Assembly (NCBI GenBank): GCA_024275485.1
Contig: JAJRZA010000096.1
Coordinates: forward strand, 1 to 46,949
Direction: 5' to 3'
Length of the DNA: 46,949 nt
From: Candidatus Krumholzibacteriota bacterium
GTDB lineage: Bacteria; Krumholzibacteriota; Krumholzibacteriia; LZORAL124-64-63
The number at the start of each line of letters is the position of its first letter. Within the stretch, counting starts at the first letter, position 1. This document shows positions 1 to 46,949 of the stretch, one piece after another. The translations under genes and the position numbers were made by a program. The notes under the pieces were generated by a model that did not search any database, was not told the DNA's origin, and saw nothing but the letters and a program-made list of their open reading frames with translations.

Positions 1-753
1 CCGGGTCTTTCTGCGGAAGTCGAGAGCATGATTTACGGCAGTTCCGAAATGGCTGGTCGGTCCCTGGCTGATTTCTATTTTATAAATAATTTTACGCTGG
101 TGCATTGTCTGAACGGGGAGGTGGATTGGCAGGAAACTGTTACCAATGAAGGAAATGATGAAGTCCAAAGTTTGTTGATCGATCCAGCTGGGCGGCTCTA
201 TCTTGCCATGCACTACCAGGTTTTGATCTGGGATGGCAACCAGTGGATACATGAATACGAGAATGGGGAGGTGGGGTTCAATTTCCCGGCCTACATGACT
301 GAAAATGGTACTTTTGCCGTGCGATTCGGAAGGACGGTTTTGTATCAATCAGCCCAGGGATTCATTCCAGTGGAATTGGACTTTACTCCACTGTTGGTTT
401 CAGAACGCGAACCGGGAATTCTGGAATTCTTGGAACGAGACTCTCAGCCCAGGTATACCTGGTGGGAGAAAGGAACAGGGGCCAGCGGAACCATGGAACT
501 GGATCCTCTTCCCGGTTGCCGGGGAATTCAGATGTGGGTGGGATGTGAGGTGCCGGGTGGTGTCCTGGTCGCCACTGGCGAACACTCCATGGTCCTGAAA
601 ATGCCGGATGATCTGATGCGGGGCAACTGGGACCTTGTGGCCGGGCCCTCAGAATACGAGATTAGGGATCTGGAAGTTCTGTCCGATGGAGTTTTGGTTA
701 CCATCAACTTTTCCATCAATCACCTGATGGGTTATCGGCCCTCCGGCTTTTAA
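1..753 (+). CDS. C-terminal part of an unknown, possibly beta-propeller-like protein
   Basis: The reading frame is open from the first base of the window, so this is the 3' end of a longer gene; the ATG at 28 has no clear ribosome binding site and is probably internal. About 250 residues are visible. They contain short strand-like segments with recurring 'G.LYLA', 'VLIWDGNQW' and 'GVLVATG' patterns, which resemble the blades of two-component-regulator or Kelch-type propellers. I see no catalytic motif. The gene ends 45 bases before the HD-domain gene on the same strand and may be cotranscribed with it. Function unknown; the propeller idea is an inference from the pattern only. Confidence 0.6.
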   Translation, partial: PGLSAEVESMIYGSSEMAGRSLADFYFINNFTLVHCLNGEVDWQETVTNEGNDEVQSLLIDPAGRLYLAMHYQVLIWDGNQWIHEYENGEVGFNFPAYMTENGTFAVRFGRTVLYQSAQGFIPVELDFTPLLVSEREPGILEFLERDSQPRYTWWEKGTGASGTMELDPLPGCRGIQMWVGCEVPGGVLVATGEHSMVLKMPDDLMRGNWDLVAGPSEYEIRDLEVLSDGVLVTINFSINHLMGYRPSGF

Positions 754-798
754 CCCGCTTTTAACCTCATTTGACCTGCTACGGCCGAAGGAGACGAC

Positions 799-1338
799 AT
801 GAACCAGGAAGTGCTGGCCCTGTGGCCCGAACTCGAGTGGATTGAAGATGACCAGTTGCGCCAGGCCACGGCCAAAACCTGGGAGCTGGCTCTCGAGCGC
901 AGTCCACTGACGGTGCAGGATCTCAACACCATCCCCTTCACTCTGCTGGTGCCGGACCTGAAGGTCTCCTTCATGGCCCACAAGCGTTGCGTGGTGCATG
1001 TGGCCAGGGACTGTGGCAACCAGATGAACAAATTCTTCACCACCGATCTGCCGGTGGACATGGATGTCTGCATTGCCGGGGCCATCCTCGCCGATGTGGG
1101 TAAACTGCTGGAGTACGACATCAAGGACGGCCAAAGCTGCAAGAGTGAGATGGGCAAGTACGTCCGGCATCCTTTCAGTGGTGTTGGCCTGGCCATGGAA
1201 GCCGGTGTGCCGCCCCAGGTTTGCCACATCATCTCCGCCCACGCCGGGGAGGGCGACATGGTCAAACGCAGCACCGAGGCCTACATTGTGCACCACGCCG
1301 ACTTTATGACTTTTCTGCCTTTCAAGAACAGGGCATAG
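799..1338 (+). CDS. HD-domain protein with degenerate HD motif
   Basis: A 179-residue protein with the layout of an HD-superfamily phosphohydrolase: an early 'AHKR' histidine, the helix 'AGAILADVGKLLEYD', then 'RHPFSGVGLA', 'ISAHAGEG' and a late 'VHHADFM' with the Asp. Known HD enzymes have 'LHDIGK' at the metal site; here the histidine of the HD pair is alanine (ADVGK), so one metal ligand is missing while the other landmarks remain. The start at 799 follows 'aaggagacgac', a good ribosome binding site. Membership of the fold is fairly secure. Whether it is an enzyme or a non-catalytic binding protein is open, and no substrate can be named. Confidence 0.75.
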   Translation: MNQEVLALWPELEWIEDDQLRQATAKTWELALERSPLTVQDLNTIPFTLLVPDLKVSFMAHKRCVVHVARDCGNQMNKFFTTDLPVDMDVCIAGAILADVGKLLEYDIKDGQSCKSEMGKYVRHPFSGVGLAMEAGVPPQVCHIISAHAGEGDMVKRSTEAYIVHHADFMTFLPFKNRA

Positions 1339-1431
1339 TAGGAATTGGATACAAAATAGAGTTTTTCCGCGAAAAAAGATTGGCGCAGGGAGAATTCTGT
1401 TATATCTAGTTTCAGTGGCATTGTTGTGAGA

Positions 1432-1448
1432 TCGGCTCCTTGAGCCGA
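1432..1448 (+). other. Small hairpin in ferredoxin leader
   Basis: A perfect 7-bp inverted repeat (tcggctc / gagccga, 3-base loop) sits about 20 bases upstream of the ferredoxin ribosome binding site. It has no T-run, so it is not a terminator. It may stabilise the leader or be chance. Confidence 0.35.
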
Positions 1449-1478
1449 ATGACAGGAACATTTTCGGGAGGAAAACCC

Positions 1479-1709
1479 ATGGCCGACGCCGATAGCAAAG
1501 TTGAAGGAAACGCCGACGGCGCTTTTTTCGTGGACACCGAATGCATCGATTGTGATCTGTGCCGTCAAACCGCTCCAGACAACTTCGACCGCAACGAGGA
1601 TGAGGGTTACAGCTTTGTGAGCAAGCAACCCGCCAACGAAGAAGAAGAAGATGCCTGCCGCGAGGCCATCGAAGAATGTCCGGTGGACGCCATTGGCGAC
1701 GACGGTTGA
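1479..1709 (+). CDS. Ferredoxin, single [4Fe-4S] type
   Basis: A 76-residue acidic electron-transfer protein. Three cluster cysteines lie in 'CIDCDLC' and the fourth in 'ECPVDAI', the usual C-x2-C-x2-C...C-P arrangement of short single-cluster ferredoxins. The Cys-Pro that often follows the first three ligands is Ala-Pro here ('QTAPDNF'), while a matching Cys in 'DACREAI' remains, so the disulfide seen in some relatives cannot form. The ATG at 1479 is chosen because 'gggagg' lies 6 bases upstream; a TTG at 1440 in the same frame has no such site. It stands alone and is closed by a strong terminator. Partner enzymes are not encoded nearby. Confidence 0.9.
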   Translation: MADADSKVEGNADGAFFVDTECIDCDLCRQTAPDNFDRNEDEGYSFVSKQPANEEEEDACREAIEECPVDAIGDDG

Positions 1710-1738
1710 TTTCTGTCTCCATATTGCGGACCGAGCGC

Positions 1739-1770
1739 CCGGCTTTCCCCTGCGGAAGGCCGGTTTTTTT
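1739..1770 (+). terminator. Rho-independent terminator after ferredoxin
   Basis: A 10-bp stem (1739-1748 with 1754-1763, one G-U pair) with a 5-base loop is followed directly by seven T. It separates the ferredoxin from htrA. Confidence 0.88.
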
Positions 1771-1867
1771 CTTAGGTTAGGGAACAAAATCGGCTGGGTC
1801 GGAGTTGCAAGGCCCGTTCCATGGAAGATTTACTCCATTTGAAATACCCCTGAAAGGACTTCATCTC

Positions 1868-3307
1868 ATGCACAAAATATTAAAAGGTCGTGTTCTCGGC
1901 TTTTTGGTGGTTGCATTGCTGGTTACTGCCGCCTTGGTTCCCGCCCTGACTCCCGATTCGGTGGAAGCCCAGTCCCATGACCAATCTGCCAATAACCCTT
2001 TGCGTTCCTATGCCGATGTGGTCGATGTGGCCAGCCCGGCTGTGGTTAATATTTCCGCCGAAAAAATTGTCGACATGCGCGGCCAGCACCCTTTCATGGA
2101 AGATCCCATGTTTCGGCGTTTTTTCGGTGACCCCCAAGAGAATGGTGGCGAACGCACCAGCAAAAGCCTCGGTTCCGGTGTGATCATCTCGGCCGACGGT
2201 TACATCATCACCAACAACCACGTGGTGGAAAATGCCACGGACATTCGTGTGACCCTGGCCGGCGAACGGGAATACGAAGCCGAAATCATCGGCACCGATC
2301 CACGCACCGACGTGGCCCTGATCAAGGTGGACGCAAAAAATCTGCCCAGCATCACCGTTGCCGACAGTGACCGGCTGCGGGTGGGCGACCAGGTCATGGC
2401 AATCGGCAATCCTTTTGGTGTGGGCCAAACCGTGACCATGGGCATTGTCAGCGCCCTGGGCCGGTCCATCGGTTTGATCGATTACGAAAACCTGATCCAG
2501 ACCGACGCCTCCATCAACCCCGGCAACAGCGGTGGCGCCTTGGTGAACATGCGCGGCGAGCTGATCGGCATGAACTCTGCCCTGCTGAGCAGGGATGGCG
2601 GTAGTCAGGGCATCGGGTTTGCCATCCCCACCAACATGGCCTTCCATATCATGGAGGCCTTGAAAAAAGACGGCCAGGTGATGCGTGCCTACCTCGGTGT
2701 TTTTCCCCAACCGGTGGATCAATCCGTGGCCGACTATTACGGCATGGACAGCCCACGCGGTGTGTTGGTTGCTACCGTGAGCGAAGATACGCCTGCTTCC
2801 AGTGCAGGCATCAAGGATGGTGACATCATTCTGAGGGTAGACGACAAGGAGATCAAGAACCCGAGCATGCTGCGCAATGTGATCAGCCTGTCCGAGGTGG
2901 GTCATAAAGCCGAAGTCGTCATTCTGCGGGATGGCAAAGAGAAAACCCTGAAGGTCAAACTGGAAGCCTTGCCGGGGCAGGACAATACTCCCGCGCCCAC
3001 TCCGGAGGTCAACGAGGACGAGACCCTTGATGGAGTAACGGTGCGCGAGCTCTCCGAGCGTTTCCGGGCCATGGGTGAAATCCCCGAAGATATCAAGGGT
3101 GTGCTGGTGACGGGGGTGGAATCGGGCAGCAACGCCGCACGGGTTGGCCTGGCCGAAGGTGACATCATCCAGAAGGTCGACAATCGGGAAGTGGAAAACC
3201 TGAAGGAATTCCGCAAGGCCCTGGGCAGCAACACCGATAAACCTGCGTTTTTGCGGGTTTTCAAGGTGGCCCAGAAGCGGAGTATTTTTATTGCCGTTCC
3301 TCGTTAG
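1868..3307 (+). CDS. htrA: Periplasmic serine protease HtrA/DegP (Do family)
   Basis: A 479-residue envelope protease and chaperone that degrades misfolded exported proteins. It begins with a signal peptide (basic start, hydrophobic stretch to about residue 27, likely cut after 'VEA'). The trypsin-like domain has His118 (NNHVVEN), Asp148 (RTDVALI) and Ser221 (GNSGGAL). Two PDZ domains follow, beginning near 'YLGVFPQ' and near 'GVLVTGVESG', as in DegP/DegQ. The ATG at 1868 is chosen over an upstream TTG because it has a 'gaaagga' site and begins the signal peptide. It is monocistronic between two terminators. All catalytic residues are intact. Confidence 0.96.
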   Translation: MHKILKGRVLGFLVVALLVTAALVPALTPDSVEAQSHDQSANNPLRSYADVVDVASPAVVNISAEKIVDMRGQHPFMEDPMFRRFFGDPQENGGERTSKSLGSGVIISADGYIITNNHVVENATDIRVTLAGEREYEAEIIGTDPRTDVALIKVDAKNLPSITVADSDRLRVGDQVMAIGNPFGVGQTVTMGIVSALGRSIGLIDYENLIQTDASINPGNSGGALVNMRGELIGMNSALLSRDGGSQGIGFAIPTNMAFHIMEALKKDGQVMRAYLGVFPQPVDQSVADYYGMDSPRGVLVATVSEDTPASSAGIKDGDIILRVDDKEIKNPSMLRNVISLSEVGHKAEVVILRDGKEKTLKVKLEALPGQDNTPAPTPEVNEDETLDGVTVRELSERFRAMGEIPEDIKGVLVTGVESGSNAARVGLAEGDIIQKVDNREVENLKEFRKALGSNTDKPAFLRVFKVAQKRSIFIAVPR

Positions 3308-3329
3308 GTATTGCCTGGTTGATGATTTT

Positions 3330-3362
3330 GCCCCTGGCGGCCTGTTGCTGCCGGGGGCTTTT
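3330..3362 (+). terminator. Rho-independent terminator after htrA
   Basis: A 12-bp GC-rich stem (3330-3341 with 3347-3358, two G-U pairs) with a 5-base loop, followed by TTTT. Confidence 0.85.
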
Positions 3363-3505
3363 GATTTCTTGCCAAGAATAGCGCTTGAAAAGCGGTGATG
3401 GCATCACTAGAGTTCAACATAAGCCGTCCCAAGAGATATCCCTCTGAATTGAGTGTCCTTTCTTTGATTCCCTGAACCTGTCGTCCACTTCGCCAAGGAA
3501 GGAAA

Positions 3506-4054
3506 ATGAACACAACAACAATCCAGCCCTGCCCTCGCTCCACGTTGGTGAGTATTTTCGGCTGGGTGATGCTGGTTTTGGGGATCCTGTTGACCCTGGT
3601 GTTCCTTCTGAACCTGGTCCTCTTTTCGTTGGTCATTCAAGCTGAAGGCACCGAACTGGTTTCTGCTGAAGAACTGGCGGATATGCCTGCTCTCATTCCC
3701 CGGGTGATGGAGCACATGGGGTTGGTTTTGGGTGTGATGATCATTTTGAGTCTGGTGGGCGCCGTGGCTGGCTTCGGTGTTGTCCGGCGGCGCGATTGGG
3801 GACGCCGGCTCAGCATATTTCTCCTGGCCGCGAGTATTGTCTGGGCTTTGGTGGGCGGTGCCATGGGGATGGAGGGCTTGGGAGATTTTCCCGGGCCCGA
3901 AGGCGAAAACATGGGCCCGATCATCATGGCCATGAACCTTGGTTCCGTGTTGTTGACGGCGGTTTTGCATGGTTGGCTCATCTGGAAGTTGCGGACGCCT
4001 GAAGTCCGAGGTGAATTTGTGGATTCCCCCGATTCCCCTTCGGGAAGTTTCTGA
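3506..4054 (+). CDS. Four-helix membrane protein of unknown function
   Basis: A 182-residue integral membrane protein with four hydrophobic segments, at about residues 16-43, 70-93, 102-118 and 138-158. A short acidic loop lies between the first two and a basic 'RRRDWGRR' patch precedes the third, suggesting that patch is cytoplasmic. The start follows 'aaggaagg'. Its TGA stop overlaps the ATG of the ABC exporter by one base (TGATG), so the two are very likely translationally coupled. I do not recognise the family. A role beside the exporter is inferred from coupling only. Confidence 0.75.
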   Translation: MNTTTIQPCPRSTLVSIFGWVMLVLGILLTLVFLLNLVLFSLVIQAEGTELVSAEELADMPALIPRVMEHMGLVLGVMIILSLVGAVAGFGVVRRRDWGRRLSIFLLAASIVWALVGGAMGMEGLGDFPGPEGENMGPIIMAMNLGSVLLTAVLHGWLIWKLRTPEVRGEFVDSPDSPSGSF

Positions 4055-5955
4055 TGAATTCCTATCTACGCATGCTGAAGATGATTCGCCCCTACACGAC
4101 CCAGGCCATTTTGGCGGTTGTTTTTATCATGCTGAATTCATTTTTCAGCGTCTCCAGCTTCACCATGATTTCACCGTTTTTGAAGGCCATGTTTCTGGAT
4201 GAACCCACCACGGCGCAAGAGGTGGTGGTTGAGGATGTGGCCCCTGAGAATATTGTTTCGGATGACGACCATGTCCGGCAACGGGTTGAGGATCTGGAAG
4301 GCAAGTTGGCTTTTGCCGACCAGATCAAATCCGATGCCCTGGCATGGACCAATGAAAATTTCCTCACCGGTACCAGACAGGAAAATTTGCTGAGAATCTG
4401 CGTTGTTCTATTTGCCATTCTGCTGCTGAAGAACATCACGGGGTATTTTCAGGAGATTTTGATGGTGTACGTGGGCGAAAACGTCATTCGCGATCTGCGC
4501 AACGCCCTTTATCTAAAATTCACAACCCTGCCGTTGTCTTTCTACCATAAAAACAAGTCCGGGGAGTTGATAAGCCGGGCCACCAACGATGTTTTGGTGG
4601 CGCAGAAATGTGTTGGCGTAAGTTTTACGACTTTGCTGCGAGACCCCATCCAGATCATCATGTTTTTGACCGTGGCCTTGATCCTGAGTTGGAAGCTGAC
4701 GTTCCTGGCCCTGGTCATGCTGCCGGCCAGCTTGCTGGTGATTATTCGCATCGGCAAGGGTTTGCGTCAAATCAGCCGCCGTCAGCAGGAAGAGATGGCT
4801 GCCCTGACTACAAACCTGCAGGAAACGGTGTACGGGATTCGCGTGGTCAAGGCCTTTGCCATGGAAGACTTTGAAAACCGAAAATTCCTGGATCGCAGCC
4901 GCGAACTCTTTAAACAGGTATTCCGCTTCAACCGTTACATGAAAATGTCATCGCCGCTGTCGGAAATCATGTCCTCCGCAGTTGGCCTGTTCATCCTCTG
5001 GTACGGGGGGAGCAAGGTTTTTACCGGAGGCTTGATGGCCCCGGAGCTCTTTCTGCTTTTCTTCGCCAGCATCTTCAGCCTGGTCAAACCCATCAAGAAC
5101 CTGGGCCAGGTGAACAACGAAATCCAGGCCGGCATGGCCGCCGCCGACCGCATTTTCCAGGTGCTGGACACACCGTCGGAGATCACCATCAGTGGCGACG
5201 GTCGGGTTATGGAAAAGGTCAGCGGAACGGTGGAGTTTGACCATGTGCAGTTTGAATATGTCAAAGGCGAGCCTGTTTTGCGCGACCTCAGCCTGAAGGT
5301 GGAGCCTGGTGAAGTGGTGGCCCTGGTGGGCAGCAGCGGCGGCGGCAAAAGCACTCTAATTGACATGATCCCCGGCTTCTACCATCCCGACAGTGGCAAG
5401 GTTAAAATCGACGGCAACAATGTTCGCGACCTGGATCTTGGCAGCCTGCGGCGCCACATGGGTATCGTCACCCAGGAAGTGATCCTCTTCCACGACACTA
5501 TTTTCAGGAACATCGCCTATGGTTTGGACGATGTCTCCGAGGGAAATGTGCGCGAGGCTTCCCGCGCCGCCAATGCCGACGATTTCATCATGAAACTTCC
5601 CGAAGGTTATCAAACCATCATCGGTGATCGCGGATTGAAGTTGTCCGGCGGGCAGCGCCAGCGGTTGAGCATCGCCCGGGCGATTCTGCGCAATCCTCCC
5701 ATTCTGCTATTGGACGAAGCCACCAGCGCGTTGGATACCGAAGCCGAGAAACTGGTGCAGGATGCCATTGATCGGCTGGTGAAGGACCGTACCACCATTG
5801 TCATCGCCCATCGGTTGTCCACCATCAAGAATGTGGATCGTATTTATCTACTGGAGCTGGGTGAAGTGGTGCAGGTGGGAACCCATGATGAGTTGCTGGC
5901 CAGCGGGGGGCGGTATCGAGAGTTGTACGATATGCAGTTTCAGCGGAAGGGGTAG
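4054..5955 (+). CDS. ABC exporter, MsbA-like (lipid A / lipid flippase type)
   Basis: A 633-residue half-transporter with an N-terminal six-helix membrane domain fused to one ATPase domain, so it should work as a homodimer. Visible motifs are Walker A 'GSSGGGKST' at 426-434, signature 'LSGGQ' from about 530, Walker B 'ILLLDEATSALD' from about 550 and the H-loop His586. It is longer than typical MsbA (about 580) because residues 49-110, between the first two helices, form an acidic, helix-prone extracytoplasmic loop. Neighbouring sugar transferases fit LPS core/lipid A export, but multidrug export cannot be excluded from sequence. It is coupled to the preceding membrane protein and ends 2 bases from a convergent gene. 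Confidence 0.88.
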   Translation: MNSYLRMLKMIRPYTTQAILAVVFIMLNSFFSVSSFTMISPFLKAMFLDEPTTAQEVVVEDVAPENIVSDDDHVRQRVEDLEGKLAFADQIKSDALAWTNENFLTGTRQENLLRICVVLFAILLLKNITGYFQEILMVYVGENVIRDLRNALYLKFTTLPLSFYHKNKSGELISRATNDVLVAQKCVGVSFTTLLRDPIQIIMFLTVALILSWKLTFLALVMLPASLLVIIRIGKGLRQISRRQQEEMAALTTNLQETVYGIRVVKAFAMEDFENRKFLDRSRELFKQVFRFNRYMKMSSPLSEIMSSAVGLFILWYGGSKVFTGGLMAPELFLLFFASIFSLVKPIKNLGQVNNEIQAGMAAADRIFQVLDTPSEITISGDGRVMEKVSGTVEFDHVQFEYVKGEPVLRDLSLKVEPGEVVALVGSSGGGKSTLIDMIPGFYHPDSGKVKIDGNNVRDLDLGSLRRHMGIVTQEVILFHDTIFRNIAYGLDDVSEGNVREASRAANADDFIMKLPEGYQTIIGDRGLKLSGGQRQRLSIARAILRNPPILLLDEATSALDTEAEKLVQDAIDRLVKDRTTIVIAHRLSTIKNVDRIYLLELGEVVQVGTHDELLASGGRYRELYDMQFQRKG

Positions 5956-5957
5956 AT

Positions 5958-6758
5958 TTATTTTTTCAACCAATCCCTCTTCATCCGTTTCCAATCCCGC
6001 TGCACACAAGTCCAGGACGAAATCCCACACCACACCAAACCGGGCCAACCATCCACAAACCCCCCACGCAAAAAATAATCTTTAATAAAAGTAAGTGGCC
6101 CGGTAACCAGCATATGAAGCGGATTGAATTTCTTATCCTCAGGATTGGCCACATCAAGGGTCGTGTAGTGGGATACTTTTTGAAAATAAGGCCCGATCTC
6201 CAAGAGCGTATCGTGAAGGATGGGTTCAGTCAGGCGTCCAACAGAGGCACTCGGAGTGAGAACGATGCCTTCGTGCACCAGGCTATCGCTCAGCCTGCCC
6301 TCATTGGTCTGAAAAAGCCGCAGCACAAAATTGGCGGCCAACCGGCGGCTGGTCATGACCTTGCCCAAAACCCGGTTGGCCCGATGAATTTCCCAACCCA
6401 CATGGTCATTCAGATGGCCTCCCTGGCGCAACTCCAACAACCGGGCCCGCAGCATGGGTGAGAGCATTTCGTCCGCGTCCATCCACAGGGCCCACTTGGT
6501 GGTCACAAGATCCAGATTGGCCTGGCGGGCGCTGCCGAAATCCTTGAATTCGTGGTGTCCGCACTGGACTCGCCGAAAGTGTCCAAGGTTGGCTTCCCGC
6601 TCGATGACCGACAGGGTGTCGTCGGTGCTGCCGGTGTCGAGGATGGCCAATTCGTCCACAACCCCACGCATGCTTTCGAAGCAGCGTGGCAGCAGCTTAT
6701 CTTCGTTTTTGACGATCATGAATGCGGTGATGGCGTCCATGGGTGAATGGTTGTGCAT
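5958..6758 (-). CDS. Family 2 glycosyltransferase, LPS-core type
   Basis: A protein of about 266 residues with a GT-A fold: 'AFMIVKNEDKLLPRCF' at the start, nucleotide-binding 'DTGSTDDT', then the metal-binding 'MDADE'. This pattern is typical of small GT2 enzymes that add sugars to LPS core or similar acceptors; the sugar is not predictable. The frame stays open upstream across the divergent GT9 gene, but residues before 6758 do not resemble the family. I place the start at the ATG at 6758 ('MHNHSPMDA'), with a weak 'aaagg'; the ATG at 6740 is an alternative. The C-terminus contains a conserved-looking 'YFLRGGFVDGWPG' segment. Confidence 0.85.
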   Translation of the reverse strand: MHNHSPMDAITAFMIVKNEDKLLPRCFESMRGVVDELAILDTGSTDDTLSVIEREANLGHFRRVQCGHHEFKDFGSARQANLDLVTTKWALWMDADEMLSPMLRARLLELRQGGHLNDHVGWEIHRANRVLGKVMTSRRLAANFVLRLFQTNEGRLSDSLVHEGIVLTPSASVGRLTEPILHDTLLEIGPYFQKVSHYTTLDVANPEDKKFNPLHMLVTGPLTFIKDYFLRGGFVDGWPGLVWCGISSWTCVQRDWKRMKRDWLKK

Positions 6759-6930
6759 TCTTGGGATGGAGTCAACCTTTTGCACCGGAGACCCCTGAGC
6801 CGGTGGCCCATAAATTCGGCCCATAAATTCCAGCCAGCTGGAGGAATTTGGCGCGAAATGTTCCCAACACATATTTGGTATCCCAAACAATTCCCTTGCC
6901 CCAAACCGCCAACGGCATAATTCTGACAGA

Positions 6931-7929
6931 ATGAAAAAAAGAATTCTCATCATTCGCCAGGATCGCATCGGCGACGCGGTGTTGGCCACGGCCATCCCCA
7001 GGGAAATCAAGAAGTGTTGGCCTGATAGCCATGTGGCGGTGCTGGTGCGCAGTTACACCAAACCCCTTTTTACCCACAACCCCCACGTGGACGCGGTCAT
7101 CAGCGACGACCATACCCCCGACACCCGGCAACAAACCTTTTGGCCCATGGTGCGCGAGCTGCGCCGGCATCGGTTCACCCATGCCTTGATGTTGTTGCCG
7201 GAGGCCCGCATCAACTACATGACGTTTTGTGCGGGCATTCCTTTTCGGGTGGGCCACGGGATCATCCTTTTTCACGCCCTGACATTGACCCGTCCGGTGA
7301 TGACCAGGAAGTTTCGCAAAGGCCGGCACGAAGGCGATTACAGCATGGATCTGGCTCGTAGCATCGGTGTGAAAACGAACGATGTTTCTCCTGAAATCCA
7401 TCTGACCCATGAGGAAAACGAGAGGGCGATGACCCAAGCGGCCCATTGGGGTGGCGGAAAAAAAATGATCGGCCTGCACGCCACCAGCGGCCAATCGGCT
7501 CCCAATTGGCATCCGGCTGCCTGGGCCGAGTTGGCGCAGCTTCTGCAAAAGCATGATTCTGTCCAGGTGGTGGTTACAGACAACTCGATCCCTGGGGAAT
7601 TGAAAAACCTGCCCGGGGTTTTGTACCCCAACGAAGGCGTGGAATTGCGTGAGGCATTGGTCAATATTCGGGCCCTGGATTCGCTTGTTTCCGCCAGCAC
7701 CGGGCCCATGCACATGGCAGCTGCCCTGAAGGTGCCGACCCTGTCGCTGTTTTGCCCCTTGCCTTCCTGTGAGCCGGCCTTGTGGGGGCCGCTTGGCAAC
7801 GAAGGGCAGTTTGTCTTGCCCGAAGAAGAGTATTGCCGCGATAAGTGCCCGGGCGATCCTCATGTCTGCCGTTTGGTTGGATCAACTCTGGCCAGTCCAG
7901 CAGAAGTTGCCCGCCGGATTTTATCCTGA
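6931..7929 (+). CDS. Family 9 glycosyltransferase (LPS heptosyltransferase-like)
   Basis: A 332-residue GT-B enzyme. The N-terminus 'ILIIRQDRIGDAVLATAIPREI' is the classic start of ADP-heptose:LPS heptosyltransferases, and the C-terminal domain carries 'HATSGQSAPNWHPAAWAEL' and 'STGPMHMAAALKVPTLSLF', the nucleotide-sugar binding region. It would transfer a heptose or similar sugar to the LPS inner core at the cytoplasmic face. It is transcribed divergently from the GT2 gene (173 bases between starts) and ends 13 bases from the convergent PhoU-like gene. Acceptor and exact sugar are inferred from family only. Confidence 0.9.
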   Translation: MKKRILIIRQDRIGDAVLATAIPREIKKCWPDSHVAVLVRSYTKPLFTHNPHVDAVISDDHTPDTRQQTFWPMVRELRRHRFTHALMLLPEARINYMTFCAGIPFRVGHGIILFHALTLTRPVMTRKFRKGRHEGDYSMDLARSIGVKTNDVSPEIHLTHEENERAMTQAAHWGGGKKMIGLHATSGQSAPNWHPAAWAELAQLLQKHDSVQVVVTDNSIPGELKNLPGVLYPNEGVELREALVNIRALDSLVSASTGPMHMAAALKVPTLSLFCPLPSCEPALWGPLGNEGQFVLPEEEYCRDKCPGDPHVCRLVGSTLASPAEVARRILS

Positions 7930-7942
7930 ATCAACCTGCCAA

Positions 7943-8617
7943 TCAGTTTTCCGGCTCGTCGTAAAAATCAATCATATCCACCGGCATTACCACGGTGCTG
8001 CAGATGTTGCTCATGTGTGAAACCAGCCGCTTGTAAAAACGCAGGACCAGCACCAGGCACACTGCGTCGTTGGTGGCCAAATCGCTGGTGGTGATTTCCC
8101 TGATCATTTTTTCATACTCTCGCCCCTGGTTCTTGGCGTCTTTGATCACCTTGCCGGCATGGGCCTCATCGCTTTCAGCGAATGCTTCGCGCGTGCGTCC
8201 AAAAAGTTCACTGACTACTGCCGTGGGCCCACCAAGCCACTTGCGATACAGATCCTGATCCAGGTTTTCAGGTTGCATGGCCCCGACTTCATGAACGTTT
8301 TTGATGTAGTCGCCGAGACGTTCGCCGTCCTTCACCACATTCATGAATATCAAGGCCGAAGGAACCTCGGCCCGGGAGCCTTTTACCGACAAGCGGGACA
8401 CCACCCGCCGGCGAATCTTGCGTTCCAGATGGTTGATGCGTTTGTCACGGTCATAGAGCTTGGTTTGGGGGTCGTCGTTCGGCTGTCCATCCACCACTAC
8501 ACCGCTGGCAAAGGTGAACATGGATTCGGCCAGTTCCAGCATCTCGCCGATCCGACCCACCAGTTGGTTGCTCCAATTGTCTTCCTTGAAAAGATCCAGG
8601 AATGATCCGAAACCCAT
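7943..8617 (-). CDS. PhoU-domain protein
   Basis: A 224-residue, largely helical protein with PhoU features: the 'DKRINHLERKIRRRVV' helix near residues 57-72 and a matching second half with repeated acidic/basic heptads. PhoU proteins act in the cytoplasm on phosphate uptake and bind metal clusters through such helices. The start has a 'gggagg' site 7 bases upstream. It lies 33 bases downstream of the Na/Pi cotransporter on the same strand, so the two form a phosphate-transport operon in which this protein probably modulates the carrier; in many homologues this domain is fused to the transporter. Confidence 0.82.
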   Translation of the reverse strand: MGFGSFLDLFKEDNWSNQLVGRIGEMLELAESMFTFASGVVVDGQPNDDPQTKLYDRDKRINHLERKIRRRVVSRLSVKGSRAEVPSALIFMNVVKDGERLGDYIKNVHEVGAMQPENLDQDLYRKWLGGPTAVVSELFGRTREAFAESDEAHAGKVIKDAKNQGREYEKMIREITTSDLATNDAVCLVLVLRFYKRLVSHMSNICSTVVMPVDMIDFYDEPEN

Positions 8618-8650
8618 GAGGCTTCCTCCCTATGAAATCCAAAGCCGTCC

Positions 8651-9829
8651 TCAGGACGCCTTCAGTAACTTGTCGATCAAGACGAACAGCAGGGGCATCA
8701 CGAAGAACACCCCGACCATGTAGAGAATGGCGTAATACTTTTTTTCCGCTGTGGCGGCAGCCAAAGCCGTGGCCAGGCGCAGGGGAATACGGCGGATGGC
8801 GGGTATCGGGTAGATGATGACGATACCCGAGATGTTGAACAGCAAGTGAACCAGGGCCACCGTCACGGCACCCGGAGTACCGGTCATGGAGGCCAGCAGG
8901 GCCGTCACGGTGGTGCCCATGTTTGCACCCAGAGTGGCGGCAAAGGCTGATTCCAGAGGCACGATCCCCGCACCGATCAGCGGTACCAACAGGCTGGTGG
9001 TGATGGAACTGCTCTGCACCCCCACCGTCACCAGAAGTCCGACGAACATGGCGGCCAGGCCGCTTTTGCGCAGATTGGCGGTGAAGGCGCCTTCGGCCTT
9101 GTCCAGGACCATTGTCTTGAGAACCTTGGTCAGAAAAGTCAGGGCGAAGAAAATTCCCACCAAGGCTAAAATGACCATGGTGATGACCACCAAGGTGTCG
9201 TCCAGCCCCATGTCCTGCAGCAGGTGCTTGACTTGCTTAACCACCGGTTTGACGGCGGCTTTGACCGGGTTGGGGAATTTGGTACCATCGGTTCCCACCA
9301 TCATGGTACTCAACCAGGTGGCCGACTTTTCCAGGAAGTGGGTGGATTGTTCAATGGGAAAAAGGATGGCGATGCTAAACAGATTAAAAAAGTCGTGCAT
9401 GGTGGCCCCGGCAAAGGCCCGTTGAAATTCCGTGCGCCGGTTCATGGAGGTCATGGCCACCAGGGTGTTGGTGACGGTGGTGCCCATGTTCGCGCCCATG
9501 ATGATGGGAACGGCGCCAGTGACCGTCAAAGCCCCACCGGCAACCATGCCGACGACGATGCTGGTGGTGCTTGATGAACTCTGGATCAGCGAAGTGGCGA
9601 GCAAGCCGATCATCAGGCCAATTACCGGATTGGTGGTGGTGGCAATGAGTTGTTCGCTGAATCCCTTGCCCGCCATCTTGAAGGCGCCGCCGAACATGGC
9701 GATGGCCAACAGGAAAATGTAGAGCAAACCGGCCAGGAAAAGAATATTCAACAGAACACTTAGCGGGGAGCTGGGCGACCCGGAATTTTGAGATGTCCCA
9801 CCGAAGCGAGGTTGCGGATGGTCGGCCAT
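8651..9829 (-). CDS. Na/Pi-cotransporter family protein (NptA-like)
   Basis: A 392-residue membrane carrier with two inverted-repeat halves. Each half carries the family hallmark: 'SLIQSSSSTTSIVVG...GANMGTTVTNT' in the first and 'GVQSSSITTSLLVP...GANMGTTVTAL' in the second. Known members couple Na+ influx to phosphate uptake. About eight to ten hydrophobic helices are visible, with a hydrophilic loop around 'DGTKFPNPVKAAVKP'. The ATG at 9829 follows 'aggag' by 6 bases. It is the first gene of an operon with the PhoU-domain gene. Confidence 0.92.
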   Translation of the reverse strand: MADHPQPRFGGTSQNSGSPSSPLSVLLNILFLAGLLYIFLLAIAMFGGAFKMAGKGFSEQLIATTTNPVIGLMIGLLATSLIQSSSSTTSIVVGMVAGGALTVTGAVPIIMGANMGTTVTNTLVAMTSMNRRTEFQRAFAGATMHDFFNLFSIAILFPIEQSTHFLEKSATWLSTMMVGTDGTKFPNPVKAAVKPVVKQVKHLLQDMGLDDTLVVITMVILALVGIFFALTFLTKVLKTMVLDKAEGAFTANLRKSGLAAMFVGLLVTVGVQSSSITTSLLVPLIGAGIVPLESAFAATLGANMGTTVTALLASMTGTPGAVTVALVHLLFNISGIVIIYPIPAIRRIPLRLATALAAATAEKKYYAILYMVGVFFVMPLLFVLIDKLLKAS

Positions 9830-10256
9830 GGAACTCCTGATGTTTCCCCTGCCGGGAAAACGGGTTCGAGAGTGATATTCAGAGATTCCCGGGAAATCCG
9901 GAAACCCTCTCCCTGCTGGACCGGCAATCGCGCAAAATGTAAGTTCATTGTAAAAACATGGTCAAGGTAAAAAGCCTGAATTTTCATTCCTGTTTTTCCA
10001 CCGGGCAGTATTTTCCCCAAGTGGAGTGATTGTGCCTAGTTTCCAGCCACGCCTGGTAGTGAAAAAATCTCCTCTTCCAGTTGCCGAAGACGTCAAATCC
10101 CCTGCACAAGGGTCCAGAACCATTTGTGGAAGGGCCTGCGGGAGACCGAAAACCAGGCCTCCTTTTTGCATGTATTGGGAAATGACCGAAAAATGGGTTA
10201 TGGTGGGACAGTTCCTTACCGATTGAAAATCCATTTTGCAAGGAGGCATGCTTGCC
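9830..10256. other. Intergenic region between divergent nptA-like and def genes
   Basis: About 430 bases without a convincing gene. It should carry the promoters of the Na/Pi operon (-) and the deformylase operon (+), but no clean -35/-10 pair stands out. A weak 6-bp stem (10133-10138 with 10154-10159) followed by 'tccttttt' resembles a poor terminator for + transcription, with no gene upstream to serve. Nothing else recognised. Confidence 0.5.
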
Positions 10257-10814
10257 ATGTCGATTCTGAAGGTCGCCCGTTTGGGGCATCCGGTCCTGCG
10301 CCAAAAGTGCCACTCCATTGACCCCAAAACCATCACTGGACCCGATATCCAGCGGCTGATCCGGGATATGTTCCAAACGATGGGTGATTACAATGGAGTC
10401 GGTCTGGCCGCTCCCCAGGTACATCAACCTGTTCGCTTGGTCATAGCAGGCGGCCAGGAGGATGAAGACGGTCGTCCCCTGTTTCGAGTCCTGATCAATC
10501 CAGAGATCACGGTCCTGAACGAGAAAGAACGACTGGGCATGTACGAAGGTTGTCTCAGTGTGCCCGGGTTGCGCGGTTGGGTCGAACGCCCCGATACCAT
10601 TTCGGTCAAAGCCTACAATGAGAAGGGTCAGAAGCAAGAGTTCGCTCTGGAAGGATTCCCCGCGGTGGTTTTGCAGCACGAATGCGACCATCTCGATGGC
10701 ATTCTTTTCGTGGATCGCATCGAAGACATGACCCGATTCGCCTTCGACGAGGAAGCTGCACGCTACCTCGACCTGGCGGGTGAGGAAGATAACGAGGAGG
10801 AGGCGGAAGAATGA
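10257..10814 (+). CDS. def: Peptide deformylase
   Basis: A 185-residue metalloenzyme that removes the formyl group from the N-terminal Met of new proteins. The three family motifs are present: 'GVGLAAPQV', 'EGCLSVPG' with metal-binding Cys99, and 'QHECDHLDG' with His141, Glu142 and His145. Start at the ATG at 10257 because 'aggagg' ends 10 bases before it; the ATG at 10248 would be only one base from that site. The end is acidic. ATG/TGA overlap with the next gene indicates an operon. Confidence 0.96.
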   Translation: MSILKVARLGHPVLRQKCHSIDPKTITGPDIQRLIRDMFQTMGDYNGVGLAAPQVHQPVRLVIAGGQEDEDGRPLFRVLINPEITVLNEKERLGMYEGCLSVPGLRGWVERPDTISVKAYNEKGQKQEFALEGFPAVVLQHECDHLDGILFVDRIEDMTRFAFDEEAARYLDLAGEEDNEEEAEE

Positions 10815-11188
10815 GCACCAATCATCTGGCTCGTATGATTTCAGAATTCAACTTGCGACGTTTTGAGGAGGCTGCTGCTGCCAGCGCCGAGGGCCTGGCC
10901 GTGGCCCAGGGCCGCGAGGAGGCATTTTGGATGGGTTTGAACGAAGCCTGCGAGGGCTTTGCCCTGGTGGATCAAAGCAAGTGGGCGCTCGCAGAGCGAA
11001 AACTTGTGGCGTCCATGCAAAAACTTCGTAATTTTGGTTTTCAGTACAACAACTTCGAGGTGACGGCTGCCCTGGCGGGAATCCGCCTTTCCGTTGAGGA
11101 AATCAAAGCCGTGCGCCAACAGAACAAACGTATTTTTGACGTCTCCCTGCTGCCGCAGTTTCGCATGGCAGCCAAGGCGGACGACTAG
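10811..11188 (+). CDS. Small helical protein, possibly DUF309-like
   Basis: A 125-residue soluble, alpha-helical protein. The pattern 'FNLRRFEEAA....FWMGLNEACEGFALVDQSKWALAERKLVASMQKL' recalls DUF309, which has a short helical bundle with a 'GLIQLA' core, but the His-Glu-x-x-Trp signature of that family is missing, so the match is loose. A TPR-like pair is an alternative. Its ATG overlaps the deformylase stop by four bases, so the two are translated together. No function can be assigned. Confidence 0.6.
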   Translation: MSTNHLARMISEFNLRRFEEAAAASAEGLAVAQGREEAFWMGLNEACEGFALVDQSKWALAERKLVASMQKLRNFGFQYNNFEVTAALAGIRLSVEEIKAVRQQNKRIFDVSLLPQFRMAAKADD

Positions 11189-11201
11189 ATATAACGGCGA
11201 G

Positions 11202-11228
11202 GCGAGTCCCCGTCGGACGGGGGCTCGC
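11202..11228 (+). promoter_or_regulatory. GC-rich hairpin directly upstream of mqnE start
   Basis: A 12-bp stem (11202-11213 with 11217-11228, one G-U pair) with a 3-base loop ends four bases before the mqnE ATG. There is no T-run after it. The only purine-rich stretch that could serve as ribosome binding site lies inside the right arm, so folding would hide it. Confidence 0.55.
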
Positions 11229-11232
11229 GCTC

Positions 11233-12315
11233 ATGTTTCCTGAAAACCATTCCCTTCACGACATTGCCCTCAAGGTTGAGGCCGCAGAGCGCCTGGACTT
11301 TGACGACGGCCTGCGTCTGGCTACCTGCCATGATCTGCCTGCTTTGGGTCTGTTGGCTCACCAAGTCCGCGAGCGCCAGCACGGGGACACAGTGTACTAC
11401 AACATCAACCGTCATATCAACCCGACCAATGTTTGTTATGTGGGCTGTGAACTCTGTGCCTACGCTGATGATCCCAATGCCGAAGGGACCTGGTCCTATT
11501 CTCCGGCAGAATGCGTGGAGATCGCCCGCCGCGACTGGTCTTCCGATGTCAGCGAATTCCACATCGTTGGCGGGCTGCACCCGCGCTGGAACTTCCAAAC
11601 CTATCTGGATATTCTCAGTTCCCTCAAAGAGGCTTTTCCCACGGTCCACCTGAAGGCCTTCACCATGGTGGAGATCGATTTCCTGGCCAAACTGGCCAAG
11701 CAGTCGGTACCCGATACCATTGAAGACCTGCGGGCTGCGGGACTGGACAGCTGCCCCGGTGGCGGTGCCGAAATTTTCCATCCTGATATCCGCACCCGCA
11801 TCGCCTCCAAAAAGATGAGTTCCGAGCGCTGGCTTGAAGTCAGCGCCATGGTTCATGAAGCGGGGCTCAAGAGCAACGCCACCATGCTTTTTGGTCATGT
11901 TGAGAGCCCTGAACACTGGGTGGATCACCTGATTCGCCTGCGTGAACAACAAGACCAATCAGGGGGTTTTCAGTGTTTCATTCCCCTGGCTTTTCATCCG
12001 GCCAATACCAAGTTCGACCACTTGCCGGGCCCGGATTTGATCATGAAGCTGCGCATCGTTGCCCTTTCCCGTCTTCTGTTGGACAACATCCCCCACATCA
12101 AGGCCTACTGGGTGATGCTGGGACGTGAAATTGCCCAATTGGCCCTGCGTTATGGTGCCAATGATCTGGATGGAACAGTGGTGGACGAACGGGTGACTTT
12201 TGCCGCTGGTGGCGGCGCTGGAAAAGGCATGACAGTGGAGGAGATCAGGAATTTCATTGCCGGGGTGGGGCTGCGTCCCGTACTACGCGATACACTCTAC
12301 AACATGGTGAGATAA
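11233..12315 (+). CDS. mqnE: Aminofutalosine synthase MqnE (radical SAM)
   Basis: A 360-residue radical SAM enzyme that joins SAM-derived adenosyl to the enolpyruvyl-benzoate precursor in the futalosine route to menaquinone. The cluster motif is Cys68-x3-Cys72-x2-Cys75 in 'NVCYVGCELCAY'. 'FHIVGGLHP', 'CPGGGAEIF' and 'MLFGHVE' match the MqnE/MqnC/CofH family; 'YYNINRHINPTNVC' and the 'GGGAG..MT.EEI' end favour MqnE. The N-terminus 'ALKVEAAERLDFDDGL' fits the family start. No other mqn genes are in the window. The start lacks an exposed ribosome binding site (see the hairpin at 11202). Confidence 0.93.
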   Translation: MFPENHSLHDIALKVEAAERLDFDDGLRLATCHDLPALGLLAHQVRERQHGDTVYYNINRHINPTNVCYVGCELCAYADDPNAEGTWSYSPAECVEIARRDWSSDVSEFHIVGGLHPRWNFQTYLDILSSLKEAFPTVHLKAFTMVEIDFLAKLAKQSVPDTIEDLRAAGLDSCPGGGAEIFHPDIRTRIASKKMSSERWLEVSAMVHEAGLKSNATMLFGHVESPEHWVDHLIRLREQQDQSGGFQCFIPLAFHPANTKFDHLPGPDLIMKLRIVALSRLLLDNIPHIKAYWVMLGREIAQLALRYGANDLDGTVVDERVTFAAGGGAGKGMTVEEIRNFIAGVGLRPVLRDTLYNMVR

Positions 12316-12318
12316 AGA

Positions 12319-12344
12319 AAGGCCCCGGATTTCTCCGAGGCCTT
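12319..12344. terminator. Hairpin between convergent mqnE and secreted-protein gene
   Basis: An 11-bp stem (12319-12329 with 12334-12344, one C-A mismatch) with a 4-base loop sits 3 bases after the mqnE stop and 20 bases from the end of the opposing gene. T-runs are poor on both sides, so it is a weak bidirectional terminator at best. Confidence 0.55.
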
Positions 12345-12364
12345 GAAATCAACCAGTACCGAAT

Positions 12365-12814
12365 TTACCGGTACATGGCCTTCACACTTTGGAAGGTTAC
12401 AGCTTCGTCAGCAACGGAACCGCATTCAATGCCGTTCTCGAAAGCGATGCTGTCTTCATCCACGCCCCCGGGGTACGGGGCTGTCAGGGTGAAGAGGCCT
12501 GAAACGACATAGGTGCCGTCTAGGGCCATATTGAACATGTCCGAAACCATGATGGTAATATCCTGGTCACCATCATGCACAACGTGAACGTCTCCGGAAA
12601 CCACAACAATCTCCAAATTGTTGACATCAAGGACGGCTACATCGTAGTGCAGATCCAGGTACTCGGCATCGATGCGGAAATGCACACCCACCTGGGCGGT
12701 GAAACCTTCGCAGTCGCCAATGGCAACCAGGTCGGTGAAGTGGGTGGCAGAAGCCAATGCGGGAAGCATCAGCACAGCAATAAGTACGGTACTCATTAAC
12801 AACAGGCGTTTCAT
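12365..12814 (-). CDS. Small secreted protein of unknown function
   Basis: About 149 residues with a clear signal peptide (basic 'MKRLLL', hydrophobic run, 'ALASA' cleavage site). The mature part is acidic, strand-rich and has two cysteines, in 'GDCEGF' and 'IECGSV', that could form a disulfide. It looks like a small beta-sandwich of the kind found beside adhesive or surface proteins, but I do not recognise a family. Start at 12814, where 'gagagga' lies 6-7 bases upstream; the ATG at 12829 is part of that leader. A -10/-35 pair lies about 100 bases upstream. Confidence 0.75.
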   Translation of the reverse strand: MKRLLLMSTVLIAVLMLPALASATHFTDLVAIGDCEGFTAQVGVHFRIDAEYLDLHYDVAVLDVNNLEIVVVSGDVHVVHDGDQDITIMVSDMFNMALDGTYVVSGLFTLTAPYPGGVDEDSIAFENGIECGSVADEAVTFQSVKAMYR

Positions 12815-12913
12815 TTCATTTCCTCTCATTTAAGATGAATCGCAGACTCCAGAGTCGAAATTTGATTTGTTTGCACTTCATCCTCGTCCATCATTTTTCC
12901 ATGTGAAGTAGGA

Positions 12914-12942
12914 ATTATAGCACAAAAGGCCAATAGTTACTA
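12914..12942 (-). promoter_or_regulatory. Candidate sigma-70-type promoter for the small secreted protein
   Basis: On the minus strand a perfect TATAAT (12914-12919) lies 17 bases after TAGTAA (12937-12942), which matches the -35 consensus only partly. Confidence 0.4.
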
Positions 12943-13066
12943 CATAAATTATGGAAAAATTTGCGAAATAATAACCCCTCTACCTTACCTTGACAGCGCG
13001 GCTTTGTTACCGGACCATAAGGAAAACACAGTAAAGACCCTAAACCCAACCCAAAGGTGGTTAATA

Positions 13067-13900
13067 ATGACTTCAGAGCGATCACTCAGCGGCAAAACCC
13101 TTTTTATTACCGGGGCCAGCAGGGGCATTGGCAAAGCCATCGCCCTACGAGCAGCCAAGGATGGAGCTAATATAGTCATTGCTGCGAAAACCACCACCGA
13201 GCACCCCAAATTGCCGGGTACCATCCACACCGCAGCTGAGGAAATGGAGGCCGCTGGGGGCCATGCCCTGGCCGTCAAGACCGATATTCGTTTTGAGGAA
13301 CAAGTGGTTGAGGCCATCAACACCGGGGCGGAGCACTTTGGTGGACTGGACATTGTGGTCAACAACGCCAGCGCCATCAGCCTGACCGGTACCCTCGAAA
13401 CTTCCATGAAGACCTACGACCGTATGTACGATATCAACGCCCGGGGAAGCTACCTGGTGACACAGAAAGCCTTGCCTCATTTGCTCAAGGCTGAAAACCC
13501 CCATGTGTTGAATCTCAGTCCCCCCCTGAATTTCGATCCCAAGTGGTTTGAAGGCTTTGCCGCCTATACTTTGGCCAAATATGCCATGAGCATCTGGGTT
13601 CTGGGGATGAGCCGGGAATTTGCGGATCGCCGGGTGGCTTTCAACGCGCTTTGGCCCCGCACGGCCATTGCCACCTCGGCGGTGCGCAATCTTCTAGGTG
13701 GCGAAAAAGTGGTCAATGCCAGCCGCAAGCCCGAGATCATGGGGGAAGCGGCCTGGGCGGTACTCACCAGGTCCAGCAAAGATTTTACAGGAAACTTCCT
13801 TACGGATGAGGAGGTTTTGACCGAAGAAGGTGAGACGGATTTCGATCACTACGCCGTGAATCCCGGCACTCCACTGTTTCAGGATTTCTTTCTGGAATAA
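13067..13900 (+). CDS. Short-chain dehydrogenase/reductase, HSDL2-like
   Basis: A 277-residue Rossmann-fold oxidoreductase. The NAD(P) motif 'TGASRGIG' is at residues 15-22, 'NNASAI' follows the fourth strand and the catalytic Tyr-x3-Lys is in 'AAYTLAKYAMS'. The stretch 'AAKTTTEHPKLPGTIHTAAEE' and the tail 'SKDFTGNFLTDEEVL' are typical of the HSDL2 branch, which acts in lipid metabolism in animals but is poorly defined in bacteria. Start at 13067 with 'aaaggtgg' 8 bases upstream. It is followed after 32 bases by pyruvate kinase on the same strand and is probably cotranscribed with it. Confidence 0.88.
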   Translation: MTSERSLSGKTLFITGASRGIGKAIALRAAKDGANIVIAAKTTTEHPKLPGTIHTAAEEMEAAGGHALAVKTDIRFEEQVVEAINTGAEHFGGLDIVVNNASAISLTGTLETSMKTYDRMYDINARGSYLVTQKALPHLLKAENPHVLNLSPPLNFDPKWFEGFAAYTLAKYAMSIWVLGMSREFADRRVAFNALWPRTAIATSAVRNLLGGEKVVNASRKPEIMGEAAWAVLTRSSKDFTGNFLTDEEVLTEEGETDFDHYAVNPGTPLFQDFFLE

Positions 13901-13932
13901 ATGGCGCCATTTGAACAAACAAGGTGAGGACC

Positions 13933-15354
13933 ATGAAAAAGACCAAGATTATTGCGACCATCGGCCCGGCCAGTCGCAGCCCGGAAATACTGGAGAAGCT
14001 GATTGAAGTGGGCATGAACGTATGCCGTCTGAACTTTTCCCATGGCACCCATGAAGAGCATGCATCATTGATAAAAGATATTCGCAAGGTTGCCAAGAAA
14101 ACAGGTCAGCCCATCGCCATTCTTCAGGATCTATGCGGTCCGAAAATTCGCACCGGAAAGATGGGGGCGGGGGAGATCATCCTCCAAGAAGGCCAAAAAT
14201 TCACCCTGACGGCTCGGGATGTTCCCGGAGACGACAAAGAGGTTGGGCTGACCTATTCCGACCTGCCGTACAACGTGCGCAACGGCGATACTATTTTGTT
14301 GGCCGATGGAGCCATGAAACTGACGGTGGAATCGTCCTCTGATACCGATGTGAATTGCACCGTGGTTGTGGGCGGTCCCCTGAGTTCGAACAAGGGCATC
14401 AACCTGCCGGCGCGGTCCATCAACGCGCCAATCCTGTCGGAAAAGGATCTCGACGATCTGCACTTCGGCATGAAACAGGGTGTGGACTTTGTGGCCCTCA
14501 GTTTTGTGCGCACGGCCCACGATGTGCGCACGGTCAAAAAAGTCATCGCTGAAGCCGGGGAAAACATACCGTTGATCGCCAAAATCGAGAAATTTGAAGC
14601 CATCGACAACATTGACGAGATCATTGCCGAAGCCGACGGCATCATGGTGGCTCGTGGCGATCTGGGGGTGGAAATTCCCATTGAGTTTGTGCCGCGGGTG
14701 CAGAAGATGTTGATTCGCAAAACCAACGAAGCGGCCAAGCCCGTGATCACGGCCACCCAGATGCTGCGCTCCATGGTGGAAAACCCCATGCCAACCCGGG
14801 CGGAGGTCACCGATGTGGCCAATGCCATTTACGATGGCACCGACGCTGTTATGCTCTCGGAAGAGACGGCCATGGGTAAATACCCGGTTGGTGCAGTGGA
14901 GATCATGAGCCATGTGGCGGCGGACATTGAAGCCCACTTCGACTACGAGGGCTGGACTACCAAATACGAGAAGTCGGGGAAAATGAAATTCAAAGGAGCC
15001 ATCGCCCATGCCACGGTCAAGATGGCCGAAGACGTTGAGGCTGCCGCCATCCTGACTTGCACCAAAAGTGGTGGCACTACCCGGGAGGTGGCCCGTTACC
15101 GTCCGCGCCAACCGGTGTTGGTGATGACCCCGATGCAGCAAACGGCCCGGCGAATGGCAATGACTTTCGGCGCCATCCCCATTGTCATTCCCCAGGTGGA
15201 GTCAGCCGAGGATTTGGAGAAGCACTCCATTGTTCAGGCTTTGCAGGGTGGTTATGTCAAACCCGGGCAGGCTGTGGTGCTCACCGCGGGCATTCCCTTT
15301 GGCCAGGAGGGCACCACCAACATGATCAAGGTTGCAACCGCTGAATGGTCCTGA
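13933..15354 (+). CDS. pyk: Pyruvate kinase
   Basis: A 473-residue glycolytic enzyme that makes pyruvate and ATP from phosphoenolpyruvate and ADP. 'TIGPASRSPE' and 'MNVCRLNFSHGTHEEH' begin the barrel, 'IAKIEKFEAIDNIDEI' carries the catalytic Lys, and 'MVARGDLGVEIP' with 'VITATQMLRSM' completes the substrate site. The C-terminal domain ('ILTCTKSGGTTREVARYRP') ends in 'GTTNMIKV', as usual. Start at the ATG at 13933 after 'aaggtgagg'; GTG at 13924 overlaps the binding site. Length is normal and nothing is missing. Effector control cannot be judged. Confidence 0.97.
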   Translation: MKKTKIIATIGPASRSPEILEKLIEVGMNVCRLNFSHGTHEEHASLIKDIRKVAKKTGQPIAILQDLCGPKIRTGKMGAGEIILQEGQKFTLTARDVPGDDKEVGLTYSDLPYNVRNGDTILLADGAMKLTVESSSDTDVNCTVVVGGPLSSNKGINLPARSINAPILSEKDLDDLHFGMKQGVDFVALSFVRTAHDVRTVKKVIAEAGENIPLIAKIEKFEAIDNIDEIIAEADGIMVARGDLGVEIPIEFVPRVQKMLIRKTNEAAKPVITATQMLRSMVENPMPTRAEVTDVANAIYDGTDAVMLSEETAMGKYPVGAVEIMSHVAADIEAHFDYEGWTTKYEKSGKMKFKGAIAHATVKMAEDVEAAAILTCTKSGGTTREVARYRPRQPVLVMTPMQQTARRMAMTFGAIPIVIPQVESAEDLEKHSIVQALQGGYVKPGQAVVLTAGIPFGQEGTTNMIKVATAEWS

Positions 15355-15399
15355 AAGCAGTACGGCAAACAATCCAGGATTGTGTCGGCGATTCCGGTC

Positions 15400-15450
15400 A
15401 AAAAAAAGGTGCCGGCGGTGGGGTGCTCACCATGACCCCTGCCGCCGGCC
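15400..15450 (-). terminator. Terminator between pyk and the 918-residue secreted protein gene
   Basis: A long GC-rich hairpin (arms about 15411-15424 and 15436-15450, with a small bulge) is followed on the minus strand by a run of eight T (15400-15407). On the plus strand only TTT follows, so it chiefly ends the minus-strand gene but may also act for pyk. Confidence 0.8.
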
Positions 15451-15475
15451 TTTCCCCATCCGGGGGAAGCCGTTC

Positions 15476-18232
15476 TTATCTAATAATTACGAAACGCCCG
15501 CGGAAATTGTCAAATCCACTTCGATCGCTGTGCACCGAATACAGGTAGATTCCGCTAACCACTTCCTGCCCGTTGCGGGACATCAGATTCCATGGAACCA
15601 TGGCTCCCTGGCTGTAGCCATCGTGCTCGATGGTCTGAACCAAGTCTCCGGATAAAGTGAAAATACGGATGGTGTTGTTTGCTTCCGGAAGGTTGTTGAA
15701 CATGACTCGCACACCGGTGGGGTCGTCATAGGAAGCCGGTTGGCTAAGGAATTCTTCCAGGGATTCCTTGGTGGCTGGATTGGGGAAAACATAAATATTG
15801 TTGCCATTGGCCGATCGATCTTCAGGGGTTTGGGATTCGGGACGGGGCATGGTTTGCATGGGGGTGTTTGCAGGCTCACCATCGGTCCCCGGGCCGGTGG
15901 GCACCAGAAGACCATCGTCGGTCCAGGCGGTGGTGTGATCGGTAGCGGTGACGCTGAAGTGCAAGGGGAATCCATTGTGCAGGTTGATGGAAACATAGTG
16001 GTAGTAGGTGGTGGCGCGTTTGTCTACGCCTGGGGTTCCTGGATCAATGGTTCGTGACGTGACGGCAAAAAAGGTATCCAGCACCGAGGGATATGACTCC
16101 CAGGGGATGAATCTTTCCAGCCCTGGAACTACAGCGCCTTGGGGTCCACGCAACATGGGGAAATGCTGGTACTGACCCATTCTGTCACTAGTTACAAACT
16201 CATCCATCACTTCGGCCAGCCCGTCGAATTTTGGGCTGGAAAGGCAACCGGGAGTGTAAATGCTGTTTTCCAGTCCCGTGTTGCGGCCAAGAGGCAGATC
16301 ATTGGGGGAGAAGGCAAAACCGCCCGGTACAATGTTTACCAGGTCGATTTCGTCGACCATGGCCCAATTTTCGTGGGGTGGGGACTGTTCCTGTCCAACG
16401 CCATCGGGGCGGGACCAGGGGTCGGCCTGCCAGACCCGGTAGGATTCAAAATCAAGCAGACCGGTGACGGGGTCTGGATCGTATTCGCTGGAATCATCCC
16501 AAATAACCTCAACCTGTTGGTTGCCGGGAACAACCCGGGCCTTGGGCGAGATAGGAGGGTAGGGGCGGGGGGCAATCCAGGCATGGCGCGTTTCCCGGCC
16601 GAAGATGCCGGTAAAATATTCCGGGTTCCGATAGTAACTGGTGGTCCTTATGAAATGGTCCCAAAACAAGTTGTTTGCTTCGGTGCACTCCACACCGAAT
16701 TTGCGGTAGCATTCGTCGCAGTTGTCGGCGTTGACCCAAATGCACTCATCACCGTTTTCATCTATAAAAAAATTATCCGAACCGATAATGTAGTAACCAA
16801 AAACCGGATAGGAACCGGTGCAGAATTCATCCATAAACAGGTAGCGATAAGAAAAAAGGGAGGTATGGCCATAGAAGTTCAAATCAGGCAAATCATTCAG
16901 GCAGATTTTGGTTTCCATTTTCCCCCGTCCGGTGGAAGGGTTGTTGTCAAAGTCCACCATTTGCCCTCTGGCCAGTTGGGCGGCCGTGACGGCAGTGGCC
17001 AAGGCGCCGTCAATACCGTCACCGATGACCAGGGCCAGTTGGTACTTGATTGTCTCACCGGGCTTGAAGTAGTTGAAGGGACCGGTGGCCACGAGAACTT
17101 TCATGTCTCCTTCATCGCCCGGTTGTTTGTCGGGGTCGTGCTGGTTGCGGGACATGACATAGTAGCGATCCTGATCAGTTACCGGTTCGCCACCCTGGTT
17201 GACCTGCCCATGGGAAGAAAAAATCTGGAAGGAATTGACCGTCAGGACGTGGGGTGCCTGATAGTTTTGAAAATCGGTGGTGTGGCTGACGGTCATCAGG
17301 CCGATGCAGCCGGGCAAGGGATTTTCCTGGGCACCATCAAGAGCGTAGGCCATGTTCACGCGATAAAACGAGCCGTCTTCGCCGCGCACGGCACCATCGA
17401 AAAAGCCGGCCAGATCATCGGGTTGTTTGAAATCCTGTCTACGCTGGATATCAAAATCGGCAAAGAACCCGAGGTAGATATCATCCCGGATATGAATGCT
17501 GGTATTGGTGATCTCAAAATCAAGGGCAACTATATTTTCGTGGTCCTCGTCGGCCCAGGCTGCAGTGCGTTGAACCACTTGCACACCAATAGGTAAATGA
17601 TCCGGGTACAACTCACGCACCAAGGGAAGGTCGTCGTGCATGGTGCAGGTGAACATCTGGTCGCCCAATTGGGCAAAGTCCTCATCCACAAAACCGTCGC
17701 CGTCGTCATCCCGTCCGTTTAGCCAATCTTCATCGTAGGTAAAGTCGTGATCGTCGTCGGCACCTTGTTGGGGCAGACGGCGACCGGCGATCAAGCCGGA
17801 TGGGTGGGGGCGCTGCACACGACCATCTTTGGCTTCGTACATGGTTTCGGTCAGATCCGGACCCGGGCGCAGCTCCCGTTGGAAGAAGCCGGTGGTGCAG
17901 ACCAGTTGCCCATCGACGCGGCCGGCAATCCAAAGGCCACCGCCCCAAAGGTACTCGTCGCCGGAAGAGCCGGGCCATTGGGCCGACGGAGCAGTGCTGA
18001 AAGGGAAATCGGCATTGAAGAGGGAGCCGATCAATCCGTGGTTGGTGATGTTGACATGCAACTCGCCCACGTCCAGAACGAAGGAGCCATCGAGGATGTG
18101 GATGCCGTCGGGAGAGATGGTTTGGTTTTCAGGAGGTGGAATATCCGAGCTGCCTGGGCAAATGTTTGCCCAAAGGGTTATGCCCATTGAAATGCCAACC
18201 AGCCATACATTGATGCGGCGAACCATCGGCAT
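15476..18232 (-). CDS. Large secreted protein with C-terminal type IX-like sorting tail
   Basis: A 918-residue exported protein with an N-terminal hydrophobic signal segment ('VWLVGISMGITLW'). The body is strand-rich, with a Ca-binding-like acidic repeat 'DDDGDGFVDEDF' near residue 175 and a cysteine-rich stretch around 'NADNCDECYRKFGVEC'. The last 95 or so residues, from 'IYVFPNPATKES' through 'NTIRIFTLSGDLVQTIEHDG' to 'VSGIYLYSVHS' and 'GRFVIIR', match the FlgD-like/Por-type C-terminal domain used for surface delivery in FCB bacteria. Start at 18232, with 'aggaa' upstream. Cargo function unknown. Confidence 0.85.
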   Translation of the reverse strand: MPMVRRINVWLVGISMGITLWANICPGSSDIPPPENQTISPDGIHILDGSFVLDVGELHVNITNHGLIGSLFNADFPFSTAPSAQWPGSSGDEYLWGGGLWIAGRVDGQLVCTTGFFQRELRPGPDLTETMYEAKDGRVQRPHPSGLIAGRRLPQQGADDDHDFTYDEDWLNGRDDDGDGFVDEDFAQLGDQMFTCTMHDDLPLVRELYPDHLPIGVQVVQRTAAWADEDHENIVALDFEITNTSIHIRDDIYLGFFADFDIQRRQDFKQPDDLAGFFDGAVRGEDGSFYRVNMAYALDGAQENPLPGCIGLMTVSHTTDFQNYQAPHVLTVNSFQIFSSHGQVNQGGEPVTDQDRYYVMSRNQHDPDKQPGDEGDMKVLVATGPFNYFKPGETIKYQLALVIGDGIDGALATAVTAAQLARGQMVDFDNNPSTGRGKMETKICLNDLPDLNFYGHTSLFSYRYLFMDEFCTGSYPVFGYYIIGSDNFFIDENGDECIWVNADNCDECYRKFGVECTEANNLFWDHFIRTTSYYRNPEYFTGIFGRETRHAWIAPRPYPPISPKARVVPGNQQVEVIWDDSSEYDPDPVTGLLDFESYRVWQADPWSRPDGVGQEQSPPHENWAMVDEIDLVNIVPGGFAFSPNDLPLGRNTGLENSIYTPGCLSSPKFDGLAEVMDEFVTSDRMGQYQHFPMLRGPQGAVVPGLERFIPWESYPSVLDTFFAVTSRTIDPGTPGVDKRATTYYHYVSINLHNGFPLHFSVTATDHTTAWTDDGLLVPTGPGTDGEPANTPMQTMPRPESQTPEDRSANGNNIYVFPNPATKESLEEFLSQPASYDDPTGVRVMFNNLPEANNTIRIFTLSGDLVQTIEHDGYSQGAMVPWNLMSRNGQEVVSGIYLYSVHSDRSGFDNFRGRFVIIR

Positions 18233-18303
18233 GAACAGTTCCTAAAATGCGAGGAGCAAAAGGAAACCTCAAAGTACGGATTGTGGGTAATTTGTGCAAA
18301 AAA

Positions 18304-19425
18304 CTACTCTATTTTCTCAGGGTTTTCCTGACTCACCAGGTTTTCCTTTCCAAACTCCGGCAACGGTTGAGCCGGAGGAGGCAGGACATCTCGAAAAACC
18401 ATGCCATAGATTTCCCAGATCGTCACAAACAACGCCGCAATAATGGGCCCAATAATAAACCCCAAAATACCAAAGGTGACGATGCCGCCCATGGTGCCCA
18501 GGAATATCAACAGGTCGGGCATCTGGGTGTCCTTCCCCACAAGGCGGGGCCGAAGAAAATTATCAATACTGCCCACGATCAATCCACAAAAAAGAGCCAA
18601 TCCGAAACCCTTGCCCAGGCTACCGCCCGCCACCAGGATAATCGCAGCCGGCACCCAGACCAACGCCGTGCCGATGCCCGGCACAATGGACAGGACCACC
18701 ATGATCGTGCCCCAGAAAATGCTGCTGGGAATGCCCACCACCGCAAAGGCCAGTCCTGCCAACCCTCCCTGCAGGGCGCCGATTACGGCGGTGCCTTTGA
18801 GAGTGGCCCTGGTCACGGAGCTGAACTTGCTGATCAGCCGTCGTTCATCTTCATCTTTCAAGGGCAGGTAATAGAGGATGCGGTTGAGCAGGGCGCTGCC
18901 GTCGATGAGGAAGAAATACATGGAGTAAAGCATGATCGACAGCATGAAGAAGAACTGCACTGTGCCGGCGGTGGCGGAAGACAGGCTGTTGATCAGGAAC
19001 TGGCTCAGGAAACCCACCATCTGGCCGGCCTTGACCAGGATATCGTTTTCATAAGGCTGGATATTGTCGTAGAATTTTTGCTTTTGCAGCCAAACACTGA
19101 TCTGGTCCGGATTGTTGAGCTTGTCCTGAACCCAGGGCGTAATGCTGTTGCCCACCTTGATGGCTTCGGCGGTGACCACGCCCAGCAGGGAACCCAGCGG
19201 AATGAGAATCAGCAATACGATGATCAACAGCGTGCCGATGGAGGCGACGGGTTTGCGGCCGCGCACAAGGCGGGTCAGAAGATTGTAGATGGGTTGAGCC
19301 AGGGATGCTGCGATGCCGGCGAGCAGCACGGCCATCAGGAAGGCTTTGGTCATGGTCAGGAAGAGGGCGGAAATGGCGAGGACCAAGAGGAGCAGGACCA
19401 TTTTGCTGACTGAGGAGGTTTTCAT
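18304..19425 (-). CDS. AI-2E family transporter (YdiK/PerM type permease)
   Basis: A 373-residue inner-membrane protein with about eight hydrophobic helices: two near the start, a long amphipathic middle segment (residues 90-150), then the conserved core 'GALQGGLAGLAFAVVG', 'GTIMVVLSIVPGIGTALVWVP' and 'IDNFLRPRLVGKD'. These are hallmarks of the AI-2E family, whose members export small molecules or act as Na+/H+ antiporters; autoinducer export is shown for only some. The tail is proline-rich and cytoplasmic. A good 'ggag' lies 6 bases before the ATG. It lies 71 bases upstream of the 918-residue gene on the same strand. Confidence 0.92.
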   Translation of the reverse strand: MKTSSVSKMVLLLLVLAISALFLTMTKAFLMAVLLAGIAASLAQPIYNLLTRLVRGRKPVASIGTLLIIVLLILIPLGSLLGVVTAEAIKVGNSITPWVQDKLNNPDQISVWLQKQKFYDNIQPYENDILVKAGQMVGFLSQFLINSLSSATAGTVQFFFMLSIMLYSMYFFLIDGSALLNRILYYLPLKDEDERRLISKFSSVTRATLKGTAVIGALQGGLAGLAFAVVGIPSSIFWGTIMVVLSIVPGIGTALVWVPAAIILVAGGSLGKGFGLALFCGLIVGSIDNFLRPRLVGKDTQMPDLLIFLGTMGGIVTFGILGFIIGPIIAALFVTIWEIYGMVFRDVLPPPAQPLPEFGKENLVSQENPEKIE

Positions 19426-19683
19426 GGTTGCTCCAGTTTGGTGGTTTCGAAGCTGTGGCCAGCGGGTGCTGATCCCATTGTTGTTTGATCCTAACCAGTG
19501 ATCACGGGTCCTTCAATGCCGGGTTTTGGGTTTTTTCAAAATTTGAATATTCTTTTGGTCGATGATTCCGATCTTGATTTTTTACCGATTCCTGGCGTCC
19601 AGCCCTGGTTTGGCTATTTTTGGAGCTGAATCAGATAGTTTCACCTGGCCCTCACCGGTCATCCCCAAAAAAAGGAGCCTCCC

Positions 19684-20217
<534 letters not shown>

Positions 20218-20243
20218 TTTGAATTTGATTTCTGATTGAAAAG

Positions 20244-20283
20244 TGCCCTCTGGATGGTTTTTGCCTCTGGGGGGCATTTTGTT
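20244..20283 (+). terminator. Terminator-like hairpin after cyclophilin gene
   Basis: A 7-bp stem (20244-20250 with 20270-20276, one G-U pair) closing a 19-base loop that can itself pair partly, followed by 'ttttgttt'. Confidence 0.6.
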
Positions 20284-20467
20284 TCCTTTGGGGTATGGGT
20301 CACCTTTGCCCAGGGAGGCGGCAATGATCAGGAAAACCTCCGGATTCTGCGGAGGACCCCGTTTTTACGGAACGAAAAACGGCCTTTGGACTTGAACCAA
20401 TGCACAAAATCACTTTCCTACGTATCATACAAAGAAAGGTTGGAGATCAATGTTTGGAGGTCTAGAT

Positions 20468-21067
20468 ATGATTAAAATTCTTGTGGCGGTCACTCTCCTT
20501 ATCGGGTCCGGGTCGCTTTTGCTGAACTTGTTGCCCTCGGCGCAAAAATCCGGATTTGCCAAGCCGCCGTCCCTGATTCTGGTCAGCCAGGCCCGGGCGG
20601 CCCAACCAGGAGACAAGTCCCCGAGCCTGGCAGCGAAGGAACCGCAAAAAATGGACAAAAAAGTCCTCAAATCCAAAGAAGAGTGGAAGCGCCAACTCAC
20701 CGCCGAGCAATACGATGTGACTCGATGCGGGGGCACCGAACGCGCCTTCAGCGGTAAATACTACAAACACAAAGAGGAAGGGATCTACACCTGCGTGTCT
20801 TGTGGTGCAGAACTTTTCAACTCCAAAACCAAGTACGAATCAGGTAGTGGCTGGCCAAGTTACTGGCAACCCATCGACAAATACGCAGTGAACGAAATCG
20901 ATGACATCAGCTACGGCATGGTGCGCACGGAAATCGTTTGCAGTCGGTGTGAATCCCATCTCGGCCACGTATTCAAAGACGGACCGCAACCAACGGGCTT
21001 GCGTTACTGTATCAATTCCGCTTCACTGGATTTTATTGCGAAGGACAAAGCCGCCAACAAGGACTAG
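20468..21067 (+). CDS. msrB: Peptide methionine-R-sulfoxide reductase MsrB, exported or anchored
   Basis: A 199-residue enzyme that repairs Met-R-sulfoxide in oxidised proteins. Zn ligands are Cys109/Cys112 ('CVSC') and Cys158/Cys161 ('CSRC'); the catalytic Cys181 is in 'RYCINSASL'. 'SGSGWPSYW' and 'GHVFKDGP' are family motifs. An N-terminal hydrophobic stretch (residues 3-18) and a charged linker precede the domain, so it is exported or membrane-anchored, probably repairing envelope proteins. Start at 20468, where 'ggagg' is 7 bases upstream; the ATG at 20450 lies before that site. It is followed closely by an SDR gene. Confidence 0.95.
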
Positions 21068-21092
21068 GAATCCCACAAGGAGAAATGATCCT

Positions 21093-21980
21093 TTGAACGA
21101 TCAGCCCCCGGCCGACAACGCTCCGGCGTTCCAGTTGCCCCTGACCCATGTTTTGATCACCGGTGCCTCAGCCGGGCTTGGCCTAGAGCTGGCCCGGCTT
21201 TTTGCGGCCGATGGCCATCCCCTTGTGCTGGTGGCACGCAGTGAAGAAAAGCTGAAATCCCTGGCCCAGGTTCTGTGCAAGGATTTTGAAGTCGACGTGA
21301 GGGTTATCAAGGCCGATCTGGCTGCCCCCCATGCGGTGACCGACTTGCTGAAGGCTTTGCAAGATGCGCAACTCGGCATCCGGATACTGGTGAACAACGC
21401 AGCGTTTGGATCTTATGGTTTGATTGTGGATCGTGAAATTGACGTCTACCAGCGCATGATCGACTTGAATGTCAATGCCCTGACCGGCCTGACGAGAGGG
21501 CTGTTGCCGGCCATGTTGGCCTGCGCCGCCTCGGGTGATCCTATTGCTACTCAACGCGGTCAGCCCGGAATAATGAACGTGGCTTCAACGGCGGCCTTTC
21601 AGCCCGGTCCCTTGATGGCGGTGTACTTCGCCACCAAATCCTACGTGCTGTCGTTCACGGAGGCTTTGCACGAAGAAGTCATGGATCAGGGTGTAAGAGT
21701 GACCACTTTTTGTCCGGGGCCCACGCGCACGGAGTTTCACCGCCAGCAGGACATGGTTCCCGCGGGGGATGTCAGCGAACAGCAGTTGGCCGAGTACAAC
21801 CAACGCGACGCCAAGCGAATGGACGCCGGCAGCGCCGCCCTCATGGGTTATCGCGCTTTCCAAAAGGGTCGAGCCATTGTGATCCCTGGTTTCAAAAATC
21901 GAATTCTTGCCCAGGCCGGTCGGTTTTTGCCAAGATCAGTGGTGCGACGTGTGGCCATGCGAATGTTAAAAGCTGATTAA
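21093..21980 (+). CDS. Short-chain dehydrogenase/reductase (YqjQ/DltE-like)
   Basis: A 295-residue oxidoreductase with 'TGASAGLG' at residues 23-30, 'NNAAFGSYG' and the catalytic 'MAVYFATKSYV' Tyr-Lys pair. The pattern 'FTEALHEEV...VTTFCPGPTRTEF' is typical of the broad DltE/YqjQ branch, of unknown substrate. I place the start at TTG 21093, since 'aaggag' lies 10 bases before it and the ATG between them is in another frame; the frame is open further upstream inside msrB but those residues look non-native. It lies 25 bases after msrB, so the two are probably cotranscribed. Confidence 0.87.
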   Translation: MNDQPPADNAPAFQLPLTHVLITGASAGLGLELARLFAADGHPLVLVARSEEKLKSLAQVLCKDFEVDVRVIKADLAAPHAVTDLLKALQDAQLGIRILVNNAAFGSYGLIVDREIDVYQRMIDLNVNALTGLTRGLLPAMLACAASGDPIATQRGQPGIMNVASTAAFQPGPLMAVYFATKSYVLSFTEALHEEVMDQGVRVTTFCPGPTRTEFHRQQDMVPAGDVSEQQLAEYNQRDAKRMDAGSAALMGYRAFQKGRAIVIPGFKNRILAQAGRFLPRSVVRRVAMRMLKAD

Positions 21981-22080
21981 ATCCGGTCTATCAATCGGAT
22001 CAAACTTGGAACGGTCCTTACATCATCCTATTATGAGACCAAATCAGAATTCAAGACCCTGTCCAAACAAGGAGCCAGCC

Positions 22081-23361
22081 GTGAAAAACGTGACTGCCAT
22101 CATCCTGGGAGGAGGACGAGGCACACGGCTCTTCCCCCTGACTTTGCAGCGAAGCAAACCTGCGGTCGGTTTTGCCGGCAAGTACCGTCTCATCGATATT
22201 CCCATCAGCAACTGCATCAACTCGGGCCTAAAAAAGGTTTTCGTCTTGACCCAGTTCCTTTCGGCGAGCATGCACCGTCACATCATGCAGACATACGCCT
22301 TCGATACATTCACCGACGGCTTCGTGGACATTCTGGCCGCCGAACAAACCCCCGATCGGGACGCCTGGTTCCAGGGTACCAGCGATGCCGTGCGCGCCAC
22401 CATGAACCACACCATGTATTACGCCTCCAGCGAGATCGTCATTCTGGGCGGCGATCACCTCTACCGCATGGATTACTCCGACCTGGTGCGCCATCACCGC
22501 AAAACAGGTGCCGATATTACCCTGGGTGTTTATCCGGTAGTTCGTGACGAGGCCAGTCGTATGGGCTTGATGCGCGCCGACGATGAAGGTCGCGTGGTCG
22601 AGTTCGTGGAAAAACCCACCGACGACATGGTGATCGATTCCTTCAAGGCACCCACCGAATTGTTCGCTGCCCACGGCCTCGAGGTGCAGGGCGACAAGTT
22701 CCTGGCCAGCATGGGTATTTACGTTTTCAGCCCCAAGGTGTTGCGCGAATTGTTGGCCGACGAGTCCAAAACCGACTTCGGCAAAGAGGTTATTCCCGAT
22801 GCCATCGACGACCGGAAGGTGATGGCCTATCCGTTCAGTGGGTACTGGCGTGACATTGGTACCATAGGCGCCTTATTCGAGGCCAACATGGAACTGGTGA
22901 GGAAAGATCCGGAGTTCAATCTGTATCATGGTGGCTGGCCGTTTTATACACGCACACGGTCTTTGCCGCCAAGCAGCATCATCAATTCAGAGATCAACAA
23001 CAGCCTGGTGGTGGAAGGCTCGTCGGTTATTGGGGCGACCATCAGCAATTGTATCCTGGGTATTCGCAGCAAGGTGAACGAGGGCTCAGTGCTCAAGGAT
23101 GTCATCATGCAAGGCAACGATTTTTATGATGGCGAACAGAATCTGGCTGACCCGGAGCAAAATCAGGGCCCGCCCCTCGGCGTTGGGAAAAACTGCAGAA
23201 TTGAACGCTGTATTATTGATAAGAATGTTCGCATCGGCGACAACGTGGTGATCAGGCCCAATCCGCATGTGAGCGAGTATGAAGGCGAGCGGCGCTGGAT
23301 TCGTAACGGTATCACGGTTATTCCCAAAGGTACGGTGATCGCATCGGGAACGGAATTGTGA
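22081..23361 (+). CDS. glgC: Glucose-1-phosphate adenylyltransferase
   Basis: A 426-residue enzyme that makes ADP-glucose from glucose-1-phosphate and ATP for glycogen synthesis. 'ILGGGRGTRLFPLT' binds the nucleotide, 'KPAVGFAGKYRLIDIPISNCINSG' follows, 'ILGGDHLYRMDY' holds the catalytic Asp, and 'VEFVEKP' and 'YWRDIGTI' complete the site. The C-terminal left-handed helix part ('CRIERCIIDKNVRIGDNVVI') is intact. Start is GTG 22081, with 'aaggag' 7 bases upstream. It lies 100 bases after the SDR and overlaps the next gene by four bases. Members are usually allosteric; the effector cannot be read from sequence. Confidence 0.95.
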   Translation: MKNVTAIILGGGRGTRLFPLTLQRSKPAVGFAGKYRLIDIPISNCINSGLKKVFVLTQFLSASMHRHIMQTYAFDTFTDGFVDILAAEQTPDRDAWFQGTSDAVRATMNHTMYYASSEIVILGGDHLYRMDYSDLVRHHRKTGADITLGVYPVVRDEASRMGLMRADDEGRVVEFVEKPTDDMVIDSFKAPTELFAAHGLEVQGDKFLASMGIYVFSPKVLRELLADESKTDFGKEVIPDAIDDRKVMAYPFSGYWRDIGTIGALFEANMELVRKDPEFNLYHGGWPFYTRTRSLPPSSIINSEINNSLVVEGSSVIGATISNCILGIRSKVNEGSVLKDVIMQGNDFYDGEQNLADPEQNQGPPLGVGKNCRIERCIIDKNVRIGDNVVIRPNPHVSEYEGERRWIRNGITVIPKGTVIASGTEL

Positions 23362-24500
23362 TTCGATCATTGCTCTTGATCCTGGTTTTGGCTGCAGCGG
23401 CACTGCCCAGCCAGGCCATTGCCCAGAACCTGGATACTGATGCTTGCTGGGAGGAATCCAACAACTCCTACCAGATCGTGCCTCATTTGTTCTATACCAA
23501 CCAGCCCGATTCCCTACTCAGTGTCCTCTTGGCCTGGGAAGATGTATGTGGTGATTGCGAACCACTGACCCGCATCAAGATTCTGGCCTCCATTTGGGAC
23601 GATGCCTTCAGCGAGGCCGTTTACGATGCCCGCATCATCGATTACCTGATTTGGCGATATGATTCCAATCGTGAAATCAAGGTGCTCGGCAAAGTGGATC
23701 CGGGTCTGGCTTCGGGCAACATTGCCAGCCCAGCCGACTTCGCCTATTACACGGCTCAATTCGATACCTTCACCACCGAACTGGCCGACCAGATATTGCC
23801 TCACACCACGGCCAATTCCATTGAACGTTTTTTTTGTCTTTTTTATTCGGGCCAGGTGCAAGAGGCCTATAAAATTCTGCACGGTAGGGAACTCCTCGGC
23901 ACGGATCTACGCTGGTATTATCAGCGGGAGATGAGCTATTTGCGGCAGAAGAGAACCCGTCCTGTTTTTGCCCTCACTGGTGGAGTGTGGAAGCCGGAAG
24001 GGGATTTGCTGCTGGTTGGCGATCATGCCCAATATGGCGCGACTATCGGGGTGCGCCAGGAAGGTTGGCTGGCACGGCTGGTTCTGGAAATACGTCCTGG
24101 ACGTTCGGACCATCCTTACTTTGTGGACCAGGATGGCTTCACGGGCTGGTCTGATCGCTGGGACAATTATTACGCAGGCCTTGAAGTGGGCCGTGAAGTG
24201 GTGAGCTATGGCCGCCACCGGTTGGACCTTTTTGTGGGCCTTGGGTTCGATGGAATAAGGCCCTTTTGGCAAGAGGAATTGGTTTTGGGCTCGGTGAACG
24301 CCAATATCGGGTTTGGCTATCGAGTGTTTTTGGGGTCGAACCAGCGTTGGGTGATCGGTGCAGATTACCGTTTTGAGTCCATTGGAGACCGCAACTCGGG
24401 GGGTACCAGCCTTTCGGGCGAGGCTACCACCCTGCGCTTTTCCCTGGGGTTTTCCCCGGATTTTGGCAAGGGGCGCCGCCTTTCCGGATTGGGACATTAA
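23358..24500 (+). CDS. Exported protein with barrel-like C-terminus
   Basis: A 380-residue protein with a signal peptide ('LLLILVLAAAALPSQAIA'). The N-terminal half is helical and contains several cysteines ('DACWEE', 'DVCGDCEP'); the C-terminal half alternates hydrophobic and aromatic residues in strands ('GVRQEGWLARLVLEIRPG', 'LDLFVGLGFDGIRP', 'WVIGADYRFESIGD', 'LRFSLGFSPDF'), suggesting a small outer-membrane barrel. GTG start, overlapping the glgC stop by four bases, so it is translated with glgC although the roles look unrelated. Family not recognised. Confidence 0.75.
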   Translation: MIRSLLLILVLAAAALPSQAIAQNLDTDACWEESNNSYQIVPHLFYTNQPDSLLSVLLAWEDVCGDCEPLTRIKILASIWDDAFSEAVYDARIIDYLIWRYDSNREIKVLGKVDPGLASGNIASPADFAYYTAQFDTFTTELADQILPHTTANSIERFFCLFYSGQVQEAYKILHGRELLGTDLRWYYQREMSYLRQKRTRPVFALTGGVWKPEGDLLLVGDHAQYGATIGVRQEGWLARLVLEIRPGRSDHPYFVDQDGFTGWSDRWDNYYAGLEVGREVVSYGRHRLDLFVGLGFDGIRPFWQEELVLGSVNANIGFGYRVFLGSNQRWVIGADYRFESIGDRNSGGTSLSGEATTLRFSLGFSPDFGKGRRLSGLGH

Positions 24501-24886
24501 GCCTTAAAATTCCTTGGTTAACAATATTCCTGTTCTTTTTTCTCAGGCTGAATGCCGGCAATGACGTGTGCAACGTTAGGATGCTGCTTTCCATTTGATG
24601 AATTGATGATTTGCCAGGGCCATGCCAACATGTTTGGTGGGAATCTTTTAAGCCCGCTTTTCCACCTTTGAGCCTCCCACCCAAACCACCAATTTACACC
24701 TGTTTTGTCGAATCCATTTCGGCCCTCCAGAAAATCCCAGTAAAAAAGTAGGCAGGTTGATGAATATTTAACATTGAATTGAGGCGGGAAAGACTTACTT
24801 TTTTTCTAATGGAATTTATTTCGGAGTTGCCCCCTTGCACAATGTAAGGCTGTCGGCATCGAACTATCAGCCAAGGGAGATTAGGT
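24501..24886. other. AT-richer leader region before PEP carboxykinase
   Basis: About 385 bases with no supported gene. It is richer in A/T than the flanking genes and ends in a good 'aaggga' binding site 8 bases before the pckG start. It probably holds the pckG promoter. I could not fix a -35/-10 pair or a clear terminator for the preceding operon. Confidence 0.5.
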
Positions 24887-26839
24887 ATGCTGGAGCTCAA
24901 GAAGGGTATTGATATCCTCACCGATGTCGGTGGAGTGAACACCATTGCCGAAGCGCGTGCTGTCATCGAGGCCAAACTCGACAATGTGAACCGTGAGAAA
25001 CTCGCCCCCATCACCAATGAGGAAGCGCTGATCAAGATCGCCGCCGCCATCAACATGTGCGAGCCCGATAATGTTTTCATCAACACCGGCAGCGAAGATG
25101 ATTGTGCCTGGATCCGCAAGCACTCCCTGGAAAAGGGTGAGGAGAAGGCACTGGCCAAAAAAGGTCACACCATCCACTTCGATCTTGCCGAAGATCAGGC
25201 CCGCCTGGTGAACCAGACCTTCTACATCGTCAACGAAGACGAAAAAACCAGCGCCATGGCCAAGAAGGTTTTGCGCAGCGAAGGCCACGCCTATGTGACC
25301 CGGTATATGAAGGGCATCATGAAGGGCATGACCATGATGATCGGCTTCTACGCCCGCGGGCCCGTTGGTGCTTTTGCCACCACACCGGCCATTGAGATTT
25401 CCAGTTCCACCTACGTGTTTCACTCAGCCGAGCTGCTGTATCGCAACTGCTACGACAAGTTCGACGCCGAAGCCGAACGACGCGGCATCTTCTTCACCAA
25501 CGTGCACAGTGAAGGTCCAAATCGACCCGAAGACGTGCCCAACGCGCGCATCTTCATGGATCGCTCCTGGCTGACCACCTTCTCCACCTTCTGCACCTAC
25601 GCGGGCAATACCCTGCTGATGAAGAAGGGCAACCACCGATTCAGTGTGGATTACGCCACCTACTTCGGTGTTGAGAAGGAACTCTCCGAGCACATGTTCA
25701 TCACCGGCCTTGAAGGCAAAAACGGCAAGGTGACCTACTTCGCCGGCGCCGCGCCTTCAGGTTGCGGAAAAACCACCACCGCCATGGTCGGCACCGGCTT
25801 TGTTGGTGACGATCTGGCCCAGATGTGGATCGCCGAAGACGGTACCTGCCGGGCCATCAACCCCGAAGCCGGTATCTTCGGTATCGTGGAAGACGTGAAC
25901 CGCGAAGGCGATCCCATGCTCATGAAGTCCCTGCGTGACGACGATACCGAGGTCATCTGGTCCAACGTGCTGATCGGGGAAGACAATGTTCCCTACTGGA
26001 GCGGCAGTGGCGAAGATATTCCCGACGAAGGCATCAACTTCCAGGGTGCCTGGAAAAAAGGCATGACCGACGCCAACGGCAAGGTTGTTCCCCCGAGCCA
26101 CAAGAATTCCCGTTGCACCATCGATGCCAAGGCCATCGCCAACCACAATGCAGACGCCAATGCCGATCCGGCCGGTGTGCCCGTCAAGGTCGTCACCTAC
26201 TCAGGTCGCGATGCCGACACCATGCCTCCTGTGTGGGTGGCCAAGAACCCCGACGCAGGTGTTGCCATCGGTGCCAGCATTGTTTCGGCTGCCACGGCCA
26301 CTGAAATTGGTGCCACCGGCGTGCGGCGCCAGCCCTGGGCCAACGCCCCGTTCATTCCCGGCGCCCTGGCCGACTACATGGACGCGCAGTTCAAGTTCTT
26401 CAACTCGAACAAATACAGCGATGGCAACCGTCCCATCATGGCCGGCCTGAACTACTTCCTGACCCACGGCAATCGCGGCAGCGACGGCAAAGGCCTGCTG
26501 GGCGAGAAAAAAGACGTGAAGGTGTGGTTGGGTTGGCTGGCTGCCTACGTCAACGGTGAGGTCGAAGCCATCGAAACCCCCATCGGTTTTGTCCCCAAGT
26601 ACGATGACCTGAAGAATCTCTTCGCAGGCATCGACAAGGAGTACCCGAAGGATCTGTACGACATGCAGTTCGCGCTGTATCTCGACAAAATCGTGGCTCG
26701 CATTGATCTACAGACCGAAGCCTACGGCAAAGAGGAAAACCTCCCGCCGCAGCTCTTCACTGTGTTTGGTGCCCAGAAAGCCGAGTTGCTGGCCCTCAAG
26801 GAAGCTCATGGAGCCATCGTGGATGTGGAGAAGCTGTAA
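24887..26839 (+). CDS. pckG: Phosphoenolpyruvate carboxykinase, GTP-type
   Basis: A 650-residue enzyme that converts oxaloacetate and a nucleotide triphosphate to phosphoenolpyruvate, the entry to gluconeogenesis. The P-loop 'PSGCGKTTTAM' contains the mobile Cys293, and 'VTRYMKGIMKGMTMMIGFYARGP', 'INPEAGIFGIVEDVN' and 'PFIPGALADYMDAQFKFFNS' fit the GTP-dependent family rather than the ATP type. Usual GTP enzymes are about 590-620 residues and have 'PSACGKTN' in the P-loop, so this is a somewhat divergent, longer form; nucleotide choice is therefore not certain. ATG with 'aaggga' 8 bases upstream. Followed by two terminators. Confidence 0.93.
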   Translation: MLELKKGIDILTDVGGVNTIAEARAVIEAKLDNVNREKLAPITNEEALIKIAAAINMCEPDNVFINTGSEDDCAWIRKHSLEKGEEKALAKKGHTIHFDLAEDQARLVNQTFYIVNEDEKTSAMAKKVLRSEGHAYVTRYMKGIMKGMTMMIGFYARGPVGAFATTPAIEISSSTYVFHSAELLYRNCYDKFDAEAERRGIFFTNVHSEGPNRPEDVPNARIFMDRSWLTTFSTFCTYAGNTLLMKKGNHRFSVDYATYFGVEKELSEHMFITGLEGKNGKVTYFAGAAPSGCGKTTTAMVGTGFVGDDLAQMWIAEDGTCRAINPEAGIFGIVEDVNREGDPMLMKSLRDDDTEVIWSNVLIGEDNVPYWSGSGEDIPDEGINFQGAWKKGMTDANGKVVPPSHKNSRCTIDAKAIANHNADANADPAGVPVKVVTYSGRDADTMPPVWVAKNPDAGVAIGASIVSAATATEIGATGVRRQPWANAPFIPGALADYMDAQFKFFNSNKYSDGNRPIMAGLNYFLTHGNRGSDGKGLLGEKKDVKVWLGWLAAYVNGEVEAIETPIGFVPKYDDLKNLFAGIDKEYPKDLYDMQFALYLDKIVARIDLQTEAYGKEENLPPQLFTVFGAQKAELLALKEAHGAIVDVEKL

Positions 26840-26870
26840 CGACTGAAGACTCGACGATGCAGTGTAAAAA

Positions 26871-26906
26871 AAGCCCGTTGCCGGATATTCCTGCAGCGGG
26901 CTTTTC
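26871..26906 (+). terminator. Rho-independent terminator of pckG
   Basis: An 11-bp stem (26871-26881 with 26893-26903, one G-U pair) with an 11-base loop; T-run on the plus side and A-run before it. Confidence 0.85.
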
Positions 26907-26959
26907 CATGACTCTGGTGGATCAGTGGATCAACGAGGGAACATTGGGCAATTAGAGGA

Positions 26960-26994
26960 AAAAAAAGAGGGAGCCCGAAGGCTCCCTCAGTTTT
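26960..26994. terminator. Bidirectional terminator between convergent pckG and SGNH gene
   Basis: A perfect 9-bp stem (26967-26975 with 26980-26988) with a CGAA loop on the plus strand (UUCG on the minus strand), flanked by an A-run on the left and TTTT on the right. It lies 15 bases past the end of the minus-strand gene. Confidence 0.92.
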
Positions 26995-27008
26995 CTACCC
27001 AGTCAAGA

Positions 27009-28508
27009 CTATCTCCAAATCTCCTTCATGCCCTGGGCAACTTCCGGACTCAAGACCGGCCACTGATTGGTGCCGGACTTAGCTGTCGGTATAGGAACGC
27101 CATAGGTGGGATCCCATGTAACGGCTGCCAGGGGGATGTCTATATAGCTGGATCCTGTCAGCTCGTTGATGGCGGCCAGGAAGGTGTTCGCCATGAAAAC
27201 ATAACCCTTGTTGTTGGGGTGGACGCCATCCAGGGAGAAATACGTCCGCGCGGCCGTGTCGGCGATGGTCTCCGCCGTATCGGGGTTGGAGGCGTACTTG
27301 GCCCTCAGGTACAGGAAGTGCTGAGTAGCTTCGGGGTCCAGCGTTTCCAGGGCTGCGTCGATGTTGGCCAGGCCAAAATTGGCCAGCGCGGGGAAAGACT
27401 CGGTTCCGGGGACAGCACCCATAATGGTGCCCTGGATAATGGTGTTGTAGGCCCCGATGATGGTGTTATCCAGGTAGAACACTTCAGCCGTGTTCAGGGT
27501 CATGGTGGTCGGCATGGTGCCGCCAAGATTATCCATGAACCAGGCCAGGAAATCGGTGATCAGGATATACTCCACATTTGATTCGGTGGTATCCCAAGTG
27601 CCGAACACCTGCTCAAAGTCCGCGAGGGACAGGAAAAAGGTGATGTTCGCGACCGTCGGCAGGGTTGCCACCACGATGTTCGGCTTGAGGCCTTCCTGGG
27701 TGGTGGGGTCGAATCCGAGGCGTTGGCCGATGGCACCGGCGTAGGCGCCGATGAATTGCGCGTAGTTGCCTCCCCATACCGTCGGATCAGTGATCAACGG
27801 ACTGTCGATCGGGTCACCGGTTACGGCCCCAAACAGAAAGTCGTTGCCCCCGATGAACACTGTCGAAAGCAGCGCTCCTTTGGCGACAGCTTGACCGAAC
27901 TGCGAGGCCGTCGCAAATGCCGGCGCCGGAGCATCGGCGGGCACGTCGATGTTGCCGAAGAAGCTGGCCCGGTTGATGATGTCAAAGAAACTGTTGGTAT
28001 CGCCAAAGGCGGCACCAAAGCTGCTGGCACCATCGTAGGTAGTCAACAACTCGTCCACCCGCGCACCGGGAACGCCCAGATTGTGGTAGGGAGTCGGCAC
28101 GGCAGCGGCCAACAGCAGGGTGGTCTTCACTTCGTCGGTCGGAGTCGTGCCCAAAGGCAGGACCGTTGTACCGTTGTAGTGCAGGACGCCTGAGGTCAGG
28201 CCATCGGGGATACCCTCGGTCGTCGTCCCGATACCGGGCGCGTCAATCCAGGGCTGATCGTAATCCACACCCATTTGGGAGGCGATGAGAAGGCCGAAAC
28301 TGCTGGCCTGCCCGGCCTTCATCAGGCCCGAGTCCATAAAGCCGGCGGTCAGACTGTTGCCGATCGTAATAAATTGGGTCGGAGCATCACCAGGTCCCAT
28401 ACCGTTGACCTGGCCAGTGGGATCCGCCGGATCATCCAGCGAACAACCCGCCAGCAGAAGAGCCAGCAGGACAGGCACGACTGCTGCAATTTTGATAAAT
28501 TTCTTCAT
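27009..28508 (-). CDS. SGNH/GDSL-type hydrolase lipoprotein
   Basis: A 499-residue outer-membrane or periplasmic lipoprotein with lipobox 'LLLAGC' (Cys22). SGNH blocks are visible: the nucleophile Ser52 in 'IGNSLTAG', the Gly in 'NLGVPGA', 'GGND' and the terminal 'DGVHPNNKGY' with catalytic Asp and His. Members hydrolyse esters, often of lipids. A large insertion between the second and third blocks makes it longer than simple SGNH enzymes. Start at 28508 with tandem 'aggaggagg' upstream. It follows the FadL gene by 15 bases on the same strand: probably an enzyme that frees fatty acids for FadL to import (inference). Confidence 0.88.
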   Translation of the reverse strand: MKKFIKIAAVVPVLLALLLAGCSLDDPADPTGQVNGMGPGDAPTQFITIGNSLTAGFMDSGLMKAGQASSFGLLIASQMGVDYDQPWIDAPGIGTTTEGIPDGLTSGVLHYNGTTVLPLGTTPTDEVKTTLLLAAAVPTPYHNLGVPGARVDELLTTYDGASSFGAAFGDTNSFFDIINRASFFGNIDVPADAPAPAFATASQFGQAVAKGALLSTVFIGGNDFLFGAVTGDPIDSPLITDPTVWGGNYAQFIGAYAGAIGQRLGFDPTTQEGLKPNIVVATLPTVANITFFLSLADFEQVFGTWDTTESNVEYILITDFLAWFMDNLGGTMPTTMTLNTAEVFYLDNTIIGAYNTIIQGTIMGAVPGTESFPALANFGLANIDAALETLDPEATQHFLYLRAKYASNPDTAETIADTAARTYFSLDGVHPNNKGYVFMANTFLAAINELTGSSYIDIPLAAVTWDPTYGVPIPTAKSGTNQWPVLSPEVAQGMKEIWR

Positions 28509-28523
28509 TTCCTGCACCTCCTC

Positions 28524-29819
28524 CTAGAAGTGGTAAGTTAAGCCGAAACCAAAGATGTTGGCCAGGGCACTGTAGTTTCCGAAAGGATAGTCGGTGGTGT
28601 TACGCACCGGCTCGCCGTCTTCGATGTTCGCACGATCCTCGCCGATCACGGCCATGTAGCTGACGTTGACGTCGAACTTCTCGGCATGATACATGAGGCC
28701 GAAGCTGTAGTCGTTGCGATCGCTGTCGGGCAGCAAGGGGCTGACCGCAATGAGAGGCTGGGGCGTGGTATCGCGCACGTAGCCGCCCATCAGCGAGAAT
28801 TTCTCGTTGATGTCGTATTCGGCGCCCACGCGGACCTGCCAACTGTTCTCGTAGTTGAAGTGGATCGCCTGGTCGAGGTTGTCGTTGGCGAAATCCAGAT
28901 TCAGCTTATCGAAAGAACTCCAACCGAAGCGCACGTAGTTGACCTCGGCACGGAAGGCGGGGCTGAACTTGTAGCCCAAGCCAAAGCTCAGGATGTAGGG
29001 AAGGTTCAGCTCGGCGCTGACTTTCTGGTCCGATCCGCCAAGGCCGGCGACCAGGGTTTGGGCCCAGAGGCTGCCGGTGCCGGTGAGGGGATCAAATGTG
29101 GCATCCTGATCCTTGTAGTTCATGGTCTTTTCAAAGTGGTACATTATCCCAAACGATACTTTCTCGTTGGGACGGAACATCAGTCCCAGCGAAGGCGTAA
29201 TGTTAATATCGCTGGAACCATCAATCTCCGTGTGGATGGCGTTGGAGCCATCCAAGGGATACGGAGAGAACTTTTTCAGGTTCAGTTTTTGGTGCGCGAT
29301 ATCCAGACCAATAGCCAACGCCAGGGTTTCGGTTGCCTTGTAGCTGATGGCCGGAGTCACATACACCGTCTCGATGGACACATCGTGGCTGATGCGGCGA
29401 CCGACCCAGGTTTCGGCGTTCTGCCACTCGACACCCAGGCCGAACGGAGCGTACACACCCAGGCCGAAAGCGACCTTGCCGCCGCCGTTGTTTGTGTAAT
29501 AAAGTCCAGGCACGGGGAAGGTGTTTTTCTCGCCTTCACCCGTCTGCAGGTCGTCCGTCTTGCTGAGTTGACCGGCAAACTTGAATTCGGGGCGGATGAA
29601 CATGGCATTCACATCGACCGATTGTCCCTCCATGAAGGACAGACCTGCCGCGTTGTAGAATAGTGCCGAACCGTCGTCGGCCGTGGCGGTAAAAGCTCCG
29701 CCAAGAGCGGTGGCCCGTGAACCGGCTTCATAAATGCTGAAACCAGTGGCCAAAGCGGAATTGACACCAAAAAGGGCCAATCCTGCGAGGACCAACGTGC
29801 AAACGATCCTGTTTCTCAT
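28524..29819 (-). CDS. FadL/OmpP1/TodX-family outer-membrane transporter
   Basis: A 431-residue barrel with signal peptide ('LVLAGLALFGVNSALA') and the family N-terminus 'GFSIYEAGSRATALGGAFTATADDGSALFYNAAGL', the hatch region of FadL. Amphipathic strands fill the rest and the chain ends in 'GFGLTYHF', with the C-terminal Phe expected for insertion into the outer membrane. Members take up long-chain fatty acids or other hydrophobic compounds. ATG at 29819 with 'gaggagg' upstream. First gene of a two-gene operon with the SGNH lipoprotein. Confidence 0.93.
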   Translation of the reverse strand: MRNRIVCTLVLAGLALFGVNSALATGFSIYEAGSRATALGGAFTATADDGSALFYNAAGLSFMEGQSVDVNAMFIRPEFKFAGQLSKTDDLQTGEGEKNTFPVPGLYYTNNGGGKVAFGLGVYAPFGLGVEWQNAETWVGRRISHDVSIETVYVTPAISYKATETLALAIGLDIAHQKLNLKKFSPYPLDGSNAIHTEIDGSSDINITPSLGLMFRPNEKVSFGIMYHFEKTMNYKDQDATFDPLTGTGSLWAQTLVAGLGGSDQKVSAELNLPYILSFGLGYKFSPAFRAEVNYVRFGWSSFDKLNLDFANDNLDQAIHFNYENSWQVRVGAEYDINEKFSLMGGYVRDTTPQPLIAVSPLLPDSDRNDYSFGLMYHAEKFDVNVSYMAVIGEDRANIEDGEPVRNTTDYPFGNYSALANIFGFGLTYHF

Positions 29820-30544
29820 TTCGCCTCCTCTGTATGACTCCATGGATAGGGCACGGTGCTCCCAAACAAGGGACAGGAAAATCCCTGGTTCGGCACCAGA
29901 ATGATGACCCCGTGACCCGCGGTTGCTATCATGACGATCGACCGCACCGTACCACAGGATCTGGCACTGGGAAAGGTCTTTTCAATGCGGTTTTTCGGGA
30001 TAATACAGGACTTGGATTATCCGATTCTATTTGGAAAATCAGAAGCAGGGATGTAGCCACATCGGGAGTTGGAGATAGGCAAGTCGTAGGTCCAGCTCAT
30101 AGAATCAAAGCTCTATACAAAGACCTTCCTGAAGCGAATATATTGTCGGAAATATAATCCCGCCAAAGTCACCCCGGTGATCTGCCCTGTTTTGCCGCAG
30201 CCGAACAGACCGCAAGGGCGAATCTCCCAGCAAGCGGGGCCGTCTTGGTAGAAATGTTCTACGTTACAATTTTAATTCCGCCCCTTACACTGCTGGTGAC
30301 CCTGCACCGGTTGTTGGGGGAGCGTCTGGACGGATTCATGCATGGGTGTCATAGGTTTTTCCAAACAACCGGCAAAAGGGTGATGAAGATCGGCCTGATC
30401 TTGTTGGGCCGGATTTTGGCTGGCGATGGGGCGGCTTATTTCCTTGGTCAGCCATTGATCCCCATTGGGTATCCAGGGTAAAATGTCGGCAGAATATACA
30501 TTTTTCATAAGGGTCACACTGGCCCTGAGTAAGGCTGGTTGATC
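29820..30544. other. Long intergenic region between divergent FadL and PagL-like genes
   Basis: About 725 bases without a supported gene; short frames (for example 30245-30481, TTG start, no binding site) lack coding signs. Two inverted repeats are visible: GGATAAT/ATTATCC at 29998-30022 with an 11-base spacer, and a 15-base palindrome GTAGAA-ATG-TTCTAC at 30248-30262. Promoters for both flanking genes should lie here. It is unusually long for this tightly packed window. Confidence 0.5.
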
Positions 30545-31759
30545 ATGAATCCGATATCGTCGTTGTCCCTTTTGTTCTCACGACCAGCCATCAGTGGTCT
30601 CTGCCTGGCGATGTTGCTGACATCGGTTCCCGCCTTGGCCCAGGATCAAGACGAATCATTTCCCGGCCCCTCCCATTTCCTGCGTGGGGCTTACCAGGCA
30701 GGCAAGGTGTTGGAAACCAATGATTTTCTCAAAGGCGACAATCAGGCCGGCAGGCCCATCGATAGTTTCCAATCGGTTCGACTGGAATTTGGTTGGCAAA
30801 CCGACGGCTCCAAGGATTGGCATCACACCTACAATTTTCCGTCTTACGGTATAGGTTTGTATGGTGCCAATTTCTTCAACGAGGAAGAACTGGGTACACC
30901 CACTTCTCTCTACGGGTTCTACGACTGGCCTTTGGCCCGTTCGAACCGCTGGACCTTCAAGTTTGGCATGGCCTTCGGTTTCACCAACAACTGGGAAGCC
31001 TATGATCCGGTGAACAATCCACAAAATATCGCCATGGGCTTGGGGCGCTCGGTGCACATTGAGGGCGGGCCGAATGTGGAATTCCGTATGGCCGATCGAT
31101 GGTCTCTGATAGGGGCCCTCACTTTCACTCATTTTTCCAACGGTGGTTCCCAACGTCCCAACCACGGCATCAACACCGTCGGTCCGATGATCTTCGTCAA
31201 GTTCGATACCGATACTCCCGTTCAATTGCCCACCCGGCGGCAAATTGGTGACTACCCCAATGGTTGGGATCTGACCGTGTGCGGCTCGGCAGGGAAACGG
31301 AACCTCACCCATAAGATCGATGATCCCGACAGGAGAGAAGACTATCTGAATCGGGACTACATGGTGGCCAATCTGACCGTAGGCCTCGGACGCCAGTTCT
31401 CCTGCAAGTCACGTTACGTATTTGGATTGGATCTGGGTTACGACGAATCGGTGGGCGACCTCATCGTGCTGGACGGCCTCAAAAACGAGGTCAACGCCCA
31501 TGGCACCACTGGCGACAACTACGAATTGGCCTTGTTCGGCGGCTATGAGATCATCGCCAATCGGACCCACCTGATTCTTCACCTGGGGTACAAGGTATTG
31601 TACAAGGACGTGGACGGGCGCCTGCCAATATTCTACCAAAGGTTGGGCGTCAAGCAATTTGTCTATGAGAACTGGTTCGCCGGTTTGAACGTGCGTTTCC
31701 ATGAGCTGGGAAGTGCGGACAATCTAGAGTGGAATCTGGGATACCGGATGGATCTGTAA
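30545..31759 (+). CDS. PagL-like outer-membrane lipid A deacylase / acyloxyacyl hydrolase
   Basis: A 404-residue exported protein (signal peptide to 'ALAQ'). The segment 'LTFTHFSNGGSQRPNHGIN' around residues 193-210 matches the active-site strand of PagL, where His-x-Ser is catalytic (here His196 and Ser198). PagL removes the 3-O acyl chain of lipid A in the outer membrane. The catalytic Glu of P. aeruginosa PagL, 12 residues after the Ser, is Asn here (Asn210). The protein is about twice the size of PagL, and the second half ('KSRYVFGLDLGYDES', 'ALFGGYEIIANRTHLILHLGYK', 'WNLGYRMDL') looks like further barrel strands. Start at ATG 30545, weak binding site. Confidence 0.72.
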   Translation: MNPISSLSLLFSRPAISGLCLAMLLTSVPALAQDQDESFPGPSHFLRGAYQAGKVLETNDFLKGDNQAGRPIDSFQSVRLEFGWQTDGSKDWHHTYNFPSYGIGLYGANFFNEEELGTPTSLYGFYDWPLARSNRWTFKFGMAFGFTNNWEAYDPVNNPQNIAMGLGRSVHIEGGPNVEFRMADRWSLIGALTFTHFSNGGSQRPNHGINTVGPMIFVKFDTDTPVQLPTRRQIGDYPNGWDLTVCGSAGKRNLTHKIDDPDRREDYLNRDYMVANLTVGLGRQFSCKSRYVFGLDLGYDESVGDLIVLDGLKNEVNAHGTTGDNYELALFGGYEIIANRTHLILHLGYKVLYKDVDGRLPIFYQRLGVKQFVYENWFAGLNVRFHELGSADNLEWNLGYRMDL

Positions 31760-31826
31760 GGTCTTGACCAGATGAAATGACCGGGTGCAATACCCCTGAC
31801 TTTTCCGCCATAGAAAGGCGACAACC

Positions 31827-32474
31827 ATGAGACGGAACCTAGTGTTGGCCGCTGCAATTATCCTGGTGGCGAGTCATGCCGCCGGGGGCGAATGGCGCCT
31901 TGGCCTGCAGGGCGGGGCCAGCAACTCTGGATTGAGCGGTGACACACCATCTGGCGTCAGTATGGGTGATAAATCCGGCCTGGCTGTTGGGGTTATCGGA
32001 GAATTTTCCCTGGCTGAAGATGTCTGGCTCAGCATTCAGCCCATGTACCTGCAGCGTGGAGCGACCACGAAGATCAAGGTCAGTGGGCAGCCCGAAGGTA
32101 TTGAAGGGCCCACTATCTCAATGGATTACATCGCGGTGCCAATCCTGGCCAGAATCGTTTCCGGCAACAAGCGGACCTATGTCATGGGTGGACTGAGCCC
32201 GGCATTCCTGTTGGACGGCCAACAGCAGGAAGAAGGCGCGAAGCAGGACATTACATCCGATTTCAACGGCTTTGATCTCTCCGCCAATATCGGCTTTGGG
32301 CTGATGGTGCCGGTTGGCCGCCCGACGCTCAGCTTTGAGATCCGTTACGAGCAGAGCATTCTGAACCTCGCTGCGTCCCGTACAGAAGAAGATGACGATG
32401 TGTTTCCTTTGCGCTTTCGCTCGAGCGGTTTCCTGTTTCTGGTGGGGCTGCTGTTGCCCCTTGGTGGAAAGTGA
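31827..32474 (+). CDS. Outer-membrane beta-barrel protein (PorT-type domain)
   Basis: A 215-residue exported protein with signal peptide and the usual start of small barrel proteins ('EWRLGLQGGASNSGLSGD'). 'WLSIQPMYLQRGAT', 'MDYIAVPILARIV', 'YVMGGLSPAFLLDG', 'GFDLSANIGFGLMVP' and 'LSFEIRYEQSILNL' are typical strands of the outer-membrane beta-barrel family common in Bacteroidetes-like bacteria. Ligand unknown. It lies 67 bases after the PagL-like gene and about 5 bases before the next barrel gene, suggesting one operon. Confidence 0.85.
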   Translation: MRRNLVLAAAIILVASHAAGGEWRLGLQGGASNSGLSGDTPSGVSMGDKSGLAVGVIGEFSLAEDVWLSIQPMYLQRGATTKIKVSGQPEGIEGPTISMDYIAVPILARIVSGNKRTYVMGGLSPAFLLDGQQQEEGAKQDITSDFNGFDLSANIGFGLMVPVGRPTLSFEIRYEQSILNLAASRTEEDDDVFPLRFRSSGFLFLVGLLLPLGGK

Positions 32475-32479
32475 TTGGT

Positions 32480-33439
32480 ATGAAAAAGTATAGATTTGGG
32501 AACTCGTTTTCGGCCGCCGTTGTTTTTCTTTTGGCATCGATCTGGGCCATGCCCGCCATGGCCCAGGATCTAGCTCCCAGCGGTCGACCTACCTTGGGTG
32601 GTCACCATTTCACCGAGTCGGTGGATGTCCCCTCGCCCTTTGTGCGATCTTTCATCCGCAACCGAATGGGGGCGGGAAAAGCCTTAAACCTGACCACCCC
32701 CGTCTATGAGCTGGGCGGTGAACAGATCGGTGGTTTCAAGGGCAGTTTATTATATGCGATAATCGACTTCGAATACCAGTACGCCATCAAACCCTGGGTT
32801 GCGGTTCGCGCCAGGGTTTTTGGGTCCGGCCGTCTCGGCAGCGATACCTTTTCCCTGTTGTCCAGTGGAGTCACCATGAGTACCGGCTTCGAGTTCGGCT
32901 GGGTGGTCCGTTTGCAGGAACGGGAACGAACGGCTCTTTCTCTGGATTTGAACCTCACCGACCGTTCTTATACCGGCATTAATATTGTCCGGTTTGTGGA
33001 GGAGGTTGTTGACGGAGTGCCGACCTCCCTGGTGCGCAAAACCCCTTCGGCGTGCAGCAGTGCGGGATTGCGCTATGCCTGGGCGGCCAGTCCGCTGCTG
33101 GGCGTATCGGCCAGGGCAGAAGGTGGGTATGGGGAATCGGTCGATCGTTCCCGGGGAGATGTTTGGTTCTATACCTTATCCGGTATTCTGGATTTTGACC
33201 TCCGGACAAAGACTTCACTTCCCATGGGGATAGGTGTGGGTTACGCCTTCGATAGCTTTCCCGAATTGACCGATGATATTGCCGAGGGGGTTCATGCCGC
33301 CTTCTTACGCTTTTCTTATCTGGGCCGGGAGGATTTCCTGTTGAGTTTGGACATATCCAGTGGTCGCGTTCCACTCACCGGGGACCGACCGGACATGGAT
33401 GGCGTTTCGGTGACCATCAGCCTGCGATATTACATCTGA
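32480..33439 (+). CDS. Exported barrel-like protein, family unknown
   Basis: A 319-residue protein with signal peptide ('SAAVVFLLASIWAMPAMAQ'). Alternating strands ('LLYAIIDFEYQYAIKPWVAVRARVFGSGRLG', 'TGFEFGWVVRLQERERTALSLDLNL', 'LLSLDISSGRVPL') end in 'VTISLRYYI', consistent with an outer-membrane barrel. The ATG at 32480 is preferred, with 'ggtggaaag' 9 bases upstream; a GTG at 32471 overlaps the previous stop. Downstream is a decayed remnant of a similar protein, so this may be the surviving copy of a tandem pair. Confidence 0.75.
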   Translation: MKKYRFGNSFSAAVVFLLASIWAMPAMAQDLAPSGRPTLGGHHFTESVDVPSPFVRSFIRNRMGAGKALNLTTPVYELGGEQIGGFKGSLLYAIIDFEYQYAIKPWVAVRARVFGSGRLGSDTFSLLSSGVTMSTGFEFGWVVRLQERERTALSLDLNLTDRSYTGINIVRFVEEVVDGVPTSLVRKTPSACSSAGLRYAWAASPLLGVSARAEGGYGESVDRSRGDVWFYTLSGILDFDLRTKTSLPMGIGVGYAFDSFPELTDDIAEGVHAAFLRFSYLGREDFLLSLDISSGRVPLTGDRPDMDGVSVTISLRYYI

Positions 33440-33465
33440 CCAGGACCGAGACCGGAAAATAATGA

Positions 33466-33921
33466 TTCCACCGATCAAACGGGCAGTCTTCAGTTCTTGG
33501 CGCCACCTTTTTTACCAATCCGGACTCCAATAAATCCTGGGATCGCGAAGGCACCAAACAATTCGTCAAGGCCTATGGCACCGCCTGGGGCTCCACTTAC
33601 TTGATCAAAATTCTTGCCGGCAAGGCACGTCCCAACGGTGCCACCAGCGCTTTGGTGGACGACCAGTCGTATTACCCATTTGTGGCCCTGGGCGCCGAGT
33701 ACCGGGTCACCACCCGATGGGCCGTTGCAGTGAGTGCCGGCGGCATGACCATCACTGGCGATTGGATCCTGGACAATGGCGGCAAACTTGTCTGGCGGCC
33801 GTCCTACGCCTGGGATATTGCATTGGGTTACAAATATTTTTCCCGCAAGATCGAGAGCGATACGTTCTACAACAAAGTCAATTACAACATACCGTTCGTG
33901 TCGATTTCACGATTCTGGTAG
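33466..33921 (+). pseudogene. 5'-truncated remnant of a barrel-type protein
   Basis: The frame opens just after a TGA at 33463-33465 and reads 151 codons of sensible protein: 'SVLGATFFTNPDSNKSWDREG', then 'YPFVALGAEYRVTTRWAVAVSAGG', ending in 'NIPFVSISRFW'. There is no start codon with a binding site and no signal peptide, while an ATG at 33462 in another frame stops after 23 codons. It looks like the last few strands of an outer-membrane barrel whose 5' part has been lost. A very short active protein from TTG 33601 is possible but unlikely. Confidence 0.65.
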
Positions 33922-34320
33922 CGTCTTGTGCTAAAAATCCTCCAATACTTGACAGGGGAGATACGAAAGGGAATTGACATTGCAGAACCGGCAGAAAAGC
34001 GATGTGACCATTGTCGAGAACAGATTGGCCCAATTCGACAATTGCTTTGGCCATTTGACTTGAACCATTTGACTTGGCCACGGAGATTCCGTAGCGTCAG
34101 ATTACAGGTTGGAATGCAACCTTTGGCATCTGCGGGGCTTCGTCCCAAATCGCGGCCGGAGCTGTATCTGGCAGCTGGTTTGCCCACCGGTCACGAACAG
34201 GCCCCGCACTCACTCAATTGGCTCAATTCATTTGGTTGTTGGGCCAAACATGATTGTAAAACAACGACCAGCCCCAATAGGGACTGGTCGTTGTTGCAAA
34301 CATTGCATCGTATGGCACAT
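33922..34320. other. Intergenic region with nested inverted repeat
   Basis: About 400 bases with no supported gene. At 34010-34042 an 8-bp inverted repeat (attgtcga / tcgacaat) encloses a second one (attgg / ccaat), with a 6-base bulge on the left side. A short direct repeat 'catttgacttg' occurs twice around 34052-34077. The right end holds a terminator for the minus-strand gene. It may be decayed sequence continuing the adjacent remnant. Confidence 0.5.
34254..34295 (-). terminator. Terminator of the CheY/CheX operon
   Basis: A perfect 12-bp stem (34260-34271 with 34284-34295), whose loop can add three more pairs, lies 25 bases past the last gene on the minus strand and is followed there by 'ttttacaat'. 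Confidence 0.75.
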
Positions 34321-34803
34321 CTACGGTGCAATCAGTGTCAAAGTGGCCTTTCCAAAAGCTGTTTGACCAACATAGTCCACCCGCTTCGACGGATTCAGCA
34401 CCCAGGCGACAAAGTCATCCGGACCCGGCACCTGATAAGGGAAGGTTTCGGTGGGAGCCACGTGTGGATTCAACTCAATTTTGTTGTACAAGGTCCTCAG
34501 GTTGTTGATCACCTCGGTGACCGCTTCGATCACCGGCTCGTCTGCCATGCCCATCTGGAACTGGTCCTTCAGTGTTGCCTCGGGCAACAGGATCAGCTTG
34601 CCGCCGATGTACAGCGTGGCTGCCAGGTCGGTGATAATGGCCCCTTCGACCGCGTTGTCTCGTCCCTGCAGGAACGTGATGTAGGCTCCGGGACTTGGAT
34701 TGGCCAAATCCCAACCTTGACCTTCCTTGAACACAGGTTTCTCATCAATGAGAAGTCCAACCAGTTCCAGGATCTCTTGGGTTTCAGGCAATACGACCGT
34801 CAC
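34321..34803 (-). CDS. Unknown protein in CheY/CheX operon
   Basis: A 160-residue soluble protein. The middle 'AIITDLAATLYIGGKLILLPE' followed by 'EPVIEAVTEVINNLRTLYN' recalls the layout of CheC/CheX-type domains, where a strand pair is followed by a helix with 'E..N', but the phosphatase signature is not clean. The C-terminal part ('FVAWVLNPSKRVDYVG') is unique. Its ATG lies 5 bases after the tandem-CheX gene stop, so it is part of the operon and may be a third, diverged relative of those domains. Function not known. Confidence 0.65.
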   Translation of the reverse strand: MTVVLPETQEILELVGLLIDEKPVFKEGQGWDLANPSPGAYITFLQGRDNAVEGAIITDLAATLYIGGKLILLPEATLKDQFQMGMADEPVIEAVTEVINNLRTLYNKIELNPHVAPTETFPYQVPGPDDFVAWVLNPSKRVDYVGQTAFGKATLTLIAP

Positions 34804-34808
34804 GACAA

Positions 34809-35867
34809 CTATCCTTCCTGCCAGATGATGACGACATAGGCTTCCAGGCCCTCCGCTCCACGCACGGTTTGGGCCATGCCCTGCACCCCTCTGGCGAAAA
34901 ATTCAATGCAACTGCCGCCTTCCATGAACAGCGGCAAACCCAGCTGGACTGCTTGCCCGGCCTCGGCACGGCTGGATTTCAGCACCCCGGCCGCCACGTT
35001 GGCGATTTCGCCCACGGCATCGGCCATGTCGGCCATTTCGGGATCTTCATCGGGCTCCATGGCGAACATGGCCCTGGTAAATTTGGCGCAGCTTTCCTTG
35101 TTGGCCATAACAGCCAGTTGCCAGCCGCCGTTTTTGGCGGTCAAGGCGATGGCGCTACCAAAATCAACTGCGGCTTCGCGGGGATCCGAAGGATTGGGAT
35201 CGACTTCCAAGTGGAAATCCATCTGAATGGCGCAAGTGTCGACTACGGCTTTGACCGCTTCCCGCAATACCTGTGCAGGGACGCTAATTTTATTGGATTC
35301 TACGGTATTAGTGCTCATTTGCTGTGTGCCTCCAGCATTGTTGCAATACTGCCAGATCAAGACAACCTGAATGCTGATGCCGTCGGGTCCCTTGAGTTTC
35401 TGGGAAATTGCGTTGATTCCACGGGGGAAGAAAGTGAGCCAGCCATTGCCCTTGAAAAAGATGGGCAAACCCAGCTGGTACCATTCGTCGTTGCTCTTTT
35501 CCCTATTGGCCTTCCATACTCCGCCGGCCATATTGGGAATTTCGTTCAACGCGTCACCCATGTCTTCCAAGGTGAGTTTTTCGTCCTCTTCCATGGCGAA
35601 CAGGGTACGCGTCAAAACTTTAGCAGTATGATCATCAAAGGCCGTTGCATACTGATAGCTGATATCTTCATTGGTAAGAGCAACGGTGCTGCCAAAGAGG
35701 ATACCTTCGGGGTCGGGGATGCCGGGCATGCCGTCGGTCACCAGATCCATATTGAATTGGACTGAGAACGAGTGCACACAAGCATCCACCGCCTGTTTCA
35801 TGGCCTCCATTTTGGACATCATGTCCGTAGGATCCTCGGTTCTCTTGATGCGCATGGTGGCTGTCAC
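34809..35867 (-). CDS. Tandem CheX-like domain protein
   Basis: A 352-residue soluble protein made of two similar halves. Each has an N-terminal helix ('AVDACVHSFSVQF' / 'AVVDTCAIQMDFHL'), a strand pair ('GSTVALTNEDISYQYA' / 'GSAIALTAKNGGWQLAV'), the helix 'LEDMGDALNEIPNMAGGVWK' / 'MADMADAVGEIANVAAGVLK' and a final strand ending in 'IWQ'. The E-x2-N helix is the catalytic motif of CheX/CheC phosphatases, which dephosphorylate CheY. Both halves keep Glu and Asn. GTG start overlapping the CheY stop by four bases; ATG 35855 is an alternative. Joined domains are unusual, since CheX normally dimerises. Confidence 0.75.
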   Translation of the reverse strand: MTATMRIKRTEDPTDMMSKMEAMKQAVDACVHSFSVQFNMDLVTDGMPGIPDPEGILFGSTVALTNEDISYQYATAFDDHTAKVLTRTLFAMEEDEKLTLEDMGDALNEIPNMAGGVWKANREKSNDEWYQLGLPIFFKGNGWLTFFPRGINAISQKLKGPDGISIQVVLIWQYCNNAGGTQQMSTNTVESNKISVPAQVLREAVKAVVDTCAIQMDFHLEVDPNPSDPREAAVDFGSAIALTAKNGGWQLAVMANKESCAKFTRAMFAMEPDEDPEMADMADAVGEIANVAAGVLKSSRAEAGQAVQLGLPLFMEGGSCIEFFARGVQGMAQTVRGAEGLEAYVVIIWQEG

Positions 35868-36226
35868 GATACAAACGCCCCCAACACCTGGGCCATGTCA
35901 TCGGCGGTGAAAGGCTTGGCCAAGAGGAACATGGCACCGCCTTCAGTCGCCTGGTCGACCATTTCCTGGGTGCTTTCAGACGTTACGAACCCAAAGGGGA
36001 TTTCAATACCTTCGGCGTTCAGGGCCGTCAGGAATTCAATGCCCGTCATGATAGGCATGTGCCAATCGGACAGAATCAGATCAGGGTTTTCGGCCTTGGT
36101 GACTTCGAGGGCTTCCTGGCCGTTTTCGGCCTCCACGATGTCATGACCGGTGAAGCCGGCCTGCCTGATCGTCCGAGAGACGATGCGGCGCATGGCCCGG
36201 GAATCGTCTACGACCAGAATCTTCAT
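35864..36226 (-). CDS. CheY-like single-domain response regulator
   Basis: A 120-residue receiver domain: acidic pair in 'VVDDSRAM', phosphoacceptor Asp54 in 'LILSDWHMPIMTG', switch Thr in 'FVTSES' and Lys in 'LLAKPF'. There is no output domain, so it acts by binding a partner, as CheY does on the flagellar switch. ATG with 'gaggag' 7 bases upstream. First gene of an operon with a tandem CheX-like protein; no CheA kinase, receptor or flagellar gene is nearby, so the kinase that feeds it must be elsewhere. Confidence 0.93.
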   Translation of the reverse strand: MKILVVDDSRAMRRIVSRTIRQAGFTGHDIVEAENGQEALEVTKAENPDLILSDWHMPIMTGIEFLTALNAEGIEIPFGFVTSESTQEMVDQATEGGAMFLLAKPFTADDMAQVLGAFVS

Positions 36227-36402
36227 TTCGCTCTCCTCTTGAAATGGTGTCTGATCACCTGGCTCCGTTGAAGTAAAACCCCACCAGGACGATCGTTATA
36301 CAACCGGGACAGCCTTTTGAACGCCCGGATACAACTGTTTCATCGGAAGAAATAAAAAGGAGTTGAGTGTTTTTTTGGTTAGAGATCAGGTTTTCCCGGT
36401 GG

Positions 36403-37626
36403 CTATTCAACAATGACTTTTTCGGAATCCTTCAGGGCATGAAAAACAGCTTCGTTCAGGTCCATCTCGTCGCTGTATCGTAAAAGGTCCTGAGGGCGAG
36501 CGTTCAGGATTGGCCTTGGCGAACGAATGGAGCAGCAGTCGCGGTAGGGCAAAATGGAGGTTTTGAATGCACTGATGGCTTTGGACCAGGCGGTGATTTC
36601 CATTTTGTCCATGCCCACCAGGGGGCGCAGAATGGGCATTTCGATGTCCGGAGTGATGGCACCCAGGTTGTGGATGGTCTGGCTGGCCACCTGCCCGAGG
36701 CTATCACCGGAAATCAGGGCCCTGCAACTGTTGTGCTTGGCCAGACGTTCGGCACATTTGAACATGAAGCGACGGAACATGACCATGTCGTAGTTGTCGG
36801 GCACCAGGCCGATGGAGCGCACTTCAAAAGGAACCACCGGCACCAGGTGCAGGTTCAAGGGCACCGGAGAGTATTCCACCAGGATTTTTGTCAATTCGAT
36901 GATTTTATCCACATCGGCTTCAGACCGGTTGCGCCCAGAATAAAAATGGATGAATTCCGGGCGAATCCCACGACGCATCATCAACCAGGCGGCCACAGGC
37001 GAATCGATGCCCCCGCTGAGCAGGACCATGGCCCGGCCGCTGGACCCGCTGGGCAAGCCGCCAAAGGCCTTTTCCTTGCCGGTGAAAACCAGGACATTAT
37101 TTTTGAGGACCAGCACATTGACCACCAGGTCAGGATCGGTCATCCGGCCGGGAAGACCACTTCCGGTATGAACGGTATAGCCAACGGCCATGCTGATTTC
37201 AGGGCTGGCGATAGGGAAGGTTTTATCACTACGGCGGGTGGCCACCTTGAAATTTTTTGCATTTCCCCTGTTCTGTTCGGTCAACTGGCAGGCCACTTCC
37301 GAAATCCGGGTCAGGCGGGGTTCGCGCCCGGCCTCCAGGTCGCTCAGCAACTCCAGGTCGATTTCGGTTCGGGGGATGGGCACCACCGGAGAAACCCATT
37401 GCAGACCAAACACCTTGCGTAGTTTTTCGGCCACGCGGGGGGCGGTGGTGGCGTCATCCAGATAGACCAGGACGCGACTCTCAATGTGCCGCACATCGGC
37501 GATGGGTTCACCTTTTAGACTTGCGCGGATGTTGTTGATCAACTTGCGCATGAAAACAGTGCGGTTGCGCCCCTTGAGAGCGATTTCGGCATAAGTGGCG
37601 GCAATGATGGGTGTGGCCAGGGCCAT
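36403..37626 (-). CDS. thiI: tRNA 4-thiouridine synthase ThiI
   Basis: A 407-residue enzyme that adenylates uridine 8 of tRNA and places sulfur on it; it may also serve thiazole synthesis. N-terminal ferredoxin-like and THUMP domains ('AEIALKGRNRTVFMRKLINNI') are followed by the PP-loop 'SGGIDS' at 204-209 and the family segment 'ISGDSLGQVASQT'. The catalytic Cys position is Cys364 or Cys365 ('LPYRDCCSI'). The C-terminal rhodanese domain of E. coli ThiI is absent, as in most bacteria. ATG 37626 with 'ggagaaag' upstream; TTG 37638 lies inside that site. Divergent from pgi. Confidence 0.94.
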   Translation of the reverse strand: MALATPIIAATYAEIALKGRNRTVFMRKLINNIRASLKGEPIADVRHIESRVLVYLDDATTAPRVAEKLRKVFGLQWVSPVVPIPRTEIDLELLSDLEAGREPRLTRISEVACQLTEQNRGNAKNFKVATRRSDKTFPIASPEISMAVGYTVHTGSGLPGRMTDPDLVVNVLVLKNNVLVFTGKEKAFGGLPSGSSGRAMVLLSGGIDSPVAAWLMMRRGIRPEFIHFYSGRNRSEADVDKIIELTKILVEYSPVPLNLHLVPVVPFEVRSIGLVPDNYDMVMFRRFMFKCAERLAKHNSCRALISGDSLGQVASQTIHNLGAITPDIEMPILRPLVGMDKMEITAWSKAISAFKTSILPYRDCCSIRSPRPILNARPQDLLRYSDEMDLNEAVFHALKDSEKVIVE

Positions 37627-37693
37627 TTCTTTCTCCAACGATCATGATGGGCGTTGATTCTGTGCCAAGTCATAGTATCCTAGGAATACACGA

Positions 37694-37720
37694 ATTATAC
37701 CAAAAGGTCGGTTGGCGCAA
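37694..37720 (-). promoter_or_regulatory. Candidate thiI promoter
   Basis: A perfect TATAAT on the minus strand (37694-37699) with a partial -35 TTGCGC (37715-37720) at a short spacing of 15. It lies about 70 bases upstream of thiI and overlaps the pgi leader. Confidence 0.35.
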
Positions 37721-37733
37721 GGAGGATCCGGAA

Positions 37734-39059
37734 ATGACAAAAATGACCGAGTTCGGCGGAATCAAGCTGGATGTCTCAGCCACGGAGCCATTTCTGTCGG
37801 CAGCGGAGCTGGATGCCATGGCCCCGGCGGTGAACGCCGCCGCCGCCGAGTTGGAAGAGGGCACAGGCCCCGGTTCGGAATATTTGGGGTGGATGGACTT
37901 ACCCGAAACCATCACCGAGGATGATTTCCAGGCCATCGAAGCTTCTGCAGCTCGTGCCCAGAAGGACTCTCAAGTGTATGTGGTCATCGGCATTGGCGGA
38001 TCCTACCTGGGCTCCCGCGCCGTGCTGGATGCTCTGCGCGGCATGGAAACCGATTCGCGTACTGGTTATCCCGAGATTATATTTGCCGGAACCGGACTCT
38101 GTTCATCAATGTTGAACCGGGTACTTTCCAAATGCACTGGTCGCAATTTTCGCATCTGTATGATCTCCAAATCGGGCACCACCCTGGAACCTGCGGTGGC
38201 TTTTCGGACCCTGCGCGGCATCCTGATGGAAAAATTCGGCTCGACCGAAGCCGCCCGTCGTATCACTGCAGTGACTGATGGCACCCGTGGTGCCCTGCGG
38301 CAACTGGCCGACAGTGAAGGATTCGAAACTTTTGCGATCCCGGACAATGTGGGTGGACGCTTCTCGGTGTTGACCCCCGTGGGCCTGGTTCCCTTGGCAG
38401 CCGCCGGCATCGATGTGAGGGCTGTGGTGGACGGTGCCCGGAAAATGCGAGCCGCCTGCCAGTCCACCGAATTGCGCAACAATCCCGCCCACCTTTATGC
38501 GGCCGTGCGCCACGGTCTCTATACCAGGGGTTTCACCACTGAAGTGATGAGCACCTTCCACGGCGATCTGCAAACCATCCAGGAGTGGTGGAAGCAACTC
38601 TTTGGCGAGAGCGAAGGAAAAGGCGGCGAAGGCATCTTCCCCGCCTCTGCGGTATTCACCACCGATTTGCACAGCATGGGGCAATATATCCAGGACGGTC
38701 GTCGCAACCTGCAGGAGACCTTCCTCTGCGTGCGCAACGCAGTCTCGCGCTTGACGGTGCCCAGCGATGATTCCGAAGGCGGAAACCTGGATGGTCTGAA
38801 CTATCTGGCCGGGCGAACCCTGGACGACATCAACTGGAAAGCCTTCGAAGGCACCAAAAGCGCCCATGGTGCCGGAGGAGTGCCCTGCACCAGCCTGGAG
38901 ATGGACAGCATCACTCCCGAGGTCATGGGCGGGCTGATTTATATGTTTGAAAAAGCGGTGGGCATCAGTGGCCGTTTGCTCGGTGTGAATCCTTTCGACC
39001 AGCCGGGGGTGGAAACCTACAAAAAAGAGATGTTCCGGCTTTTGGGAAAACCCGAGTAG
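37734..39059 (+). CDS. pgi: Glucose-6-phosphate isomerase
   Basis: A 441-residue enzyme that interconverts glucose-6-phosphate and fructose-6-phosphate. 'VIGIGGSYLGSRAVLDAL' and 'MISKSGTTLEPAVAFRTLR' form the sugar-phosphate site; 'TFHGDLQTIQEWWKQLFGESEGKGG' and the C-terminal 'GVNPFDQPGVE.YK' are family landmarks. The length matches the short Bacillus/Thermotoga-type enzymes, not the 550-residue E. coli type. ATG 37734 with 'aaggagg' 8 bases upstream. It supplies hexose phosphate toward glgC. Confidence 0.96.
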   Translation: MTKMTEFGGIKLDVSATEPFLSAAELDAMAPAVNAAAAELEEGTGPGSEYLGWMDLPETITEDDFQAIEASAARAQKDSQVYVVIGIGGSYLGSRAVLDALRGMETDSRTGYPEIIFAGTGLCSSMLNRVLSKCTGRNFRICMISKSGTTLEPAVAFRTLRGILMEKFGSTEAARRITAVTDGTRGALRQLADSEGFETFAIPDNVGGRFSVLTPVGLVPLAAAGIDVRAVVDGARKMRAACQSTELRNNPAHLYAAVRHGLYTRGFTTEVMSTFHGDLQTIQEWWKQLFGESEGKGGEGIFPASAVFTTDLHSMGQYIQDGRRNLQETFLCVRNAVSRLTVPSDDSEGGNLDGLNYLAGRTLDDINWKAFEGTKSAHGAGGVPCTSLEMDSITPEVMGGLIYMFEKAVGISGRLLGVNPFDQPGVETYKKEMFRLLGKPE

Positions 39060-39177
39060 GATCATTTTGGGCATTTGCCCTCAGGCCCTGCGAATGTTAT
39101 TTTTGCTTGGTGTAAAAGAACCCAATGGCAGGGTGTCCATAACTTTGCCTTTCTGTTGAAAACCCAGGAGACTCCCC

Positions 39178-40005
39178 GTGAAAAAGACAGCACGTATTGC
39201 CCTGTCGGTCCTTGTTCTCAGCCTCGTTGTTTTTATGGTGGCAGGTTGCCAGGAAGGGGCTACTACCCGGGACATCCAGCCTGAAAACACAAACCAGGCT
39301 GCTGACGATCATGCCGGCCACGACCATCCTACGGCACCCTCCGGAATGGGCGGCACCATCCTTGAGACCATGGATTCGGGTGGGTACTCCTATGTGCACC
39401 TGGACATGGGGGTTGAAAAAGTCTGGATTGCCGGACCGGCCACTGCCGGGCTGGCGGTGGGTGATAAAGTCACCTTTGATGGCGCCATGGAAATGCGAAA
39501 TTTCAACGCCAAGAGTTTGGACCGAACCTTTGAGACCATTCTCTTTGTAGGAAATATTTACAAGGATGGTGAAGCTCCTGCGGGAGATGGTGGGGGGATT
39601 CCGAGCGGCATGGACTCTGGCATGGGCGAAATGGGTGGGTCCGACCACCCTGTCAGCGGAACCAAAACCGTTTTGGAGAATGCCAAAGTCGAAGGTGTGA
39701 CCAAAGCTTCAGGTGGGTACACCGTGGCGGAGATCTACTCCCAGGCCGCCGACCTTGCCGGCAAAGAGGTAACCCTGCGTTGCCGGGTGGTCAAATTCAG
39801 TCCCAATATCATGGGCACCAACTGGCTGCATGTGCAGGACGGCACCGGCGATGATGCCACCAGTGATCTGACGGTTACTTCCGATGGCCATGCCAAGATC
39901 GGGGACCTAGTGCTGATTACTGGCAAGCTTGCGGTGGATAAGGACTTTGGTGCCGGGTATAAGTACAAAGTGATCATTGAAGGTGCTTCGGTGGTAAAAG
40001 AATAG
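39178..40005 (+). CDS. Lipoprotein with NrfJ-like/OB-fold-like domains
   Basis: A 275-residue lipoprotein: lipobox 'VAGC' (Cys24), then a His/Asp-rich stretch 'DDHAGHDHPT' that could bind metal. A first domain ('GGTILETMDSGGYSYVHLDMG.EKVWIAGP') resembles the NrfJ-type strand module found near cytochrome nitrite reductases; a second ('EIYSQAADLAGKEVTLRCRVVKF....NWLHVQDGTG') resembles exported OB-fold domains. A Gly/Met-rich linker 'GMDSGMGEMGG' joins them. GTG start with 'aggag' upstream. No redox enzyme is beside it, so the NrfJ link is by pattern only. Confidence 0.72.
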   Translation: MKKTARIALSVLVLSLVVFMVAGCQEGATTRDIQPENTNQAADDHAGHDHPTAPSGMGGTILETMDSGGYSYVHLDMGVEKVWIAGPATAGLAVGDKVTFDGAMEMRNFNAKSLDRTFETILFVGNIYKDGEAPAGDGGGIPSGMDSGMGEMGGSDHPVSGTKTVLENAKVEGVTKASGGYTVAEIYSQAADLAGKEVTLRCRVVKFSPNIMGTNWLHVQDGTGDDATSDLTVTSDGHAKIGDLVLITGKLAVDKDFGAGYKYKVIIEGASVVKE

Positions 40006-40017
40006 GGTTGGGTGCGG

Positions 40018-40079
40018 AGAATGTTGCCGACCTGAATTTGTTCAGGAAAACCCAGCTGTTTTGCTGTCGGCAACATTCT
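40018..40079. repeat. 62-base nested inverted repeat
   Basis: Perfect 14-bp arms AGAATGTTGCCGAC (40018-40031) and their complement (40066-40079) enclose two smaller hairpins: 40032-40036 with 40041-40045, and 40047-40051 with 40058-40062. The whole can fold as a three-way junction. There is no T-run on either side, so it is not a standard terminator. It begins 12 bases after the lipoprotein stop codon. Confidence 0.75.
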
Positions 40080-40174
40080 TCGCGATGCCAATTGATGGTC
40101 CCCACCCAAACTACGGTTTCTATCCCAAGAGCCTGGCCGGCAAGAAGATATTTGATTGATTGATTGACGGTAAA

Positions 40175-40203
40175 TTGATTTTTCTTTCGCAATACTGTAA
40201 ACT
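40175..40203 (+). promoter_or_regulatory. Candidate promoter for the 1005-residue protein
   Basis: TTGATT (40175-40180) and TAAACT (40198-40203) with an ideal 17-base spacer, each matching four of six consensus bases. It lies about 100 bases upstream of the start codon. Confidence 0.45.
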
Positions 40204-40220
40204 CATTCGACGGCCACTCG

Positions 40221-40244
40221 CTCAACGCTTGGCTCAACGCTTGG
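40221..40244. repeat. Tandem 12-base direct repeat
   Basis: The sequence CTCAACGCTTGG occurs twice without a gap, between the candidate promoter and the downstream palindrome. Confidence 0.7.
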
Positions 40245-40248
40245 CCCC

Positions 40249-40265
40249 TTGAATCTCAGATTCAA
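40249..40265. promoter_or_regulatory. 17-base perfect palindrome, candidate operator
   Basis: TTGAATCT-C-AGATTCAA has two perfect 8-base arms around one base, 41 bases before the ATG at 40307 and downstream of the candidate promoter. A repressor site is plausible; no regulator gene is adjacent. Confidence 0.45.
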
Positions 40266-40306
40266 AATAACTCAAGGTCCCTGACCGGGTCCTCTAAGGG
40301 GGAGAC

Positions 40307-43300
40307 ATGTTGAAATCCATTTTTTTCGCCTGCTTGTTCCTGTCTGTGATTGCTTCCTTACCTGCCCTTTCCGACGATCATCCTCAAATGACTCTCGACA
40401 ATCAAGGTGTGTTCCATGGGGGGCTTGTCGATTTTGCCGGGGCCTCTCGGGATACGGTTTTTATGGTGGGCCCCTGGGGCAGTGGCGCCCAGGTCAATGG
40501 GCAATTTCAGAGTCCCAGCGGGGATCCAGCCTGGAATGGCTGGACTCATAGTGATCTCACGCAGATGACCGAAAGCCACTGGCACATCAGTGACTACTTC
40601 GCAGCCGACTTGAATTCCACACCCGACAACCTGGCCATGTACTGCGGGGACGAGACGATCCCGGCCTGTCAGGCTTCTGATGTTGAAGGTGGTTATGGGA
40701 ACAGCTGGAACGATATTCTCCGATTCACCTACACGGTGGCCAATCCTGCCGAGTCTTGCGACGTTACCATCAGTGGTGTCTTCAGTCATAACACCGAGCC
40801 GGGTTACGACTATACTTCCTTCTATTTTGTGACTTCCAGCGGAACGGTAATTATGGCAACGGTTGATGGAATCGGCGTTGCGGTTCCTCTCAGCCACAGT
40901 CTCACTTATGCGCCACAAGACTACTTGGGGCCCAACCAGGACCAGGTCCGCTTCGAAATTCTGGTGACCAGCGATGGCGCCTGGTCCGATGTGGATTGCC
41001 TTTACAGTGGCAACGGTGCCTGCCAGGTTGATGATTTGCGTGCCCAGTGCTCCAACGGCAACTTCGATCACACCTCGGACTTTCAGAATGGCCCCGGGGA
41101 TTGGGAAATTTTCATTCCCCTCGGTACGGGTGACTTCACCGCTTTGTGGACCGGCCTTGAGGATCTCGATCCCTGCTTTTCAAACTACTCGCCCCAAGTA
41201 GCCTTTATTGACGACGGAAACAGGGTGCCCAACGTGGGCCCCAGTTATTGCATAAACTGGTGCTATGGACCCAGTGGTTACATCGTCAACACCACCGGTG
41301 GGGCTGCCGCTGAACACAATCCTGATGCGTATCTGTTCAATGCTGCCGAAAGTCCGGTCCTAAATTGGCCCGGGGAGCAATACAACGGTGCTCTGGTTCA
41401 CTTTGATGTGTACCGCCACGAAGACCTTTCCGTTGATGCACCAGGTATGTTCTACAGCTGGGATGTACGATCCGCGGTAGATCCTGTCCTCCTTGAATCC
41501 GCCCCTTGGGTGGACCGCGAATTTGTTATCTACGGAGGGCCGGAATACGCTCGAGCCGGCGGTGATGTTTCCGACCTTCTGGTTCCTGGTCGCACCGTCA
41601 CCCAGGTAAGATGCAGGGTTATGGAACTGGGTTGGGCTTGGGGTTGGTTTGGCGATGATGGTTACCCTGCTCCCTACTTCGACAATTTCCGCTATGTTGC
41701 CTTCACTTTAGAGGGACCGGCCATGTATACCCGCGAATTGGGATTGGCCCAGGACAACTTCCCGGAAATCGGCCACATCGATATGGCCAACCTCGCAGGC
41801 ATGAATGTGCGTTTTGATGCTGCCCGGAACAAAGGCGACAATGCCATGAACGTGCCTGGCGACTCCATCGTCTGTGATGTCGCATCTGTGCGAAGTGGTG
41901 GGGAATTGGTGTCCAATCGTTTGCATTACACCATGCAACGCAACCCGGTTTTCGATTCAGTGCGGGACGACAATTGGGATGTCACCGGATTCGTGGACGC
42001 CCGCCCGGCGTTCAACAGTGCAGGCAACCCGGTGCAGAACAAGTTCGCCTACGACCTGCCTGACAGTGGTTTTCTGTTTCCTGGAGATGTGCTTCATTAT
42101 TACTTCAGCGCCACGGATGAAGTTGCCAATACCGATCCCAGGACCGCAACCCTGCCAGCCGACATCGCAGGCTACGGCGACTTTTCAGATCCACTGGCTT
42201 ACCACACCAGCTTTCAGGTTCACTGCCTGCCAAGTGTCGATGCCGGCGGCTCACAGCCACCAGTCATATTATGGAACGACTTCGGCAATCGGGGGGGAGA
42301 GGACGAATGGTTTGATGCTCTGGCCAACCTTGGCTTTGTATTGGGTGACGACTATGACCTCTACTACACAAACGCCCCATCCTCAGGAGTCGGCAACGGC
42401 CTTGGCGGCCGTGCTACCCCCGCCTTGCTTTCGGGTTACGGCAATCTTCTTTACACTTGTGGTGATTTGGGGGTTGCCACCATTTCCAATGGAGACCCTA
42501 CGTTTGATCCCGGTGAAGATGTTCAATTACTGACGACTTGGTTTGAGCAGAATTCGGTAAATGCTTTTTTCTGTGGCGATGATTTGGCCAGCGATCTTGC
42601 CCAATCCGGGGACTCCTCCAATACCTTCTTAACCGATTACTTTAATGTCATCAGGGAAACCAATTCCATTCGCCCGTTGATCAACAATCAAGCAACTCCA
42701 ATGGTGTTGCCCGAACCAGGTAATATAGTATTTTTGAACACACCCAGTTGGATTGCCTACGGTGGCTGCATCGGAATCAATAACTTTGATGCTGTTACGG
42801 CAGGCCCGGGGGCGGAACGTCTGGCCCGCTTTGGCAATCCGGCCGGAAATCCGGATTATATTTATTCAGCGGCTACTCTTAACCACAAGGATGATGACCA
42901 GATCATCAGTATTCCCTATGACTTCATGTACATCTACTCGGATCCGGCCCATTTTCCTGTTTTCGGGTCGGCCAGGGCTGATATGCTGTATGAAATTTTC
43001 AATTTTTTCGGATTGGGGCCGGTGGGTGCGGTGGAGATACCTGAAGCTGCTGTGTTCTCGGCATGGAACTATCCAAATCCGTTTAATCCCAGCACCAGGA
43101 TTGAGTTCAATCTGCCCCGGGCCGGGCATTTAGGTTTGAAAGTTTTCAATGTGCGTGGAGAACTTGTGAAGAAGTTGATTGATGAGGATAGAGAAGCGGG
43201 TACCGATCACATCATGTGGGACGGGACCAACGACCAGGGCAGTGGGGTTTCTTCAGGTATCTATTTCTTTGAAGCACGCACCGCGGGTGAGGTCAAAGTC

Positions 43301-43324
43301 GGCAAAATGGCTTTGGTAAAATGA
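40307..43324 (+). CDS. 1005-residue secreted protein with FlgD-like/type IX-type tail
   Basis: An exported protein with signal peptide ('SIFFACLFLSVIASLPALS') and a long strand-rich body with paired cysteines and many Asp/Asn-Gly turns. The last 85 or so residues run from 'AWNYPNPFNPSTRIEFNLPRAG' through 'LKVFNVRGELVKKLID' to 'SSGIYFFEARTAG' and 'KMALVK', a textbook C-terminal sorting domain of FCB-type surface proteins. No peptidase or glycosidase motif is seen in the body; a segment near residue 650 ('VILWNDFGNRGGEDEWFDAL') resembles a Rossmann-like domain often found in such proteins, but weakly. ATG after 'gggggag'. Confidence 0.85.
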   Translation: MLKSIFFACLFLSVIASLPALSDDHPQMTLDNQGVFHGGLVDFAGASRDTVFMVGPWGSGAQVNGQFQSPSGDPAWNGWTHSDLTQMTESHWHISDYFAADLNSTPDNLAMYCGDETIPACQASDVEGGYGNSWNDILRFTYTVANPAESCDVTISGVFSHNTEPGYDYTSFYFVTSSGTVIMATVDGIGVAVPLSHSLTYAPQDYLGPNQDQVRFEILVTSDGAWSDVDCLYSGNGACQVDDLRAQCSNGNFDHTSDFQNGPGDWEIFIPLGTGDFTALWTGLEDLDPCFSNYSPQVAFIDDGNRVPNVGPSYCINWCYGPSGYIVNTTGGAAAEHNPDAYLFNAAESPVLNWPGEQYNGALVHFDVYRHEDLSVDAPGMFYSWDVRSAVDPVLLESAPWVDREFVIYGGPEYARAGGDVSDLLVPGRTVTQVRCRVMELGWAWGWFGDDGYPAPYFDNFRYVAFTLEGPAMYTRELGLAQDNFPEIGHIDMANLAGMNVRFDAARNKGDNAMNVPGDSIVCDVASVRSGGELVSNRLHYTMQRNPVFDSVRDDNWDVTGFVDARPAFNSAGNPVQNKFAYDLPDSGFLFPGDVLHYYFSATDEVANTDPRTATLPADIAGYGDFSDPLAYHTSFQVHCLPSVDAGGSQPPVILWNDFGNRGGEDEWFDALANLGFVLGDDYDLYYTNAPSSGVGNGLGGRATPALLSGYGNLLYTCGDLGVATISNGDPTFDPGEDVQLLTTWFEQNSVNAFFCGDDLASDLAQSGDSSNTFLTDYFNVIRETNSIRPLINNQATPMVLPEPGNIVFLNTPSWIAYGGCIGINNFDAVTAGPGAERLARFGNPAGNPDYIYSAATLNHKDDDQIISIPYDFMYIYSDPAHFPVFGSARADMLYEIFNFFGLGPVGAVEIPEAAVFSAWNYPNPFNPSTRIEFNLPRAGHLGLKVFNVRGELVKKLIDEDREAGTDHIMWDGTNDQGSGVSSGIYFFEARTAGEVKVGKMALVK

Positions 43325-43338
43325 TATGGAACGGTAAA

Positions 43339-43996
43339 TCAAACCTTAGTACCGGCCCAGTTCAGAGTTCTTCTGTGCTGGTCTGCTTGTTTGAGATGAC
43401 AATCGCATTGGGCAGGTTCGAGGGCCTGCTTGCCGATTTCCAGTTCGCCTTTACTGGTTTGCACCGTAGCCGATTCGCACTCCGGACAATGATAAATATG
43501 AATATGGGCCGGGGCTTGGAATTACCGGACATCTCCCCCCGGGGGGATGTATTTTGAACAGCATCTTCCAAAAAAGAAGCCATGATTTCCAGCAACGCTT
43601 CAACCACCCGCCGGGAATCTTCCAACGCAAAACCAACCCACTCTTCTTCAGTGTTTGAGTCAACAACACCTGAGAGTGCTCGTCCCAAGGAATAGTCCAA
43701 CTTTCCTTTGCTCAGGGCTTTTCTTTCAAGAGGGGCAATTTTTGAAGATCCCGGGTCAGTTTCAGGTAGACCCCGATTTTGGTATCTGAAAACCCCTGAG
43801 CTTCCTTGGCGTAGCGATTCATGGAACTGAAACCAAGTTCCTGGTAGAGTTTTCGATCAAAAATATCCCCAAACCAATCGAGGGAACATCGATGGGCCGC
43901 ATCCTTGATTTCCAGGGCGGATTTCAAAGCGTTATGGGCCTCCATGGCGGACTTTTCAGGGCAGAAATACAGACATTTTTGGGGTAGGAAATTCAT
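43339..43996 (-). pseudogene. Frameshifted, C-terminally truncated HNH endonuclease-family gene
   Basis: Three minus-strand frames together spell one protein of the DUF222/HNH-endonuclease type. Frame one (43996 to 43712): 'ELGFSSMNRYAKEAQGFSDTK' and 'LTRDLQKLPLLKE'. Frame two (about 43717 to 43540): 'ALSKGKLDYSLGRALSGVVD' and 'EEEWVGFALEDSRRVVEALL'. Frame three (to a TGA at 43339-43341): 'HIHIYHCPECESATVQTSKG' and 'LEIGKQALEPAQCDCH'. The first shift is at an A-rich run near 43716-43726; the second is near the C/G run at about 43537-43550. The catalytic HNH domain that should follow is missing. Dead gene; the family assignment is from pattern. Confidence 0.75.
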
Positions 43997-44153
43997 TTTA
44001 GTTACCTCTTTATTTGAAGTGATCTTGTTCTTAATATATTATGGCGTAGAAATAGCGAAAAGACAATGCAAAACGTTGCAAATAAACAAGGAAAATAGCT
44101 CTACAAACTCGCCAAATTCCAGGAATTCTTTACGAAATCACTAAACAATAATC

Positions 44154-44180
44154 GCCGCCGACCAGAAAATGGCCGGCAGC
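44154..44180 (-). terminator. Terminator of the peroxiredoxin operon
   Basis: A 10-bp GC-rich stem (44154-44163 with 44171-44180, two G-U pairs) with a 7-base loop, followed on the minus strand by a moderately T-rich stretch, about 45 bases past the peroxiredoxin stop. Confidence 0.65.
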
Positions 44181-44224
44181 GACACAACACACGAATAAAC
44201 GGGAAGCATCCTCCCCATATAAAC

Positions 44225-44842
44225 CTAGTTGTTATTGCTCAAATACTTGGCCACACCCTCAGCAGTAGGAGCCATGGCCTCGTCACCCTTGTTCCAGTTT
44301 GCAGGGCAAACTTCGCCGTTTTCTTCCAGGTGCTGCAAAGCGTCAATGGTGCGCAGGGCTTCATCGATGTTGCGGCCCAGGCCCAGGTTGTTCACCACGG
44401 AGGATTGCACGATGCCGTCCTTGTCGATGATGAAAGTTCCGCGCAGGGCCATGCCGCCCTCCAGCAATACACCGTAGTCCTGGCTGATGGTCTTCTGGAA
44501 GTCGGCAACCAGGGGGAACTGGATATTGCCGATGCCGCCGTTGTTCACTTCGGTGTTTTTCCAGGCCCAGTGGCTGAAGTGGCTGTCGGTGCTCACGCCG
44601 ATGACTTCAACGTTGCGGCTCTTGAAAGCTTCGAGCTGCTTGTTGAAGGCGATGATTTCGGATGGGCACACAAATGTGAAATCGAGGGGGTAGAAAAACA
44701 GGCAGACATATTTGCCTTTGTAGTCGGACAGGGAAAAATCGTTTTTGAAAGAATTGTCCGGCATCACGGCAGTGGCGGTGAAATCGGGAGCTTCGGTCGA
44801 GACCAGGGGCATGGGGAGGATATCCCAATCCATGTTGTCCAT
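44225..44842 (-). CDS. Typical 2-Cys peroxiredoxin (AhpC/Prx1 family)
   Basis: A 205-residue cytoplasmic peroxidase that reduces hydrogen peroxide and organic peroxides. The peroxidatic Cys59 is in 'DFTFVCPSE' and the resolving Cys179 in 'GEVCPANW'; 'SHFSHWAWKN' and 'GLGRNIDEALRTIDALQ' are family segments. Start at 44842, where 'aaggag' lies 8 bases upstream within the last codons of the regulator gene. The regulator's stop is 2 bases away, so the two are one operon. No AhpF partner is present, so it probably uses a thioredoxin-type donor. Confidence 0.95.
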   Translation of the reverse strand: MDNMDWDILPMPLVSTEAPDFTATAVMPDNSFKNDFSLSDYKGKYVCLFFYPLDFTFVCPSEIIAFNKQLEAFKSRNVEVIGVSTDSHFSHWAWKNTEVNNGGIGNIQFPLVADFQKTISQDYGVLLEGGMALRGTFIIDKDGIVQSSVVNNLGLGRNIDEALRTIDALQHLEENGEVCPANWNKGDEAMAPTAEGVAKYLSNNN

Positions 44843-44844
44843 TG

Positions 44845-45276
44845 TTACATCTCCTTGAGGCTGTTGGTTGATTGGACGCGGCATTCCGGACAAATTCCGG
44901 AATACTCCAGTTTGAATCCCTCAATCAGGAATCCATTCATTTCCACGGAAGCCAAATCGAACTTCCGGGGGTCGATTTCGGGAAGATCCCGAACTTTTCC
45001 GCAGGTGGTGCAGCGCACATGGCAGTGCGGCGTCACAATTCCATCGAAGCGTGCTTCTTGACCAGCGAGATCGAGTTTGACGATCTGGCCGTCTTCGTAC
45101 AGGACGTCGAGGTTGCGGTACACCGTCCCGAGGCTGATTCGAGGTAACCGTTTCCGGACTATCTCGTACAGCTCGGAAGCAGTAGGATGTGTTTCAAGAC
45201 CGCAAAGCTCCTCAAAAATGATTTGGCGCTGCGGCGTATTCCGGCGTGATTTCCGGTTTTCGTTGCCATAAAGCAT
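44845..45276 (-). CDS. Fur-family regulator, PerR-like
   Basis: A 143-residue metal-dependent repressor: winged-helix part 'HPTASELYEIVRKRLPRISLGTVYRNLDVL', then the metal-sensing core 'FDGIVTPHCHVRCTTCGKV' and structural Zn cysteines in 'CTTC' and 'CPEC'. The frame is open far upstream across the divergent sigma gene, but the ATG at 45276, with 'aaggat' 5 bases upstream, gives the family length. Coupling to a peroxiredoxin argues for peroxide sensing (PerR) over iron (Fur). A palindrome at 45364-45382 may be its own operator. Confidence 0.88.
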   Translation of the reverse strand: MLYGNENRKSRRNTPQRQIIFEELCGLETHPTASELYEIVRKRLPRISLGTVYRNLDVLYEDGQIVKLDLAGQEARFDGIVTPHCHVRCTTCGKVRDLPEIDPRKFDLASVEMNGFLIEGFKLEYSGICPECRVQSTNSLKEM

Positions 45277-45363
45277 GATTATCCTTCCGGGGACTGGGGC
45301 ATCACTTGGGCATAAAGAGGTCTCTCCAGGCAAGCGGTGCCGAAGCCCGTGGGGCACATTACT

Positions 45364-45382
45364 AATAGGAATGATTCCCATT
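45364..45382. promoter_or_regulatory. Candidate Fur/PerR operator
   Basis: A 19-base palindrome AATAGGAATGATTCCCATT with one mismatched pair, about 90 bases upstream of the perR-like start, in the region shared with the divergent sigma gene. It resembles Fur-family boxes in length and in its central AATGATT. Confidence 0.5.
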
Positions 45383-45537
45383 GGCAACCCCCAAAAATGG
45401 AATTTGTGTGTTTTTTTCCAAAGAACCGGAAATAATCCAACCTTTGGGTCGGGACAGTCGTCTTTACAAGGAATCGAATGGGGTCGGTCAATTGCAATGG
45501 CACCCTGGATTGCACCTAACGGAGAGGCAGGAAGGAA

Positions 45538-46143
45538 TTGAACGTTTTGCCAAAATATGACGATTCCGCCTTCCAGCCGGACGAATACCACATCCTTGGG
45601 GTCGACTTGGCCAAACGCGCCGCTGCGGGTGACCAGAAAGCTTTCACGGAGATTTATCATCAGCATATCAACAGGGTCTATGGACTTAGCCTGCGGTTGA
45701 CAACTGATCAAATCAAAGCCGAAATCCTGGCCCAGGACGCTTTTGTCAAGGCCTGGACCAGCCTGGGCAGTTATTCCGGTCGTGGCAGCCTGGCCGGTTG
45801 GTTGGGACGCCTGACGGTGAATCTCTGGCGGGACCGGTTCCGCCATCAGGTGCGTCAGGAAAACCTTCTGAAAGAGGCTGCTCTGAGCTGGGAAAACGAT
45901 CGTCCTGCCAATGGTTCTGTGGTGCCCATGCTGACGGCCATGGATTTGGAAAGAAGTCTGAAAAAGTTGCCTCAAGGCGCGCGTACGGTTTTTGTCCTGC
46001 ACGAAATTGAAGGTTACAAACACCATGAAATAGCTGAGATGCTGGAAACGACGACGGGCACGGTGAAATCCCAGTTGCACAGGGCCCGCAAGCTCTTGCG
46101 AGTTCTGTTGGGTTCGGAGCATGCCGGAAGTCAGGGAGCGTGA
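45538..46143 (+). CDS. ECF-type RNA polymerase sigma factor
   Basis: A 201-residue sigma-70-family protein with only regions 2 and 4. Region 2: 'FTEIYHQHINRVYGLSLRLT' and 'AQDAFVKAWTSLGSYSGRGSLAGWLGRLTVNLWRDRFR'. Region 4: 'LKKLPQGARTVFVLHEIEGYKHHEIAEMLETTTGTVKSQLHRARKLLR', whose helix-turn-helix is clear. It directs polymerase to a stress or envelope regulon. The start is TTG 45538, next to 'ggaagga'; TTG 45547 has better spacing. It ends one base before an anti-sigma candidate, the usual pairing. Confidence 0.93.
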   Translation: MNVLPKYDDSAFQPDEYHILGVDLAKRAAAGDQKAFTEIYHQHINRVYGLSLRLTTDQIKAEILAQDAFVKAWTSLGSYSGRGSLAGWLGRLTVNLWRDRFRHQVRQENLLKEAALSWENDRPANGSVVPMLTAMDLERSLKKLPQGARTVFVLHEIEGYKHHEIAEMLETTTGTVKSQLHRARKLLRVLLGSEHAGSQGA

Positions 46144-46144
46144 C

Positions 46145-46633
46145 ATGGATAAACAAGTGAACAAACTGGCTAGGCAACTGCGCGACGAGGGCGTGGCTCC
46201 GGATCGGAATCTTTTGCCGGGAATTCTGGAATCCATTGGCGACCAGGAATGCCGGATCGGTCCCGAACAGCGGGTTCGTGTATTACCGCCGAACCAATCG
46301 AGACGGTTTTTCGATGCCGCAGCCGGTTGGCGCCTGGCAGCCGTGGCTGCAACCCTGGTTCTTCTTTTTGGGTCAGGATATTTCCGATCCATTTACCAGG
46401 ATCCAGCCAGCGAGAGCGATCTGGTCATGGAGGAAGAATCGACCGAAATGGTTTCCCCGCAGGGAAATGCGAACAAATCCCTCCTGCGCGGTCTGAATCA
46501 TACCATTTCCGATCTGGCCTCGGCCCAGGCCCTGGACCCGGACAACCTGAAACTCACTCGCCTGTCGCTTTTGGTGCACAGAAGTCGGGCAAATTTGTTG
46601 AGAGTCGGCACACGCCGCCAACCTGGTCAATAA
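46145..46633 (+). CDS. Membrane-anchored anti-sigma factor candidate
   Basis: A 162-residue protein with a basic cytoplasmic N-terminus, a single membrane helix at about residues 63-77 ('LAAVAATLVLLFGSG') and an acidic external part. There is no zinc-finger HxxxCxxC motif, so it is not a standard ZAS anti-sigma factor; the assignment rests on its place one base after the ECF sigma gene and on its topology. Start at 46145, where 'ggag' lies 6 bases upstream in the end of the sigma gene; ATG 46121 in the same frame overlaps it. Confidence 0.7.
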   Translation: MDKQVNKLARQLRDEGVAPDRNLLPGILESIGDQECRIGPEQRVRVLPPNQSRRFFDAAAGWRLAAVAATLVLLFGSGYFRSIYQDPASESDLVMEEESTEMVSPQGNANKSLLRGLNHTISDLASAQALDPDNLKLTRLSLLVHRSRANLLRVGTRRQPGQ

Positions 46634-46649
46634 CAAGAAAGACTACACC

Positions 46650-46949
46650 ATGAAAAAGCACACCCTGATTGTACCCGCACTGATGGCAATTCTGTGGCTG
46701 TTGGTTGGTGGAATTGCCCAGGCCTAGCAAAAGGTGTATGAAACCAAAGATGCGTCGGCTCATGGCCTGGTGATCATCGAAAATATTGCCGGCTCCATCA
46801 CCGTGATCGGCTGGGATGAAAATAAAATTCACGTCGAAGGCACTCTCAGCGATGAAGTTGAAGAGTTGAAATTCAAGACCGGGAAGAAAAAATCCATCAT
46901 CGAGGTGGTTTATCCCAGGCACATCAGGAATATCGACGAAGGAGCCGAC
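46650..46949 (+). pseudogene. DUF4097-like exported protein interrupted by an amber codon (partial)
   Basis: Codons from ATG 46650 give a perfect 25-residue signal peptide ('MKKHTLIVPALMAILWLLVGG', ending 'IAQA'). TAG follows at 46725-46727, and the same frame then stays open to the window end with 'GLVIIENIAGSITVIGWDENKI' and 'VEGTLSDEVEELKFKTGKK', the strand pattern of DUF4097/putative-adhesin domains. This domain is a frequent third gene after ECF sigma and anti-sigma genes. TAG is a normal stop for other genes here (1336, 5953, 3305), so a nonsense mutation or base error is likelier than recoding. Confidence 0.7.

Follow-up and report, generated by a model that had tools for sequence, protein, structure and literature searches.

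The question raised by this locus is whether a stand-alone cheY, a gene encoding two CheX-like units in one chain and a third gene encoding a 160-residue protein (Table 1) make up a module of their own, or whether they belong to a chemotaxis system whose other genes lie elsewhere. The window, by which we mean the whole stretch of 46,949 nucleotides that was analyzed, comes from a Candidatus Krumholzibacteriota bacterium. A sequence-only reading of it had described the trio as a kinase-less, self-contained operon for signal termination or for use as a CheY sink, with no kinase, receptor or motor gene nearby. The gene coordinates are borne out by the sequence, as is the four-base overlap (35864-35867) between the start of the tandem CheX gene and the stop of cheY; the gap from the tandem CheX gene to the third gene is 5 bases. 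The statement about neighboring genes is correct for the window, but it fails for the genome as a whole and for the same locus in relatives. From the evidence set out below, the trio is very probably the output and switch-off arm of CheA-driven flagellar chemotaxis, equipped with its own sigma-28-type promoter and relocated away from the other che genes in the window's genus.

Table 1. Features of the trio locus (positions in the window)
Feature	Position	Strand	Description	Evidence
Sigma-28-type promoter	36340..36366	-	TCAA-N15-TCCGATGA, upstream of cheY	
cheY, stand-alone receiver	35864..36226	-	120 aa, ATG start	PF00072, E 4.4e-25
Tandem CheX	34809..35867	-	352 aa, GTG start	PF13690 twice, E 3.5e-19; Foldseek
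CheX half 1	35289..35867	-	residues ~1-193; D105-ALN-E109-IP-N112, 22 residues, P135	
CheX half 2	34812..35288	-	residues ~194-352; D283-AVG-E287-IA-N290, 21 residues, P312	
Third gene (p160)	34321..34803	-	160 aa, GTG start	candidate CheX/CheC-like family without Pfam model
Inverted repeat	34260..34295	-	12-bp-plus, near-perfect, ~26 bases past third gene	read from sequence

The CheY of the trio is a stand-alone receiver in which the five conserved residues D7, D8, D54, T82 and K104 are all present and are invariant in 24 sequences, with the phospho-acceptor surrounded by SDWHMP. Its orthologs across the genera that carry the tandem CheX are 84-99% identical to it. When the two CheY proteins of four genomes are set side by side, that of the trio is the better conserved (85-94% identity, versus 64-79% for the CheY of the che operon).

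Scored separately against PF13690, the two halves of the tandem protein reach 44.5 and 29.3 bits, both over the curated cut-off of 27 bits. As each half also retains an intact motif, the earlier description of two CheX-like units in one chain is upheld. The D, E and N of the DxxxExxN motif are invariant in the aligned relatives of half 1 (18/18) and of half 2 (18/18), and both halves have the combination of [DS]xxxExxN with a downstream Pro, which stands 22-23 residues past the Asn. Half 2 can be aligned to the lone CheX of the sister genera (hhalign 99.7%). An AlphaFold model of the tandem protein, built from five sequences, is of medium confidence (pLDDT 53) and has the same order of helices and strands in both halves. 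When this model is compared with the PDB by Foldseek, the top 13 matches are all chains of CheX or CheX-like proteins, at E 4e-8 to 6e-6, and most of the CheX chains have a TM score, normalized to target length, of 0.73-0.80, so that the predicted fold of both halves, at the confidence of the model, agrees with the profile matches. A plasmid search returned no relative of the protein. The known chemistry of CheX, in which the attacking water is directed by the Asn and the active-site Lys is paired with the Glu (PMC3035606), predicts that the tandem protein is a working CheY-P phosphatase with two active sites. The CheX of Borrelia burgdorferi being a homodimer (PMC3641820), the natural guess is that each tandem chain probably takes the form of a pseudo-dimer, its two halves covalently linked and each providing one site.

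The doubling of CheX has a narrow distribution. Among 80 genomes of the class, reading frames with two CheX matches were listed for family f1 only, in the genera g1, g7, g9, g10, g11 and g13, and the middle gene encodes one CheX in the genera g5 and g6 and in the outgroup genome G046. In a phylogenetic tree each half has the other as its nearest relative, the single CheX of the same operon joins them next (with modest support, 86/88), and the CheX of the che operon stands apart from all of these. This position of the halves argues for an internal duplication of the operon's own CheX as the most likely origin of the tandem protein. One bacterial family documents how CheX became a two-site single chain, with its single-domain relatives supplying the before picture. 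The doubled CheX, with its internal duplication limited to that one family among the genomes searched, appears to be new; a literature search found no paper on tandem CheX, which is weak evidence of novelty given partial journal coverage and a search for the doubling in one class only.

The 160-residue protein has no Pfam or NCBIfam match, and all 23 members of its family return 0 families. The profile search for CheX that the sequence-only reading had suggested for this protein thus drew a blank in Pfam, and the similarity appears by profile-profile alignment instead. The family profile matches mixed CheX profiles at hhalign P 1.2e-5 to 2.8e-5, against 0.13-0.64 for control families, unrelated to it, from the same loci; as a yardstick, the undoubted CheX of the che operon matches half 1 at P 7e-5. 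To this extent the likeness in outline that had been noted between the third protein and CheX is real (P ~1.2e-5). The match is weak against the tandem halves or the che-operon CheX alone (P 0.007-0.03). Alignment of the profile to single-domain CheX gives a match and alignment to the whole tandem protein gives nothing, and a search of PDB sequences gave a chance match only. The AlphaFold model of the protein, from five close sequences, has a pLDDT of 32. Within the motif E93-AVT-E97-VI-N100, residues E97 and N100 align to the Glu and Asn of the CheX ExxN, and both are invariant in 23/23 aligned members, which are 21-86% identical to the protein of the window. The first motif residue is Glu or Asp in this family, and the Pro at the usual CheX spacing is absent.

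Relatives of the 160-residue protein are also found further afield. Genome G038 encodes a distant one (L085 1495-2100, minus strand) with Arg in place of the catalytic Asn; no CheX was found in this genome, and the protein is possibly a pseudo-phosphatase. In two genomes of family f3, a 160-residue-like domain lies behind ~100 residues that weakly match TIGR02266, a PilZ-type domain (L083 1069-1974, plus strand; L084 1483-2418, minus strand). These TIGR02266 matches (E 7e-4 and 6e-5) are below the cut-off, and the fusion proteins have no Pfam match for PilZ. The fused gene of L084 comes after cheY and a single CheX gene.

Because the Pfam test failed, the Pro spacing is absent and a distant member is without the Asn, we describe the 160-residue protein as apparently CheX/CheC-like and not as CheX. 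A CheX/CheC-like family of this kind, absent from Pfam, is new. The protein would be either a third phosphatase or a regulator. A regulatory or scaffolding role in place of phosphatase activity, for instance by partnering CheD in the manner of CheC or by competing for CheY-P, is quite possible if not what we expect on balance, and is compatible with our explanation of the trio. Such a role would suit the absence of a Pfam match and of the Pro, the loss of the Asn in L085 and the fusion, in the two f3 genomes, to a region with weak PilZ-type similarity, but it sits less well with a Glu and an Asn that are invariant in every aligned member and lie just where the profile aligns with CheX. It is a more speculative and rather unlikely proposal that the protein founds a new CheC/CheX-like family and forms, with the doubled CheX, three linked CheY-P off-switches, one of which is tunable by another signal; the PilZ-type fusion in the sister family, if true, would point to cyclic di-GMP as this signal. 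The family deserves to be tested for both roles, that of a third CheY-P phosphatase and that of a regulator.

The window corresponds to contig C81, and the one CheA of the genome is encoded on contig C67 in an operon with the order cheA-cheW-cheR-cheD-HDOD-cheY-cheX-cheB, which contains a second CheY/CheX pair. The same genome has ten matches to MCP receptors, together with FliM, FliN and flagellins. Throughout the family the che operon invariably includes, adjacent to cheD, a gene for an HDOD protein (L005 6196-7086, minus strand), and an HDOD gene also lies beside the fused gene in L083. Contig C14 of genome G000 (L006 3450-6239) carries a second chemosensory-like cluster encoding a two-Hpt protein, CheW, an apparently shortened CheB and a short CheX that weakly resembles CheC; CheA was not found in this cluster.

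The distribution of the third gene follows that of the kinase. It is present in 27 of 58 genomes, comprising 27 of the 36 that bear CheA and none of the 22 that do not (Fisher 5e-9, with shared descent ignored), and at the level of genera in 11 of 18 with CheA and 0 of 16 without (p 1e-4, likewise ignoring shared descent). A module that occurs independently of CheA would not be expected to be missing from every CheA-less genome. The third gene is also absent from all 13 FliM/FliN-positive genomes without CheA, and therefore tracks the kinase and not the motor alone. FliM/FliN are present in 26 of its 27 carriers, the remaining one being a fragmented assembly.

The gene neighborhoods of relatives provide a direct link to the che genes. 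The genes for CheY, CheX and the third protein stand in the same order at 23/23 relatives' loci (the third gene running off the contig in one), and the trio is conserved across Krumholzibacteriia, with the four-base overlap and the three-gene order recurring in nearly all relatives. At 14 of the 23 loci, all from family f1, the trio is tail to tail with the che genes in the order pgi< thiI> cheY> CheX> p160> <cheB <cheX <cheY <HDOD <cheD <cheR <cheW <cheA, as far as the sequence extends. Neither pgi nor thiI is beside the trio in g5 and g6. In the outgroup G046, from another family, the trio and the che genes are one colinear operon. The che operon of G003, a congener of the window's genome, is on the same contig as the trio at a distance of ~85 kb; in the window's genus the che operon and the trio have moved apart. 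The genus g6 is particularly informative, since its che operon is without cheY, cheX and cheB and has no room for cheY, and no ortholog of the second CheY was found in four g6 genomes. In these four genomes, then, it is the trio that supplies the chemotaxis CheY standing beside the only CheA. The link between CheY and CheA is thus provided by co-occurrence and by the relatives' neighborhoods, and not by location in the window's genome. The description of the trio as kinase-less and self-contained is not supported by these observations, with p160 found only in CheA genomes (27/27), che genes adjoining the trio in most relatives and colinearity with cheA in the outgroup; a conserved sigma-28-type promoter counts against self-containment as well.

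The only strongly conserved blocks upstream of cheY are T(T/C)AA and CCGAT, at the spacing of a sigma-28 promoter. The strict sigma-28 pattern occurs in 20 of 24 loci, against 0.07 expected from shuffles. With RA added, the pattern has 11 occurrences genome-wide, versus 2 in the reversed control, and one of the 11 is upstream of a flagellin gene; a TAAA-GCCGATT version of the pattern precedes another flagellin gene. The TAAA-N15-GCCGATAA-type promoter, together with the presence of FliA in the genome (contig C4, 258 bits), would place the trio in the sigma-28 (FliA) regulon. A sigma-70 scan found nothing, and the che operon of the window's genome has no sigma-28 pattern within 300 bases upstream of cheA. 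At the other end of the trio, the inverted repeat is accompanied on the minus strand by a few consecutive T residues and is possibly the end of the transcript; a terminator scan did not call it and found no terminator.

Conservation, the promoter and the g6 genomes favor the window's CheY as the one that talks to the motor. In the FliM of the window's genome the canonical CheY-binding peptide is not clear at the N-terminus, and LDELDLDAAM may resemble it. We propose that the CheA encoded on C67 would phosphorylate the trio CheY at D54, with the resulting CheY-P binding the flagellar switch. The tandem CheX would then accelerate hydrolysis by placing its Glu and Asn in the active site of CheY-P, and the 160-residue protein would probably do likewise, all three proteins being expressed from the trio's own sigma-28-type promoter. 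The signal-termination role earlier suggested for the phosphatases remains the best reading. Weighing against this explanation are the second CheY/CheX pair in the che operon of the window's genome, the ambiguous CheY-binding peptide of FliM, the low pLDDT of the 160-residue model (32) along with the missing Pfam match, the absent Pro spacing and the loss of the Asn in L085, and the limited confidence of the tandem model (53).

The two CheY proteins, together with the second cluster (double Hpt, CheW, CheB and CheX), point to more than one output, and the trio could on these grounds serve a non-flagellar CheA output, for example type IV pili or the regulation of genes; this is improbable, as the trio and the flagellins have a sigma-28-type promoter in common and FliM/FliN accompany the third gene in all carriers but the fragmented assembly. 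Second CheYs drain CheA-P in some bacteria. That the trio is instead a self-contained sink or signal-termination module without a kinase, in which CheY would drain phosphate coming from elsewhere and CheX would recycle it, is more doubtful still: no che gene besides the trio was read in the examined part of the window and the other CheY of the che operon leaves the trio CheY free to drain CheA-P, so that a sink is conceivable for the window's genome, but it is unlikely in g6, where the second CheY was not found, and the strict co-occurrence with CheA, the adjoining che genes of relatives and the better conservation of the trio CheY all argue against it.

An apparent orphan CheY-phosphatase operon can thus be a relocated part of a normal chemotaxis system, of a kind that neighborhood-based annotation of single genomes would miss. 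CheC has two motifs in ~200 residues through an internal pseudo-repeat. The tandem protein is like the CheC of Thermotoga and Haloarcula (2f9z, 3qta) in having two phosphatase motifs per chain and a related fold, but it is made up of two complete CheX domains of ~160-190 residues, and in the fold search CheC comes out lower than CheX. Other close counterparts are Thermotoga maritima CheX (1xko, 1squ) and the Borrelia burgdorferi CheX-CheY3 pair (3hzh), which it resembles in the fold of each half, in the DxxxExxN motif and in having a stand-alone CheY as partner. There CheX is a homodimer of single domains, whereas here two domains share one chain and the operon encodes a third, CheX-like protein. 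An unusual architecture for a CheX-type domain is also seen in the CheA-CheC/CheX fusions of Leptospirae (PMC10782961), where the domain is fused to the kinase and not, as here, to itself. A precedent for cheY and cheX genes separated from the cheA to which they belong exists in Campylobacterota, where cheY, cheZ and cheX of the F3 chemosensory class are detached and where cheY and cheX were assigned to the CheA pathway by co-occurrence (PMC9321776). In both cases these two genes are distant from cheA and have conserved neighbors that are unrelated to them (prmA, trhP and fliNO there, thiI and pgi here); cheY and cheX are scattered singly in Campylobacterota, whereas in Krumholzibacteriia they share a single operon, in which CheX is doubled and which stays linked to the che genes in most relatives.
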